Positions 1 to 64,000 of a stretch of 64,000 nt of DNA are shown in pieces (the first letter of the stretch is position 1; each line of letters starts with the position of its first letter). Source of the DNA: Lachnoanaerobaculum gingivalis (GTDB lineage: Bacteria; Bacillota; Clostridia; Lachnospirales; Lachnospiraceae). The notes beneath the pieces are model-generated. The model made no database searches and was not told the origin of the DNA. It worked only from the letters and a program-made list of their open reading frames with translations. Location: contig NZ_RRCO01000007.1 in NCBI RefSeq assembly GCF_003862475.1, positions 124,001-188,000 of the forward strand. The letters run 5' to 3'. Position numbers and translations under genes: made by a program.

Positions 1-1260
1 GGCAATTGCTGTTCCGTCAGCATACCACTGATAAGAAGAAATTGCTGTAGCCGGAACCCATACCACATTGTGGACATGAAGATCTCCGTAATCACCGTCA
101 TATACCTTGGCTTTAAGTGTCTGTCCTGCATGTGCAATACCTCTAATATATACAGCTGCCTTAAAGGTATTATTTTGAATTACATTGCTGCTCTCTCCTG
201 TAGTATCAACTACATTACCTCCGTAGATGGTATTACCTCTGACTATTACATTTCTTGTCGGGTGGCGTCCGTCATTACGAAGCCTGATGCCCCAATGCGT
301 ATCATTTTCTGTGATACTTTGATCATGATAGATAGTATTACCGGTAACTTCGCCGCTTTGTATACCTACAAGATTTATAGCAGTTTTATTACCACGTACT
401 ATATTGTCTGCAAAGATAATATTTTCCGCAACACTGTTGGAATATTGATTGCTTACTACAAAACCGGTACTGCTTCCTTCAAATAAACAGTTTCGTATTT
501 CAACACCGCTTACAATCGGATGATCTCCCTCAGGCTCTATATCAATTCCGGATTTTGGGGGAGTTCCGTCAGATCTTTTAAACTCGGATTCCAGTATTTT
601 TACATTATGTCCTCCTACAATAGACATTCCCTGACGGCGGTTGTGATCACAGATAACTCTGTAAAGAGTAATATTTCTACTGTCCTCTCCTAAAAATACA
701 CCATCTCCCCAAAATTCACCTGCATAGAGATCCTCAATAACTACATTGGTCGCATCTGTAATACGAACACCATATCCGGTCTGTCCCAGATTTCCGATAT
801 GAGTATCACGGTCTCCTATAAGTTTACCACCCATGATATGTACATTATCCACATGAGTGATACTGAATATCTGATAGGATCTCTCCCCGTTTGGAATCGC
901 CCTAAGTACCGCACCATTGGCCATTCGCACTATAATATTGCTTTTTAATACAAGTCCTGCTCTCTCATAGCTATACCCTGTCTGATGCAGAGTATTGATC
1001 ATATAGTTACCGGCAGGAATATCCACTATTCCTCCGCCTGCCGCAGAAACCGCATCAATGGCTCTTTGTATCGCCACAGTATCATCACTCACACCATCCG
1101 CCACTGCACCATAGGCCGCATCCCGGACATTTGCCACAAATCCTGTCACAGGATCCGGAACATAAACACCTGTAGATGCCTTTGCTCTCTGTGAAAAAAC
1201 ACCCATAAAGCAAACCAGCATCGGTATAAAGCGTACGAACCATTTTTTCTTCAATTCCAT
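1..1260 (-). CDS. secreted right-handed beta-helix protein, pectate-lyase-like (3' part outside window)
   Basis: The minus strand is open from an ATG at 1260, preceded by a perfect AAAGGAGGT, to the window edge (420 codons seen). The protein starts with a signal peptide (MELKKKWFVRFIPMLVCFMG, cleavage likely after QRAKA). Next comes a pectate_lyase_3-type opening (DAAYGAVADGVSDDT, then AIDAVSAAGGGIVDIPAGNY) typical of GH28/pectate-lyase-superfamily coils. Many short beta-helix rungs follow to about residue 375 (repeated NVxI, NxIY and GNTIY patterns). The last visible part (around SYQWYADGTAIA) looks like an Ig-like or cell-wall domain. The family acts on extracellular polysaccharide as lyase or hydrolase; no catalytic residues can be assigned here, so substrate is unknown. 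Confidence 0.8.
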   Translation of the reverse strand, partial: MELKKKWFVRFIPMLVCFMGVFSQRAKASTGVYVPDPVTGFVANVRDAAYGAVADGVSDDTVAIQRAIDAVSAAGGGIVDIPAGNYMINTLHQTGYSYERAGLVLKSNIIVRMANGAVLRAIPNGERSYQIFSITHVDNVHIMGGKLIGDRDTHIGNLGQTGYGVRITDATNVVIEDLYAGEFWGDGVFLGEDSRNITLYRVICDHNRRQGMSIVGGHNVKILESEFKRSDGTPPKSGIDIEPEGDHPIVSGVEIRNCLFEGSSTGFVVSNQYSNSVAENIIFADNIVRGNKTAINLVGIQSGEVTGNTIYHDQSITENDTHWGIRLRNDGRHPTRNVIVRGNTIYGGNVVDTTGESSNVIQNNTFKAAVYIRGIAHAGQTLKAKVYDGDYGDLHVHNVVWVPATAISSYQWYADGTAIA

Positions 1261-1382
1261 ACCTCCTTTTGGTATTGATAATAGACATTTGAGGAAGTCT
1301 CTTTTTTTCACGATGTCAGGAGCCTTCCTCCTTTGTCTGAAAATAAGTAGACAAAAAAAGAATGTAAAGACTTTATGCTAAA

Positions 1383-1411
1383 AGAATACTACCTTTATAT
1401 AAATGAGTCAA
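1383..1411 (-). promoter_or_regulatory. sigma-A promoter of the beta-helix gene
   Basis: On the minus strand TTGACT (1406-1411) and TATTCT (1383-1388) are separated by 17 bp. This predicts a start near 1376 and a leader of about 115 nt. The rest of 1261-1546 shows no gene. Confidence 0.55.
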
Positions 1412-1546
1412 GACGGAGTGCTTTTACATTTGCCATATATTTTCATATTTCCCCTGTATTTATATATTTTATAATATCGGAATCTCTTTCTTTTTTCTTA
1501 CCATTTCGAGTCTGATTCAAAATTTTTCTCATATTTTTCTGAGATG

Positions 1547-2203
1547 TTATCCGGTAATCTGTTCCAAATCCAAAATCATCGTGCAGAGCATCATATCCAT
1601 GAAACGTATTGTATCTATTAGTTCTTCACAGGTGTACTTTTCCTTTAGCTTCTGCTCAAGAATTCTATAAATAACCAGAGCTGTTATTCTACCTTTTCTG
1701 GATAGATATATAGGTCTGAATTTAAATTCGGTCTTCATGCGTGGTTGCCCCTGTTCAACAAATCGTTTTGGGTCATCGGCTCTGCTATTTGTAAGCTTAG
1801 ATGGTGACTCTACGTACTTCATTACTCTTTCAACTTGACGTTCTCTTATGGTTCTCTGATAATTACGATATTTGATGGAATAAGTAACAATAAGATGCTG
1901 TTCAAGGTTGTCCTCATTAATCCATCTGTCATTATAAAAAACCTTATCATAATCATCTTCCTCTTCAATCTCGAAATAATAGTTTGTGCAGTCGTAATAA
2001 AGAACTTCCTTTTCAGCAATGGTCAGCTTTCTGGCATATGCCTTTGCCAGTTCAATGGGATCTTGCTCTGCGCATCGTGCCCTAATTTCTTCGATACTTC
2101 AAAGTCAATCTACAGTCTTAGTAGTAGTTTTGTTTCCTATATGCACAGATTTTTGAACATAATAACTAGGTAACTTTTTTGTTCCGGAACATGTTAGTTT
2201 CAT
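1547..2203 (-). pseudogene. decayed IS1634-family transposase
   Basis: The minus strand from ATG 2203 reads MKLTCSGTKKLPSYYVQKSV, an IS1634-type N-terminus. Two in-frame TGA codons follow near residue 33, where homologues have an RLGS-like stretch. The frame then continues through KLTIAEKEVLYYDCTNYYFE, EQHLIVTYSIKYRNYQRTIR and DPKRFVEQ to FRPIYLSRKGRITALVIYRI. The last stretches are C-terminal family blocks, so most of the DDE core has been deleted, and another stretch is missing just before the last block. The result is about a third of a normal (~550 residue) transposase, certainly inactive. Confidence 0.8.
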
Positions 2204-2512
2204 AAAGTAGTCCTCCAACACGCTAATTATAGTATAAATACCTGTCAATTTTTTCTTTTATTCAACTGTCAAACTACTGTGTTAAACTCTATACGTTTAA
2301 CGGATTAGTAGACAACAACATACCCATATACAATATAATACTTATCCCCAATCTTTAGAAATAATACCAACTATATTTATTGATTAAATATATTATTAAA
2401 GGGTATAATAAAGCATATAATTTTATGACAAATATTTTGATATAAGATTTATACATTAATTTATCAGCCGGTATTATATCATTTTAATCTGTTTTATTTT
2501 TTGGGAGGAAAT
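2204..2512. other. intergenic region with a candidate promoter and small inverted repeat
   Basis: No gene is seen. A candidate promoter for the VanZ gene is TTGATT (2380-2385), 18 bp, TATAAT (2404-2409). An inverted repeat GTTAAAC-N7-GTTTAAC sits at 2281-2301 and may belong to the neighbouring IS remnant or be an operator. Confidence 0.4.
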
Positions 2513-3634
2513 ATGAATCAATATTTAGAGATTTCTTTTCAGGCGGTTGTATTGTTTCCCTTTGTGGTAGCTGTATTTACATTGCCCTATATCGCTTATA
2601 ACTACCATAAATACGGCTCTGTACTGAGCTTAAAAGTTATACTTGTCTATTCTTTTATCTTTTATATCCTATGTATGTACTGCCTGGTAATACTTCCTCT
2701 TCCATCACCGGAAAAGGCGGCTACACTTCACAGTCATAAAATGCAGCTTGAACCTTTTTTATTTGTAAAGGATATATTAAAAAGATCGCATATTATTAAA
2801 AGCCAACCGAAGACATGGCTGACATTGGTGCTTAATAAAGCCTTTTTGGTAAATATATTAAACCTGTTTTTGGCTATACCCTTCGGTATGTATCTGCGTT
2901 ACTATTTTAAAAGGCCTTTTTTTCAAACTGTACTCTTTTCATTTCTGCTGTCCTTATTTTTTGAAATAACACAGCTGACAGGACTTTATTTTATATACCC
3001 CGGCAGCTACAGATTATTTGATGTGGATGACCTTATCGTAAACACCTTTGGAGGTCTTCTCGGCTATATTCTTATGGGACCGCTTATGCTGCTGCTTCCG
3101 TCAAGAGATGAACTGGATGAAATCAGCTACAGAAGAGGCGTGGAAGTTTCTTTGATGAGACGCTTTATAGCATTCCTTTTTGATATGTTTTTTGTAGTTA
3201 TAATGACAATACTTTGTGAGTTTTTACTTAGAAATTTCACTTTGCTTTCTTCATTTGAAATCGCTGTTTTGGCATATTTTTCAGTTTTCCCCATACTGTT
3301 TAAGGGTAAAACTTTTGGGAAATTTATTACCAGTACGGCTATTTTTTCTATTGAAGGAGGACGACCTCCATTTTATGCCTATTTTTTAAGATATTTGCTT
3401 TTCTTCGGAGTTTATTTTTTTATTCCGATACATCTTCGAAGAATTCTGGAGAATTTTATTTTGATGAATGAGGATCCCTCAAAAGATATGGCATATGCTA
3501 CCATAGAGCTTTTAACCGCACTTTTATACTTCCTGTTTTTGTTGATGGCTATTATAAAATCAGCAAGACATCGAAGTCTGTTCTATGAAAGATGTTCAAA
3601 AACCGTAATTCAAAGTACTGTGAAAGAAATTTAA
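2513..3634 (+). CDS. VanZ-like / RDD two-domain membrane protein
   Basis: An in-frame TTG lies upstream at 2501, but GGGAGGA at 2503-2509 sits just before ATG 2513, which I take as the start (373 residues). Residues ~1-190 resemble the VanZ family: several membrane segments, an extracytoplasmic loop with LPLPSPEKAATLHSHKMQLE, and the block FDVDDLIVNTFGGLLGY, which is the family hallmark. Residues ~205-365 form an RDD-like module with further membrane segments (LMRRFIAFLFDMFF, then FGKFITSTAIF). VanZ relatives are linked to glycopeptide/lipoglycopeptide tolerance and RDD proteins to transport of unknown solutes, but the role here cannot be deduced. A terminator follows. Confidence 0.8.
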   Translation: MNQYLEISFQAVVLFPFVVAVFTLPYIAYNYHKYGSVLSLKVILVYSFIFYILCMYCLVILPLPSPEKAATLHSHKMQLEPFLFVKDILKRSHIIKSQPKTWLTLVLNKAFLVNILNLFLAIPFGMYLRYYFKRPFFQTVLFSFLLSLFFEITQLTGLYFIYPGSYRLFDVDDLIVNTFGGLLGYILMGPLMLLLPSRDELDEISYRRGVEVSLMRRFIAFLFDMFFVVIMTILCEFLLRNFTLLSSFEIAVLAYFSVFPILFKGKTFGKFITSTAIFSIEGGRPPFYAYFLRYLLFFGVYFFIPIHLRRILENFILMNEDPSKDMAYATIELLTALLYFLFLLMAIIKSARHRSLFYERCSKTVIQSTVKEI

Positions 3635-3652
3635 CCGGTGCTTTTGCACCGG
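3635..3652 (+). terminator. terminator after the VanZ-RDD gene
   Basis: CCGGTGC-TTTT-GCACCGG, a perfect 7-bp stem directly after the stop codon, followed by TTTATTGTTTATTTT. Confidence 0.75.
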
Positions 3653-3686
3653 CTTTATTGTTTATTTTGTGGATTTTCTTTCCTCT

Positions 3687-4376
3687 TTAATGCTTACAAT
3701 TATGTTCTCCGCCATGATGGTCACAGCATGCATTCGGATCATATTCAAGATTGCCTTCTATAAGAGCCTTTGCAGCCTTATCAGCCTCACCATTTACACC
3801 TGCATAAAACTTTATAGCCGCATCAGATAAAGCGGTCTGTGCGCTCATACCGATACCTCCGCATATCAAAGCATCCACTTTTAATGTCTGTAAAAATCCT
3901 GCCAGAGCACCGTGACCGCTGCCATTGGTATCTACAATCTGTTCATTTACTATCTTTCCATCTTCCACATCATAAAGTTTAAACTTCTCACAATGACCGA
4001 AATGTTGAAAAACATCTCCGTTTTCATAAGTAATTGCTATTCTCATTGTTTTAATTCCTTTCTCTACAATACTTTGATTTATCTCAACCGGATCAAATTC
4101 ACAGTAACCCCCTGTAATTAAAAGTCTCTTTCCGGATACAAGTACCTCTGCAATCTTTTTCCTTGCACTTTCATAAATTGCCGTAACCGTAGTACGGGCA
4201 ATATTCATTTTGTTTGCACAATTTTCCTGAGTAAGCCCCTCATAGTCAAGCAGTCTTATTGTCTCAAACTCATCCACTGTCATCAAAATACTGTCCGCAT
4301 CTTTTATATCATCAGGTGAAAAGCTGCGATATACAGGCATCTGTTCTATTTTACGGCATCTGAACGGTCTTGGCAT
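3687..4376 (-). CDS. DUF134 (UPF0251) HTH protein fused to a NifX/NifB-type cofactor domain
   Basis: The start is ATG 4376 (MPRPFRCRKIEQMPVYRSF), with AAAGGA upstream. An in-frame start at 4436 would run through the promoter palindrome and is rejected. Residues 1-95 are DUF134, with a helix-turn-helix (LTQENCANKMNIARTTVTAI). Residues ~110-215 are a dinitrogenase iron-molybdenum-cofactor-like domain (MRIAITYENGDVFQHFGHCE ... ALICGGIGMSAQTALSDAAI). The tail CCDHHGGEHNCKH is rich in Cys/His, suggesting metal or Fe-S binding. Members often sit near Mrp/ApbC Fe-S genes, but none is adjacent here. It is probably a redox or metal-responsive, autoregulated DNA-binding protein (inference). Confidence 0.8.
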   Translation of the reverse strand: MPRPFRCRKIEQMPVYRSFSPDDIKDADSILMTVDEFETIRLLDYEGLTQENCANKMNIARTTVTAIYESARKKIAEVLVSGKRLLITGGYCEFDPVEINQSIVEKGIKTMRIAITYENGDVFQHFGHCEKFKLYDVEDGKIVNEQIVDTNGSGHGALAGFLQTLKVDALICGGIGMSAQTALSDAAIKFYAGVNGEADKAAKALIEGNLEYDPNACCDHHGGEHNCKH

Positions 4377-4389
4377 AAAATATCCTTTC

Positions 4390-4447
4390 TGACTTATGTC
4401 ATTTATTATTTTATCTATATTACTGACATAAGTCAATAATATAGATA
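4390..4447. promoter_or_regulatory. palindromic operator candidate upstream of the DUF134 gene
   Basis: TGACTTATGTCA (4390-4401) is the exact reverse complement of TGACATAAGTCA (4424-4435). The second copy lies at the centre of a wider dyad whose outer arms are TATCTATATTA and TAATATAGATA (4412-4447). The position, right before the HTH gene, fits an autoregulatory operator. Confidence 0.5.
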
Positions 4448-4559
4448 AACAATATTTTATTATTTTTTAATTTTTAACTACTTGTAATCTCTTTAAAAAT
4501 AATGTAGTATTGAAACACATTACATATAGTTTTAAAAACTACATTAAGGAGGTTTTAAA

Positions 4560-5267
4560 ATGAGTTCAAAATACAGAGAAAAGACCAGATTCGGTGTACT
4601 TCCGGGAACTATATCCATATATATAAGAGAACCGGGTTCCGCAATTACCCACTTTATCGGGCTTATTCTTTTGTGGATCGGAGCAGGTCCGCTTATTCAA
4701 AGAACTGTAGAACATGGAAGCTTTTTAACTTCAATATCTATGTTTATCTTTATTATATCAACTACATTATTGTATGCAGCAAGTACAATATATCATTCCG
4801 TAGTTTTAGACCTTAAAAAGACAATGATTTTCCGTAAAATAGACCATATAATGATTTCTGTATTGATTGCCGGAACATATACACCTGTATGCCTTACCGC
4901 TCTTAGAGGAAAAGTCGGATATATATTACTGGCTGCTATATGGACACTCGCTATAGGCGGAATTATACTGAAAATTTTCTTTGTAAACTGTCCTAAGTGG
5001 CTGTCATCTTTAATTTATCTCATTATGGGATGGCTTTGTGTATTTGCATTAAAGCCTATATTCAAAGCACTACCTATGACAGGATTTTTGTGGCTTTTGT
5101 TTGGAGGTATCTCCTACACGCTCGGAGCTGTAATCTATGCCTTTAAATTGAAAGCTTTTAATGAAAAACATATTTATTTCGGTTCACATGAGATTTTTCA
5201 TGTTTTTATTATGATTGGAACATTTTGCCATTATATGTTGCTTTTTAATACATTGTCATTTTATTAA
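4560..5267 (+). CDS. trhA: hemolysin-III / PAQR-family membrane protein (TrhA-like)
   Basis: 235 residues with about seven membrane segments. Family signatures: PGSAITHFIG near the N-terminus, STIYHSVVLD, KIDHIMISVLIAGTYTP, and the C-terminal HEIFHVFIMIGTFCHY with the paired histidines that, with the earlier Ser/Asp/His, bind metal in PAQR proteins. TrhA-type proteins control membrane fluidity and lipid homeostasis; the old name hemolysin III does not imply toxicity. AAGGAGG lies 7 nt before ATG. The leader holds an inverted repeat AATGTAGT (4501-4508) / ACTACATT (4538-4545) that could be an operator. Confidence 0.88.
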   Translation: MSSKYREKTRFGVLPGTISIYIREPGSAITHFIGLILLWIGAGPLIQRTVEHGSFLTSISMFIFIISTTLLYAASTIYHSVVLDLKKTMIFRKIDHIMISVLIAGTYTPVCLTALRGKVGYILLAAIWTLAIGGIILKIFFVNCPKWLSSLIYLIMGWLCVFALKPIFKALPMTGFLWLLFGGISYTLGAVIYAFKLKAFNEKHIYFGSHEIFHVFIMIGTFCHYMLLFNTLSFY

Positions 5268-5384
5268 ATATTCTTTCAATAAAAGAACAATATATATATA
5301 AAAGGTAGTTGGTCATGAACAACATCCACACAAAACAGTATTCATATGATTAGATTTTTATTTTGCAGAACATGAGGTTTCGAT

Positions 5385-5579
5385 ATGAAGAAAATTAAAA
5401 AAAGTGAAATGCTTAAGATACTTAAGATCGTATATCCCATTGTAGTCGTAGTAGTAGGGTTTACTCTTTCTTATGTATTTTATGTTTTGAAACTAAGAGG
5501 AGTGCTTGAGTTTTTTGTGTATAGTCTTATTATTCTTTTGATGATTATAGTGGGCAGAAAAATATACCATAAGAGTTAG
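5385..5579 (+). CDS. small two-helix membrane protein, unknown
   Basis: 64 residues: a lysine-rich start (MKKIKKSEMLKILK), a hydrophobic helix (YPIVVVVVGFTLSYVFYVL), a short KLRG loop, a second helix (FFVYSLIILLMIIVGRKIY), and KS at the end. A GAGG lies 9-12 nt upstream of the ATG. No family recognised. It is bounded downstream by a strong terminator, supporting a real transcription unit, but coding status rests only on composition and RBS. Confidence 0.5.
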   Translation: MKKIKKSEMLKILKIVYPIVVVVVGFTLSYVFYVLKLRGVLEFFVYSLIILLMIIVGRKIYHKS

Positions 5580-5613
5580 AATAGCATTTCAAACCAAATA
5601 TCAAACTTAAGGA

Positions 5614-5649
5614 GGATGTGAAAAAACTCGATTGAGTTTTTTCGCATCC
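5614..5649. terminator. bidirectional terminator
   Basis: A 16-bp stem (GGATGTGAAAAAACTC / GAGTTTTTTCGCATCC, one mismatch, GATT loop) lies between the rightward small gene and the leftward sugar-uptake operon. A/T tracts within the stem can serve either direction. Confidence 0.6.
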
Positions 5650-5676
5650 CCATCTTTTAACCTCTATATTTCAAAT

Positions 5677-6909
5677 TCATTTTCTATCGACAATACTTTG
5701 AGCTAAATTACATAAATCATCCAATGTAATCTCATCCAATAAATACTTTTGAAATATTCTGCCCATTTCCGAAATATCATTCATCGGATTAGATGACAAC
5801 GGCCTGACTTTAAAGTTTGTATTCTCAACATATTTTCTTATAATATCAATATCAGGAACATCTATATCTTCCTCTAATATAACATCAATTCTTGCAGGTA
5901 TCTGATTCATTGCGTTACTATAATCAATGCTCCCTTCTCTACTTGAAATATAACTTAAAAATTTCTTTGCCGCATTTTTATTTTTTGAAGATTTATTAAG
6001 TACATACTGCCACGTTGCTATATTAGTTGCATTTTTTTTGAACATAGGAAGTTCTGCCACATGTATTCCATCTTCTCCATACTTTCCTGAATTCAAAAAG
6101 ATATTTATAGCACCGCTATACATAAATACACATCCATACTTACCGTCAATAAATTTTTGTTCCATTTGTTCGTATCTGTCTATCATTTGATTTTGAGGTG
6201 TATAGCCATGTTTCAGCATATCATGCAAAAACTTAACAGCTTCCTTTGTATTATCATTATTCCAATTATAGTAGTCTCCATCAAACATATTTATAAATTG
6301 TGATAAATCATTATATATATATGTTTCATCCCATGCACTTCCATATCCATACATGTTTGTACCATAATCATTACTTACAAATAATGAAAAATCATCTAAA
6401 TTTTTAACTCCTTCGAGTTCTGAATATTTTATATGTTTTTCATTTACCCAAAACATCATAATATCCATAAGGTATGGAACAGAATAAAAATGATTTTTAT
6501 ACATAGCCACTGATTCTACATAATCTTTAGGATATGATTCCACAATATTTTTACTCATTATATCATCTAAATTTTCAATATATCCTTTTACTTTAAACTC
6601 ACTTACCATCTCATCATTAACTGAAATCAAATCAATATTTGAATTTCCTGATAAAAGTAATGTTGAAATTTCCGCCTGTCTATTATTTGCATCATCCGGA
6701 CAAGGAATTATATTTATTTTCATATTTAATTTTCTTGATACATCGTTAATATAATTTTTAAAATCAGGATTGTCAGCTTCTATATGCATAATATTTAATT
6801 CATCTTCATAATAGTTGCTTATTTCTTTTTCTTCATTCTTCTCATAATTATTACAAGAAGATAGAATTAAACCGATACATAATAAAATACAAAAAATTTT
6901 TTTATACAA
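5677..6909 (-). CDS. second sugar-binding lipoprotein of the ABC locus
   Basis: 410 residues; signal peptide MYKKIFCILLCIGLILSSC with lipobox LSSC, so it is lipid-anchored outside the membrane. It is a family-1 extracellular solute-binding protein, clearly paralogous to the binding protein at 9877-11142. Shared blocks include QFxNMFxGDY, YEQM, DGKYGC, VLN.(S)SKNK.AA.KFL and PAR.DV. It is the last gene, 8 bp after the GH172 gene. It has diverged strongly (Asn-rich, shorter loops), suggesting another ligand or affinity. Confidence 0.88.
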   Translation of the reverse strand: MYKKIFCILLCIGLILSSCNNYEKNEEKEISNYYEDELNIMHIEADNPDFKNYINDVSRKLNMKINIIPCPDDANNRQAEISTLLLSGNSNIDLISVNDEMVSEFKVKGYIENLDDIMSKNIVESYPKDYVESVAMYKNHFYSVPYLMDIMMFWVNEKHIKYSELEGVKNLDDFSLFVSNDYGTNMYGYGSAWDETYIYNDLSQFINMFDGDYYNWNNDNTKEAVKFLHDMLKHGYTPQNQMIDRYEQMEQKFIDGKYGCVFMYSGAINIFLNSGKYGEDGIHVAELPMFKKNATNIATWQYVLNKSSKNKNAAKKFLSYISSREGSIDYSNAMNQIPARIDVILEEDIDVPDIDIIRKYVENTNFKVRPLSSNPMNDISEMGRIFQKYLLDEITLDDLCNLAQSIVDRK

Positions 6910-6917
6910 ATCAGCTC

Positions 6918-8024
6918 CTATCTTGGACGCCTACCTTCTCTTCCTACAAGAGGTAAGAATGATGAATGAGGCTCTGTCTGATACCAATATGCTACACTTG
7001 CAACATCATCCTGTCTTTCAAAAAGACCTCCATGTCCAACACCGATTTGCTGTATAGTAACCATTAAATCTTCATCAAAGCATATAGGATCCTGTATATG
7101 CCACCTATAGAAACCTCTCATCGGTAAGCAATCATCATTGTGATAGTCATTATGAATCAATTCATCATGTGATGAATAGTACGGATATCCCAAATATGAT
7201 GTGCTATAATTTTGTTCAACTGTTTTTCCATTTATCTGTTTTGCAAAACTCCACGAACCTCCAAAATAATCTTCAGTTCCTGTACCGCAAATTGTAGGAT
7301 ATTCTATATCTCCGTCTATGTAAAATTTTACTTCTCCTTCTCCCCACCAATATCTTTCCAATGTGGTCAATGCAATATATGTCCCGATATAATGTCCCTT
7401 TCCTTTTACATTGTCCAATATTACATAGTCTTTACCTAAAGTTGTAACTCTTTCTCTTCTCCACTGAGCATGAAAATAAGCTATATCGTTAGGAAGATTA
7501 TCTACAAGACAATAATCAATCTGATAGAAAAATGCCGGTATCGGATTTGGATGCTGGTTTTCCAAAGTTATTCTTGCTCTTTTATTAAAAGGCATTTGAA
7601 AATAACTGTTCATTCCTCTATTTGGTACTACAACAATCGGCATTGAATTCACTACACATTCCCTTGCAAATCCACAACAAAAGAAATCCCCAAGTGGACT
7701 CTCTACGGAAGGAGTTTTCTCATCGTCCCAATATATCCTTATAATCAGATCACTTAAAACAAAACAATCCGCTTCTGTTGTTTTATTTGTAACTGTAATC
7801 CATATATGATTTATTATACCCGGACCCGCTATATCTGCAAGTGTTACAGTTTCACCACTTGGTATATCCTTCAAACACGGACTTCCTTTTCTTGAAGGTC
7901 CAAGATTGCTTGATGCCATTCCACCTTTACCTTTTTCTCCTGTAGGATTTTCTGCATTTATTGCTCTACTTTTTCTGTTCTTTAAAATTGCTAAATTTCC
8001 TAAACTTCCATATAAATCGTACAT
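6918..8024 (-). CDS. GH172 / DUF2961 glycosidase (furanoside-acting)
   Basis: 368 residues, no signal peptide, so cytoplasmic. It matches DUF2961 throughout: residues ~20-80 carry SRAINAENPTGEKGKGGMA and GPGIINHIW; residues ~107-120 SVESPLGDFF; residues ~225-256 WWGEGEVKFYIDGDIEYPT and GTGTEDYFGG. The glutamates in WWGEGE and GTEDY are candidate catalytic residues. Characterised GH172 enzymes act on alpha-fructofuranosides such as difructose dianhydride or on D-arabinofuranosides; the substrate here is not known. Encoded with an ABC importer, it most likely hydrolyses the imported saccharide inside the cell. Confidence 0.85.
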   Translation of the reverse strand: MYDLYGSLGNLAILKNRKSRAINAENPTGEKGKGGMASSNLGPSRKGSPCLKDIPSGETVTLADIAGPGIINHIWITVTNKTTEADCFVLSDLIIRIYWDDEKTPSVESPLGDFFCCGFARECVVNSMPIVVVPNRGMNSYFQMPFNKRARITLENQHPNPIPAFFYQIDYCLVDNLPNDIAYFHAQWRRERVTTLGKDYVILDNVKGKGHYIGTYIALTTLERYWWGEGEVKFYIDGDIEYPTICGTGTEDYFGGSWSFAKQINGKTVEQNYSTSYLGYPYYSSHDELIHNDYHNDDCLPMRGFYRWHIQDPICFDEDLMVTIQQIGVGHGGLFERQDDVASVAYWYQTEPHSSFLPLVGREGRRPR

Positions 8025-8045
8025 AAACTTAACTCCCTATCTAAA

Positions 8046-8900
8046 TTAAGATTTAACACCACCTGCCATAATTCCATCCATAATCTGCTTTTCAAAAACA
8101 GCAACAAATAATATTATAGGTAAAAGTATTATCCATCCCATAGCACTAACTAAATCCCACGGTACTCCATACATATTATCCCTTAAAGGAAGTTGAACTA
8201 TAGCTACAGATAAAACCTGAATTCCGTTGGAATAATATAAAGGTGTAAAAAAATTATTTAAACAATTTATAAAATTAATAATACATACTGTGGCAATAGC
8301 GGGTTTCATCAAAGGCAATATTATATAAAATAAGATCTGTATAAAATTTGCTCCATCTATAGCAGCAGCCTCTTCCAGTGAAACAGGTATTTTACCGACG
8401 AAATTGTTTAATATCAAAACTGTAAATGGAATAACCGAACTTACATATAGTATTATCAAACCTTGATATGTATCGAACAATCCAACCTTTTTCATAAATT
8501 CATATAAAGGCCTTGCAGTAACAACCTCAGGTATAAGTAAAGTTGCAAGTATAAATGCAAACGCTACACTTATCCATTTTGAATTAAACCTTGAAAATCC
8601 ATAAGCTGCCATTGTACATAATATTGTGCTTATTATTAATGTACTTCCTACTATTATTACTGTATTTCCTATTTTACTTAACAATCCTACATTTTCAATA
8701 AGAAATTTATAACTGTCAAGTGTCGGATTATTTGGCAAATAATCTATAGGCTTCTTAAATAATTCTCCTGCAGGAGTAATTGATGATATAAAAATCCAAT
8801 ATACAGGAAATAAGATAAGAAATGCAACCACTATAAATAATAACCATCTGCTTATAGATAAACATTTTTTATATATTTTATTTTTATTATTACTAGTCAT
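8046..8900 (-). CDS. carbohydrate ABC permease, MalG type
   Basis: 284 residues, six membrane segments. The EAA loop that contacts the ATPase is EEAAAIDGANFIQILFYIIL followed by PLMKPA. The N-terminus has the usual single helix plus FPVYWIFISSITPAGELFKK; the C-terminus ends in EKQIMDGIMAGGVKS, normal for the family. It lies 12 bp after the MalF-type gene. No ATP-binding subunit is encoded in the locus, so a shared MsmX-like ATPase must serve it (inference from the family). Confidence 0.92.
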   Translation of the reverse strand: MTSNNKNKIYKKCLSISRWLLFIVVAFLILFPVYWIFISSITPAGELFKKPIDYLPNNPTLDSYKFLIENVGLLSKIGNTVIIVGSTLIISTILCTMAAYGFSRFNSKWISVAFAFILATLLIPEVVTARPLYEFMKKVGLFDTYQGLIILYVSSVIPFTVLILNNFVGKIPVSLEEAAAIDGANFIQILFYIILPLMKPAIATVCIINFINCLNNFFTPLYYSNGIQVLSVAIVQLPLRDNMYGVPWDLVSAMGWIILLPIILFVAVFEKQIMDGIMAGGVKS

Positions 8901-8912
8901 ATTCTTCTCCTT

Positions 8913-9791
8913 TTATTCACTGTATTTATTCATAACTCTGATATTAAACCAACTAAATAAAGCCATTAAAATAAAAAGCATTATAGCTAAAGTAGAAGCA
9001 TACCCTATATTCAGGTTTGTAAAAGATTCCATTGCTATACGATAAGCTATCAATGATGTATCTTCTCCGGGCCCTCCGGATGTCATTGCATATACTAAAT
9101 CAAATGATGTTAATCTCCATAATGTAAAAGGTATACATAATGTAATAATATTCCTTATAATTAAAGGTAATGTGATTTTAAAGAATATTTGAAAAGCATT
9201 TGCTCCATCTACTTTAGCTGCCTCATAAATATCCCCTGAAATGAACTGAAGCCCTGATAATACTAATATTGCAAAAAATGGCAAATCTTTCCACAAATCC
9301 ATTGCTATAACAGCAATACGGGCAGATCCGGTATTTATTAACCAATTGAATTGAAAACCCGGTATAAATCTTCTAATTAAATCATTTACCAATCCATAAT
9401 CATTATTAAATCCCCATTTTGCCGCCATTCCTATAACTACAGCCGGCATAGCCCAGGGTATAAGTACTATTGTTCTTAAAAATCTCCTACCTCTGAATTT
9501 CAAATTAAGTATCAATGCAAGTATAGTACCTAATATGACATGAAAGAACATTGATACTACTACAAAAATAGAAGTAAATTCAATAGAGGAAATTACTTTA
9601 TCATCTTTAAACACCTCTATATAATTTTTAAATCCTACAAACTCGTTTATACCTGACAGAACTTTAATATTATACATACTATTTTTAAAAGTAATAATTA
9701 TAGGATAAATTGTGGTAAATCCCCTTATCAAAAGTACAGGTAAAATCAAAATTACAGGTATATACCTTATTGACTTTTTACTTATGTTCAA
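8913..9791 (-). CDS. carbohydrate ABC permease, MalF type
   Basis: 292 residues with six membrane segments. The EAA motif is YEAAKVDGANAFQIFFKITL followed by PLI. Periplasmic-side blocks include VLIPWAMPAVVIGMAAKWGF and DLWKDLPFFAILVLSGLQFI. It forms the membrane heterodimer with the MalG-type protein encoded just downstream. It is separated from the binding-protein gene by 85 bp carrying a hairpin. Confidence 0.92.
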   Translation of the reverse strand: MNISKKSIRYIPVILILPVLLIRGFTTIYPIIITFKNSMYNIKVLSGINEFVGFKNYIEVFKDDKVISSIEFTSIFVVVSMFFHVILGTILALILNLKFRGRRFLRTIVLIPWAMPAVVIGMAAKWGFNNDYGLVNDLIRRFIPGFQFNWLINTGSARIAVIAMDLWKDLPFFAILVLSGLQFISGDIYEAAKVDGANAFQIFFKITLPLIIRNIITLCIPFTLWRLTSFDLVYAMTSGGPGEDTSLIAYRIAMESFTNLNIGYASTLAIMLFILMALFSWFNIRVMNKYSE

Positions 9792-9815
9792 AATAATTCC
9801 TCCTATAAATAAAAT

Positions 9816-9863
9816 GAGTGCTGCAGTAATATTTTATTTATAAATTCCTACACTGTAGCACTC
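9816..9863 (-). terminator. intercistronic hairpin between binding protein and permeases
   Basis: Read on the minus strand: GAGTGCTACAGT ... ACTGCAGCACTC, 12-bp stem with one mismatch and a 24-nt loop, then ATTTTATTTATAG. This is placed like the malE-malF hairpins that protect or partly terminate mRNA, so the binding protein is made in excess. Confidence 0.6.
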
Positions 9864-9876
9864 TTTGGATTATATA

Positions 9877-11142
9877 TTATTTATATTTATCTACCAAATC
9901 CTGTGCTTTTTTGCAAAAATCATCTACCGATATTTCACCCTTCATACAAGACTGGTAAATTGTTCCCATATCTGTGATAAACTCCATAGTTTGCGGAAGC
10001 ATTGGACGTCCTTTTACATTACATTCTGAAGCGTATCTGCTGTACATCTCCTTTGCAGGATCACTGTCAGGAACCACCTTCTCGGCAACATCTTTTCTTG
10101 CAGGGTAACGATCAAAAGCCTTATATGACGCTTCCATTCCACCCTCAGATGCCATATACTTTAAAAATTTTATTGCCGCTTCCTTATTTTTTGATGCAGA
10201 ATTCAATACATAACTCCATGAATCTGTAAATATAGCTCTATTACCGTCATCTGTCATTGAAGGCACCATAGCCATATGAATCTTGTCATCACCAAGCATA
10301 CCTGCTTTCTGATAATCGGATCCAAGTCCCCACATAAACCAACAACCATATTTTCCATCATTTGCTTTTGGATTCATCTGCTCATATTTATCCGCAATTT
10401 GATCAATTGGTGTTTCATTATTTTTTACCATATCATATAAGAATTGTATTGCTTCCTTATTTTCAGGTCTTGTCCAGTCAAAATAATCGCCACCGAACAT
10501 ATTTACAAATTGTGCTATTTCATTAAACACATATGTTTTTTCCCAAGATCCACCATACCCATAAGTACCGTTTACTGAAGCAGCTGACATATATTTTTTA
10601 AAATCTTCCTTTGTATCTATAGAAGTTATTCCGGCATTATCCATTATTTTTTGATTTACCCAAAAGGCTAAATATCCTGAATATCCGGGTACTCCGATAA
10701 CATTTCCTCCTTTATCGGTAATCATCTGCTCCAAATATCCCTTTGCAAATTCACCACGAATATCATCAGTCATAACTGTATCATTAAGTCCTTCAAGCCA
10801 ACCTGAATTTTTAAATGATGCACTCATTTCATCATTTATTTCCAATATATCTACGCTTGAATCACCTGTAGATAGTATTGTTGTGATTTTTTGCTGTCTC
10901 GTATCTGAGTCTGTAGGTGCCGCAATTACATTAATCTTTAATCCTGTAGCATCTTGAACATTATTTAACCATTCATCAAAATCGGCATCTGTAGTATTGA
11001 TACTATATAATGTCAAATCATATTTGGAATTTCCACCGTTTTCCGAGTTTTTGCTTGACTGAGTTGTTCCTGACCCACACCCGGCTAACAGACCTGTTAA
11101 TAGTACTGTACTTAACATTACACTCTTTATTCTTTTATTCAT
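9877..11142 (-). CDS. primary sugar-binding lipoprotein of the ABC locus
   Basis: 421 residues. Signal peptide MNKRIKSVMLSTVLLTGLLAGC with lipobox LAGC. Family-1 solute-binding protein: opening strand KYDLTLYSINTTDADFDEWL, VDILEINDEMSASF, FWVNQKIMDNAGI (hinge), YGYGGSWEKTYVF, and the C-terminal SASKNKEAAIKFLKYMASEG. It is first in the operon, as usual for binding proteins, and divergent from the two-component genes 192 bp away. The ligand is unknown; the downstream GH172 gene suggests a furanose-containing oligosaccharide. Confidence 0.92.
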   Translation of the reverse strand: MNKRIKSVMLSTVLLTGLLAGCGSGTTQSSKNSENGGNSKYDLTLYSINTTDADFDEWLNNVQDATGLKINVIAAPTDSDTRQQKITTILSTGDSSVDILEINDEMSASFKNSGWLEGLNDTVMTDDIRGEFAKGYLEQMITDKGGNVIGVPGYSGYLAFWVNQKIMDNAGITSIDTKEDFKKYMSAASVNGTYGYGGSWEKTYVFNEIAQFVNMFGGDYFDWTRPENKEAIQFLYDMVKNNETPIDQIADKYEQMNPKANDGKYGCWFMWGLGSDYQKAGMLGDDKIHMAMVPSMTDDGNRAIFTDSWSYVLNSASKNKEAAIKFLKYMASEGGMEASYKAFDRYPARKDVAEKVVPDSDPAKEMYSRYASECNVKGRPMLPQTMEFITDMGTIYQSCMKGEISVDDFCKKAQDLVDKYK

Positions 11143-11334
11143 CTTTCCTCCTTATTGTCCCTAAAACACTTCACTTACACATATAGGACGTACGCTTTTT
11201 GATAATTACATCATAGTAGAATTTATAATTTTCAAAAATACAATATATTATGATTCATTTATATTATTTTTGTTTATATTGTTTTGTTTTTTTTTACAGT
11301 CTATAATTGCTTATATGTTTACAAGGAGGTTCTT

Positions 11335-13116
11335 ATGCCTATTATAAGATATGTCAAAAATTTTATATTTTCAAAATATCATCATAGATTGATTTTTTCT
11401 TTTTTGATTTGTACTTTACTGCCTCTTATTTTAATGGGCTCAGTGTTGTACAGTATTACACATAAAATTGCAGGTGACAGCATATTAAATTCTATTATAC
11501 TTGCAGATGATCAACTAAGTATAAGAATTAATAACAGATTAAATCAAGCTGAAAAAGTATCTAATACAATTCAATATGACATGTATTCATTAATGCAAAA
11601 AATGTCTGATACTCGAGAAGATTTTGCAATAATTTCGAATGTTAGGGACAATATTTCTCTATTAAAATCAACTTTTGATTTTTATCATATTGATATTTTT
11701 TTAGACGATAAAAATATTGCAGCTTCAGAAGGACTTTTTTTTCATCCTCTATCTGATTTAAGAAAAACAGGTCTTGAAGATATTATAAATTCAAATCAAA
11801 AATGGATTTATAAAAAACAGTACAATCTTCCTTATGTCATTAATAACACAAAAAATACTCAAGATGTAATAGCTTGTTTCAATGTATTAAATAATCAAGT
11901 TTCCGGTAATACTGAATATGTTTATTTAGTACTCTTACGTACTGATGAACTTTCCAAAATGCTACAAGAAAGTTTTGACAACGTTAATTTAACAGGATAT
12001 ATAATAGATCAAAATGGCACCGTTATTTCACATACAAGCAAGGAACTTATAGGTACCAAGATAAATAATATTGATTTAAATATAAATTCTGATAATACTA
12101 TAGTTGAGAACAGCAGCTTATATTATCACATAGTTGTTCTTGATAATGGATGGTATCATATAACCGAAATTCCTAAAAATTACATTTTTAAGCATATATA
12201 CACATTACTTAGAACGTTTATTATAATAATATTTTTATCTGTCCCTGTAATACTGTTGGTTATTTTTTTTACTTCAATTAATTTAACCGATAGAATTAGT
12301 AAACTGTCTTCCGCTATGGATAATTTTAAACTTGGTAAAAAAAGTATTGATGTGGATTATATATCTGCATTAGATAACAATTATTCTCTTGATGAGGTGG
12401 ATAAACTTGGACTGACATTTTTAAATATGCAATCATCGATTAATAAAAATATGCAATCTATTTTGGAGCTTACTTTATCCGAAGAAAAGCTTAAGTACCA
12501 GCTTCTTCAATCCCAGATAAATCCTCATTTTTTATATAATATTTTGGGAACAATACAAACTTGTCAAACAATAGGAAAAATAGATATAGCCAATCGTATG
12601 ATCAGTAACCTTACTCGTTTTTATAGAATGTCACTTAGAAAATCTGATGAAAAGATAAAAATAAAAGACGAATTGGAAATTTCTAAATTATATCTGGAAA
12701 TGGAACAACTTTGTCGTCAAGATACACTTAGCTGGACTATAAATGCTGAAGAAGGTATAGAGAACTTTTTAATATGTAAGTTTACATTACAACCTTTTTT
12801 GGAGAACTCAATTTTACATGGATACTCATCTGAAAAAACAAATATACATATCAATATAAATATTTGCTATGGAGATGATGAAGTTATTATTACTATAGAG
12901 GATAATGGCTGTGGTATTCCAAATGATAAGTTAGAACAAATCCGATATAAATTAAGTAATCATATAGTAGACTATAACCAACATTTCGGCATTTGTAATG
13001 TTAATAAAAGAATTTCAAATACTGACTTTGGAAACGGTATTGTCCTGATTGAAAGTGAAGAAAGAAAAGGTACAAAAATTATAATAAAATATGCTCAAAT
13101 GGAGGATTTCTCTTGA
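11335..13116 (+). CDS. YesM-type sensor histidine kinase
   Basis: ATG 11335 follows AAGGAGGT by 5 nt; an in-frame upstream start at 11284 lacks an RBS. 593 residues: membrane segment ~19-41, an extracytoplasmic sensor of ~245 residues (dCACHE-like), second membrane segment ~288-312, HAMP-like linker, then a His_kinase domain with phospho-acceptor His398 in LQSQINPHFLYN. The ATPase follows, with N-box LQPFLENSILHGY and G1 IEDNGCGIP. YesM kinases sense carbohydrates, often together with a binding protein. Divergent placement next to the ABC/GH172 operon makes that operon its probable target. The stop overlaps the start of the regulator. Confidence 0.92.
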   Translation: MPIIRYVKNFIFSKYHHRLIFSFLICTLLPLILMGSVLYSITHKIAGDSILNSIILADDQLSIRINNRLNQAEKVSNTIQYDMYSLMQKMSDTREDFAIISNVRDNISLLKSTFDFYHIDIFLDDKNIAASEGLFFHPLSDLRKTGLEDIINSNQKWIYKKQYNLPYVINNTKNTQDVIACFNVLNNQVSGNTEYVYLVLLRTDELSKMLQESFDNVNLTGYIIDQNGTVISHTSKELIGTKINNIDLNINSDNTIVENSSLYYHIVVLDNGWYHITEIPKNYIFKHIYTLLRTFIIIIFLSVPVILLVIFFTSINLTDRISKLSSAMDNFKLGKKSIDVDYISALDNNYSLDEVDKLGLTFLNMQSSINKNMQSILELTLSEEKLKYQLLQSQINPHFLYNILGTIQTCQTIGKIDIANRMISNLTRFYRMSLRKSDEKIKIKDELEISKLYLEMEQLCRQDTLSWTINAEEGIENFLICKFTLQPFLENSILHGYSSEKTNIHININICYGDDEVIITIEDNGCGIPNDKLEQIRYKLSNHIVDYNQHFGICNVNKRISNTDFGNGIVLIESEERKGTKIIIKYAQMEDFS

Positions 13117-14714
13117 AAAAAGTAGTTTTAGCCGATGATAATTATATTGTCTCAGAAGGTATAAAATTAAATATTGACTGGAATGAATTAAATGCAGAAA
13201 TAGTTTTAATTGCAAAAAGTGGACAGGAAGTACTTAATTATATAATTGATAATCATGTTGATTTAATAATAACTGATATTGAAATGCCGAACTTAAACGG
13301 AATCTCTCTAAGCCGTGAGGCTATAAAAATTAATCCATATATTAAAATAATCTTGATTAGTGCATATGATAAATTTGAATATGCAAAACAGGCTGTCAGT
13401 ATTGGAGTTTGTGATTATATTGAAAAGCCTATAGATTATGATTTCTTATATAAAAAGATAAAAAGTTCTTTTGAAATAATAGATAGAGAGCAACGTAATC
13501 TGTCTATTGTAAAGGAAAGCAGACAACTTATGATAACCAAATTTTTCCAGGAGTTACTATATTTCTCAACTGATAAAACATTAGGATATTTTGATAAATA
13601 TATAAGCTATCTGGAATTGGATATGAGTTATTCGCATTTTAATATAATCAAAATGGAAATTGAAAGTTCTTCTATGCTTGAAGAAAATAACGGGGTTTTA
13701 ACATTTCAAACGGAAATACTAAATATATCGGATGTATTCCTAAGTAAATGTAAAATTTTTGATAATGTCTATTATATACAGGACTTAAATAATTTAATCT
13801 TTATAATAGCACAAAACAGTAAAACACCTGCACATTTCCAGTATGTAATTCATAATGTAATTTCATCTTTTATAGATAATTATAAATCTCCAATATTAAA
13901 TATAAATGTTGGAATTGGTACTATTGTTGATAGTATATCAAAGCTTCATGTATCATATGAAAATGCATGTCATGCTCTAAAATATAGGTTTTTTTATCCT
14001 AACCAAAGTATATTTGATGCTGTTGAAGCTACCGGTAAAGAATTCAGTTTATTATCCACATCAGATTCAGATGATGATGAACTTATCGGACTGCTATGCA
14101 AAAAAGATAATTCATCAATTGAAGAATGGCTTAAAAACTTCTTTGATGATTTATCAACAAAATATAAAAACAAAAATATTATGTTTATACGTATATATTC
14201 TCTACTTGGCAAAATATTGAGATTTCTATATGAAATAAATATTGATACTAAGGACTTGGAAGAAAGAGTAATATCTGTATATAGCCGTTTTGATACATTT
14301 CACACATATGAGCAATTTTTATTATGGATGAGAGAACTTTGCAATTTGGTATGTGATAAACTAAATTTTTCTCTAAAATCCTACCATGAACATACATATG
14401 AATTGGTAGATAATTATATTAAAAATAATTTTGAGGATAATACTCTCAGTCTGAATGACATAGCAAAATATGCAAATATGAGTCCATCATACTTAAGTGC
14501 ATTGTATAAAAAAAATAACAACCAAAGTATAAGCGATACTATTACATCATACCGCATTGATGCAGCAAAGGAATATTTAATTAAAACAAACTTATCTTTA
14601 AAAGAAATAAGTATTAAATGCGGTTATGCAAACCAATATTATTTCAGCACAAGTTTTAAAAAACAATTAGGCATATCTCCATCCAGCTACAGAGAAAAGT
14701 ATTCATCATTATAA
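13113..14714 (+). CDS. YesN-type response regulator, AraC output
   Basis: The start is TTG 13113, sharing TTGA with the kinase stop, with GGAGGA at 13101-13106, so the pair is translationally coupled. 533 residues: receiver 1-~120 with acidic pair LADD, phospho-acceptor Asp55 (LIITDIEMP) and Lys in IEKP. A long central region of about 290 residues follows, as in YesN relatives, then two AraC helix-turn-helix units ~425-530 (LSLNDIAKYANMSPSYLSAL; LKEISIKCGYANQYYFSTSF, ending KQLGISPSSYR). Likely activates the ABC/GH172 operon. Confidence 0.92.
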   Translation: MKKVVLADDNYIVSEGIKLNIDWNELNAEIVLIAKSGQEVLNYIIDNHVDLIITDIEMPNLNGISLSREAIKINPYIKIILISAYDKFEYAKQAVSIGVCDYIEKPIDYDFLYKKIKSSFEIIDREQRNLSIVKESRQLMITKFFQELLYFSTDKTLGYFDKYISYLELDMSYSHFNIIKMEIESSSMLEENNGVLTFQTEILNISDVFLSKCKIFDNVYYIQDLNNLIFIIAQNSKTPAHFQYVIHNVISSFIDNYKSPILNINVGIGTIVDSISKLHVSYENACHALKYRFFYPNQSIFDAVEATGKEFSLLSTSDSDDDELIGLLCKKDNSSIEEWLKNFFDDLSTKYKNKNIMFIRIYSLLGKILRFLYEINIDTKDLEERVISVYSRFDTFHTYEQFLLWMRELCNLVCDKLNFSLKSYHEHTYELVDNYIKNNFEDNTLSLNDIAKYANMSPSYLSALYKKNNNQSISDTITSYRIDAAKEYLIKTNLSLKEISIKCGYANQYYFSTSFKKQLGISPSSYREKYSSL

Positions 14715-14731
14715 ATTTATTAAAAGATTAT

Positions 14732-14762
14732 GGAGGAGTGACTCGTTTTGAGTTACTCCTCC
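14732..14762. terminator. bidirectional terminator between the regulator and tpiA
   Basis: GGAGGAGTGACTC-GTTTT-GAGTTACTCCTCC (one G-T) then CCTATTTTTTC. It serves the rightward regulator gene, and on the minus strand the end of tpiA. Confidence 0.75.
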
Positions 14763-14774
14763 CTATTTTTTCTA

Positions 14775-15524
14775 TTATTTATAATTTACTATCTTTCCAA
14801 AATCCGGCTTTAAGCTTGCTCCACCTACTAGTCCGCCGTCGATATCAGCTTCTGCGAAAAGCTCTGCCGCATTTCCTGCATTTACTGAACCGCCGTACTG
14901 AATTCTGATCTTCTCAGCTACATCGCTTCCATATACCTCTTTGATACACTCTCTGATAGCCTTACAAACTTCCTCAGCCTGTGCAGTTGTAGCAGTCTTA
15001 CCTGTACCGATTGCCCAGATTGGCTCATAAGCGATAACAGCGTTTGCAGCGTTCTCGGCACTTACATTCTGGAATGCGATCTTTATCTGTGTTCTGATAA
15101 AGTCTATTGCAATGCCCTGCTCTCTCTGTGTAAGAGTCTCACCGCAGCATATGATTGGTGTAATACCATGCTCAAATGCCTTAAGTACTTTCTTGTTTAC
15201 AGTCTCATCTGTCTCCGCAAAGTATTCTCTTCTCTCTGAATGTCCGATGATGACATACTTTACACCTACATCTGTAAGCATATTTGGTGCTATTTCTCCT
15301 GTATATGCACCGTTCTCTTCATAGTACATATTCTCTGCACCGATCTGAATATTGCTTCCCTTTGCAGCCTCTATAGCCAGTATTATATCAATTGCAGGTA
15401 CACAGAATACAACATCTACTTCATCATTTGCAACTAAAGGCTTTAACTCATTGATTAATGCAGTTGTCTCTGAAGGAGTTTTATTCATCTTCCAGTTACC
15501 TGCAATAATTTTTCTTCTTGCCAT
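14775..15524 (-). CDS. tpiA: triosephosphate isomerase
   Basis: ATG 15524 ([15 protein letters not shown]) follows GGAGAATATT; an upstream in-frame start at 15557 lacks family sequence. 249 residues, normal length. Active-site lysine in GNWKMNK, electrophile His in IIGHSERR, catalytic Glu in [15 protein letters not shown], phosphate loop residues [12 protein letters not shown] and [10 protein letters not shown]. It interconverts dihydroxyacetone phosphate and glyceraldehyde-3-phosphate, and is last gene of gap-pgk-tpiA, 53 bp after pgk with no terminator between. Confidence 0.98.
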
Positions 15525-15577
15525 AATATTCTCCGTTCTTTTTGGGAACCTCGACATTCCCCTATATTTTAAAATTT

Positions 15578-16792
15578 TTATCTATTGTCAGCTGCAGCTA
15601 CACCCGGTAATTCCTTACCCTCTAAGAATTCAAGTGAAGCACCGCCACCTGTAGAAATATGTGTCATCTTATCTGCAAATCCAAGTCTCTTTACCGCATT
15701 TACAGAATCTCCACCACCGATAACAGTTGTAGCATCCTTTAGATCTGCTACGGCTCTACATACTTCAAGTGTTCCCTCTGCAAACTTCTCAAACTCAAAT
15801 ACACCCATAGGTCCATTCCATACTACAGTCTTTGCGCCTTCAAGAGCCTTCTTATAGTTCTCTATTGTCTTAGGTCCGATATCAAATCCTGACCATCCCG
15901 CATCTATAGTATCAACTACCTTAGACTCTGTATCATTTGAGAATTCCTTACCCTCTACATGGTCTACAGGAAGTAAAAGGTTTACTCCTCTTTCCTTAGC
16001 CTTGTTTATCATCTCAAGTGCATAGTCAAGCTTATCCTCTTCACAAAGTGAGTTTCCAATTTCCTCTCCCTTTGCCTTTAAGAATGTATATGCCATACCG
16101 CCACCGATGATAAGTGTATCTACTTTCTCAAGGAGGTTGTTGATAACATTGATCTTATCTGAAACCTTAGCTCCGCCAAGAATTGCTACAAACGGACGAA
16201 CAGGGTTCTCTACAGCCTCTCCGAGGAACTTGATTTCCTTCTCCATAAGGTATCCTACAACATTCTCCTTACAGAACTTAGTTACACCAACATTTGAGCA
16301 ATGTGCTCTATGTGCTGTACCGAATGCATCGTTTACAAAGATATTGTCATCACAAAGTGCAGCAAGCTCTTTTGCATACTCTACAGCTGAATCTTCCTTA
16401 CCGTACTTTGTCTCTTCAGCTCTGTAACGTGTATTCTCCAATAAGAGAACTTCTCCGTCCTTAAGCTCTGCAGCAAGCTTTCTTGTTTCTTCTCCTGTTA
16501 CCTTAGGATCTGAAACGAACTTTACATTTACTCCAAGTCTCTCTGAAAGTGCAGGAGCTACAGGTGCAAGGCTCATCTCAGGTAACGGCTCACCCTTCGG
16601 CTTTCCAAGATGTGAGCAAAGAATAACTTTAGCTCCGCCGTCAAGGAGTTTCTTTATTGTAGGGATTGCTCCGTCTATACGATTGTAGTTCTGGATAACT
16701 CCGTCCTTTAAAGGAACATTGAAGTCACAACGAACCAATACTTTCTGACCTTTTAAATTCTTTAAATCATCTACTGTTTTCTTGTTAAGCAT
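15578..16792 (-). CDS. pgk: phosphoglycerate kinase
   Basis: 404 residues. N-terminal [15 protein letters not shown], substrate-binding [10 protein letters not shown], hinge and nucleotide region [24 protein letters not shown], and the C-terminal [13 protein letters not shown] / [16 protein letters not shown]. It makes ATP from 1,3-bisphosphoglycerate. It is 76 bp downstream of gap; a terminator hairpin in that gap implies either partial read-through or a promoter of its own. Confidence 0.98.
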
Positions 16793-16813
16793 AGTTTCTC
16801 CTTATTAATAAAA

Positions 16814-16847
16814 AAGGCGGTCCGGCCCAATATGACCGGACCACCTT
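16814..16847 (-). terminator. terminator between gap and pgk
   Basis: Minus strand: AAGGTGGTCCGG ... CCGGACCGCCTT stem (one mismatch, 10-nt loop), then TTTTTATTAATAAG. It probably sets a higher gap than pgk-tpiA level. Confidence 0.7.
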
Positions 16848-16868
16848 GGTCTCTTATACTATTTATAA

Positions 16869-17900
16869 TTATGCTAATTCAGCAAAGTACTTGATTGTTC
16901 TAACCATCTGTGATGTGTAAGAATTCTCGTTATCGTACCATGAAACAACCTGAACCTGATATAAATCATCAGCTATAGGTGTTACCATTGTCTGTGTTGC
17001 ATCAAATAATGAACCATACTGCATACCGATAACGTCAGATGAAACAATCTCATCCTCTGTGTATCCGAATGATGCAGATGCGGCAGCCTTCATTGCAGCA
17101 TTGATATCTTCTTTTGTAAGTCCTGCCTTCTTTACAACAGCTGTAAGGATTGTTGTAGAACCTGTTGGAACAGGAACTCTCTGTGCAGATCCGATAAGCT
17201 TTCCGTTAAGCTCAGGGATAACAAGTCCGATAGCCTTTGCAGCACCTGTTGAGTTAGGTACGATATTTGCAGCACCTGCTCTTGCTCTTCTAAGGTCACC
17301 CTTTCTGTGTGGTCCGTCAAGGATCATCTGATCACCTGTATAAGCATGAATTGTGCTCATGATACCGCTCTGGATAGGAGCAAGCTTGTTAAGTGTATCA
17401 GCCATAGGTGCAAGACAGTTTGTTGTACATGAAGCAGCCGAAATAACTGTGTCACTTGCCTTAAGTGTCTTCTCGTTTACGCTGAATACAACTGTAGGAA
17501 GATCATTTCCTGCAGGAGCTGAAATAACAACTTTCTTAGCACCTGCATTGATATGTGCCTGTGACTTCTCCTTTGATGTGTAGAATCCTGTACACTCAAG
17601 TACAACATCTACTCCGATCTGTCCCCAAGGAAGCTTTGAAGCATCTGCCTCTTTGTAGATTGTAATCTTCTTTCCGTCAACTGTGATTGAATCCTCACCT
17701 GCTTCTACTGTGTGCTTTCCTTCTCCTATACGTCCTGCAAATCCTCCCTGTGCTGTATCATACTTTAAAAGATGTGCCAACATCTTAGGATCTGTAAGAT
17801 CATTGATTGCTACTACTTCATATCCATCAGCCTCAAACATCTGTCTGAAAGCTAAACGACCAATACGTCCAAAACCGTTAATTGCTACTTTTACTGACAT
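16869..17900 (-). CDS. gap: glyceraldehyde-3-phosphate dehydrogenase, type I
   Basis: 343 residues. NAD-binding start [20 protein letters not shown], catalytic Cys in [12 protein letters not shown], partner His in [12 protein letters not shown], and the C-terminal [20 protein letters not shown]. It converts glyceraldehyde-3-phosphate with NAD and phosphate to 1,3-bisphosphoglycerate. TAGGAGGAACTAAAATG gives an excellent RBS. Codon choice and AAG/ACA-rich wording fit a highly expressed gene. Confidence 0.98.
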
Positions 17901-17972
17901 TTTAGTTCCTCCTAAAATTAGTACTTAAAATGATGTTTATCTCAATTGATAATTATTCATCAATCATTCTTA

Positions 17973-18001
17973 ATTGTACAAAATTATAAACATAATTGCA
18001 A
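17973..18001 (-). promoter_or_regulatory. promoter of gap
   Basis: Minus strand TTGCAA (17996-18001), 17 bp, TACAAT (17973-17978); leader about 65 nt. Confidence 0.55.
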
Positions 18002-18023
18002 GTAAATCTTTAAAACTTCTTAT

Positions 18024-19682
18024 TTATATTTCATTCTTTACATATCCCGCAATATTTGTTGCATGATCTGAGACACGCTCCAAATTACTTATGATATCAA
18101 GGAATGCGATTCCGGCCTGTGGATTACAATCTCCCTTTGACAATCTTTCAATATGTTTCTCTCTCATTTCATCCTCAAGCATATCCACTTCATCCTCAAG
18201 CTTATTGACCTTTCTCACAGCTCTAAGAGCATCACCGCTTCTTGCATTAAGTGCGATTTCAAAGGCTTCAATACTGTCTTTTGAAATTTCTGCAAGGTCT
18301 TCTTTACCGAGATCACTGAATTCAAGATCGTTGTCTATTATATACTTTGCATTTTCAGAAAGGTTATCGGCATGATCACCGACTCTTTCTATATCGGTTA
18401 CCATATTGAAGAGATTGTTAATATGCTTCTTCTGATTTTCACTGAGTGAAAGATTGTCTACCTTTATAAGGAATTCCGTCAAAGCTTCCTGCATATCATC
18501 AAGCTTTTTTTCACATTTTGCAACTGTTTCTATATCTTCAAGGCTCTTATTGTTGATAGCACTCATAGCCGCATTTAAACTTTTTAGAGCAATTTCTCCC
18601 ATGCGGGCAACTTCATTATTTGCAGTCTGTACAGCAAAAGCAGGGCTTAGAAGAACTCTTTCATCAAGCTGCAGTACAGGCTCTTTTACCTCTTCCTCAA
18701 CTTCATCATCCTTACCTCTTACAATCATTCCTGAAAGTTTTACAAGCAATCCCGCAAAAGGATAAAGTAGTGTAGTCATTGTAAGATTAAAAAATGTATG
18801 AAATATTGAAATCTCTACAGCATTGATAGTGTGATTTGCAAGTTTTACATTCACTGTAAATACAATAAATCCAAGTATACCGAAGACTATAGCACCTATT
18901 GTATTGAATAAAAGATGTATAGCTGCGGCTCTCTTTGCAGTTCTTGAGCTTCCCAAACTTGAAATAATCGCTGTAACACATGAACCGATATTTTGTCCTA
19001 GAGTTATATATATGGCTGCCGCAGTATTTACCACACCGTTAAATGCGAGTGTTTGCAAAATACCAACCGACGCTGATGAGCTTTGCATAAGAGCTGTTAC
19101 TACAATACCTACTATGATACCAAGTATCGGATTACCACCAAGTACTCTGAATGCTTCCGAGAATATAGGAGCACTTGTGAAAGGCTTTATATTGCCTGCC
19201 ATAAGATCAAGTCCCAAAAACAGCATTCCAAGTCCCAGAATTATTTCACCTATAGTTTTTTTCTTGTCGGATTTTGAAAACAGTATAAATATCGCACCTA
19301 TACCAATCATTAACGGTGCATAGAATCCCGGCTGAAAGAGCTTGAGTGAATCGCCTATTGTTCCAAGTGATACTATCCACGCTGTAATTGTAGTACCGAT
19401 ATTGGCACCCATGATTACACCTACAGCCTGGACAAGGCTTAACATTCCGGCACTAACAAAACCTACTACCATTACGGTGGTAGCACCTGAGCTTTGTATT
19501 ATGGCTGTTATTACCGCACCCAGTAAGATGGCTGTAAACCTGTTATCCGTTATCTTACTGAGGAACTGTTGCATCTTTCCTCCGGCAGTCTTTTGCATAC
19601 CGTCCGCCATGATATGCATTCCATATAGGAAAAGTCCAAGACCGCCTAAGAATCCAAAGAGATATGATACATTATCAATCAT
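18024..19682 (-). CDS. Na+/phosphate cotransporter family protein with PhoU-like tail
   Basis: 552 residues. About eight membrane segments in residues 1-320 include the paired inverted-repeat signatures QSSGATTVMVVGFV and LMQSSSASVGILQTL, each with the QSSS/QSSG core of NptA/SLC34 transporters. Residues ~350-550 form two PhoU-like helical bundles (MVTDIERVGDHADNLSENAK; IISNLERVSDHATNIAGYV) with E-x-x-R-x-x-D-H motifs. This is the typical NptA-PhoU architecture for sodium-driven phosphate uptake. Monocistronic, leftward. Confidence 0.92.
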   Translation of the reverse strand: MIDNVSYLFGFLGGLGLFLYGMHIMADGMQKTAGGKMQQFLSKITDNRFTAILLGAVITAIIQSSGATTVMVVGFVSAGMLSLVQAVGVIMGANIGTTITAWIVSLGTIGDSLKLFQPGFYAPLMIGIGAIFILFSKSDKKKTIGEIILGLGMLFLGLDLMAGNIKPFTSAPIFSEAFRVLGGNPILGIIVGIVVTALMQSSSASVGILQTLAFNGVVNTAAAIYITLGQNIGSCVTAIISSLGSSRTAKRAAAIHLLFNTIGAIVFGILGFIVFTVNVKLANHTINAVEISIFHTFFNLTMTTLLYPFAGLLVKLSGMIVRGKDDEVEEEVKEPVLQLDERVLLSPAFAVQTANNEVARMGEIALKSLNAAMSAINNKSLEDIETVAKCEKKLDDMQEALTEFLIKVDNLSLSENQKKHINNLFNMVTDIERVGDHADNLSENAKYIIDNDLEFSDLGKEDLAEISKDSIEAFEIALNARSGDALRAVRKVNKLEDEVDMLEDEMREKHIERLSKGDCNPQAGIAFLDIISNLERVSDHATNIAGYVKNEI

Positions 19683-19812
19683 TTTTGTTCTCCTCTTAAA
19701 ACATACCTACTGATATCCTCTGCAGGATCAAAATCCAACAGCTATATACTGTACATTCTATCAAGTTATATTATTTTAAGCAATACAAGAATGATATTTC
19801 AACAAATTAAAA

Positions 19813-19835
19813 AGACACCCTTTTTACGGGGTGCC
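19813..19835 (-). terminator. terminator downstream of lysA
   Basis: Minus strand GGCACCCCGTAAAAAGGGTGTC (stem around GCACCC/GGGTGT) followed by TTTTTAATTTG. It ends the gyrB-gyrA-lysA unit. Otherwise 19683-19979 shows no gene. Confidence 0.6.
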
Positions 19836-19979
19836 TTCTTAAGGATTTCTATATATAGGATTCATTGTAAGTGCTTCGTTATGATGATGTAATATTATCA
19901 TACTTCTTCGTAAAAGAATTGAAATACTGTTGAACTTATTATGAATTATTTCTTAAACCTGAAAAGAATGTTTTTCATT

Positions 19980-21251
19980 TTATTTCAAATATTTATCCAT
20001 AATGTCACAGAAATCAAAGGTTGCAAAGTAATCCTTATCAGTCTCGGCTCTTCTTATAAGTTTTACATTTCCGTCTTCCTGTAATAAAAGCTCTGCCGAC
20101 TTTAACTTTCCGTTATAATTATATCCCATTGCAAATCCATGTGCTCCGGTATCATAAATATAGATATAATCACCCTTATCTATCTTCGGAAGTTTTCTGT
20201 CTATAGCAAATTTATCATTGTTTTCACACAGTGAACCTACAACGTCATATGTATGTTCTGCAATTTTTCCTTCCTTACCAAGTACGCTAAGGTGATGATA
20301 TGCTCCATACATGGCAGGTCGCATAAGGTTTACCGCACAGGCATCCACACCTATATACTCCTTATATGTATGCTTTTCATGTACGGCTTTTGTTACCAAA
20401 GCGCCATACGGTCCAAGCATATATCTTCCAAGCTCTGTAAATATAGCGACATCTTTAATATCATTTGCTACAAGTACCTCATCATAGACCTTTTTTACAC
20501 CTTTGCCTATCTCAAATATATCATTAGGCTCTTGATCGGGGGTATATGGTATACCCACTCCACCTGACAGATTTATAAAGCTTACACATATACCGCATTC
20601 ATTCTTTATTCTTACCGCAAACTCAAACAGTTCCTTTGCAAGTTTAGGATAGTATTCATTTGTAACCGTATTGCTTGCAAGAAATGCATGAATACCGAAG
20701 TACTTTACACCTTTTGACTTCATTATATTGAATGCTTCTATAATCTGATCCGGAGTCATGCCGTATTTGGCATCTCCCGGATTGTCCATTATACCGTTTG
20801 ACATAGTAAAGACTCCGCCGGGATTATATCTGGCACTCATAGTCTCAGGCAATTTTCCACAAATTTCTTCTACATATTCTATATGTGTGATATCATCCAA
20901 GTTTATTATTGCTCCGAGATCATTTGCAAACTTGAATTCTTCTATAGGAGTTTCATTTGAGGAAAACATTATATCTTTTCCTCTAAAACCGCATGCATCA
21001 CTTAATTCAAGCTCTGTCATAGAAGAACAGTCCATACCACAACCGCATTCTTTTAATATATTCATTATAAAAGGATTCGGAGTGGCTTTTACGGCAAAGT
21101 ATTCTTTAAATCCCTTATTCCAACTGAACGCTTCATTTAATTTTTTTGCATTCTCTCTGATTCCTTTTTCGTCATATATATGCCATGGCGTCGGATATGT
21201 TTTTACAATTTCTCTTACTTTATCTAATGTCAAAAATGGTATTTTTTGCAT
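19980..21251 (-). CDS. lysA: diaminopimelate decarboxylase
   Basis: 423 residues, fold-type III PLP enzyme. PLP lysine Lys55 in EYFAVKATPNP, GMDCSSMTELELS, phosphate-binding glycine loop NLSGGVGIPY, catalytic Cys in GSLCENND, and GAHGFAMGYNYNG near the end, matching the LysA/ornithine-decarboxylase superfamily. It converts meso-diaminopimelate to lysine; a related specificity cannot be excluded by sequence alone. It lies 12 bp behind gyrA, so it is probably co-transcribed with the gyrase genes. Confidence 0.85.
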   Translation of the reverse strand: MQKIPFLTLDKVREIVKTYPTPWHIYDEKGIRENAKKLNEAFSWNKGFKEYFAVKATPNPFIMNILKECGCGMDCSSMTELELSDACGFRGKDIMFSSNETPIEEFKFANDLGAIINLDDITHIEYVEEICGKLPETMSARYNPGGVFTMSNGIMDNPGDAKYGMTPDQIIEAFNIMKSKGVKYFGIHAFLASNTVTNEYYPKLAKELFEFAVRIKNECGICVSFINLSGGVGIPYTPDQEPNDIFEIGKGVKKVYDEVLVANDIKDVAIFTELGRYMLGPYGALVTKAVHEKHTYKEYIGVDACAVNLMRPAMYGAYHHLSVLGKEGKIAEHTYDVVGSLCENNDKFAIDRKLPKIDKGDYIYIYDTGAHGFAMGYNYNGKLKSAELLLQEDGNVKLIRRAETDKDYFATFDFCDIMDKYLK

Positions 21252-21263
21252 TTTATTTCCTTT

Positions 21264-23738
21264 CTATGTATTGCTTTCTTCTTCAGATTCGGTGTTTTTC
21301 TCTTCTCTGACCTTCGCAATACTTGCAATTTTGGTATCACTTTCTCTGTCTATATTCATAAGCTTAACACCTGATGCGGCTCTTCCAAGCACTGATATTC
21401 CGCTTACTTCTATTCTGATAATGATTCCCTCTGTGGTTATAAGCAAAAGTTCTCTGTCTTCATCAACAAGTTTTGCTCCGACCAACTTTCCGGTCTTTTC
21501 ATTATCTTTATAGCATATGATACCTTTACCGCCTCTGTTTTGGACTTTGAACTCGGATATCCTTGTTCTCTTTCCATATCCATACTCAGAAACAAGAAGC
21601 AAATATTCCCCTTGAGATGCCAGCTGCATTCCGATGACCTCATCATCTTTGTTCAGTCTCATACCGTGAACTCCGGTAGCACCTCTACCCATAGCTCTTA
21701 TATCTTTATCATTGATTCTTATACACATACCGTCTTTTGAAACTATGATAAGATCGTCGTCACCATGAGTTACCTTAACTTCTATCAGCTCATCATCCTC
21801 TGTGAGATTTATGGCCGCCAGTCCGTTCTTTCTTATATTGTCAAACAGATTTATCTGACATTTCTTTATAGTACCCTTCTTTGTTACCATAAAGAGATAT
21901 CCATCCTTTGACTTTGCCTCACTCGGAATAATAGCTGAAATCTTCTCATCAGGCTGCAAATTCAACAAGTTTACTATTGCAACACCCCTTGCAGTTCTTG
22001 AAGCTTCCGGAATCTTATATCCCTTTATAGTATAAACTCTACCCTTATTTGTGAAGAAGTATATATCATTGTGAGTGGTTGACATAACAATATCTTCGAT
22101 AAAGTCGTCATCAATAGTCTGCATACCCTTGATGCCCTTACCGCCTCTGTTTTGTACATTGAAATTGTCAGGACTCATTCTCTTTATATATCCAAGCTTT
22201 GTCATTGCAATGATAATATCTTCTCTTTGGATAAGATCCTCATCCTCCATATCATCATCCTGTATAAAGCCTGTTCTTCTGTCATCTTTGAATTTATCTT
22301 CAACTACAAGAATCTCTTCTTTTATAACTCCGAGAAGTTTTTTGTTATCTGCCAATATACCCTCAAAATATGCAATCTTTGATAAAAGCTCATTATACTC
22401 AGACTCAAGTCTCTCTCTTTCCAGACCTGTAAGCGCTCTTAGACGCATATCAACTATTGCCTGTGCCTGTGCATCACTAAGTCCGAATCTCTTTATAAGT
22501 TCTTCTTTTGCAATACTTACATTTGCACTGCCTCTGATAATCTTTATAATCTCATCAATATTATCAAGGGCTATAAGCAAACCTTCCAAAATATGAGCTC
22601 TTTCCTTAGCTTTATTGAGATCATACTTTGTTCTTCTTGTTACTACATCCTCCTGATGTGCAAGATAATACTCAAGCATCTGTAAAATATTAAGCACCTT
22701 TGGCTGATTATTTACAAGTGCAAGCATATTTACACCGAAAGTTTCCTGTAACTGTGTATGCTTATATAATCTATTTAAAATAACTCCGGCATTTACATCT
22801 CTTCTGAGTTCTATAACAACTCTCATTCCTTCTCGGTTTGATTCGTCTCTAAGATCTGTAATACCGTCTATTCTTTTATCTTTTACAAGTTCGGCAATCT
22901 TTTCGATAAGCTTTGCTTTATTTACAAGATATGGAAGCTCGGTAACTATAATTCTGTTTTTGCCGTTCGGCATTGCTTCTATTTCAGATACCGCTCTTAC
23001 CTTTATCTTTCCTCTACCTGTAGTATAGGCTTCTCTGATTCCTCTAAGTCCAAGTATATGCGCACCTGTAGGGAAATCAGGTCCCTTTATGATATCAAGC
23101 ATCTCATCGATAGTGGATTCTTTTTCTTCTATTTTATTATCTATTATTCTTACTACGGCATCTATTACCTCGCTTAAATTGTGAGGTGGAATATTTGTAG
23201 CCATACCTACCGCAATACCTGTGGTACCGTTTACAAGGAGGTTCGGATATCTTGACGGCAGTACTGTAGGCTCTTTTTCAGTCTCATCAAAGTTTGGAGC
23301 AAAGTCAACAGTGTCCTTATTTATATCGGCAAGCATCTCCATGGCAATCTTTGAGAGTCTTGCCTCTGTATATCTCATGGCTGCCGCGCCGTCTCCGTCC
23401 ACAGATCCGAAGTTTCCGTGTCCGTCCACAAGAGGATATCTCATGGACCAATCCTGAGCCATATTTACCAATGATCCGTATATTGAAGAATCTCCGTGTG
23501 GGTGATATTTACCCATTGTATCTCCGACAATACGAGCACATTTTCTATGCGGCTTGTCAGGACCGTTATTTAGTTCTATCATAGAAAAGAGCACTCTTCT
23601 TTGTACAGGCTTTAAACCGTCTCTTATATCGGGAAGCGCTCTTGCTGCAATAACACTCATTGCATAGTCAATATATGACTTTTCCATGGTTTTCTTTAAG
23701 TCGATTTCATTAAACTTGTCGAAAACATTTGGTTCCAT
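21264..23738 (-). CDS. gyrA: DNA gyrase subunit A
   Basis: 824 residues. Winged-helix/tower start with catalytic Tyr123 in [12 protein letters not shown]-terminal beta-pinwheel with GyrA box QNRGGKGI (seen twice, at the start and near the end of the domain). The quinolone region reads [11 protein letters not shown]: Ser84 corresponds to E. coli Ser83 and Gly88 to E. coli Asp87. It introduces negative supercoils with GyrB, encoded 16 bp upstream. Confidence 0.97.
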
Positions 23739-23754
23739 ATTTTAACCTACCTTT

Positions 23755-25683
<1,929 letters not shown>

Positions 25684-25791
25684 TCATCTGAGAATACATT
25701 CTCAGGAAAATTTACTCTTAATGTCATATCTATATATTATAACATTTTTTTTGAAAATGTGGAATAAAATTACCACATATAATAAGAAAAA

Positions 25792-25810
25792 AGAGGTGCA
25801 AAACACCTCT
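25792..25810 (-). terminator. terminator after recF
   Basis: Minus strand AGAGGTG-TTTTG-CACCTCT followed by TTTTTTCTTATT, starting within the recF stop codon. Confidence 0.75.
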
Positions 25811-26897
25811 AAATTTTACCTTCTGTTACTATTCCTGCTTTTACTTTAAATACCTTTCCAATATCCAACGATTTATTCAAAAAGTCTTCAACGCCTGTAC
25901 AGGTAATCAAAGTTTGAATATGTTTTATGGACTCAAGTAGATGTGACTGTCTTTTTCCGTCAAGTTCGGATAATACATCGTCCAGTAAAAGTACCGGAAA
26001 TTCTCCATATCTTGATTTTATAAGCTCTATCTCAGATAATTTTAATGATAAGGCAAGACTTCTTTGTTGACCTTGAGATCCGAACTTTTTCAAATCCATT
26101 TCACCGTTTAAAAAAAATGAAAAATCATCCCTATGCGGTCCTACATTTGTAGTCTTATACCTTATATCACTTGCTCTTGATTTTTTCAGTTCTTCTTCAA
26201 AATCATCTTTTTCCACATTCTTTTCATATACTACATTTATCTTCTCACCACCTGAGAGTAAAGAATGTATATCGAAAATGACCTCATTTAATTCTTTTAT
26301 AAAGGCTTCTCTGTAAGCAATCAAATCCTTACCGTATTTTACAAGTTGCATATCCCAGATATCCAAAGTATCCTCAACACCGCTCTTAAAACCGATTTCT
26401 TTTAAAAGCTTATTTCTCTGATCAAGCACCTTATTGTAGGTAACCAAAGTGGAAACATAGAGCTTATTTAACTGACAAAGCTCCATGTCCACAAAATTTC
26501 TTCTCTCTTTAGGACTTCTCTTGATAATATTCAAATCTTCAGGAGAAAAAAATACAACATTGCAGGTACCGAAAAGCTCACTAAGCTTTCTTATCGGAAT
26601 GCCGTTTATAGCGACTCCCTTAGACTTGCTCTTTTTCAAATGCATATCAAGCCTTACCGATGAGTTGTTTTTTTCTATCATCAGCTTAATATGCGATTCA
26701 TTGCTTCCGAATTTTATAATATCTTTATCTTTACTTCCTCTATGAGACTTTGAAGTGGTGGCAAGATATATTGACTCCAAAATATTTGTCTTTCCCTGCG
26801 CATTGTCACCATAAAATATATTTACACCGCTTGAAAGCTTGATATTCAAACTCTCATAGTTTCTATAGTCCTTAAGCTCCAACGATTCTATAATCAT
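25809..26897 (-). CDS. recF: DNA repair/recombination ATPase RecF
   Basis: 362 residues. Walker A FYGDNAQGKTNILES, signature region KKFGSQGQQRSLALSLKLSE, Walker B VLLLDDVLSELD. It loads RecA at gaps during replication-coupled repair. The start overlaps the S4-domain gene by 26 bp in the classic dnaA-dnaN-S4-recF order. Confidence 0.97.
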   Translation of the reverse strand: MIIESLELKDYRNYESLNIKLSSGVNIFYGDNAQGKTNILESIYLATTSKSHRGSKDKDIIKFGSNESHIKLMIEKNNSSVRLDMHLKKSKSKGVAINGIPIRKLSELFGTCNVVFFSPEDLNIIKRSPKERRNFVDMELCQLNKLYVSTLVTYNKVLDQRNKLLKEIGFKSGVEDTLDIWDMQLVKYGKDLIAYREAFIKELNEVIFDIHSLLSGGEKINVVYEKNVEKDDFEEELKKSRASDIRYKTTNVGPHRDDFSFFLNGEMDLKKFGSQGQQRSLALSLKLSEIELIKSRYGEFPVLLLDDVLSELDGKRQSHLLESIKHIQTLITCTGVEDFLNKSLDIGKVFKVKAGIVTEGKI

Positions 26898-27084
26898 TGT
26901 TCTCGTATGTAAATATATCGCCGTCTCTAAGTTTCTTGCCTCTTCTAAGCTCTACCTCCGAATTTACCAAAACCTCTCCGGCCTGTATTACCATCTTAGC
27001 TTCTGAACCCATTGATACGGCACCTGCAAGCTTCATAGCCTGCTCAAGCTTTATATATTCATCTCTAATTCTAACTTCCTGCAT
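26872..27084 (-). CDS. yaaA: S4-domain RNA-binding protein (YaaA/RlbA type)
   Basis: 70 residues, almost entirely an S4 domain (IKLEQAMKLAGAVSMGSEAK, then VLVNSEVELRRGKKLRDGD). This small protein is conserved between dnaN and recF in Firmicutes and is thought to act in ribosome biogenesis; its position and size are diagnostic. It starts 9 bp after dnaN. Confidence 0.9.
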   Translation of the reverse strand: MQEVRIRDEYIKLEQAMKLAGAVSMGSEAKMVIQAGEVLVNSEVELRRGKKLRDGDIFTYENNDYRIVGA

Positions 27085-27093
27085 ACTTCACCT

Positions 27094-28203
27094 TTATCCT
27101 ACAAAATTTACCGGCAATATCAAATATGTATATGAATTCTTATCATCTTTGATAAAACATGGAGATTTTGCATTTGTAAAATAAATATCTACAAACTCAT
27201 CATCAATTACCTTTAATGCATCCACTAAGAACTTAGGGTTGAAGGCAATCTTTAAATCACTTCCGCTTTTTTCAATGTTTACTTTGGCATCCATAAATCC
27301 AAGTGACGAATTTACAGACAATGTAAGTGTTCCGTTTTCTATATCAAGAATCAAAGGCTTATGCTCATTTTCCCTGATAAGTATCATAGCCTGCTCTATT
27401 GCACTTTGGAATCTGTTTCTGCTGACGGTAACTTTGGTATCATAGTCATTTGAGAGCATGGTCTCAATTCTGAAATATTCACCGTCAAGAATTCTTGATA
27501 ATACCAGCGTTCTGTCAAACTCAAAAAGTATATGATCCTTTGAAAAATAAATATTAACATCTTTTTGAGTATCACTGTCAATTATCCTCATAACTTCCTG
27601 TAAGGACTTGATAGGAACCACGCATCTTTGATTCTCGAAACTTCCGTTTAATTCGATATTTCTTATAGACATTCTATGTCCGTCAAGAGTAACGAATTTA
27701 GCCACATTATCTTTAATATCTATAAGCTCTCCGCCCATCATTCTGTTGATATCGCTTATAGCTGTTGAGAACTCCGTCTGTCTGATAACTTCTTTTAAAC
27801 TAAACTGTGAAAGCTTTATAAAATCATCCCTGTCTACCTGCGGCATAGGTATAAATTCTACAGGGTCTATTCCCATGATATTAAATATCGCCTGGTCACA
27901 TCTTATAGTTGTCTTAAAATCCTTATCTACGTCAAGTTCTATTAAAGAATCTGTATTATCAAATTTTCTTACAATATCGGAGAAGAGTTTTGCATTCAAA
28001 ACCACTCCACCCGGATTTACTATAATCGCATCCACCTCTGTTTGGATTGAAAGTTCTGTGTCTGTAGCATCTAAAACAACTCTGTTATCAGCTGCCGTTA
28101 TAAGTATTGATTCTAAAATAACACTTGAAGTCTTAGTAGATATAGCCTTCATTACAATGCCAAGAGCATTTACCAATTGTGCTTTTTGAAATTTTAAATT
28201 CAT
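27094..28203 (-). CDS. dnaN: DNA polymerase III sliding clamp
   Basis: The start is ATG 28203 (MNLKFQKAQLVNALGIV) after GGAGGAAC; an in-frame start six codons upstream would place the RBS inside the gene. 369 residues, three clamp folds, C-terminal YLILPVNFVG typical for beta clamps. It holds polymerase III on DNA. Confidence 0.97.
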   Translation of the reverse strand: MNLKFQKAQLVNALGIVMKAISTKTSSVILESILITAADNRVVLDATDTELSIQTEVDAIIVNPGGVVLNAKLFSDIVRKFDNTDSLIELDVDKDFKTTIRCDQAIFNIMGIDPVEFIPMPQVDRDDFIKLSQFSLKEVIRQTEFSTAISDINRMMGGELIDIKDNVAKFVTLDGHRMSIRNIELNGSFENQRCVVPIKSLQEVMRIIDSDTQKDVNIYFSKDHILFEFDRTLVLSRILDGEYFRIETMLSNDYDTKVTVSRNRFQSAIEQAMILIRENEHKPLILDIENGTLTLSVNSSLGFMDAKVNIEKSGSDLKIAFNPKFLVDALKVIDDEFVDIYFTNAKSPCFIKDDKNSYTYLILPVNFVG

Positions 28204-28395
28204 TGTTCCTCCGGTTGGCAATTTTTACTCAAAAAAAGAGCTCGCTCGCCATGATAAATAATTAAATATATTTTAGTATTAGTATTATTATAGTGTGTGG
28301 ATAAGTGTAAAAGTCTAAAAAGCCTTGTAAATACTTGCTTTTTAGCTGATTTTTGTAAACATCACCATGTTTGGGAACTACCCGTATAATTTGGA
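28204..28395 (-). other. dnaA-dnaN intergenic spacer with one DnaA box and a hairpin
   Basis: It has one perfect DnaA box (TGTGGATAA, 28296-28304) and, on its dnaA side, an inverted repeat CTAAAAAGC (28315-28323) / GCTTTTTAG (28337-28345). It could be a partial terminator or part of the origin region. Confidence 0.5.
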
Positions 28396-29784
28396 TTACT
28401 GTGGAGAAATCTTCTTTTTGATAGTTTCAACAGTTTGATTCAGCTCACTGTCGGAGACGATTCTCTTAGTAATTACATCCTCGGAATTGACTATCGTAGA
28501 GTGATCTCTGTCACCTAAAAATTGGCCTATTTTAGTTTGAGTATCATTGGTCATTTTCCTACAAAGATAAACTGTAATATGTCTTGCAGTGGCTACAGGC
28601 TCTTTTCTGCCCTTGGCTTTTAACTCCGCCACGGTGATATTGAAATGATCCGCCACCACAGTTGCAATATATTCTGAAGTTATTTTTGTAGGAGCATCGG
28701 GAGTAATCATATCCTTTAGTACCGTTTTTGCCAGCTCTATATCAATTTCCTGATTTTTATTAAGTCTGCTCATGGCATAAAGCTTATTCAGTGCTCCCTC
28801 AAGCATTCTTATATTACTCTTTATATTGGTAGCAATAAATTGAATAACTTCATTATCAATGTTTTTGCCGTCTCTTTCTTCCTTACTTCTAAGAATTGCC
28901 ATTCTTGTTTCAAAGTCCGGAGAAAAAATCTCTACTGCCACACCCCAGGCAAATCTTGAACGAAGTCTCTCTTCAAGGTTTTTAAGCTCCATAGGAGGTC
29001 GGTCTGAAGAAAGTATTATCTGTTTTTTCTGCTCATACAATGCATTGAAAGTATGGAAAAGTTCTTCCTGTATTGCATCCTTACCGCCGATAAACTGAAT
29101 ATCATCAATAAGAAGCACATCAACATTACGATATTTTGAGCGATATTCCTGTAAATTACTGTTTTTAAGCGCATCAATATATTCATTAAGGAATTTCTCA
29201 CTGCTGACATATAAAATTATTGCCTCCGGATTGTGTTCCAATATGTAATGAGCAATAGAATGCATCAAGTGAGTTTTTCCAAGACCAACGCCTCCATATA
29301 TAAAGAAGGGATTGTAATGCTCCCCGGGATTTTGACTTCCCGGAGATTCAGCTACAGCTATAGCGGTTGCATGTGCCAGATCATTACTTTTACCTACTAC
29401 GAATGTATCAAAAGTATAAAGCGGATCCAGATTTGCACTTAAAAGCTTCAGGTTGTTTACCGGATGTCTCTTATTATCTATCAGTGTATTTTGATATTTT
29501 TTTGTTTCCTGTTCCGACTTTTCTCTAAAAACAACATTACATTTTATTAAGGTAACTTCCTCTATGGATACCGAAAGGTATAGGGAGTATTTTTTTGTAA
29601 CATAAGTTTTAAAAGGTTGTGAAGGAACAGTGATGATCAAGGTATAATTTCCCTTTGAGTCCTTATCGATTGATGTAGGAATCATGGGTTTTATCCATGT
29701 ATTGTATGATACAGGTGAGAGCTCATAATCATCTCTTAAAAACGTGATTATTTCCTCCCAACTGGATTTTATCTTATCTATCAT
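28396..29784 (-). CDS. dnaA: chromosomal replication initiator DnaA
   Basis: 462 residues. Domain I ~1-80, AAA+ domain with Walker A IYGGVGLGKTHLMHSIA and Walker B VLLIDDIQFIGGK, and C-terminal HTH domain IV with the DnaA-box-reading signature LGDRDHSTIV. AAAGGAG precedes the ATG. It is divergent from oriC and heads dnaA-dnaN-S4-recF. Confidence 0.98.
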   Translation of the reverse strand: MIDKIKSSWEEIITFLRDDYELSPVSYNTWIKPMIPTSIDKDSKGNYTLIITVPSQPFKTYVTKKYSLYLSVSIEEVTLIKCNVVFREKSEQETKKYQNTLIDNKRHPVNNLKLLSANLDPLYTFDTFVVGKSNDLAHATAIAVAESPGSQNPGEHYNPFFIYGGVGLGKTHLMHSIAHYILEHNPEAIILYVSSEKFLNEYIDALKNSNLQEYRSKYRNVDVLLIDDIQFIGGKDAIQEELFHTFNALYEQKKQIILSSDRPPMELKNLEERLRSRFAWGVAVEIFSPDFETRMAILRSKEERDGKNIDNEVIQFIATNIKSNIRMLEGALNKLYAMSRLNKNQEIDIELAKTVLKDMITPDAPTKITSEYIATVVADHFNITVAELKAKGRKEPVATARHITVYLCRKMTNDTQTKIGQFLGDRDHSTIVNSEDVITKRIVSDSELNQTVETIKKKISPQ

Positions 29785-29821
29785 CCTTTTTACTCCTTTA
29801 GGATAAGTATAAACTAGGTAA

Positions 29822-29850
29822 AGTATATCAAAAAAAGGTATTCATATCAA
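29822..29850 (-). promoter_or_regulatory. promoter of dnaA
   Basis: Minus strand TTGATA (29845-29850), 17 bp, TATACT (29822-29827), 38 nt before the start codon. Adjacent DnaA boxes suggest autoregulation. Confidence 0.55.
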
Positions 29851-29869
29851 TGTAAAGAAAAAGTAAAAA

Positions 29870-30175
29870 AGAAAATTATCAACATAGATATTCACAAAGT
29901 TATGGACAACGTAGTTGATTAAAAACTATAAAATAAATTATCCATATTAAAAAATGATAAAAACAGATATAAAAAAGCCTTATACACAGAATGTTGATAA
30001 CGATGTTGACAAAGAAAAATGGCTTAAAATATAATAAAACAAGAGATATCAACATTGAGATAAAATAAAATATCCACACACTATCAACAAAATGTGGATA
30101 ACTAAAATATAAACATTTAGATTTTAAGAAATGAAAATATATCTGTAAATGTGGATAATTATGTTGATAAGAATT
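29870..30175. other. replication origin oriC: DnaA-box cluster
   Basis: Nine-mers fitting or close to TTATNCACA: TTATCAACA 29876-29884, TTATACACA 29980-29988, TGTTGATAA 29992-30000, TGTTGACAA 30004-30012, ATATCAACA 30046-30054, ATATCCACA 30070-30078, CTATCAACA 30081-30089, TGTGGATAA 30093-30101 and 30150-30158, TGTTGATAA 30162-30170. The stretch 29925-29975 is almost pure A/T and a candidate unwinding element. Genes diverge from this point on both sides. Confidence 0.9.
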
Positions 30176-30228
30176 TTAACAGCCGGAAATCCGGGTAACA
30201 ATATTAATACTTTGAGATAATAAAAATA

Positions 30229-30257
30229 TTGATAAAACGCAGTATTAAATATATAAT
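30229..30257 (+). promoter_or_regulatory. promoter of the ECF S-component gene
   Basis: TTGATA (30229-30234), 17 bp, TATAAT (30252-30257); leader about 40 nt. Confidence 0.6.
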
Positions 30258-30304
30258 ATTAAGTGCATTATATCCAATAGGAGTAGTAGCGAGAGGAGAA
30301 AAAA

Positions 30305-30934
30305 ATGAAGAGAGATTCTTATCAGAAGACAAAAAGAATGGTAATCATGGCTATCTTTATAGCTATAATTATTATTCAGACATTGGTACCTATTTTGGGA
30401 TTTATACCGCTTGGTATAATGAACGCAACCATCATTCATGTAACGGTAGCCATAGGGGCGATATTACTTGGATGGAAAGAAGGAGCAGGACTGGGATTTG
30501 TATTCGGACTTGGCAGTATGTGGAAGAACACATTTATGCCGAACCCGACATCATTTTGTTTTTCACCGTTTGCACCGGCCATAGCGGGATACACAGGTGG
30601 AATAAGATCGGTTATAGTGTGCTTTCTTCCGAGAATACTGGTAGGTATAGTGGCTGCACTTGTTTTCAGAGCAATGAGAAAAACAGGTAAGGTGAAAATA
30701 GCACTCCTGGTATCAGGAGCCATGGCGGCAATAACAAACACAATATTGGTAATGAGCGGTATATACTTTTTGTTCGGAGAGCATTATGCAAGCGCAACAG
30801 GAAGAGAGATTGCACAGTTGCCGGTTATAATAGTAGGTATAATAGGAACACAGGGAGTAGCAGAGGCAATAGTATCTGCAATCCTTACTTTAGCTGTAGC
30901 AGGTACATTATTAAAAATCAGTGAAGAGCGATAA
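30305..30934 (+). CDS. ECF transporter substrate-binding (S) component
   Basis: 209 residues, about six membrane helices, AGGAG before the ATG. It has the S-component layout: an N-terminal KRMVIMAIFIAIIIIQTLVP helix, then GATILLGWKEG-like loop (AIGAILLGWKEGAGLGFVFG), NPTSFCFSPFAPAIAG, and a later ITNTILVMSGIYFLFG. S components give vitamin specificity to a shared EcfAA'T module encoded elsewhere. The overall pattern resembles pantothenate-type PanT proteins, but ligand assignment is a guess. Confidence 0.8.
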   Translation: MKRDSYQKTKRMVIMAIFIAIIIIQTLVPILGFIPLGIMNATIIHVTVAIGAILLGWKEGAGLGFVFGLGSMWKNTFMPNPTSFCFSPFAPAIAGYTGGIRSVIVCFLPRILVGIVAALVFRAMRKTGKVKIALLVSGAMAAITNTILVMSGIYFLFGEHYASATGREIAQLPVIIVGIIGTQGVAEAIVSAILTLAVAGTLLKISEER

Positions 30935-30939
30935 AGCTA

Positions 30940-30968
30940 TTGACTTGTATACCTTCTTTATATATAAT
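30940..30968 (+). promoter_or_regulatory. promoter of rpmH
   Basis: TTGACT (30940-30945), 17 bp, TATAAT (30963-30968), immediately after the ECF gene; leader about 78 nt. Confidence 0.7.
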
Positions 30969-31052
30969 ACTAGGGTGCGTTCTTTGGAAAAGTAAAGAAC
31001 ATAGACTTGAGAAAGACTGGACAAACGAAAAGAAATAAGGAGGTATCAGATC

Positions 31053-31187
31053 ATGAAGATGACATTCCAACCTAAGAAGAGACAAAGATCTAAGGTTCAT
31101 GGTTTTAGAGCAAGAATGAGTTCAGCAGGCGGTAGAAAAGTTTTAGCTGCCAGAAGAGCAAAGGGAAGAGCTAGATTATCAGCTTAA
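31053..31187 (+). CDS. rpmH: 50S ribosomal protein L34
   Basis: 44 residues, [20 protein letters not shown], then [20 protein letters not shown] and RLSA. This is the whole length of bacterial L34 with its very basic composition. The RBS is AAGGAGGT. It begins the rpmH-rnpA-yidD-yidC-jag cluster next to oriC and is followed by its own terminator. Confidence 0.97.
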
Positions 31188-31264
31188 AAAAATAAGGCAA
31201 TAGCCGGAAAACAGATGAGTACTACATTATGTAGTAAAGGATTTATCTGTCGAAGATTACTTAG

Positions 31265-31284
31265 GGATAGTCTTATGACTATCC
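31265..31284 (+). terminator. terminator/attenuator after rpmH
   Basis: GGATAGTC-TTAT-GACTATCC then TTTTAGTTT. It probably lowers rnpA relative to rpmH. Confidence 0.7.
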
Positions 31285-31349
31285 TTTTAGTTTATGGTAG
31301 TATTACATTTAATCTAATATAAGATGCGTTTTGCATTTGAGGAGTTTAT

Positions 31350-31703
31350 GTGAAAAATTTTCCTTCTTTAAGAAGTAATGCTGATTTTCAAAGGGTATAT
31401 AAGAACGGAAAGTCATATGCCAATAAAACTCTTGTAATGTATGTATATGGAAATGAGTTGGATTACAACAGGATAGGTATATCGGTTTCAAAGAAAAACG
31501 GTAACAGTGTAGTAAGACATACATTTGCAAGGAAAATCAGAGAAATTTTCAGGTTGAATAAGATTGAGAAAAAGGGATTAGATATAATAGTAGTAGTACG
31601 AGTAGGCGCAGATGTAGGTGATTATCATAAATTGGAGAGTGCCTACTTACATTTGCTGAAATCACATAGACTGGATAGAGAAAATGTTGAAGAAAATAAA
31701 TAG
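31350..31703 (+). CDS. rnpA: ribonuclease P protein component
   Basis: GTG start at 31350 with GAGGAG upstream; the overlapping ATG at 31348 is followed at once by a stop. 117 residues, [39 protein letters not shown], then ARKIREIFR. The RNR signature is R-H instead of R-N at its first position but otherwise intact. With the RNase P RNA it matures tRNA 5' ends. Confidence 0.94.
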
Positions 31704-31920
31704 CTTAGTATTAAAGGGTATGATTAAGCTTATTAGATTCTATCAAAAATATCTGTCACCGTTAAAGGTCAGAACACATTGTATTTATACTCCTACCTGT
31801 TCACAATATGCCATAGAGGCTTTAAAAAAACATGGCATAATAAAGGGGTCACTGCTTAGCATATGGAGAATACTCAGATGTAATCCTTTAGCCAAAGGTG
31901 GATACGATCCTGTACCATAA
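31684..31920 (+). CDS. yidD: membrane protein insertion efficiency factor YidD
   Basis: 78 residues. [20 protein letters not shown], then [17 protein letters not shown] and [14 protein letters not shown] are the family blocks, with conserved cysteines. It overlaps rnpA by 20 bp, as usual, suggesting translational coupling. It helps YidC/Sec insert membrane proteins. Confidence 0.95.
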
Positions 31921-31928
31921 GTATATTT

Positions 31929-33233
31929 ATGGAATTTAGTAAGTTAGAAAATCTAATGAAATTTGGAGGAATTAGCTTGGACGTTGTATTATTAACAAAG
32001 TCATCCACACCTATTATAGGTTGGTTTGCTGAAATACTTGGATTTATAATGAATCTGATATTTGATTTGGGAATTACAAATATCGGTGTCGCTATTATAA
32101 TTTTTACACTGGTAATTAATATAATAATGATACCTTTGACTATAAATCAGCAGAAGTCACAAAAACTTCAGGCTGTAATTCAGCCTGAGATAAAGGCCAT
32201 ACAGGATAAATATAAAGGAAAAACAGATAATGAATCGGCAATGAAGATGAATGCTGAGACCAGAGCCGTATACAGTAAGTATGGTACAAGTATGGCCGGC
32301 GGATGTCTTCCGCTTCTTATACAGATGCCTATACTGTTCGGCCTTTATCAGGTTATATACAGAATACCGGCATATGTAACAAGTGTTCGCAGTGTATTTG
32401 AAACTGTAGCTACTTCACTTATGCAACAGTCTGATTATATAAATAAGATAAGTGATTTGGCAAAAGCTGTAAGACTTCCTGTAGAAAATAATGATTATAC
32501 AATTCCAAATAAAGTAATAGACTTATTATATAAATTTACACCTGAAAAATGGACTACATTGTCGGAGACATTCCCAAATATGAGCAGTGTCTTGGAGACA
32601 AGTGTTCCTCTTATTAAGCAGATGAATTCATTCCTTGGTATTGATTTATCAGTATCACCATGGCAGGGAATGAACAATATAAATATAGCATGGATAATAC
32701 CGATATTGGCCGGAGTTACACAGTTTATATCAACTAAGGTAATGACAACAAACCAGCCGAAGAATGGAGAGCCTGAGAATGAAATGGCAAAACAGATGCA
32801 GAGTATGAATACTGTAATGCCTATTATGTCTGTAGTATTTTGTTTTACTCTCCCTGCAGGTATCGGTATATACTGGATAGCTTCCGCACTTGCAAGAACA
32901 GTTATTCAGTTACTTGTAAACTACAGACTTAAAGATCTTGATATTGATAAGCTTGTAGAGTCAAATCTTGCAAAGCAAAATGCAAAGAGAGCAAAGCAAG
33001 GACTTCCTGCATTAAGCGCAAATAAGAAAGTTATTGAAAATGCAAAGCATATGGATGAGATAGAAAAGCAGGAAAAAGAAGACAGAGCTAAGAAATACGA
33101 AGTGAATGCCAAGAATTTAAAGGATTCTACAGAGTATTACAATAAGGATGCAAAACCGGGTTCACTTGCTTCAAAGGCTAATATGGTAGCCAAGTACAAT
33201 GAGAAGCAGGCAAATTCTAAGAAAAATAAATAG
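31929..33233 (+). CDS. yidC: membrane protein insertase YidC/OxaA
   Basis: 434 residues. The core 60 kDa inner-membrane-protein domain begins IGVAIIIFTLVINIIMIPLT, followed by cytoplasmic hairpin QQKSQKLQAVIQPEIKAIQD, GGCLPLLIQMPILFGLYQVI and later LPAGIGIYWIASALARTVIQ. A lysine-rich C-terminal tail of ~80 residues follows. There is no clear lipobox, unlike SpoIIIJ of Bacillus. Eight bp after yidD. Confidence 0.96.
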   Translation: MEFSKLENLMKFGGISLDVVLLTKSSTPIIGWFAEILGFIMNLIFDLGITNIGVAIIIFTLVINIIMIPLTINQQKSQKLQAVIQPEIKAIQDKYKGKTDNESAMKMNAETRAVYSKYGTSMAGGCLPLLIQMPILFGLYQVIYRIPAYVTSVRSVFETVATSLMQQSDYINKISDLAKAVRLPVENNDYTIPNKVIDLLYKFTPEKWTTLSETFPNMSSVLETSVPLIKQMNSFLGIDLSVSPWQGMNNINIAWIIPILAGVTQFISTKVMTTNQPKNGEPENEMAKQMQSMNTVMPIMSVVFCFTLPAGIGIYWIASALARTVIQLLVNYRLKDLDIDKLVESNLAKQNAKRAKQGLPALSANKKVIENAKHMDEIEKQEKEDRAKKYEVNAKNLKDSTEYYNKDAKPGSLASKANMVAKYNEKQANSKKNK

Positions 33234-33243
33234 GAGGAATGAG

Positions 33244-34176
33244 ATGGACAGTGCTAGAGTTTCAGCAAGAAATTATGATGAAGCTTTAACCAAGGCTTTA
33301 ATAGAGCTTGGAACCACAAGTGATAATGTGGATGTAGAGATAATTGAAAGAGGCACTAATGGATTTTTGGGAGTTTTCGGTGCAAAGCCTTGGACTCTTA
33401 AGGTTACAGTAAAGAAATCTGCTGATACTGAGAAAAAGAATTCATCAGAAAAGAAACATGAAAAGCAGAGGGAACAAAAATCTCCTATTGAGAAAAAAGA
33501 AGTAGAGAAAAAGGAAACCGCATCAGAAAAGGTAGAGACTGTTGTACAAGAAGCTATAGTAGAAGAAAAAGAGACTTCGCCAAAGTCTGAAGAAGCTGTA
33601 GATGAATATACACAGTTTTACGGTGAGGAAGAGCCTTCTTCTGCAAGCAGACGAGTACTTACAAATGATGAGCTTGAGCAGATAAGAGACAAAGCAGATA
33701 CTTTCTTAAAGGATTTCTTCACAGCAATGAATCTTCCTGCACATGCGGTATATAATTTCTCATTTAAGACAAATGAGCTTTCTATCGTAATAGAGAGTGA
33801 AGAAGACTTAGGCGTATTGATAGGAAAAAGAGGTCAGACTCTTGATTCACTTCAGTATATATTGAGCCTTGTAGTAAATAAGAGCAGTGAAAGCTATATA
33901 AGAATAAAGCTTGATACTGAAAACTACAGAAAAAAGAGAAAAGATAAACTTGAAATGCTTGCAAAGAATATAGCTGCAAAGGTAAAGAAAACAGGCAAGT
34001 TTACAGAGCTTGAACCTATGAATGCTTATGAGAGAAGAATCATACATGCTGCACTCCAAGGAGACAATATGGTATCCACAAAGAGTGTAGGTGAGGAACC
34101 TTTCAGACATATAACAGTTTATCCGAAGAAGAATTTCAAACAAAACAGAAGAAGCCCTAAAAGGGAAATACAATAA
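33244..34176 (+). CDS. jag: Jag/KhpB-type RNA-binding protein
   Basis: ATG 33244 follows TAGGAGGA; an upstream in-frame start at 33199 lies within yidC and is rejected. 310 residues: Jag_N (SARNYDEALTKALIELGT), a long charged linker of ~100 residues rich in Glu/Lys, a KH-II domain (EDLGVLIGKRGQTLDSLQYI), then R3H (EPMNAYERRIIHAALQGDNM). It binds RNA and affects division and cell-wall growth in other Firmicutes. It is adjacent to yidC in the canonical order. Confidence 0.95.
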   Translation: MDSARVSARNYDEALTKALIELGTTSDNVDVEIIERGTNGFLGVFGAKPWTLKVTVKKSADTEKKNSSEKKHEKQREQKSPIEKKEVEKKETASEKVETVVQEAIVEEKETSPKSEEAVDEYTQFYGEEEPSSASRRVLTNDELEQIRDKADTFLKDFFTAMNLPAHAVYNFSFKTNELSIVIESEEDLGVLIGKRGQTLDSLQYILSLVVNKSSESYIRIKLDTENYRKKRKDKLEMLAKNIAAKVKKTGKFTELEPMNAYERRIIHAALQGDNMVSTKSVGEEPFRHITVYPKKNFKQNRRSPKREIQ

Positions 34177-34190
34177 GAACCGGTCTTGTG

Positions 34191-34231
34191 AAAGAGGGCT
34201 GTTAATAACATAGTTATTGATAGTCCTCTTT
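34191..34231 (+). terminator. terminator after jag
   Basis: Arms AAAGAGG (34191-34197) and CCTCTTT (34225-34231) with further pairing of the AATAAC/GTTATT region inside, followed by TATTTTAG. Confidence 0.65.
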
Positions 34232-34272
34232 TATTTTAGTAATAATTATAATAAAAGTAGGATTATATAAAT

Positions 34273-35643
34273 ATGAAGAGAACAGATACTATTGCCGCTA
34301 TAGCAACAGCACTTGGAGAAAGTGGAATAGGCATAATAAGAATAAGCGGAGAAGATGCCATAAGTATAGCCGATAAGATATACAGCGGAAAGAAAAGACT
34401 GATTGAGGCGGACTCACATACTATCAACTACGGACATATATTTTTCGGTGAAGAGATAATAGATGAAGTTTTGGTAATGCTGATGAAAGCACCGAGAACA
34501 TTCACAGGCGAAGATACAGTAGAGATAAACTGTCATGGTGGTATATTGATACTTGAAAAAGTATTGCATGCAGTACTGGAGTCGGGGGCAAGGATGGCAC
34601 TTCCTGGAGAATTTACAAAGAGAGCCTTTTTAAACGGAAAGATGGATCTAAGTCAGGCGGAAGCGGTCATAGATATAATAGAGGCAAAGAATGAACTGGC
34701 ATTAAAAGCCGGAATCAGACAGCTAAACGGAGCTGTGACAGAAAATATAAAGACAATAAGGGCTCAGATACTGGAGCAGATTGCATTTATAGAAGCCGCA
34801 CTTGACGATCCTGAACATTATTCACTGGACGGATACAGTGATAAACTCAAAAAAATAGTAAAGAAATTATATACAAGAATAGAATACTTAAAGAAATCAT
34901 TTAAAGATGGAAGTATTATAAAGGAAGGTATAAATACGGTCATAATAGGAAAGCCGAATGCCGGAAAATCTTCCATTTTAAATCTCCTTTCAAGAACAGA
35001 CAGAGCAATAGTTACCGATATAGCCGGAACAACAAGAGATACATTGACAGAGAATATCAAACTGTCAGGTATCAGCTTGAATATCACGGATACAGCCGGT
35101 ATCAGACAGACTGATGATGTGGTGGAAAGTATAGGAGTGCAAAAGGCAATAGAAGCAAGTAATAATGCAGACTTGAATTTGGTAGTAATAGACGGGCTTT
35201 TACCTTTAGATAAAGAAGATATAGAGCTACTTGAAAGTGTAAAAGATAAAAATGCAATAATATTGCTTAATAAATCAGATAAAGAACTTAAATTAAGTAT
35301 TGAAGATATCAAGAAGTACAGCGATAAGGACGTTATAATATTCTCAGCCAAGGAAAATATAGGAGTAGATGAATTAGAGGATATGATCAAGGCTAAGTTT
35401 ATTTCAAAAGAGATAAATTTCAATGATCAAGTAATTATAACAAATATAAGACATCAGGAAATAATAAATGAAGTATCGGAATCTTTGGAAATGTGTCTTT
35501 CAAGTATCGAAGAAGGATATGAAGAGGACTTCTTTACAATAGATCTTTTGAATGCCTATGAAGCATTGGGTGAGATAATAGGTGAAACAGTGGATGATGA
35601 TGTTGTAAATGAAATATTCTCAAAGTTCTGTATGGGTAAGTAA
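34273..35643 (+). CDS. mnmE: tRNA modification GTPase MnmE
   Basis: 456 residues. N-terminal folate-binding domain (DTIAAIATALGESGIGIIRI), helical domain with embedded G domain: P-loop IIGKPNAGKSSILNLL, DIAGTTRDT, DTAGI, NKSD. C-terminal catalytic Cys in FCMGK. With MnmG it makes the cmnm5 group on wobble uridine 34. It is first of mnmE-mnmG-rsmG. Confidence 0.97.
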   Translation: MKRTDTIAAIATALGESGIGIIRISGEDAISIADKIYSGKKRLIEADSHTINYGHIFFGEEIIDEVLVMLMKAPRTFTGEDTVEINCHGGILILEKVLHAVLESGARMALPGEFTKRAFLNGKMDLSQAEAVIDIIEAKNELALKAGIRQLNGAVTENIKTIRAQILEQIAFIEAALDDPEHYSLDGYSDKLKKIVKKLYTRIEYLKKSFKDGSIIKEGINTVIIGKPNAGKSSILNLLSRTDRAIVTDIAGTTRDTLTENIKLSGISLNITDTAGIRQTDDVVESIGVQKAIEASNNADLNLVVIDGLLPLDKEDIELLESVKDKNAIILLNKSDKELKLSIEDIKKYSDKDVIIFSAKENIGVDELEDMIKAKFISKEINFNDQVIITNIRHQEIINEVSESLEMCLSSIEEGYEEDFFTIDLLNAYEALGEIIGETVDDDVVNEIFSKFCMGK

Positions 35644-35675
35644 TTTGATTGTATACAATTAAATAGAGGTAGTTA

Positions 35676-37565
35676 ATGAATATAATAGAAAAAGTATATG
35701 ATATTGTAGTAGTTGGAGCAGGCCATGCAGGATGTGAGGCGGCACTTGCAAGTGCAAGACTTGGACTAAAGACAGTGATATTTACAGTAAGCGTGGATTC
35801 AATAGCTTTGATGCCATGTAATCCAAATATAGGTGGGAGTTCAAAAGGACACCTTGTAAGAGAACTTGATGCACTTGGCGGAGAAATGGGGAAATGTATT
35901 GATAAAACATTTATACAGTCAAAGATGTTGAATGCATCAAAGGGTCCTGCAGTGCACTCTCTCAGAGCGCAGGCTGACAAGCAGGAATATTCCAAAGAAA
36001 TGAGAAAAACCTTGGAGAATACTCCAAATCTTACTATATGTCAAAAAGAGATAACAAAGCTTATAATTGAGGATAATATATGTAAAGGTGTTGAAACCGT
36101 ATCAGGAAGTAAGTACTTTGCTAAAGCGGTCATTTTGGCGACAGGTACATATTTGAATGCAAGATGTATATATGGCGAGGTGGCTGAATATACAGGACCG
36201 AACGGTCTAAAATCGGCAAATCATCTCACATCCTCTCTTTTAGAATATGGTATTGATTTAAACAGATTTAAAACAGGTACTCCTGCCAGAGTTGACGGTA
36301 GAACTATAGATTACAGTGTGATGCAGGAGCAATATGGAGATGATCCGGTAGTACCTTTCTCTTTTGAAACAGATCCTGACAGTGTACAAAAAGAACAGGT
36401 TAAATGCTATCTTGCTTATACCGGTGAAAAGACTCATGAAATAATAAGAGAAAATATAGACAGATCACCATTGTTTTCAGGTGCTATAAAAGGAACAGGC
36501 CCAAGATATTGTCCTTCCATAGAGGATAAAGTTGTAAAATTCCCTGAAAAAGACAGACATCAAATTTTTGTAGAGCCGGAAGGACTTTATACAAATGAAA
36601 TGTATCTGTCAGGACTGTCAAGCTCTCTGCCTGAAGATGTACAGTATGCAATGATCAGAAGTATAGAAGGTTTTGAAAATGCGGAAATAGTAAGAAACGG
36701 ATATGCAATTGAATATGATTGCATAGATGCCAGACAGCTAAAAGACAGCTTGGAATTTAGAGCTATTGAAGGTTTGTTTGCAGCAGGTCAGTTTAACGGT
36801 AGTTCAGGATATGAAGAGGCTGCTGTTCAGGGACTTATGGCAGGTATAAATGCAGCCATGAAAGTTATGGGAAAAGAACCGGTTGTAATAGGTAGAGATC
36901 AAGGGTATATAGGTGTACTTATAGATGATCTTGTTACAAAAGAAAGTCATGAGCCATATAGAATGATGACATCAAGATCTGAATACAGACTTCTTTTAAG
37001 ACAGGATAACGCTGATATCAGACTTTCAAAAATAGGCTATGAAGTAGGACTTATATCTAAGGAAAGATATCAAAGACTTCTTGAAAAAGAAAGACAGATA
37101 GATGAGGAAATTGAAAGACTTAAAAATATACATATAGGAGCAAATGCTACAGTACAGGAATTTTTAGTAAGAAACGGATCCACACCGCTTCAAACTTCGG
37201 CAAACTTGGCAGAAATAATAAGAAGGCCTGAGTTAAATTACGATATTACAAAAGAACTTGATGAGAATAGAAAAGAACTTAGAAAAGAAGTCAGGGATCA
37301 GGTAAATATAAATATAAAATATGAGGGCTATATAAAAAGGCAGGAATCACAGGTAAAGCAGTTTAAAAAACTTGAAAACAAGAAAATACCTGTAGATATA
37401 GACTATAATAATGTAAACAGTCTTAGAATAGAGGCGGTACAAAAGCTAAGTAAAGTAAGACCAAGCTCTATCGGTCAGGCATCAAGAATATCGGGAGTAT
37501 CACCTGCAGATATAACCGTACTATTGGTATATTTAGAGACCTATAAGGAGAAAAAGAATGTATAA
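35676..37565 (+). CDS. mnmG: tRNA uridine 5-carboxymethylaminomethyl modification enzyme MnmG
   Basis: 629 residues. FAD Rossmann motif [50 protein letters not shown]-like insert, [17 protein letters not shown], and the C-terminal helical domain ending [11 protein letters not shown]. Partner of MnmE. It overlaps rsmG by 8 bp. Confidence 0.97.
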
Positions 37566-38283
37566 TGATATGGTAAAATACTTATCAGAAAGCAATATTC
37601 CGGATGTAGATATATCTGATGAAAAAAAAGAAAAACTGTATAAATTCTATGAGATTTTGGTAGAGAAAAATAAGGTTATGAATCTTACTTCAATAACAGA
37701 AATCAAGGAGTTTACATATAAGCATTTTATAGACAGTATTGCTTTGGAAAAAATAGTAAAAGACCTTGGCAGTAATAACTATAATATAGCCGATCTGGGA
37801 ACAGGTGCAGGTTTTCCCGGAATACCTTTGGCTATAGTGTATCCGAATCTTAATCTTACCTTGATAGACAGTTTAAATAAGAGAATAAAATTTATAAAAG
37901 AAACCTGTGATATTTTGGATATCAAAAATGTTAATGCAATACATTCAAGAGCTGAGGATATAGACAGAAATAAAGACTACAGAGAGAAATTTGATATATG
38001 TGTATCCAGAGCCGTTGCAAATCTGGCATCACTTTCAGAATATTGTTTACCTCTGGTAAAGAACGGCGGAAGTTTTATATCATACAAATCAAAGGGATAT
38101 GAAGTAGAAATAGCTGAAGCACAAAAGGCAATAAAAGTGCTTGGCGGGGAAATAGGAAATATTGAAAAGTTTGAGTTGGGCGAATATGGTGAAAGAATTT
38201 TAATTGATATAAAGAAAATTAAATCCACACCTAATAAGTATCCCAGAAAAGCAGGTTTACCGACCAAGGAACCTATAAAGTAA
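37558..38283 (+). CDS. rsmG: 16S rRNA (guanine-527-N7)-methyltransferase
   Basis: 241 residues. SAM-binding [20 protein letters not shown], then [14 protein letters not shown] and [20 protein letters not shown]. The stop is followed by the terminator/parS region. Loss of RsmG gives low-level streptomycin resistance in other bacteria. Confidence 0.96.
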
Positions 38284-38288
38284 AAATA

Positions 38289-38304
38289 TGTTTCACATGA
38301 AACA
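38289..38304. promoter_or_regulatory. parS site 1
   Basis: TGTTTCACATGAAACA, differing from Bacillus consensus TGTTTCACGTGAAACA in one central base. It lies 6 bp after rsmG and is bound by ParB/Spo0J. Confidence 0.85.
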
Positions 38305-38310
38305 TATTTT

Positions 38311-38352
38311 ATCCATACAGTAATGTTTCATGTGAAACATCACCGTATGGAT
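38311..38352 (+). terminator. rsmG operon terminator with parS site 2 forming its upper stem
   Basis: Lower arms ATCCATAC (38311-38318) and GTATGGAT (38345-38352), then GT/AC, then ATGTTTCA/TGAAACAT with two A/C mismatches between blocks, followed by T7. The parS at 38324-38339 (TGTTTCATGTGAAACA) is the top of the hairpin. Confidence 0.8.
38324..38339. promoter_or_regulatory. parS site 2 (inside the terminator)
   Basis: TGTTTCATGTGAAACA, the reverse complement of site 1. Confidence 0.85.
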
Positions 38353-38474
38353 TTTTTTAATATGCATATATTATTATAACAATGTATTTTTTAACATGAG
38401 CAAATTACAGTTATATAAGTAAATATAGATTTATATAGAATTGCTGATATATAATTATAAATAATCAAACAATT

Positions 38475-38490
38475 TGTTTCACATGAAACA
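38475..38490. promoter_or_regulatory. parS site 3
   Basis: TGTTTCACATGAAACA, in the 358-bp gap between rsmG and the hydrolase gene; nothing else is seen in that gap beyond sites 1-3 and the terminator. Confidence 0.85.
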
Positions 38491-38641
38491 TTGAAAAATA
38501 ATAAATTTATTTTAACTGTATCGCATTGATTAGAAAATACTAGTATGATAAAATATAAAAGTAATTACAATATCGAATGAATGTAAGTACAGAATTTATG
38601 TGTTGTGCTTATATTATTCTATAAAATAAGGGGTTTAAAAA

Positions 38642-39586
38642 GTGAAAAAATACCTAAAAATTTTGACTGCTATGGTGATTTCATCCTCTACATTGATAGG
38701 TGTATCATTATTAAATAAAATTACAAAAATTCATGCAGTTTCAAAAAATCTTCTTGAGAAAGATAAAACAAAAGAGTTTGAATGGAGATTTGGAAATATA
38801 AAATACAGAAAAAAAGGGCATGGTAATCCTATTCTGCTTGTACACTCTTTGGAGGTGGCATCGTCATCTGAGGAATGGTTCAAGGTGATAGATAATCTTG
38901 CGAAAACACATACTGTATATACTATTGATTTGATTGGTTGCGGCCTTTCTGAGAAGCCTTTTATGACATATACAAATCATATATTTTCTCAGTTAATTTC
39001 TGATTTTATAAAGGTGGTTATAGGTAAAAGGACAACAGTAATAACCAGTGGAAACAGCTCTTCTTTTGTTATTTCAGCATGTGATAATGACAGCACATTA
39101 TTTGAGAAAATAATACTTGTTTCACCTGAAAAATTGTCAAACGGTCATCTTATACCGGGAAAAAGGGCCAGAACATATAAGGCAATACTCTGTACATCGA
39201 TTTTAGGAACTCTACTATATAATATAGCGGTATACAAAATCAATATAAAACATAATATAAAGCAGGACTTCTATAAAAAAGAAAAATTTACAGATGATAT
39301 GTTGGATAAATGTTATGAAGCTGCACATAGAGGTTTGTCTCCAAAATCACTATATTCAAGTCTGGTATGTTTCTATACTAAGAATAACATAAAGTTTGAA
39401 TTATCTCAAATAGATAACAGTATTATAATATTTGAGGGCAGATTTAATAGAGATTCTTCGGATATAACCAAAGAATATGTAAAGATAAATCCTGCTATTG
39501 AAGCTGTGATAATAGATGATTCCAAGAAATATCCCCACATAGAGAATGAAAAGGAATTTTTAAAAGCTTTGAATATATATCTATAG
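38642..39586 (+). CDS. alpha/beta hydrolase with N-terminal membrane anchor
   Basis: GTG start at 38642 after AAGGGG. 314 residues: a hydrophobic N-terminal helix (ILTAMVISSSTLIGVSLL) that is a signal anchor or signal peptide, then an alpha/beta-hydrolase fold: oxyanion region PILLVHSLEVASSSEEW, DLIGCGLSEKP, nucleophile elbow SGNSSSF (canonical G-x-S-x-G is altered at its last glycine), and a C-terminal His in KKYPHIENEKEF. Substrate unknown. It lies alone between parS sites and parA, unusual for this locus. Confidence 0.75.
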   Translation: MKKYLKILTAMVISSSTLIGVSLLNKITKIHAVSKNLLEKDKTKEFEWRFGNIKYRKKGHGNPILLVHSLEVASSSEEWFKVIDNLAKTHTVYTIDLIGCGLSEKPFMTYTNHIFSQLISDFIKVVIGKRTTVITSGNSSSFVISACDNDSTLFEKIILVSPEKLSNGHLIPGKRARTYKAILCTSILGTLLYNIAVYKINIKHNIKQDFYKKEKFTDDMLDKCYEAAHRGLSPKSLYSSLVCFYTKNNIKFELSQIDNSIIIFEGRFNRDSSDITKEYVKINPAIEAVIIDDSKKYPHIENEKEFLKALNIYL

Positions 39587-39590
39587 AGAA

Positions 39591-39606
39591 TGTTTCACGG
39601 GAAACA
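39591..39606. promoter_or_regulatory. parS site 4
   Basis: TGTTTCACGGGAAACA, 5 bp after the hydrolase stop. Confidence 0.8.
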
Positions 39607-39705
39607 TTTATTTAAAAAGATATTATAGTGGAAATTCGAAAAAGACAAGGAAATATATAAGCTCTTTTCGGACAAAATAAAGAACGAAAATAATAAAAAT
39701 AAAAA

Positions 39706-39721
39706 TGTTTCACGGGAAACA
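39706..39721. promoter_or_regulatory. parS site 5
   Basis: TGTTTCACGGGAAACA, 26 bp before the parA start, overlapping its promoter/leader. Confidence 0.8.
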
Positions 39722-39747
39722 TAAATATAGAAAGGACAAGCAATTGC

Positions 39748-40530
39748 TTGAATGATATTATGACAAAAATTATTTCATTTGCAAATCAAAAAGGTGGTGT
39801 AGGTAAAACAACTACCGCTGTTAATCTTTCAGCTGCTTTAGCGGAGGCAGGGCAAAGTGTTTTGGCAATAGATTTTGATCCACAGGGGAATTTATCAAGT
39901 GGACTTGGAATAGATAAATTAAATACGGAAAAGACTATATATGAGGTTATTATAGGTAATGAAGACATAAATGATACCATACTAAATACCGAGGTGGAAA
40001 ATCTTGATATTATCCCAAGTAATGTAGATTTATCCGGTGCAGAAATTGAACTTTTGGAACTTGAAGACAGAGAAAGAACTTTAAGAAGAAAAATAGGTGA
40101 AATATATAAGCAGTATGATTATATATTGATTGACTGTCCACCAAGTTTGAGTCTTTTGACTATAAATGCTTTTATGGCGTCTGACAGTGTAATTATTCCT
40201 ATTCAATGTGAATATTACGCTCTTGAAGGATTAAATCAGATGCTTAGAACTGTAAATCTTATAAGAGAAAGACTTAATCCTACTCTTGAAATTGAAGGTA
40301 TTGTATTTACAATGTATGATGCAAGAAATAACTTAAGCGGACAGGTTATAGAAGGTGTTAAGAGTGTTATATCTGATGAGAATATTTTTGAAACTATAAT
40401 ACCGAGAAATGTTAAATTGGCGGAGGCTCCCAGCTTCGGTATGCCAATAACAGAATATGACACTACTTCAACAGGAGCACAGGCATATAGAATGTTGGCA
40501 TCAGAAGTACTAAGTAAAAGTGGGAGGTAA
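39748..40530 (+). CDS. parA: chromosome partitioning ATPase ParA/Soj
   Basis: TTG 39748 fits the AAAGGA at 39731-39736; ATG 39760 (MTKIISFANQKGGVGKTTTA) is the alternative start but lies 23 nt from that RBS. 260 residues from TTG. Deviant Walker A KGGVGKTTT, IDFDPQGNLSSG and IDCPPSLSLL are the ParA signatures. It works with ParB and parS in origin segregation and DnaA control. It lies 2 bp before parB. Confidence 0.96.
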   Translation: MNDIMTKIISFANQKGGVGKTTTAVNLSAALAEAGQSVLAIDFDPQGNLSSGLGIDKLNTEKTIYEVIIGNEDINDTILNTEVENLDIIPSNVDLSGAEIELLELEDRERTLRRKIGEIYKQYDYILIDCPPSLSLLTINAFMASDSVIIPIQCEYYALEGLNQMLRTVNLIRERLNPTLEIEGIVFTMYDARNNLSGQVIEGVKSVISDENIFETIIPRNVKLAEAPSFGMPITEYDTTSTGAQAYRMLASEVLSKSGR

Positions 40531-40532
40531 AA

Positions 40533-41459
40533 ATGGCAAAGAGAATGGCACTTGGAAAGGGAGCTGATGCTCTTCTTAGAAATATCAACGGAACCAAAGC
40601 GGCTATTGACGAAACAACGGACAGAAATATAGAAGAAGAAGGTAAAGGTGCCGGTGAGTTAATGGTAAAAATCTCATTGGTAGAGCCGAACAGAAATCAG
40701 CCCAGAAAGATGTTTGATAAGGAAAGCCTTGATGAACTTGCAAATTCAGTTAAACAATATGGAGTATTACAGCCTATTTTGGTAAAAAAAGTAGGAAACA
40801 GATATGAAATAGTTGCCGGTGAAAGGAGATGGAGAGCCGCACAAGCGGCAGGACTTTCAGAAGTTCCGGTAGTTGTAAGAGATTATGATGAGCAAAAGGC
40901 TAAGGAAATTGCTATCATAGAGAATATTCAGCGAACTGATTTAAATCCTATTGAAGAAGCTTTGGCATATAAAAGTTTGATTGAGGAATATAATTTAACT
41001 CAGGAAGAATTATCAGATAAGGTGGCAAAAAATCGCTCTACTATTACCAACTCTCTAAGACTTTTGAAACTCAGTAAAAATATACAGCAGTATATGATTG
41101 ACGGTCAGATATCTTCAGGGCATGCAAGGGCTTTGTTAAGTCTTGAGGATGAAGGGAAAAGAGAATTGCTTGCTCTGGATATAATTAAGAGAAGTCTCAG
41201 TGTAAGAGATACTGAAAAAGCTGCAAAGGCTTTGTCAAAAAAGAAAAAGGTGGATCTTGAAGAGTTAAGTAATGGGGATGATGATACTGCAAGAGATTTA
41301 TCTTTATTTTATAAGGAGTATGAAGACAGTATTCAGGGTGTTCTTGGAACTAAGGTACATATAAATCAGAAAGATAAAAATAAGGGAAGAATTGAAATAG
41401 AATATTATTCTCAAGTGGAGCTTGATAGAATAATGGATATTTTTAAGACATTAGGATAA
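40533..41459 (+). CDS. parB: chromosome partitioning protein ParB/Spo0J
   Basis: 308 residues. CTPase/ParB-N part with QPRKMFDKESLDELANSVKQ, GVLQPILV, AGERRWRAAQAAG and ENIQRTDLNPIEEA; then the parS-reading HTH (LTQEELSDKVAKNRSTITNS). Five matching parS sites lie just upstream. Confidence 0.97.
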   Translation: MAKRMALGKGADALLRNINGTKAAIDETTDRNIEEEGKGAGELMVKISLVEPNRNQPRKMFDKESLDELANSVKQYGVLQPILVKKVGNRYEIVAGERRWRAAQAAGLSEVPVVVRDYDEQKAKEIAIIENIQRTDLNPIEEALAYKSLIEEYNLTQEELSDKVAKNRSTITNSLRLLKLSKNIQQYMIDGQISSGHARALLSLEDEGKRELLALDIIKRSLSVRDTEKAAKALSKKKKVDLEELSNGDDDTARDLSLFYKEYEDSIQGVLGTKVHINQKDKNKGRIEIEYYSQVELDRIMDIFKTLG

Positions 41460-41463
41460 AAAG

Positions 41464-41967
41464 ATGATAAATTTGACAATTGATAATAGGGTTTTGTTTG
41501 GCTTTATCCTGGTGGTAGCTATTTTTAACTTTATATTATTTATATCTATGGTAAAACATAGAGTAAAGTACAGAAGACTTTTCAAGAGTTATGATAATTT
41601 TATGGCAGGCAAATCTGCAAAGAATCTTGAGGATATTATAATTCTGCTTAGAAAAGATATACGTAGTTTAAAAAGCGAAAGCAGATTAAACAGAGATGCC
41701 ATCAGGGAGCTAAACATACTTGAAAGAAACTGTCTGCAAAAAATAGGAATATTGAAATATGACGCATTTGAAGGAATGGGTGGAAAATTAAGTTTTGCAC
41801 TCTGTCTTTTGGATTACAGAAATTCCGGATATATAATAAACAGTATTCACTCCAGAGAGACTACTTTTAATTATATAAAAATAGTTGAAAACGGTCAGAC
41901 AGATCAGGTACTTACAGATGAAGAAAAAATAGTATTGGAGCAGGCTTTGGGCTACAGAGAAAGATAA
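41464..41967 (+). CDS. DUF4446 family protein
   Basis: 167 residues: one N-terminal membrane helix (FGFILVVAIFNFILFISMV), a charged coiled-coil-like region, then the DUF4446 core KIGILKYDAFEGMGGKLSFA and LLDYRNSGYIINSIHSRE. This is a conserved companion of parAB near the Firmicutes origin; function unknown. It lies 4 bp after parB. Confidence 0.85.
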   Translation: MINLTIDNRVLFGFILVVAIFNFILFISMVKHRVKYRRLFKSYDNFMAGKSAKNLEDIIILLRKDIRSLKSESRLNRDAIRELNILERNCLQKIGILKYDAFEGMGGKLSFALCLLDYRNSGYIINSIHSRETTFNYIKIVENGQTDQVLTDEEKIVLEQALGYRER

Positions 41968-42007
41968 AATAACGGCTATGAAAAATAATTTTCATAGCCG
42001 TTATTTT
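41966..42007. terminator. bidirectional terminator between the par operon and bioY
   Basis: Perfect 19-bp arms from AAAATAACGGCTATGAAAA to its complement with a short loop; T-rich on both strands. It ends parA-parB-DUF4446 and the convergent bioY. Confidence 0.85.
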
Positions 42008-42548
42008 ATATATTTACTTTATTTAATCTTTTACTTATTTCAGGTCCTATAATAGCTGCAACAACAATTTTTATTGCATCTCCTATTAAAAAAGGTACTA
42101 CGCATAATAATAGTGAAGCTATAAATCCCTTTCCCTGCTGTAATGAAAACCACATTGTACCAAGGAAATAACAAATTCCAAGTCCAATGATCATTCCTAT
42201 AATATCAAAGGCAATACCCTTTTTTAAATGAATAAAAACAGAACTTGCATATACGGTAAATAAAAATCCGATAATATATCCACCTGTAGGTCCGAGTACT
42301 TTGCCTATACCGCCTGAATATCCTGAAAATACAGGTAAACCGAATATACCAAGTAATAAAAATATAACTACCGATATAAGTGCTTCCACAGGTTCAAGCA
42401 CATATGCAGTCAGATAAATTGCAAGTACACCCAAAGAAATAGGTACCGGACTTATAAATATAGGTACGGAAATAGGTGATAAAATACATAGTATTGCTGC
42501 CATAAGCGATATTATGGCCATTTTTTTTATTGTAATAGTCTTTTCCAT
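42006..42548 (-). CDS. bioY: biotin transporter BioY
   Basis: 180 residues, six membrane helices. Signatures: VPIFISPVPISLGVLAIYLT, LGIFGLPVFSGYSGGIGKVL, GPTGGYIIGFL, and FLIGDAIKIVVAAIIGPEIS. BioY is the S component of the biotin ECF transporter. It is leftward, with a BirA-type operator over its -35. Confidence 0.96.
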   Translation of the reverse strand: MEKTITIKKMAIISLMAAILCILSPISVPIFISPVPISLGVLAIYLTAYVLEPVEALISVVIFLLLGIFGLPVFSGYSGGIGKVLGPTGGYIIGFLFTVYASSVFIHLKKGIAFDIIGMIIGLGICYFLGTMWFSLQQGKGFIASLLLCVVPFLIGDAIKIVVAAIIGPEISKRLNKVNI

Positions 42549-42583
42549 AAAAATCTCCTACTGTAAAAATAAAATATAAGAGA

Positions 42584-42636
42584 ATAATATTATAAAATCA
42601 AACAAATGTCAACTTAAAATAAAATCGAGTTGACAT
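42584..42636 (-). promoter_or_regulatory. bioY promoter with BirA-type biotin operator
   Basis: Minus strand -35 TTGACA (42607-42612), 17 bp, -10 TATTAT (42584-42589). The -35 lies in an inverted repeat ATGTCAAC-N15-GTTGACAT (42606-42636), which matches the TGTTAAC-N14-16-GTTAACA type of BirA box. Biotin-BirA would block bioY transcription. Confidence 0.8.
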
Positions 42637-42639
42637 TTT
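42612..42639. repeat. left copy of the IS direct repeat
   Basis: 28 bp identical to 44215-44242 and flanking the IS; it includes the spacer and distal half-site of the bioY operator. Confidence 0.85.
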
Positions 42640-42762
42640 TATAAGCCATAAATGATAAAGTCCTGGTATACCACAAATAAAAATGTCCCACTTATGGTAG
42701 AATAGTATTTTGTATATTCTAACACTAGGAGGGACTGACTTATCAGAAAGGTTATTTTATCA

Positions 42763-44151
42763 ATGAATGAACAAAGAAAATATGAGGTTATTAAAGGGCT
42801 GGTAGATCACCCGGATACAGCTAATAAGGATAGAGCTGCTCTTATCCTAGGATGCACCAAGAGGCATATAAACCGTATGATACAAGGTTATATTAAAGAT
42901 GGTAAGGCATTCTTTATCCATGGTAACAGAGGTAAGAAGCCTGCCACCACTATCCGTCCTGATGTCAGAAGTCAGGTTATTGATCTATACAGAACTAAAT
43001 ACTACGAGGCTAACTTTGAACACTATACGGAGCTTCTTAAAAAGCATGAGGGTATAAGCATCTCTTCTTCCTCTGTAATGAGTATTTTGGAGTCAGAGTA
43101 CATTCTATCTCCAAAGGCTACAAAAGCTAAGCGTAGACGCATTAAGCAGGCTCTCAGAGCCAAGAAGCAAGCTGCAACATCAAAAAAGGAATTATCACAG
43201 ATACAAGCTAACTTAGTAGCAGTTGAAGATGCTCACAGTCGTCGTCCAAGATGTGCTTATTTCGGCGAATTGCTTCAAATGGATGCTACACCTTATGAAT
43301 GGGTGCCCGGACAGATATGGCATCTACATTTGGCCATTGATGATGCCTCAGGTGTTGTTACGGGTGCATGGTTTGATACTCAAGAGACTCTTAACGGCTA
43401 CTACCATGTGTTTGAACAGATTCTTACTGATTATGGTATTCCCTATAAGTTTCTTACTGATAAACGAACTGTATTTACATACAAGAAAAAAGGTGCCTTA
43501 TCTGACGACAAAGACACCTATACACAGTTCGCTTACGCCTGCAAGCAACTTGGTATACAACTTGAATCAAGCAGCGTACCACAGGCTAAAGGACGCATAG
43601 AACGATTGAATCAAACCTTACAGTCACGCCTGCCTATTGAGTTTAGACTCGCAGGCGTAACCGACATCAATAATGCCAATGAATTCCTTTACCTCTACAT
43701 AAAAGAATTCAATGAGAAGTTCTCACTTCCACGTAATGGTATCAAATCTGTCTTTGAAAAGCAACCGTCTAAAGAAAAAATAAATCTTACTTTGGCGGTT
43801 TTAACCGAGAGAACTGTTGATGCCGGACATGCGATTCAATTCGAGAAGAAATTTTATAAGATGATAGATAATAAAGGAATGCAGACCCATTATCGAAAAG
43901 GTACCAAGGTTATGCTTATCAAAGCATTTGATAGGTCTATGTTTGCGTGCGTAAATGACAAAGATATTTACGCTCTGGAAGAAATACCGGCTCATAAACA
44001 TAAATCTAAGGACTTGGATGCTGACTACAAACAGACTAAGCATAGAAAGCCTTATATTCCTCCGATGAACCATCCTTGGAGATTAAATGCCTTTAATAAA
44101 TTCGCACATTCTCAGCCACATAGAATTGAAGAAGACTTAAAAAGCGCATGA
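42763..44151 (+). CDS. IS1202-like DDE transposase
   Basis: 462 residues. N-terminal HTH (ALILGCTKRHINRMIQGYI), RNase-H-like rve core with Asp174 (LLQMDATPYEW), Asp233 (FLTDKRTVF) and Glu280 (GRIERLNQTLQ), and a C-terminal domain (VKFRKGTK-like HYRKGTKVMLIKAFDRSMFA). The reading frame is intact, so the element could be active. It is followed inside the IS by its own terminator hairpin. Confidence 0.9.
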   Translation: MNEQRKYEVIKGLVDHPDTANKDRAALILGCTKRHINRMIQGYIKDGKAFFIHGNRGKKPATTIRPDVRSQVIDLYRTKYYEANFEHYTELLKKHEGISISSSSVMSILESEYILSPKATKAKRRRIKQALRAKKQAATSKKELSQIQANLVAVEDAHSRRPRCAYFGELLQMDATPYEWVPGQIWHLHLAIDDASGVVTGAWFDTQETLNGYYHVFEQILTDYGIPYKFLTDKRTVFTYKKKGALSDDKDTYTQFAYACKQLGIQLESSSVPQAKGRIERLNQTLQSRLPIEFRLAGVTDINNANEFLYLYIKEFNEKFSLPRNGIKSVFEKQPSKEKINLTLAVLTERTVDAGHAIQFEKKFYKMIDNKGMQTHYRKGTKVMLIKAFDRSMFACVNDKDIYALEEIPAHKHKSKDLDADYKQTKHRKPYIPPMNHPWRLNAFNKFAHSQPHRIEEDLKSA

Positions 44152-44154
44152 CAA

Positions 44155-44174
44155 AAGCCCCTTTTGTGGGGCTT
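44155..44174 (+). terminator. terminator within the IS
   Basis: AAGCCCC-TTTTGT-GGGGCTT, then ATAAAATATTTTTTTT. Confidence 0.7.
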
Positions 44175-44214
44175 ATAAAATATTTTTTTTGGGACATAAT
44201 CATTTATGCTTGAC

Positions 44215-44242
44215 ACTTAAAATAAAATCGAGTTGACATTTT
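44215..44242. repeat. right copy of the IS direct repeat
   Basis: Identical to 42612-42639; see the IS entry. Confidence 0.85.
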
Positions 44243-44339
44243 AAATAAAACCTAGGGTGAAAAGTTTATTTCCACTATTACAATAGTTGTATTTAGTAGT
44301 ACACTTTATGCAAGATAGCTACCGGAAAGGTAGGTAAAT

Positions 44340-44775
44340 ATAAAATTTTTAAATCATTTTTATCACTTAACACTTGAAGATAGACACATTATACTCTCCG
44401 GCATAACTAATGGTTCCACTAAAACTGCTATTGCTAAAACTATAGGTAAAAATAAGTCCACTGTTTGTAAAGAAATTAAATTGCATCGTAAGTTAACTCA
44501 CAGATGTAGTATGCCTCTTGAATGTAATAACTTACATACTTCCAAAGCAAACAGACTTGACGTCTATTGGCTTAATCAATCAAAACTCCCTTAACCTTGT
44601 TATAAGCCATATAAATTCTGTACATGTTGAAAAATTTGATGGCAAGAGTCCTTTAGAGGTTGCTTCCTTTATGTGTCCTGACATCTATGAAAAACTTATA
44701 GCATATGGTATCAAGGAAATAGAAAAAGATAGGATTGTTTTAAAACCATATCTTCTAAAAAATAGACAACTCTAG
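44340..44775 (+). pseudogene. IS30-family transposase remnant
   Basis: Frame 1 (from about 44343) reads HLTLEDRHIILSGITNGSTK, then TAIAKTIGKNKSTVCKEI, the IS30 N-terminal HTH. It runs to a stop at 44594. The C-terminal fragment (INSVHVEKFDGKSPLEVASF ... IVLKPYLLK) lies in another frame up to 44775. The catalytic DDE core is missing between them, so both an internal deletion and a frame change have occurred. Confidence 0.75.
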
Positions 44776-45426
44776 TTATTGGTAGCTGTCAGGGTGTCTC
44801 ATAATGGTATTTTACAAGGGAAATTAGTCCTACACTTAAAAAATTTAGATTAAAGTCCACTTATTTATGATGCCAAAAAATTGCATCTATACACCTAAAC
44901 TGTCTTCAATAACACTTATTGCATCATTTTAGTACTACAAATGTTATATTTACTTGCTTCTGTAGTACTAAATGTAACTTATATAATCGTACTTTTTTAA
45001 ATTTAATTAAACTTTACATTTCAGCTATATTTAATAATATGATTAATATTAAAAATAAAATTATTCTGTACACAAAAGTAAAGATGAATATTGATTTGAT
45101 AAAAACTTTCAGTATTATATAAATGCAAGAATAGAAAATCATCACAAAAAGATTATATGATTATTTGTAAAAACCTCGGATAAAAAATATTTGAGGTTTT
45201 TTATATAAATAATGCGATTTGCCAAAATTAATTAAACTAAAAGAAAAACATAGAATTAAAGTTTTTAAAATGTTATGCTATATAAGTAAAGAAGTGTTTT
45301 AAAGAGTTACATATTATATGCATATTTATGGAAATGTAGCTCTTTATTTAATGCAAAAGACTCAGTATTTATACTTGGTGATTGGAAAATATAGAGTGAT
45401 AAAAGAAAAACTTATGGAGGTGTATT
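44776..45426. other. non-coding stretch before the adhesin gene
   Basis: No gene is supported. It holds a perfect 12-bp inverted repeat (TTTAGTACTACA 44928-44939 / TGTAGTACTAAA 44961-44972) and a terminator-like hairpin AAAACCTC / GAGGTTTT (45170-45200) with a following T-run. AT content is very high. Confidence 0.5.
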
Positions 45427-48400
45427 TTGTTTAGAATTAGTAAAAAAGTAAATATAATATTATTTACGTTATTAATGATTCTGGTTTTTATGTCGAAATT
45501 CTTAGCTATTGAAGCATTGGCAACCGGAGGAGGAACTGCTGCAACTACGGACATATCGTATGTTGACGCCGGTCAAACAGTTTCCCTTCCTGGAAAGCCG
45601 GAATCGTATTATTTGAATGTGACTGTATCAAGTGATAATTATACGGAACCATATTCAATAATATATTTAAAAAGAAGTGAGTTCAATCAGCCAAGACCTA
45701 CAGATGTCTCAGGCTCTCCTACGATAAAGAATGTGTCTGTGACATGGGATGCTACATATTGGAAAATAAAAGTTACATATAATTTACTTGCGCCGGGACC
45801 GATGGTATCAAATCCTTTCAGAGCAACTATGACAAGTCGTAAGTTTGCAAATGGTGAGACAGCTACTATAGAGACCAGACTTTTTACAAAGGATGGTGTG
45901 GAGCTTGCAAATAACACAAAGCAAATTACTGCGGAAACCTATGTTATGGGTGTAAACAGTCCTGATGATGGAACTATTAGAGGTTGGAGTAGAGGTGGAA
46001 CAGATACAAATGTAATCATATCCGATGATGAGACGGATGCAAGTCATACACATATAAAGAACGGATTTACAGATACTTGGTATTCATATGCACAAAATGG
46101 TACTAAGCATGTACATGATACAGAGATAACAGCCAGTAACTATGGTGCAGATAGAAGAAAGACCAGAACGATTCTTACTTTGCCATCAAGTATCATATGG
46201 GATCCAAGTTTGCCTGATAATGCAGACTGGACTTATAATCCTGTGGCTCACACAATTACAAAAGATATAGATATGCCAAATGGTGCAATAAGCTATTTTA
46301 CAAAGTTTACCGCAAAACATAATGGTACTCAAAGTGTAAGTGCATCTAATTATACAACTATTTATATACCACAGACAAATTATCTTATAAATGATGACGG
46401 TACTGTGGATATGAGTACTGAAAGAAAATCAAGGATTTATAAATCCTATAGATACTCTCAAAAACTTTATATGTTTAAATGGAATATATTACCTGAAACA
46501 GATTCAAACGGCCAGAATAATGCAGGTGACAGATATGTACACTTGGGAGATAATGACGGTAAAAACAAATGGATGATAAATGTATCACAGTATTGGGGTG
46601 CTACTCCTGTTACAGGATCAACAGTAAATTTTAAATCAATACTTGATACCCCTAATGAAATGGTGGATTTTACCGGTTATGGTTTCAGAGTTTGGGAATC
46701 AATGTTTGATGCGGCAAATCTTGCAAAGTTAAATCAAAATAAGCTTATAGGAATAAATGATGACGGCAGTGAAGAAGTTATTGCTACCAATATAAATTAT
46801 ACTCCTGTAACAAATAAGGTTGATTACTTTAAGTGGGATACCGACCATTCTATGACAGCAAAGCATTATAAAGCAGTAAGACTTGATTTTAATGATGAGA
46901 TAACTATTTCAGGTTATGCAGAAAACGCTGTCGGTTTATTTTTAGAGACAAAACTTACTCCTCAGGCAGTAACAACTATTGAAAACAGACTTGCTGCAGG
47001 ACAGCTCTATACAGCATATAATAGAGGAAGGGTTCTTTCAAATACCGGAGACAGTATGAGATACGCTGTGATAAGGAGACATTATCAAAGAGATTATGCA
47101 AAAATCAGAATGGATAAGCACTCACAGAATATCAATGGTAATCCTTCTCTTACAAATGTTCAATTAGGTGATAATATAAATTATCATGTATATACGGTTT
47201 ATGATGCATTTGTCGGTACAGATAGAACTGTGCAAAATGCAAAGGTTATATTTCTTGTGGATCCGGAGTTGGAGTTTGACAGTGCATTGCACCATAATTA
47301 TCAGGCTCAATATAGATTTACCCTAAATACCACACCTCAGAGAGTGGATAATTATAAGGGTACAGGTAAGACTGCATATATATTTGATTTGGATAATTTT
47401 ACACTGCCAAAGAGAACAAGTACCTTCAGCGGTGTAGATAGATTGTATTTTAACTTCAAGCCTACTACAAGCCTTGAAGAAGGCGAGCATACTGTAGAGT
47501 CATTTATGACATGGGATAATAACTCAACAGATGCAAGCGGTTTTGCTACAAATACAGTATATTCATCTTCAACAGTAGATTTCCTTGATAAGTATGATGC
47601 TAATAACAACGGAAGTACTACTGACAGACTTTCATACCAGAGCTTTAAGTTTAACTTTATACCGCCAAGAGCAGTTATCTTAACAAAGAAGCAAAAGCTT
47701 ACTACAGAGACAAATTATAACAGTGCTATCAATGCAGAGAGCGGAGATATAGTAGAGTATAAATTATCAGCATGGAATAACTCCATAGATAATGCAAGAG
47801 CTCTCAATGTAATGGATATATTCCCATATGAAAATGATAAGGAAATAGTAAAAGATGAGCATGGAAACTATATATCCAGAGGCTCAAAGATGTATCCTAT
47901 CTTGCAAGGACCTGTAACTGCTCCTGCAGGATATACAGTTTACTATTCTACAGATGCCCCTGCAGGAACTATTGAAGCAAATGCGGCAGCCAACTGGGTG
48001 CAGGCGGGTGCTATAGCAGACTGGTCAGCAGTTACTATGTTTAAGGCGGTTATGGATAATACCTACCAGCTGGTTCCGGGAAGTACAGATGTATTCACTT
48101 ATAGAGTGAAGATACCTGAGACAAAGGAACTTGAAGCAGGCTCAAGTGCAAATAACTCAGTAGCATCATGGTATGGAAACAACCTAAACGGTGCTTCAGA
48201 GTCACTTATTTCAAAGGTAACTATAAACAAATACATCATAGCCGGTAAGGCATACTATGATGTAGATGAAAATGGTAGCTACAATACAGGAGATATTGTA
48301 GCGGCAAACAGACCTGTAAGACTTGTAAAGGTAGACGGCGGTGTTGAGACTGTTATAGATACGATACTTACAGATAATGACGGAAACTATACATTTAAAG

Positions 48401-51400
48401 ATAAGATAAGTACAGAGGGTGATTATAAGGTATATATCGAGACCTTAGCCGGAGATATTATCAGACCTTTAAATGCAAGTACAGCAACACTTATAGGAAA
48501 TGATTTTACAAATACAGTAAGTCTTCCGTCAAAGATGAAGGAAAATCAGGTACCTGTACCGAATGTAAACTGGGTAGAACTTGAAGTTCCTCTTACAAGA
48601 ACAAATACAAGTAAAATAAAGAACTTGGGACTTAAGTCCGTATATACAAATCTTGTTGTAAAGCATATAAAGAGGGAGGATAATACCGAACTTTCACCGA
48701 CTGTGACAACAAGACAGCCAAACGGCACACCATATACAACAGCCCCAGTAACAGATAACTTCTATGAGGCGGAGACTCCACTTCCGACAAATGCAAACGG
48801 AGAGTATGGACTGACAGATACTACAGTAACTTACTACTATGTAAGAAAGGCTGCGGGAGATGTGACAGTGCATCACTATGAGGAGAACACTACCACAGAG
48901 CTTGCAACAACAGTAGTACAGCCGGGAGCAAATAAGCTTGGACTTGCTTATACCACAACAGAAGAGACCATAAATAATTATGAGTTGGTAGCCCAACCGG
49001 CAAATAAGAACGGAACCTTCACAGTGGCACCACAGACAGTGGACTACTACTATAGAAGAAAGAATGCAGGAAATATAACAGTAAAGTACTTGGAAACAGG
49101 AACAAATACTCAGTTACATGCGGATAAGATACTTGACGGAACAAAGAAGCTTGGCCTCCCATATTCAGAAAGTGCAGAAACTATAGCAAACTTTGATCTT
49201 GATACTACAAACTTGCCAAGCAATGACAATGGAGTATATACTACAGCACCTATAACCATAACTTATTACTATAAGAGAAAGGATGCGGGAAATGTAGTAG
49301 CAAAGTATTTAGAGGATACAACAAATACGGTACTTGCAAGTGAAGAGACACAAAATGGAGCAGGAAAGCTTGGACTCCCATATACTACAGTAGCAAAAAC
49401 AGTAGCAAACTATGAGTTAACAGCAAACCCTGCAAATGCAACAGGAACCTTTACTACAACAGAGCAGACAGTAACCTATGTATATAGAAGAAAGAATGCC
49501 GCAAATGTAATAGTAAAGCATCTGGAGCAGGGAAGTAATGCAGTACTTCATCCTAATGAGGTATTAGACGGAACAGGAAAACTCGGGCTTCCGTATACAA
49601 CAAGATCAAGGACAGCGGCCGAACTTCCAAACTATGAGTTGGTAGCAGGAATTCCTGTATCGGTAACAGGAAGCTATATAGAGCAGGCAACCCCTGTAGA
49701 GATAATATATCTTTATAAGAGGCAGGATGCAGGTGATGTAAAGGCAACCTATGTAGACGATATAACAGGTGATGTATTACATGCCCCTGAGATACAAAGC
49801 GGTACAAATAAGCTTGGATTACCTTATGATACAGATCAGAAGAGCTTTGCAAACTATGATCTTATAGCGGTGCCTGCAAACAAATCCGGAACTTTTGGAG
49901 CCGGAAGTGTGCTTGTGGAATATAAATATAAGCGAAAAGATGCAGCAAATGTAAGGGTAAAGCATATAAATGCAATAACAGGAGCAAGCCTTGCGCCTGA
50001 TGAAGTATTAAGCGGAACAGGAAGACTTGGTCTTGCATATACAACATCAGCAAAGACAACCGCAGATTTGCCAAACTATGAGCTTGTAGGCGCTATGCCT
50101 GCAAATGCAACAGGAACATACAGTTCAGGAGCAGAGATAGTAGTAACCTATCGTTATCAGAGAGAGAATGCAGGAAATGTAATAGCAACATATACTGATG
50201 AAGCGGACGGAAGCGCCCTACATGCCCCGGTAGGACAAAGCGGAGACGGAATGCTTGGTCTCCCATATGATACGGAGGTAAAGAACTTTGCGGACTATGA
50301 CTTGGTAGCCTTACCTGCAAATAAGTCAGGTACCTTCTCAAATACAAATGTAACGGTATCATATGTATACAGAAGAAGAGATGCGGGAGATGTGACGGTA
50401 AATCATATAGAGGTTGGAACAGGAAATGTATTATATGCCTCTACAATACTTAACGGAACAAGAAAACTTGGCTTACCATACAGTACAAACAGTGAAAACA
50501 TAAATCTATACGATCTTATAACAGTACCTGCAAATGCAACAGGAGTGTTTAGTGTTACAGCCCAGACAGTAAACTATGAGTATGCAAGAAAGAATGCGGG
50601 AGATGTAACAGTCCATCATATATCAAAGTATGATGGAAGTGATCTTATAGGAAATGAAGTACTTGACGGAAGCAGAAAGCTTGGCCTTGCATACAGTACA
50701 AGTATGGCTACAATACCGGACTATGAGATATATACTTTACCTGCAAATGCAAACGGAGTATATACAACTTCAAGCCAGAATGTAACTTATGTATATAAGA
50801 GAAAAGATGGAGGAGAAGTAAAAGCCGTATATGTAGATGAGGCGGGAGTAGAGCTTGCAAGCAGTGAAAGTATATCAGGAGTTGAAAATGCAGGACTTCC
50901 ATATACAACAACAGCAAAGACAATAGCTCACTATGACCTTATAAGTATGCCTGCAAATGCAAGTGGAGTAATAACATCAAGTCCACAGACAGTAACCTAT
51001 ACATATAGAAGAAAGAACGGAGGAAACGTTAAAGTATTCTATGTGGATGAGGAAAGCGGAGAAGACCTGGTGGTACCAAAGGTAATAGACGGAGCAGGAA
51101 AGCTTGGTCTTAACTATACAACAGATGTAGAAACAATAGAAAACCTTGATCTGATAAGTATGCCTACAAATGCAAGCGGAGTATTTATTGAAGATGAGCA
51201 GACAGTAGTGTATGTATATAGAAGAAAGAATGCAGGAAATGTAACAATTCATTATGTAGATCCGGCAGGAAGAAGCTTAAGTGCAGATGATGTATTAAAC
51301 GGAAACAGAAAGCTTGGCTTAGCATACAGTACAAGAGCAATAGAGATAAACGGCTATCACTTCTTAAGATCGGAAGGAGATACAAACGGAATCTTTAGAG

Positions 51401-51864
51401 TAAACGATCAGGAAGTAACCTATGTATACTTAAAGGATCCGAGTGTAATCATAATACCGAACCCATTGATACCTGCAACCCCAAGCAATGTAACAATACC
51501 GGGAGACAGAAACAATGATTACATCATAAGACCGAACAGAGCGACACCGTCAATAGCGACAAGATCCAACTCAAGCAGAGGGGGTTCCGGAAGCGGAAGC
51601 TCAAATGCAAATATAAGAGCAGAGAAGGTAGTACAATTAATAGATTCAGGAGTAAAGAAAGAAACTCAGGAAGCTAAACCTATAGAAATTCCAAATGCAC
51701 AGCCTGCAACCGCAGATAGACAGGTTGCCGCAAAGACAAGTGCGGTAGGAAGAGAAAAGTTGCCTGTACCAAAGACAGAGGACAGAGACAATATATATAT
51801 TTATCTGTTGATGCTTACATTATCTTTGACGGCTTTTGCAAGAGTAAAGAATAAGAAAAACTAA
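45427..51864 (+). CDS. giant MucBP-repeat cell-wall-anchored surface adhesin
   Basis: 2145 residues. TTG start, 6 nt after GGAGG. Signal peptide ~1-35, probably cut after ALA. Residues ~35-740 are a large Asn/Thr-rich stalk or ligand domain of unknown family, ~745-930 DUF11-like (VEYKLSAWNNSIDNARALNV), and ~937-1035 an SdrD-B/Cna-B-like domain (AGKAYYDVDENGSYNTGD). Residues 1075-2006 hold 13 tandem MucBP-like repeats of about 72 residues, with the unit core KLGLPYTT. The tail is Ser/Gly-rich, then a sorting-like end LPVPKTED, hydrophobic helix IYIYLLMLTLSLTAFA and basic KNKKN. It is likely sortase-anchored and involved in mucin or host binding (inference). Confidence 0.85.
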   Translation: MFRISKKVNIILFTLLMILVFMSKFLAIEALATGGGTAATTDISYVDAGQTVSLPGKPESYYLNVTVSSDNYTEPYSIIYLKRSEFNQPRPTDVSGSPTIKNVSVTWDATYWKIKVTYNLLAPGPMVSNPFRATMTSRKFANGETATIETRLFTKDGVELANNTKQITAETYVMGVNSPDDGTIRGWSRGGTDTNVIISDDETDASHTHIKNGFTDTWYSYAQNGTKHVHDTEITASNYGADRRKTRTILTLPSSIIWDPSLPDNADWTYNPVAHTITKDIDMPNGAISYFTKFTAKHNGTQSVSASNYTTIYIPQTNYLINDDGTVDMSTERKSRIYKSYRYSQKLYMFKWNILPETDSNGQNNAGDRYVHLGDNDGKNKWMINVSQYWGATPVTGSTVNFKSILDTPNEMVDFTGYGFRVWESMFDAANLAKLNQNKLIGINDDGSEEVIATNINYTPVTNKVDYFKWDTDHSMTAKHYKAVRLDFNDEITISGYAENAVGLFLETKLTPQAVTTIENRLAAGQLYTAYNRGRVLSNTGDSMRYAVIRRHYQRDYAKIRMDKHSQNINGNPSLTNVQLGDNINYHVYTVYDAFVGTDRTVQNAKVIFLVDPELEFDSALHHNYQAQYRFTLNTTPQRVDNYKGTGKTAYIFDLDNFTLPKRTSTFSGVDRLYFNFKPTTSLEEGEHTVESFMTWDNNSTDASGFATNTVYSSSTVDFLDKYDANNNGSTTDRLSYQSFKFNFIPPRAVILTKKQKLTTETNYNSAINAESGDIVEYKLSAWNNSIDNARALNVMDIFPYENDKEIVKDEHGNYISRGSKMYPILQGPVTAPAGYTVYYSTDAPAGTIEANAAANWVQAGAIADWSAVTMFKAVMDNTYQLVPGSTDVFTYRVKIPETKELEAGSSANNSVASWYGNNLNGASESLISKVTINKYIIAGKAYYDVDENGSYNTGDIVAANRPVRLVKVDGGVETVIDTILTDNDGNYTFKDKISTEGDYKVYIETLAGDIIRPLNASTATLIGNDFTNTVSLPSKMKENQVPVPNVNWVELEVPLTRTNTSKIKNLGLKSVYTNLVVKHIKREDNTELSPTVTTRQPNGTPYTTAPVTDNFYEAETPLPTNANGEYGLTDTTVTYYYVRKAAGDVTVHHYEENTTTELATTVVQPGANKLGLAYTTTEETINNYELVAQPANKNGTFTVAPQTVDYYYRRKNAGNITVKYLETGTNTQLHADKILDGTKKLGLPYSESAETIANFDLDTTNLPSNDNGVYTTAPITITYYYKRKDAGNVVAKYLEDTTNTVLASEETQNGAGKLGLPYTTVAKTVANYELTANPANATGTFTTTEQTVTYVYRRKNAANVIVKHLEQGSNAVLHPNEVLDGTGKLGLPYTTRSRTAAELPNYELVAGIPVSVTGSYIEQATPVEIIYLYKRQDAGDVKATYVDDITGDVLHAPEIQSGTNKLGLPYDTDQKSFANYDLIAVPANKSGTFGAGSVLVEYKYKRKDAANVRVKHINAITGASLAPDEVLSGTGRLGLAYTTSAKTTADLPNYELVGAMPANATGTYSSGAEIVVTYRYQRENAGNVIATYTDEADGSALHAPVGQSGDGMLGLPYDTEVKNFADYDLVALPANKSGTFSNTNVTVSYVYRRRDAGDVTVNHIEVGTGNVLYASTILNGTRKLGLPYSTNSENINLYDLITVPANATGVFSVTAQTVNYEYARKNAGDVTVHHISKYDGSDLIGNEVLDGSRKLGLAYSTSMATIPDYEIYTLPANANGVYTTSSQNVTYVYKRKDGGEVKAVYVDEAGVELASSESISGVENAGLPYTTTAKTIAHYDLISMPANASGVITSSPQTVTYTYRRKNGGNVKVFYVDEESGEDLVVPKVIDGAGKLGLNYTTDVETIENLDLISMPTNASGVFIEDEQTVVYVYRRKNAGNVTIHYVDPAGRSLSADDVLNGNRKLGLAYSTRAIEINGYHFLRSEGDTNGIFRVNDQEVTYVYLKDPSVIIIPNPLIPATPSNVTIPGDRNNDYIIRPNRATPSIATRSNSSRGGSGSGSSNANIRAEKVVQLIDSGVKKETQEAKPIEIPNAQPATADRQVAAKTSAVGREKLPVPKTEDRDNIYIYLLMLTLSLTAFARVKNKKN
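48649..51444 (+). repeat. 13 tandem MucBP-like repeats within the adhesin
   Basis: Each unit is about 68-76 codons with the pattern NVxVKYxE...L...xxLxGxxKLGLPYTT...xYxLxxxPANAxGxF...xTVxYxYRRKNAG. Protein sequence varies between units more than a recent duplication would. Confidence 0.9.
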
Positions 51865-51876
51865 ATCTTTTAAATG

Positions 51877-51901
51877 AGTCCCGACTAAAAAGGTCGGGAC
51901 T
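51877..51901 (+). terminator. terminator after the adhesin gene
   Basis: AGTCCCGAC ... GTCGGGACT (9-bp stem, 7-nt loop) then TATTGTTAT. Confidence 0.75.
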
Positions 51902-51950
51902 TATTGTTATATTGTAAGAAAATAGTCAGATTTATCAATGTTAAATACAA

Positions 51951-51979
51951 TTGACAATACAGATTTATTTTAGTAGAAT
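51951..51979 (+). promoter_or_regulatory. promoter of the str operon
   Basis: TTGACA (51951-51956), 17 bp, TAGAAT (51974-51979); predicted start about 51986. Confidence 0.8.
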
Positions 51980-51986
51980 TAAATAC

Positions 51987-52042
51987 TGTGTAAGTAGGCG
52001 ATGATATTTGCACATATAGTGAATAGGCGATGATGTTCACTA
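51987..52042 (+). ncRNA. tandem hairpin RNA element in the rpsL leader
   Basis: Hairpin 1: TGTGTAA (51987-51993) pairs with TTGCACA (52008-52014). Hairpin 2: TAGTGAA (52017-52023) pairs with TTCACTA (52036-52042). The stems differ, yet both 12-nt loops read TAGGCGATGATA or TAGGCGATGATG. Probably a cis-acting control RNA; no named family recognised. Confidence 0.7.
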
Positions 52043-52085
52043 AAACAAAAATGTAAAGCAACCAATAAAAAAGGAGGAAAAAGGA

Positions 52086-52505
52086 ATGCCAACATTTAAC
52101 CAGTTAGTTAGAAAAGGCAGACAGACTTCAGTTAAAAAGTCTACAGCTCCTGCTCTTCAGAAGGGATTCAACTCACTTCACAAGAAGTCAACAGATATCT
52201 CTTCACCACAGAAAAGAGGAGTTTGTACAGCTGTTAAGACTGCAACACCTAAGAAGCCTAACTCAGCGCTTCGTAAGATTGCCAGAGTTCGTCTTTCTAA
52301 CGGAATCGAAGTAACAAGCTATATCCCGGGAGAGGGACATAACCTTCAGGAGCATAGCGTTGTGCTTATCCGTGGAGGTAGAGTAAAGGACTTACCCGGT
52401 ACAAGATACCATATTATTCGTGGTACTTTAGATACTGCAGGTGTCGCTAACAGAAAACAGGCCCGTTCAAAGTACGGTGCTAAGAGACCAAAAGATAAGA
52501 AATAA
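52086..52505 (+). CDS. rpsL: 30S ribosomal protein S12
   Basis: 139 residues, [31 protein letters not shown], and [20 protein letters not shown]. The streptomycin-site lysine in [11 protein letters not shown] and its partner in LPGTRYH are wild type. AAAGGAGG upstream. First gene of rpsL-rpsG-fusA-tuf. Confidence 0.98.
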
Positions 52506-53116
<611 letters not shown>

Positions 53117-53130
53117 TAGGAGGAAACCAA

Positions 53131-55248
53131 TTGGCTGGAAGAGAATATCCTTTAGAGAGAACCAGAAATATTGGTATCATGGCTCATATAGATGCCGGTA
53201 AAACCACACTTACTGAGCGTATCCTATATTATACTGGTGTAAATTATAAGATCGGTGATACCCATGAGGGTACTGCTACAATGGACTGGATGGAGCAGGA
53301 AGCAGAGAGAGGTATTACAATTACTTCAGCTGCTACAACTTGCCACTGGACATTACAGGAATTTAACAAAGTAAAGCCGGGTGAGAAGGAAAATCGTATA
53401 AACATTATCGACACTCCGGGACACGTTGACTTTACAGTAGAGGTAGAGAGATCACTTCGTGTACTTGACGGTGCGGTAGGTGTATTCTCTGCAAAAGAAG
53501 GTGTAGAGCCTCAGTCTGAAAATGTTTGGAGACAGGCGGATACATACCATGTACCAAGAATGGCATTCATCAATAAGATGGACGTTATGGGAGCTGATTT
53601 CTTTGGGGCGGTAGAGCAGATCCACACAAGACTTGGTAAAAATACAATCATGCTTCAGATTCCTATCGGAAAAGAAGATGATTTCAAGGGAATTGTAGAT
53701 CTTTTCGAAATGAAAGCTTATATTTACAATGACGACAAGGGTGATGACATATCTATCGTTGATATACCAGATGAGGTAAAAGACGAAGCTGAGTTATACC
53801 ATGGGGAACTTGTTGAAAAGATTTGTGAGCTTGATGACGAACTTACTATGATGTACCTTGAGGGTGAGGAGCCTTCAGTAGAACAGCTTAAGGCTGCACT
53901 CAGAAAGGGAACTTGTGAGAACAGAGCAATCCCTGTATGTTGCGGTACAGCTTATCGTAACAAAGGTATTCAGAAGCTTATTGATGCTATAGTTGAATTC
54001 ATGCCTGCACCGACAGACATCCCTGCAATTAAGGGTGTTGACCTTGACGGTAATGAAATTGAGAGACATTCATCAGATGATGAGCCTTTCTCAGCTTTGG
54101 CATTTAAGATTATGACAGATCCTTTCGTAGGAAAGTTGGCATATTTCAGAGTTTACTCAGGAACACTTAACGGTGGTTCATATGTACTCAACGCTACAAA
54201 GGGTAAGAAGGAGAGAGTCGGTCGTATCCTTCAGATGCATGCAAATAAGAGAACAGAGATTGACAAGGTTTATTCAGGAGATATTGCAGCGGCAGTAGGA
54301 TTTAAGGTTACAACAACCGGTGATACAATCTGTGACGAGCAACATCCTGTAATACTCGAGTCAATGGAATTCCCTGAGCCGGTTATCGATATCGCTATCG
54401 AGCCTAAGACAAAGGCAGGTCAGGCAAAGATGATTGATGCACTTGCTAAGTTGGCTGAGGAAGATCCTACATTCAGAGTTAAGACAGATACTGAAACAGG
54501 ACAGACCATTATATCAGGTATGGGAGAGCTTCACCTTGAGATTATCGTAGACAGACTTCTTAGAGAGTTTAATGTAGAAGCAAATGTAGGTGCACCACAG
54601 GTTGCTTATAAGGAAACATTTACTAAGGCTGTTGACGTTGATTCCAAGTATGCAAGACAGTCAGGTGGACGTGGTCAGTACGGTCACTGTAAAGTTAAGT
54701 TTGAACCTATGGATCCGAACGGAGAAGAGACATTCAAGTTCGAATCAACCGTTGTCGGTGGTGCTATTCCTAAGGAATATATACCTGCAGTCGGCGAAGG
54801 TATCGAGGAGGCTACAAAGTCAGGTATCCTTGGAGGATTCCCTGTACTCGGTGTACATGCAAATGTATATGACGGTTCATACCATGAAGTCGATTCATCA
54901 GAAATGGCATTCCATATAGCAGGTTCTATGGCATTTAAGGATGCTATGAGCAAGGCGGGTGCTGTACTTCTTGAGCCTATCATGAAGGTAGAAGTAACAA
55001 TGCCTGAGGAGTATATGGGTGATGTTATCGGTGATATCAACTCAAGAAGAGGTCGTATAGAGGGTATGGAGGATATCCCAAGCGGTAAGCAGGTAAATGC
55101 ATATGTTCCGCTTTCAGAGATGTTCGGATACTCAACAGATCTTCGTTCAAGAACTCAGGGTCGTGGAAACTACTCTATGTTCTTTGAAAAATATGAGCAG
55201 GTTCCAAAGTCTGTTCAAGAAAAAGTTCTTAATGATAAGAAATCTTAA
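53131..55248 (+). CDS. fusA: elongation factor G
   Basis: TTG start with AGGAGG, 14 bp after rpsG. 705 residues. P-loop [39 protein letters not shown]; domain [22 protein letters not shown]-type region, and the C-terminal [20 protein letters not shown]. Translocation GTPase. Confidence 0.98.
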
Positions 55249-55275
55249 AAAGCCGGGTTGATAAAGTTTATTAAC

Positions 55276-55304
55276 TTGATAAATTTCGGCTAATACTATA
55301 TAAT
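55276..55304 (+). promoter_or_regulatory. separate promoter of tuf
   Basis: TTGATA (55276-55281), 17 bp, TATAAT (55299-55304), 51 bp before tuf; it allows tuf expression above the operon level. Confidence 0.6.
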
Positions 55305-55354
55305 ATAACAAAATTTACTATTAATTTTAGGTTTAATTCAAGGAGGAATTAACA

Positions 55355-56554
55355 ATGGCAAAGTCAAAATTTGATAGAACAAAGCCTCATGCTAACATTG
55401 GTACAATCGGACACGTAGATCACGGTAAAACAACTCTTACAGCTGCTATCTCAAAGGTTCTTGCTACAAGATTACCTTCAGAGACAAACAAGATCGTTGA
55501 TTTCGATAAGATCGACAAGGCTCCTGAGGAGAAAGAGAGAGGTATCACAATTTCAACATCTCATATCGAGTATGAGACAGAGAAGAGACACTATGCACAC
55601 GTTGACTGTCCGGGACACGCTGACTATGTAAAGAACATGATCACAGGTGCTGCACAGATGGACGGAGCTATCCTTGTTGTTGCCGCTACAGACGGTGTTA
55701 TGGCTCAGACAAGAGAGCATATCCTTCTTTCAAGACAGGTAGGTGTTCCATATATCGTTGTATTCATGAACAAGTGTGATATGGTTGACGATGAGGAGCT
55801 TCTTGAGCTCGTAGAGATGGAGATCAGAGATCTTCTTAACGAGTATGAGTTCCCTGGTGATGATACACCTATCGTTCAGGGTTCAGCTCTTAAGGCTCTT
55901 GAGGATCCAAACGGTGAGTGGGGTGATAAGATCATGACACTTATGGATGCTGTTGACAGCTACATTCCTGATCCTGAGAGAGAGACAGATAAGCCATTCC
56001 TTATGCCTGTTGAGGACGTATTTACAATCACAGGTCGTGGTACAGTTGCTACAGGTAGAGTAGAGAGAGGTACACTTAACCTTAACGATACAGTAGAGAT
56101 TCTTGGTATCCATGAGGATAAGAAGTCAACAGTTGTTACAGGTATCGAGATGTTCAGAAAGCTTCTTGATCAGGCTCAGGCCGGAGATAACATAGGTGCA
56201 CTTCTTAGAGGTGTTCAGAGAACAGAGATCGAAAGAGGTCAGGTTCTTGCTAAGCCGGGTTCAGTAACTTGCCATAAGAAGTTTACAGCTCAGGTTTACG
56301 TTCTTACAAAGGACGAGGGTGGACGTCATACACCTTTCTTCAATAACTATCGTCCACAGTTCTACTTCAGAACAACAGATATTACAGGTGTTTGTCACCT
56401 TCCTGCAGGTACAGAAATGTGCATGCCTGGTGATAATGTAGAGATGACTATCGAGCTTATCCATCCTGTTGCTTGTGAGCAGGGTCTTAGATTCGCTATC
56501 CGTGAGGGCGGTAGAACAGTAGGTTCAGGTAGAGTTGCATCTATCATCGAGTAA
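55355..56554 (+). CDS. tuf: elongation factor Tu
   Basis: 399 residues. [69 protein letters not shown]. Codons are strongly biased to ATC/CTT/GGT/AAG relative to the AT-rich neighbours, as in very highly expressed genes. Delivers aminoacyl-tRNA to the ribosome. Confidence 0.98.
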
Positions 56555-56642
56555 TTTAAAATAAAACAAAGGGTATTATATCGGTTATACAGTGATGTAT
56601 CTTTGGATACTAGGTAATTTATAATACCTGCGTATAAAAAAG

Positions 56643-56660
56643 GGACTCCTTCGGGAGTCC
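56643..56660. terminator. terminator after tuf
   Basis: GGACTCC-TTCG-GGAGTCC with A-tract before and TTTTTT after; it can also stop the convergent DUF3881 gene. Confidence 0.85.
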
Positions 56661-56668
56661 TTTTTTAT

Positions 56669-57532
56669 TTAAATATTTATTTTACCATTCAGCCATACAT
56701 TGCCTTTAAAACGTCGTCCTATTCGGGCTTCACCCTGCAAATCATCCTTTTTTATAGCTACTGTAAATATAATATCACTTGATTCTATTTTAAGAAGCAA
56801 AACGCTTTCTCCGGTAATGGAATTTTCTTCCTGACTTATATCTAAAATATTGCCTATAATACTGTACATATCGGTTTCCATACCGAAAGGCATAAAGAGA
56901 GTATCTACTATACTGTATAGGTCTTCATTTTGTATTCTTGTGTTTAAAGTGGTGTATGTGATTAAATCATCGGTGGATAAGGTATCTATAGCGGCTTCAT
57001 CCCCAAGTTTTGCTGCTTCTATAAGCATATTTCTGTTCATAAGTTTCTGCTTTGAGACTTCCATCTGTGCCAAGGTCTTTTTTATCGGCAATAAGATTTT
57101 TCCGTCTGCGCAGAATCCGTAAAGAACGGTTGACTTTATTCTTGTACTTATATTGTCCAGATAGTCAAAGCTGTTTGAAAGTCTGAATATCAAAGACATA
57201 CCAAGTCTGTTATCATCAATCATACCTGAATAAACAATACTGTCGATATGTCTTTCAATACTGCAATTGGCAGTAGAAGTGACAGCAGTATTTTTAATAT
57301 ATGGAAAATAACCTTCTCTGACAAAGATACCCAGATTCTCGAGATAACCGAATATACAAAGTCCAAGTGAAGGAGAGATACTCTTTCGTATCTCCCAGAG
57401 TCTTTCTTTTTCAGTAGTGACTATAATCTTTGCAGAGGCTATATTTTCTCTCTGAATTTTATCAAGCAGTTCCCTGACTTCCGTCTTCTTTTTATACATT
57501 GAAAAACCGACGCTTCTTATATAATTTTGCAT
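56669..57532 (-). CDS. DUF3881-like protein
   Basis: 287 residues, no membrane segment or signal. The start MQNYIRSVGFSMYKKKTEVR and the end RRFKGNVWLNGKINI match my memory of the Lachnospiraceae DUF3881 proteins (begin with an F/IRAIGFS motif). Function unknown. Its ATG shares one base with the hotdog stop (TAATG), so the pair is coupled. Confidence 0.6.
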   Translation of the reverse strand: MQNYIRSVGFSMYKKKTEVRELLDKIQRENIASAKIIVTTEKERLWEIRKSISPSLGLCIFGYLENLGIFVREGYFPYIKNTAVTSTANCSIERHIDSIVYSGMIDDNRLGMSLIFRLSNSFDYLDNISTRIKSTVLYGFCADGKILLPIKKTLAQMEVSKQKLMNRNMLIEAAKLGDEAAIDTLSTDDLITYTTLNTRIQNEDLYSIVDTLFMPFGMETDMYSIIGNILDISQEENSITGESVLLLKIESSDIIFTVAIKKDDLQGEARIGRRFKGNVWLNGKINI

Positions 57533-58068
57533 TATATTCCCTCTTTTCTGCGTGACTTTCTTATCTCATTTCTTTTTTCACCTGCAAACCATTCACGTTT
57601 TTCTATATCGGTTTCAGGTATAAGTCTCGGTACTCTTGACGGTTTTTCATCTTTTAATGCTACATATACCAGATATGCCGTATTTACAAGCGATCTGTGA
57701 CCGGTGGCAAGGTCCTCAACATAGCTGTTTACTCTGACTTCCATAGTACTGTTGCCAACATGGGTTACATTTGAAATAAGAATGGCAATATCACCAAGAT
57801 GCAAGGGTTTGGCAAAATGTATATTGTCAATGGCAACAGTGGAAACAGGCATATTGCAATGTCTCTTTGCGGCAAGAGCGCCTGTAAGATCTATCCATGA
57901 GAGCAGATCTCCTCCAAAGAGTCTGCCTGCTGCATTTAAATATCTCGGACTGACTTGATAAGCCTGCTCACAAGCGGATTCTTTTACAGTCTTTGTAATA
58001 TCGCCGGGTTTTATACCGTCATTCCATGGTGAAAGATTTTGAATCATATCATCAGTTATATTTTCCAT
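57532..58068 (-). CDS. acyl-CoA thioesterase, hotdog fold
   Basis: 178 residues. Hotdog core SPRYLNAAGRLFGGDLLSWI, then DLTGALAAKRHCNMPVSTVA with the catalytic-region Asp, followed by IDNIHFAKPLHLGDIAILIS and VTHVGNSTMEVRVNSYVED. Similar to YkhA/YciA-type thioesterases acting on acyl-CoA. C-terminal ~35 residues basic. Confidence 0.85.
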   Translation of the reverse strand: MENITDDMIQNLSPWNDGIKPGDITKTVKESACEQAYQVSPRYLNAAGRLFGGDLLSWIDLTGALAAKRHCNMPVSTVAIDNIHFAKPLHLGDIAILISNVTHVGNSTMEVRVNSYVEDLATGHRSLVNTAYLVYVALKDEKPSRVPRLIPETDIEKREWFAGEKRNEIRKSRRKEGI

Positions 58069-58143
58069 ATTTACTCCTGTTTAAAATTTATAGGCTTTTA
58101 ATTTACAATAAATTTATTATAAACTAAAGCCTATACTTAATAA

Positions 58144-59445
58144 CTACGATTTATTTAATTTTTTTTCTTTATCATTTTTCCTTTTTTCAATAATCGACTC
58201 TATGACCGGAACCATGAAAATAGCTACAATACCGCCGGCAAAGCCGTTATTGTAAAGATTCAATCCCTTATAAACAATACCTACATTTAAAGCTACTGAG
58301 GAATGTATAAAACCTGCTATAAGCCCTGCTATAATACCGAACTCTCCTGCAATAGGTGCCAAAGTGGTGGAGAGAAGGAGGGTAAGTGTAGGTGCAGGAT
58401 CATTGATATACCATTGTTTTAAGAATGCCGAGAAGCATACCCCCACCATTACAGGTAGTATATTTCTCATATGCTTACCTGCAGGAGAAAATCCTACGAT
58501 TGTAAATATAGATCCGATAGTAGGTCCGTTCAAATCACCTTTTGTAAACAGGACAAATAAAGTAGCGATTATTCCGTTTGCAGCCATATTAAATATATAT
58601 ACTGCATCTGAATATTCGTGGTTATAAGTTCCATGTACTCCGGTTTCCTTTAAAAGATTAAAGTATGAAGGCATCAACTTTTTACCGTCAAGTATTATTG
58701 CAAGTATAATCATATATGAGAACAGTACAAATAATGCGGCGGCAAAAAGCAGAGTATGTGATTCATCCCAAATAAGCCTTGTTTCAATATCAATACCGAA
58801 AGAGCGGAATATGGATACAAGCACGGTAGCTATAATACCGGATGAAAATCCTACATTGTAAAGAGAATATCCCTTATGTGAGGACTTTACATGAATGGAT
58901 ATAGGAAGCAATACATAACCTATAAGAAGTCCGGTAATACTTGCGAGAACTATCTGCCATACAGGATTTTTGTGCAAGGTCTGCATTACCAAAGTAATTG
59001 CAGGTGAAAGGCTGGTTCCGTATAAGCCGTAATATATATATTTCTTAAGTGAATATCCATGAAGTTTGGCATAAATAAAGAAGCCGAAGAGTATCAGCCA
59101 TATATTTACCACGTTCTTGCCAAAGAGTGAGAAACCGAAAATAAGGTAGGAACTCACTACAATATGCCTGTCAAACTCGACCTTAAAATGGTGTAAAAGG
59201 AAAAGTAAAATAAGTGTAAGCGATCCTGCATTAAAAAATGCCGCACCTATTCCGCCTACCACAATATAATCTGTAATTAAGAGGTCTGGTTGTATGATTA
59301 TTTGCCATAATCCCGGTAAGATTTCATCTATCGGGGAAAAAATCAATGCAAAAACCATAAAATAAATAGGTACAGTAGAGATGAGCAGAAATCTCTGATT
59401 ATAGGTTAATGTTTTAGTGGCCCTATAATGATCCAAAAACGCCAT
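58144..59445 (-). CDS. DUF1576 membrane protein
   Basis: 433 residues with about ten membrane segments; blocks LLITDYIVVGGIGAAFFNAG, FGFSLFGKNVVNIWLILFGF and the repeat-like LNVGIVYKGLNLYNNGFAGG. The two halves resemble each other (GxxGAAFFNAG / VALNVGIVYKG), suggesting an inverted repeat transporter. Substrate unknown. Monocistronic with a hairpin in its leader. Confidence 0.8.
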   Translation of the reverse strand: MAFLDHYRATKTLTYNQRFLLISTVPIYFMVFALIFSPIDEILPGLWQIIIQPDLLITDYIVVGGIGAAFFNAGSLTLILLFLLHHFKVEFDRHIVVSSYLIFGFSLFGKNVVNIWLILFGFFIYAKLHGYSLKKYIYYGLYGTSLSPAITLVMQTLHKNPVWQIVLASITGLLIGYVLLPISIHVKSSHKGYSLYNVGFSSGIIATVLVSIFRSFGIDIETRLIWDESHTLLFAAALFVLFSYMIILAIILDGKKLMPSYFNLLKETGVHGTYNHEYSDAVYIFNMAANGIIATLFVLFTKGDLNGPTIGSIFTIVGFSPAGKHMRNILPVMVGVCFSAFLKQWYINDPAPTLTLLLSTTLAPIAGEFGIIAGLIAGFIHSSVALNVGIVYKGLNLYNNGFAGGIVAIFMVPVIESIIEKRKNDKEKKLNKS

Positions 59446-59462
59446 AAGAAACTCCCGTTTCA

Positions 59463-59492
59463 GGATTGCATTAGGTGTTTTGTATGCAATCC
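59463..59492 (-). promoter_or_regulatory. leader hairpin of the DUF1576 gene
   Basis: GGATTGCAT (59463-59471) and ATGCAATCC (59484-59492), perfect 9-bp stem, 12-nt loop, ending 18 nt before the start codon on the minus strand. Confidence 0.4.
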
Positions 59493-59589
59493 GGTATTTT
59501 TTTTATTATAATTATAATTAATACAGGATAGTTTAGTCAAATGATTTAGTAAGTATAAAGAAAAATATAAGAAATTCAGAATATTAAAA

Positions 59590-59613
59590 AAGCTGCTACA
59601 TAAGTAACAGCTT
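59590..59613 (-). terminator. terminator of tRNA-Leu
   Basis: Minus strand AAGCTGTTAC-TTAT-GTAGCAGCTT then TTTTAATATT. Confidence 0.8.
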
Positions 59614-59616
59614 TAC

Positions 59617-59696
59617 TGCGGGTGACAGGACTTGAACCTGCACGGTCGCCCACAAGAACCTAAATCTTGCGTGTCTGCCAATTCCACCACACCCGC
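59617..59696 (-). tRNA. tRNA-Leu (anticodon UAG)
   Basis: Minus strand acceptor GCGGGTG ... CACCCGC-A, D-loop AATTGGCAGA, anticodon arm CAAGA-TTTAGGT-TCTTG with UAG anticodon, a variable arm, and T-arm GTTCAAGTC. CCA is not encoded (followed by GTAAAG). Nothing else is seen in the remaining part of 59446-59899. Confidence 0.95.
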
Positions 59697-59899
59697 ATAC
59701 TTGAAAAATTATACTTGAAAACGAAAATGATGTCAAGAATAATGTAGAAAGGCAATCTGTATTTTTTTTTGAATTACGAATTTATTTTCAGTTTGAAAAT
59801 CTCTATTTTATGGCATATCATATATGAAGATGTGTACGGGAGTATATGCGCTGCAAGACAGATATTGATAATAATTTTTAAAAGTGGATAAGGAGACTT

Positions 59900-60487
59900 A
59901 TGTTTTCAGGAAATGTTCAAAAGATATTTGATGAGATAATGTCGGACAAGGAAAATGAAAAGTTTACAAAAGCCGGAATAAAGCCGCTGTTTTCGGCACC
60001 GGAGAATGCCAGAGTAATGATTGTAGGTCAGGCTCCCGGAATTAAAGCACAGGAGGCAGGAAAATACTGGTTTGATAAAAGCGGTGACAGGCTTAGAGAA
60101 TGGATGGGAGTAGATGAAAAGACTTTTTATGAATCAGATATATTCGCCATTGTTCCGATGGACTTTTATTATCCGGGAAAAGGTAAAAGTGGTGATTTAC
60201 CTCCAAGAAAAGATTTTGCAGCCAAGTGGCATCCAAAAATATTAAAAGAATTATCTAAAGTAGATCTAATTATTCTAATAGGACAATATGCTCAGAAATA
60301 CTATTTGGGCGATAAAGAAAAGTCCAATCTGACAGAGACAGTAAAAGCATATAATGAATACTTACCAAAGTATTTGCCTATAGTACATCCTTCACCAAGG
60401 AATATGATATGGTTGAAGAAAAATCCGTGGTTTGAAGAAGATGTCATACCGATTCTAAAAAATAAAATCAAAGAATATCTGAAGTAA
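59900..60487 (+). CDS. uracil-DNA glycosylase family protein
   Basis: 195 residues. UDG-fold signatures: motif A RVMIVGQAPGIKAQEAGKYW, LREWMGVDEKTFYESDIFAI and motif B HPSPRNMIWLKKNPWFEED. Closer to the single-domain family often annotated as uracil-DNA glycosylase family protein than to UngA; specificity unproven. Confidence 0.85.
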   Translation: MFSGNVQKIFDEIMSDKENEKFTKAGIKPLFSAPENARVMIVGQAPGIKAQEAGKYWFDKSGDRLREWMGVDEKTFYESDIFAIVPMDFYYPGKGKSGDLPPRKDFAAKWHPKILKELSKVDLIILIGQYAQKYYLGDKEKSNLTETVKAYNEYLPKYLPIVHPSPRNMIWLKKNPWFEEDVIPILKNKIKEYLK

Positions 60488-60600
60488 TAAATTCAAATAA
60501 GACATTTCAAATTTAATAATATTTTTAGTCGAGGGAAAAATTGTCGGGTATAGTAAGTTTGAAGAGAGTGGCAAACGGATTATAAGCTAAAAACCACTAA

Positions 60601-60625
60601 GAGGCATTGAATAAATCAATGCCTC
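60601..60625. terminator. terminator between the UDG gene and the cell-wall-binding gene
   Basis: GAGGCATTGA-ATAAA-TCAATGCCTC then TTTATCTTT. Confidence 0.7.
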
Positions 60626-60637
60626 TTTATCTTTATC

Positions 60638-60982
60638 CTACTGTATTTTGGTCATTTTACCGGTGGAGTCCACATAGTAATTGTCGATCCACTGATCCAC
60701 AGCTAATGTTCCATTGTCATTTAAGTAATACCAAGAGCCTGAAGACTTAATCCAACCTGTCTTCATGATGCCGTTCTTATCTAAAAAATAAGTCTGATCA
60801 TTGTAACTGATAAAGCCTGTAGCGGGTTTACCTGAACCATCAACAACTTTCCACTCACTGCCTGTCTGACTCCATTTAAAGGAGTTAGCGTCTGTAATTT
60901 TCATGGCAGCATAGCCGGGTACAGCAACAGTCATGGAAATAGTGGCAGTAAGCAATAGCATAGATATAGTTTTCTTAAACAT
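60638..60982 (-). CDS. small secreted cell-wall-binding repeat protein
   Basis: The start is ATG 60982 (MFKKTISMLL), chosen because GAGGTCAG lies 5 nt upstream; the ATG at 60994 lacks an RBS. 114 residues: signal peptide cut near VPGYA-A, then two or three choline/CW-binding-type repeats (GFISYNDQTYFLDKNGIMKT; GWIKSSGSWYYLNDNGTLAV; DQWIDNYYVDSTGKM). It is likely surface-bound; no enzymatic domain. Confidence 0.8.
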   Translation of the reverse strand: MFKKTISMLLLTATISMTVAVPGYAAMKITDANSFKWSQTGSEWKVVDGSGKPATGFISYNDQTYFLDKNGIMKTGWIKSSGSWYYLNDNGTLAVDQWIDNYYVDSTGKMTKIQ

Positions 60983-60994
60983 AACTGACCTCAT

Positions 60995-61300
60995 TTTCCA
61001 TCAATATATTCAAACTACATTTTTGTAGCTTGTTCTATCATTATAACAATATTTTTCCGATTGAAAAGGGAATAAATATAATGGTAAGAAACTGTAAGAA
61101 AAAAGAAAGAGATTTCAGGGGAATTTCAATTTTTGAATTAAAAAAGGATTGATAAAATTTGTAATAAAATCAAAAGGCTTTGTGAAAAGCTATAATACTT
61201 ATAAATCTTATGGTATAATCGAATTGATATTTTATAAATATTTTGGTCGTGATTTTGACTTGATATAAAATTTAAGTACTTAGAATTCAGGGAGAATACT
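60995..61300. other. intergenic DNA before the ThDP enzyme gene
   Basis: About 300 bp with no supported gene or clear promoter; two TATAAT hexamers (61191-61196, 61214-61219) without good -35 boxes. Confidence 0.4.
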
Positions 61301-63235
61301 ATGAAAATCAAATTGAGCAATTATATTGCTAAAAGACTTGTAGAACTTGGAATAAGCCATGGCTTCAGTGTGACAGGCGGAGGAGCAATGCATCTGAATG
61401 ACGGACTGGGACATCAAAAGGGGCTTACCATTACATATAATCATCATGAACAGGCCTGTGCAATGGCGGCTGAGGCATATGCAAGAATAAATAACCAAAT
61501 GGCGGTGCTATGTGTTACCACAGGTCCCGGGGGAACAAATGCAATAACAGGCGTGCTCGGTGCATGGCTTGATTCGATACCGATGTTTGTTATTTCAGGA
61601 CAGGTAAGATATGATTGGACTGCCAGATACTCGGGAACAGGTATCAGAGCTATGGGAGATCAGGAGTTTGATATTTGTAAATCAATAGGGTGTATGAGTA
61701 AGTACAGTGAAATGATATCGGAACCTATGAGAATCAGGTATCTGGTTGAAAAATGTGCTTATCTTGCAACACATGGCAGACCGGGACCGGTTTGGCTTGA
61801 TATACCGCTTGATGTACAGGGAAGTATTATAGATGAAGATGAACTGATCGGTTTTGATATCAGAAATTATGAGTCCGGTGGTGACGGTTGGGCAAAGCCC
61901 TCACCATATAAGATTGATGTTGATGACAGAACAAAGTTAGATCTCGGTAATGAGCCGAGACCTTTATCAAGGGATTTGCTTATAGAAATTATTGACAGAA
62001 TAAGAAAAGCCAAGAGACCTGTATTTAATGCCGGAAACGGTATCAGAATAGGAAATGCACATAAAGAGTTTATGGAGTTGGCAAAACTTCTAAATATTCC
62101 TGTGGTGGTAGGATGGAACTCGGAGGATTGTATAGAAGTAGACCATCCTCTATACGCCGGAAGACCGGGAAATTTCGGTGACAGACCCGGAAACTTTACT
62201 GTACAAAACTCAGACCTTTTACTTTCTGTAGGCTCAAGACTTAGCCTACGGCAGGTAGGATTTAACTACAAAGGATGGGCAAGAGAAGCCTTTACCATAG
62301 TAAATGATATTGATAAAGAAGAGCTGAAGAAGCCTACCGTACATATTGATATACCTGTTCATGTAGACTGTAAGGTATTTATGCGACAACTTATAGATGT
62401 ATTAAAAGAGCAAAAGACACCTGTATTTGAAGGCGGAGAAGGTCTTAAAGGAATGAGCTGGAATGAAACTGTGAAGTATTGGTTAAAGAAATATCCGGTG
62501 TGCAGGAAAGAATTCCTTGAAACAGATGACAGCAAAAAGGCGAATGTATATGCCTTTATAAAAGAGATAAGTGACAGGGCAAAAGAAAATCAGATTACAG
62601 TGGTAGGAAACGGATCTGCCTGTGTGGTTGGAGGACATTCATACATTATAAAAAAAGGCCAGAGATTTATATCAAACTCTGCAGTGGCATCTATGGGATA
62701 TGACTTGCCGGCCGCAATAGGGGCATATATAGCAAATCTTGACGGGAAGAGATATGATAAAGAGCTGATACTTATTACAGGTGACGGAAGCATACAGATG
62801 AATTTGCAGGAGTTGCAGACAATAGTGCATCATAAGGCGGATATAAAAATATTCCTGATAAATAATGAAGGATATCACAGTATCAGACAGACTCAAAATA
62901 AGTTTTTCGGTGACAAGCCTTTGGTTGGAATCGGACCTGACAGTGGAGACCTCTCATTCCCAAATATGGAAAAAATAGCAAATGCTTACGGTATAAATTA
63001 TATCAGTGCAAAGACAAATTCGGAAATTGCGGATGCGGTTAATAATACGTTTAAAGCTGAGGGACCTGTAATCTGTGAGGCCTTTGTAACTACGGAGCAA
63101 AACTTTGAGCCTAAGTCATCAGGCAAGCAAATGCCTGACGGAAGAATGGTAAGTCCTCCGCTTGAAGATTTGGTGCCTTTCCTTTCAGATGAGGAAATGG
63201 AAGAAAATATGATAATACCGAGGATGCCGGAGTAA
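61301..63235 (+). CDS. thiamine-diphosphate-dependent enzyme, acetolactate-synthase-like
   Basis: 644 residues. Three ALS-type domains: PYR domain 1-180 with activating Glu50 (YNHHEQACAMAAEAYAR), central domain ~205-345, PP domain ~450-640 with the ThDP/Mg motif GDGSIQMNLQELQTIVHHKA ... NNEGYHSI. It is about 80 residues longer than IlvB. Followed 3 bp later by a sugar epimerase, it resembles ThDP enzymes in surface-polysaccharide clusters (YerE-type) that attach an acyl branch to nucleotide-sugars, rather than a valine-pathway enzyme (inference). Confidence 0.8.
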   Translation: MKIKLSNYIAKRLVELGISHGFSVTGGGAMHLNDGLGHQKGLTITYNHHEQACAMAAEAYARINNQMAVLCVTTGPGGTNAITGVLGAWLDSIPMFVISGQVRYDWTARYSGTGIRAMGDQEFDICKSIGCMSKYSEMISEPMRIRYLVEKCAYLATHGRPGPVWLDIPLDVQGSIIDEDELIGFDIRNYESGGDGWAKPSPYKIDVDDRTKLDLGNEPRPLSRDLLIEIIDRIRKAKRPVFNAGNGIRIGNAHKEFMELAKLLNIPVVVGWNSEDCIEVDHPLYAGRPGNFGDRPGNFTVQNSDLLLSVGSRLSLRQVGFNYKGWAREAFTIVNDIDKEELKKPTVHIDIPVHVDCKVFMRQLIDVLKEQKTPVFEGGEGLKGMSWNETVKYWLKKYPVCRKEFLETDDSKKANVYAFIKEISDRAKENQITVVGNGSACVVGGHSYIIKKGQRFISNSAVASMGYDLPAAIGAYIANLDGKRYDKELILITGDGSIQMNLQELQTIVHHKADIKIFLINNEGYHSIRQTQNKFFGDKPLVGIGPDSGDLSFPNMEKIANAYGINYISAKTNSEIADAVNNTFKAEGPVICEAFVTTEQNFEPKSSGKQMPDGRMVSPPLEDLVPFLSDEEMEENMIIPRMPE

Positions 63236-63238
63236 ACT

Positions 63239-64000
63239 ATGAGAGTACTTATTACAGGAGCGGCTTCTTTTTTGGGGAGACATTTGGTGGAATACTTCCT
63301 TTCAAAAGATGAAGAAGTGCTTGCTTTGGTCAGAGAAAATGCAAGAGGCAAAGATGAGCTTTTAAAGTATGAAAAAAATAATAAATTCAAACTTATAGTC
63401 CTTGACATGAAGGATATTGAAAAGTCGGACATAGATTTTGATATATGCGTACATCTGGCATGGGGCGGAATAGGCAAGACAGGAAGAATGGATAAAGCCG
63501 TTCAGTCTGAAAATATAGAGTTTGCAAAAAGGCTTATGAAAGTATGTAAGGAGAAGTATGCTAAAAGAATGCTCTTTGCGGGATCTCAGGCAGAATACGG
63601 ACAGACTCTGGAAGATATACAAAAAGTATACGGTAAGGATTTTGACATCAAACAAATACCTTTACAGGATGAAAACTCATCCACCTCACCAAAATCGGAG
63701 TATGGCAAGGCAAAGCTTGAATTAAAGACAGAGCTTAAAAAACTTGGAGATAATTTAGGCATAGAATATGTACATATGCGTATTTTCTCAGTGTTTGGAA
63801 AAGGAGATCATGAGACCTCTTTAATATCTTCTTGTATCAATAATTTTAGAGAAAATATTGATGTACATACGGGGGAATGTTTACAGTCTTGGAATTATAT
63901 ATATATCAAGGATCTTTGTAATGCCATATATCTGCTTTCGACGAAGAATTTAAAAGGGAAGTATGTGTTTAATATAGCAGGTGAAGATAATAAGCGGCTT
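63239..64000 (+). CDS. NAD-dependent sugar epimerase/dehydratase, extended SDR (3' end outside window)
   Basis: 254 codons seen. N-terminal Rossmann motif ITGAASFLGRHLVEYFLS (variant of GxxGxxG), active-site Ser in FAGSQAEYG, and Tyr/Lys pair SEYGKAKLELK, then HMRIFSVFGKGDH. These are extended-SDR features. The gene is 3 bp behind the ThDP gene, so coupled. The product may reduce or epimerise a keto-sugar. Confidence 0.85.
   Translation, partial: MRVLITGAASFLGRHLVEYFLSKDEEVLALVRENARGKDELLKYEKNNKFKLIVLDMKDIEKSDIDFDICVHLAWGGIGKTGRMDKAVQSENIEFAKRLMKVCKEKYAKRMLFAGSQAEYGQTLEDIQKVYGKDFDIKQIPLQDENSSTSPKSEYGKAKLELKTELKKLGDNLGIEYVHMRIFSVFGKGDHETSLISSCINNFRENIDVHTGECLQSWNYIYIKDLCNAIYLLSTKNLKGKYVFNIAGEDNKRL

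Follow-up and report, generated by a model that had tools for sequence, protein, structure and literature searches.

The window, a stretch of 64,000 nucleotides from Lachnoanaerobaculum gingivalis, contains the start of a str operon, which runs from a promoter through a pair of hairpins, the Shine-Dalgarno sequence, rpsL, a 140-nt gap and rpsG to fusA and tuf. All features described here lie on the forward strand. The promoter is of the sigma-70 type, and the consensus TTGACA-N17-TAGAAT that the original prediction had named is present at 51951–51979, with −35 TTGACA at 51951–51956, a 17-nt spacer and −10 TAGAAT at 51974–51979. Transcription is predicted to start near 51985–51987. rpsL (ribosomal protein S12; 52086–52505) is an open reading frame of 139 amino acids whose orthologues were collected by genome searches, and its Shine-Dalgarno sequence is AAGGAGG (52071–52077). 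rpsG (ribosomal protein S7; 52646–53116) has 156 amino acids and would encode the ligand in the scheme proposed below. The leader is common to Lachnoanaerobaculum records, including L. orale and L. saburreum. Directly upstream of the str promoter lies an open reading frame of 2145 amino acids (45427–51864), whose product resembles a surface protein and repeats a similar module many times, and the terminator-like hairpin of this repeat-protein gene precedes the promoter.

Of 148 loci, 111 have a TTGACA/TATAAT-type promoter with a score of at least 9 upstream of rpsL. A promoter element common to other operons was considered and rejected, because 12 of the 14 matches to TTGAC-N17-19-TATAMT-N3-6-GYGTGC in 61 genomes sit just upstream of rpsL by coordinates, the others being in L082 and L085.

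Two hairpins with 7-bp stems and 12-nt loops had been expected at the 5′ end of the rpsL transcript. RNA folding does yield two hairpins, but their stems have 10 and 9 bp and their loops 8 nt; around loop 1, 7-bp arms would leave 14 nt rather than 12. Hairpin 1 spans 51987–52014 at the predicted mRNA 5′ end, hairpin 2 spans 52017–52042, and both display the loop GGCGAUGA, at 51997–52004 and 52026–52033, respectively. Their joint folding energy is −19.5 kcal/mol (z = −4.3), which was equalled by none of 200 shuffles. The window contains exactly two perfect copies of TAGGCGATGAT, 29 bp apart. The loop repeat holds in the window, although it does not hold across the genus.

Each of the six Lachnoanaerobaculum genomes searched has kept both hairpins between its promoter and rpsL. 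The mean pairwise identity in the genus is 0.97 for the hairpin 1 stem, 0.95 for loop 1, 0.96 for the hairpin 2 stem and 0.99 for the 35 nt that precede rpsL, as compared with 0.68 in the 100 nt upstream of the promoter. Loop 2, at 0.70, varies more than any other part of the hairpins. Loop 1 is almost constant (GGCGAUGA or GGCGAUGG), while loop 2 is GGCGAUGA, UGCGAUGG or UGCAACAG, and the two hairpins share an identical loop in G000, G004 and G005 only. Conservation thus covers the stems, loop 1 and the tail but leaves out loop 2, and an exact repeat of the loop is confined to three genomes. Judged from this conservation, selection acts on the RNA of the str leader, as had been claimed, with the qualification that the stems carry the signal and the second copy of the loop does not. 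No double compensatory changes occur in either hairpin stem across the genus, where changes are one-sided only (e.g., U-G to U-A). The MAFFT alignment of the twin hairpins misplaced a 2-nt linker gap inside hairpin 1.

The two stems had also been described as unrelated in sequence. In G001, hairpins 1 and 2 align over stem and loop; when the stem was reshuffled 2000 times and the loop left unchanged, 29 of the results scored as high, and for this reason hairpin 2 is possibly a duplicate of hairpin 1. In the other three species tested, there is no excess of similarity between the hairpins.

A search for the twin pattern in 299 family genomes returned two, both Lachnoanaerobaculum, so that the expected recurrence of loop and stems in relatives is confined to the genus. 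An element of the form AGYGTGCAT directly follows the str promoter and opens a 5′ hairpin in 83 of 111 Lachnospirales loci. At the position corresponding to 51980–51996, it is the initially transcribed element right after the str −10 box in many Lachnospirales. The element is also found at promoters before an L7Ae-like gene and before rpsL in other families (L029, L050, L061, L066 and L079). A hairpin near the 5′ end is found in 107 of 111 Lachnospirales leaders, as compared with 75% of shuffled leaders by this loose criterion. The twin hairpins occupy the place of this hairpin, and we infer that they are the genus-specific form of the 5′-terminal hairpin found on most Lachnospirales str transcripts.

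What the 5′ hairpins do can be considered in several ways. The twin hairpin would most likely shield the 5′ end of this abundant mRNA. Transcription attenuation of the rpsL-leader type, as predicted for other bacteria, could be suggested by the run of at least four T within 48 nt that accompanies the 5′ hairpin in 80 of 111 Lachnospirales leaders and by the many forms of rpsL attenuators reported by Naville and Gautheret (PMC2965389). However, a T run is absent after either hairpin in the window (51987–52060) and likewise in the genus, making the usual terminator impossible there, and the 5′ hairpin itself arises in most shuffled leaders by the loose criterion. An attenuator is therefore rejected for Lachnoanaerobaculum, this reading of the 5′ hairpin being improbable, and the missing T run makes 5′-end protection a better guess than termination. 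The original prediction instead regarded the repeated loop as plausibly binding S12, S7 or another regulator. Loop 1 indeed hardly varies within the genus, and five of the six genomes have GCGAUG again in loop 2, but loop 2 of L. saburreum (G002/L037) is UGCAACAG despite an intact stem. Moreover, the exact repeat is limited to part of the genus and the twin pattern to Lachnoanaerobaculum, and TAGGCGATGRT is not enriched elsewhere, being no commoner than its reversed control in the six genus genomes. Binding of a regulator by the twin loops themselves is hence highly doubtful. Incidentally, overlapping mini-ORFs (52001–52056) start within the two loops in part of the genus. Coupled starts could be read from them, with the frame of the loop 1 AUG (52001, MIFAHIVNRR*) overlapping that of the loop 2 AUG (52030, MMFTKTKM*), and both frames are readable in the window. 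Yet the frames are not kept in the sequences of G001–G003, and no Shine-Dalgarno sequence lies at a usable distance. Coupled mini-ORFs, scarcely credible, were rejected as their frames are not conserved.

A second conserved RNA lies behind rpsL. Alignment, pair counts and a covariance model delineate an rpsL–rpsG intercistronic element at 52553–52622, a candidate S7 operator. It consists of a GUGCC/GGCAC stem (52553–52557 with 52585–52589), a small CGC/GCG hairpin (52595–52605) and the motif GAGUACC (52605–52611), and the conserved gap core reads GUGCCGG..GGUUGC..GCRCGAACAC..GUGAGUACC. In the GUGC/GCAC stem and the second hairpin, 95.9% of cells are paired, exceeding both controls; double changes are above both controls as well, yet in only three cells. 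RNAalifold on the gap element alone retains only the 4-bp GUGC/GCAC stem.

GAGTACC is present in the gaps of 140 of 148 order-level loci, 27 of 28 class-level loci and 2 of 16 phylum-level loci. As far as these sequences indicate, the gap element is found in Clostridia and is mostly missing from the other Bacillota sampled. The covariance model has a single match in the genome, the gap element itself (43.3 bits), and also matches the rpsL–rpsG gap in a number of further clostridial loci, although several of these matches are weak. In a comparison with the S7 region of 16S rRNA, which an S7 operator might mimic, the gap model R1 has no match in the 16S rRNA of this genome (L234), and GUGAGUACC resembles GUGAAUACG of helix 43 by eye only. 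A known Rfam leader was rejected: Rfam 15 has no family match in the leader or the gap of the window, nor in seven related loci. The original prediction had likewise recognised no named leader motif, and it is borne out in that no match reaches the gathering level and only an irrelevant one appears at E ≤ 5.

The leader and the gap contain complementary arms. The leader arm GCAACCAAUAAAAAA (52058–52072) touches the Shine-Dalgarno sequence and lies in the 0.99-identical tail before rpsL, and it can pair with the intercistronic arm UUUUUUGUUGGUUGC (52560–52574) in the rpsL–rpsG gap. The helix has 15 bp, perfect save one G-U, with a stacking energy of −22.0 kcal/mol (z = −7.2 against shuffled gaps). 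Its arms are about 490 nt apart, and their pairing would close a loop round the whole rpsL gene. The unconstrained minimum free energy structure and the centroid of 51986–52650 both hold the 15-bp helix as well as the two hairpins. However, full-length folds for three of the five genus members contain only 1.2–4.7 expected leader–gap pairs despite the identical 15-bp complementarity. Unlike the single 15-bp helix in the window, other Lachnospirales have GCAACC/GGUUGC plus a second helix nearer the Shine-Dalgarno sequence. The longest leader–gap helix found, with 22 nt (TTATAAAAACTTGAAAAATTCG with CGAATTTTTTAGGTTTTTATAG), is in L195 from another clostridial family.

Pairing was examined comparatively in 148 loci (67 in a first pass) by scoring the best gapless helix between each leader and the gap of its own or of a permuted species, with 10000 permutations. 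The best helix between the UTR and the gap is −15.08 kcal/mol with the own gap and −13.39 kcal/mol with permuted gaps (z = −9.4, reached in 0 of 10000 permutations, which ignore phylogeny). The last 20 nt before the Shine-Dalgarno sequence alone give z = −8.5, and z = −6.1 remains after masking of the hexamer described below. As controls, promoter-upstream DNA gives z = −2.9, the reversed gap −1.1 and the 3′ half of the gap −0.2. Because the promoter-upstream control is not at zero, part of the pairing signal is composition, but most of it is not. RNAduplex with unlimited internal loops gives z = −12.8; since its structures are too loose to interpret, gapless helices were relied on.

A leader hexamer and a gap hexamer were found by separately trained motifs. 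They occur together in 67 loci, the gap hexamer alone in 19, the leader hexamer alone in 9 and neither in 53 (Fisher p = 6.6e-15), and these independently found hexamers pair better than shuffled ones (z = 5.1). The hexamer is thus missing on both sides in about a third of loci, and many loci lack a strong helix. Double changes that keep pairing include GCAGCC/GGCUGC in six loci (L043, L063, L129, L135, L141 and L153) and the GCAACU/AGUUGC type in seven, with a concordance of 61/61. Those in single loci are GCGGCC/GGCCGC (L073), GUAACC/GGUUAC (L152) and GUAACU/AGUUAC (L170). On the poorly resolved rpsL tree, hexamer changes are few: position 4 has 3 and 2, position 6 has 2 and 2, and the singletons come in addition.

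When the gap was swapped with that of the nearest relative, the own gap was better in 67 cases and the relative's in 55 (sign test p = 0.32, Wilcoxon p = 0.035), supporting pairing weakly. Such a weak advantage is expected if near relatives share the pairing, but it leaves the evidence dependent on a limited set of independent changes. Folding of whole leader–rpsL–gap RNAs gives 13.8 expected leader–gap pairs when the gap is the locus's own, as compared with 8.0 when it is swapped for a foreign one (p = 0.001). Leader–gap pairing does not reach significance in the 44 loci sampled at class and phylum level (z = −1.1); in 28 other Clostridia, the region from −45 to −10, a restriction chosen post hoc, gives z = −2.7 (p = 0.007). 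Comparison and energy together show that the segment touching the rpsL Shine-Dalgarno sequence and the gap segment are complementary in a species-matched way. The part of the leader for which comparison suggests a regulatory role is 52058–52072, just downstream of the hairpins rather than in them.

We propose that the rpsL leader has two modules, 5′ hairpins and a Shine-Dalgarno-adjacent segment that pairs with the gap element, and that the latter serves feedback of the S7 type (probability roughly 0.55). In the first module, one or two hairpins, the twin hairpin in Lachnoanaerobaculum, would cap the str transcript. In the second, the leader segment beside the Shine-Dalgarno sequence would pair in the cell with the 5′ half of the gap element and hamper rpsL initiation. 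Binding of free S7 would stabilise this folded state, leaving the rpsL start masked and rpsG uncoupled, so that the first gene would be switched off from a distant intercistronic site. The S7 step is drawn from the rpsL–rpsG gene order and from the precedent of E. coli, where the S7 site is reported to act from the intercistronic position between these genes with retroregulation of rpsL (PMC10931766). By this analogy, the gap element most likely corresponds in Clostridia to the S7 site of E. coli, and S7, if it has a role here, would more likely bind the gap than the twin hairpins. An extended form of the proposal, to which we give a little less than even odds, is that the clostridial str mRNA is a composite regulator, in which the rpsL ribosome-binding site and the predicted intercistronic S7 site pair across rpsL, and one S7 would silence S12 and S7 synthesis by structure, not by mRNA decay.

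The helix could instead be a processing or stability stem, acting as an RNase III or Mini-III site or in end protection rather than as a feedback switch. Processing would part the rpsL mRNA from rpsG–fusA–tuf and set the S12 level apart from those of S7 and EF-G. Long double strands round one gene recall the processing stems of rRNA operons, the helix in L195 is long, and complementarity that is kept while the sequence changes is what a shape-recognising nuclease would maintain. Such a stem, however, leaves unexplained why the leader arm is positioned against the rpsL Shine-Dalgarno sequence and why the unpaired gap motifs GAGUACC and GCRCGAACAC are conserved. We consider it rather unlikely, and S7-type feedback remains the preferred reading.

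S7-type feedback would resemble S7 autoregulation in E. coli in taking place at the same operon start, with a structured rpsL–rpsG site and control of the upstream first gene from downstream (PMC10931766). The two systems differ in that the E. coli gap (99 nt) lacks the GAGUACC and GUGCC of the clostridial element and shows no leader pairing, its best helix having −10.1 kcal/mol (z = +0.7). Conservation of the E. coli structure is not obvious (PMC10931766). As E. coli has neither the element nor the pairing, the clostridial system is likened to the E. coli system, and membership is not claimed. In E. coli, control of the upstream gene from the operator between the first and second genes, or retroregulation, is described as destabilisation of the mRNA (PMC10931766), while base pairing of the rpsL start is proposed for Clostridia. 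If true, the long-range helix would provide a direct mechanism for retroregulation in common bacteria of the human gut and mouth.

No description of the leader–gap pairing or the clostridial gap element was found in the open-access literature searched, and the passages searched on a set of 20 new ribosomal leaders (PMC7247131) show no rpsL or rpsG entry. A leader search that covers 5′ regions alone can overlook a regulator with its second half downstream of the gene. The rpsL motif of Candidatus Pelagibacter ubique, with a bulged P1 and a three-stem junction, follows rpoC in one marine lineage with gaps of at most 9 nt (Meyer et al. 2009, PMC2704228). Like the present leader, it is a structured RNA before rpsL with no ligand assigned, but the window leader folds as two simple hairpins with no three-stem junction, and no long-range partner is described for the Pelagibacter motif (PMC2704228). 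The rpsL-leader attenuators (Merino and Yanofsky; Naville and Gautheret 2010) similarly place a hairpin leader before rpsL, and order relatives have the hairpin with a T run, unlike the Lachnoanaerobaculum leader. These attenuators are reported to be multiform with no common feature, and pairing with the rpsL–rpsG gap goes unmentioned in the passage on them (PMC2965389). The leader in front of the E. coli K-12 rpsL gene (L254) has a strong hairpin, too, and a T-rich stretch (CGTCCTCATATTGTGTGAGGACGTTTTATT) comes after it.
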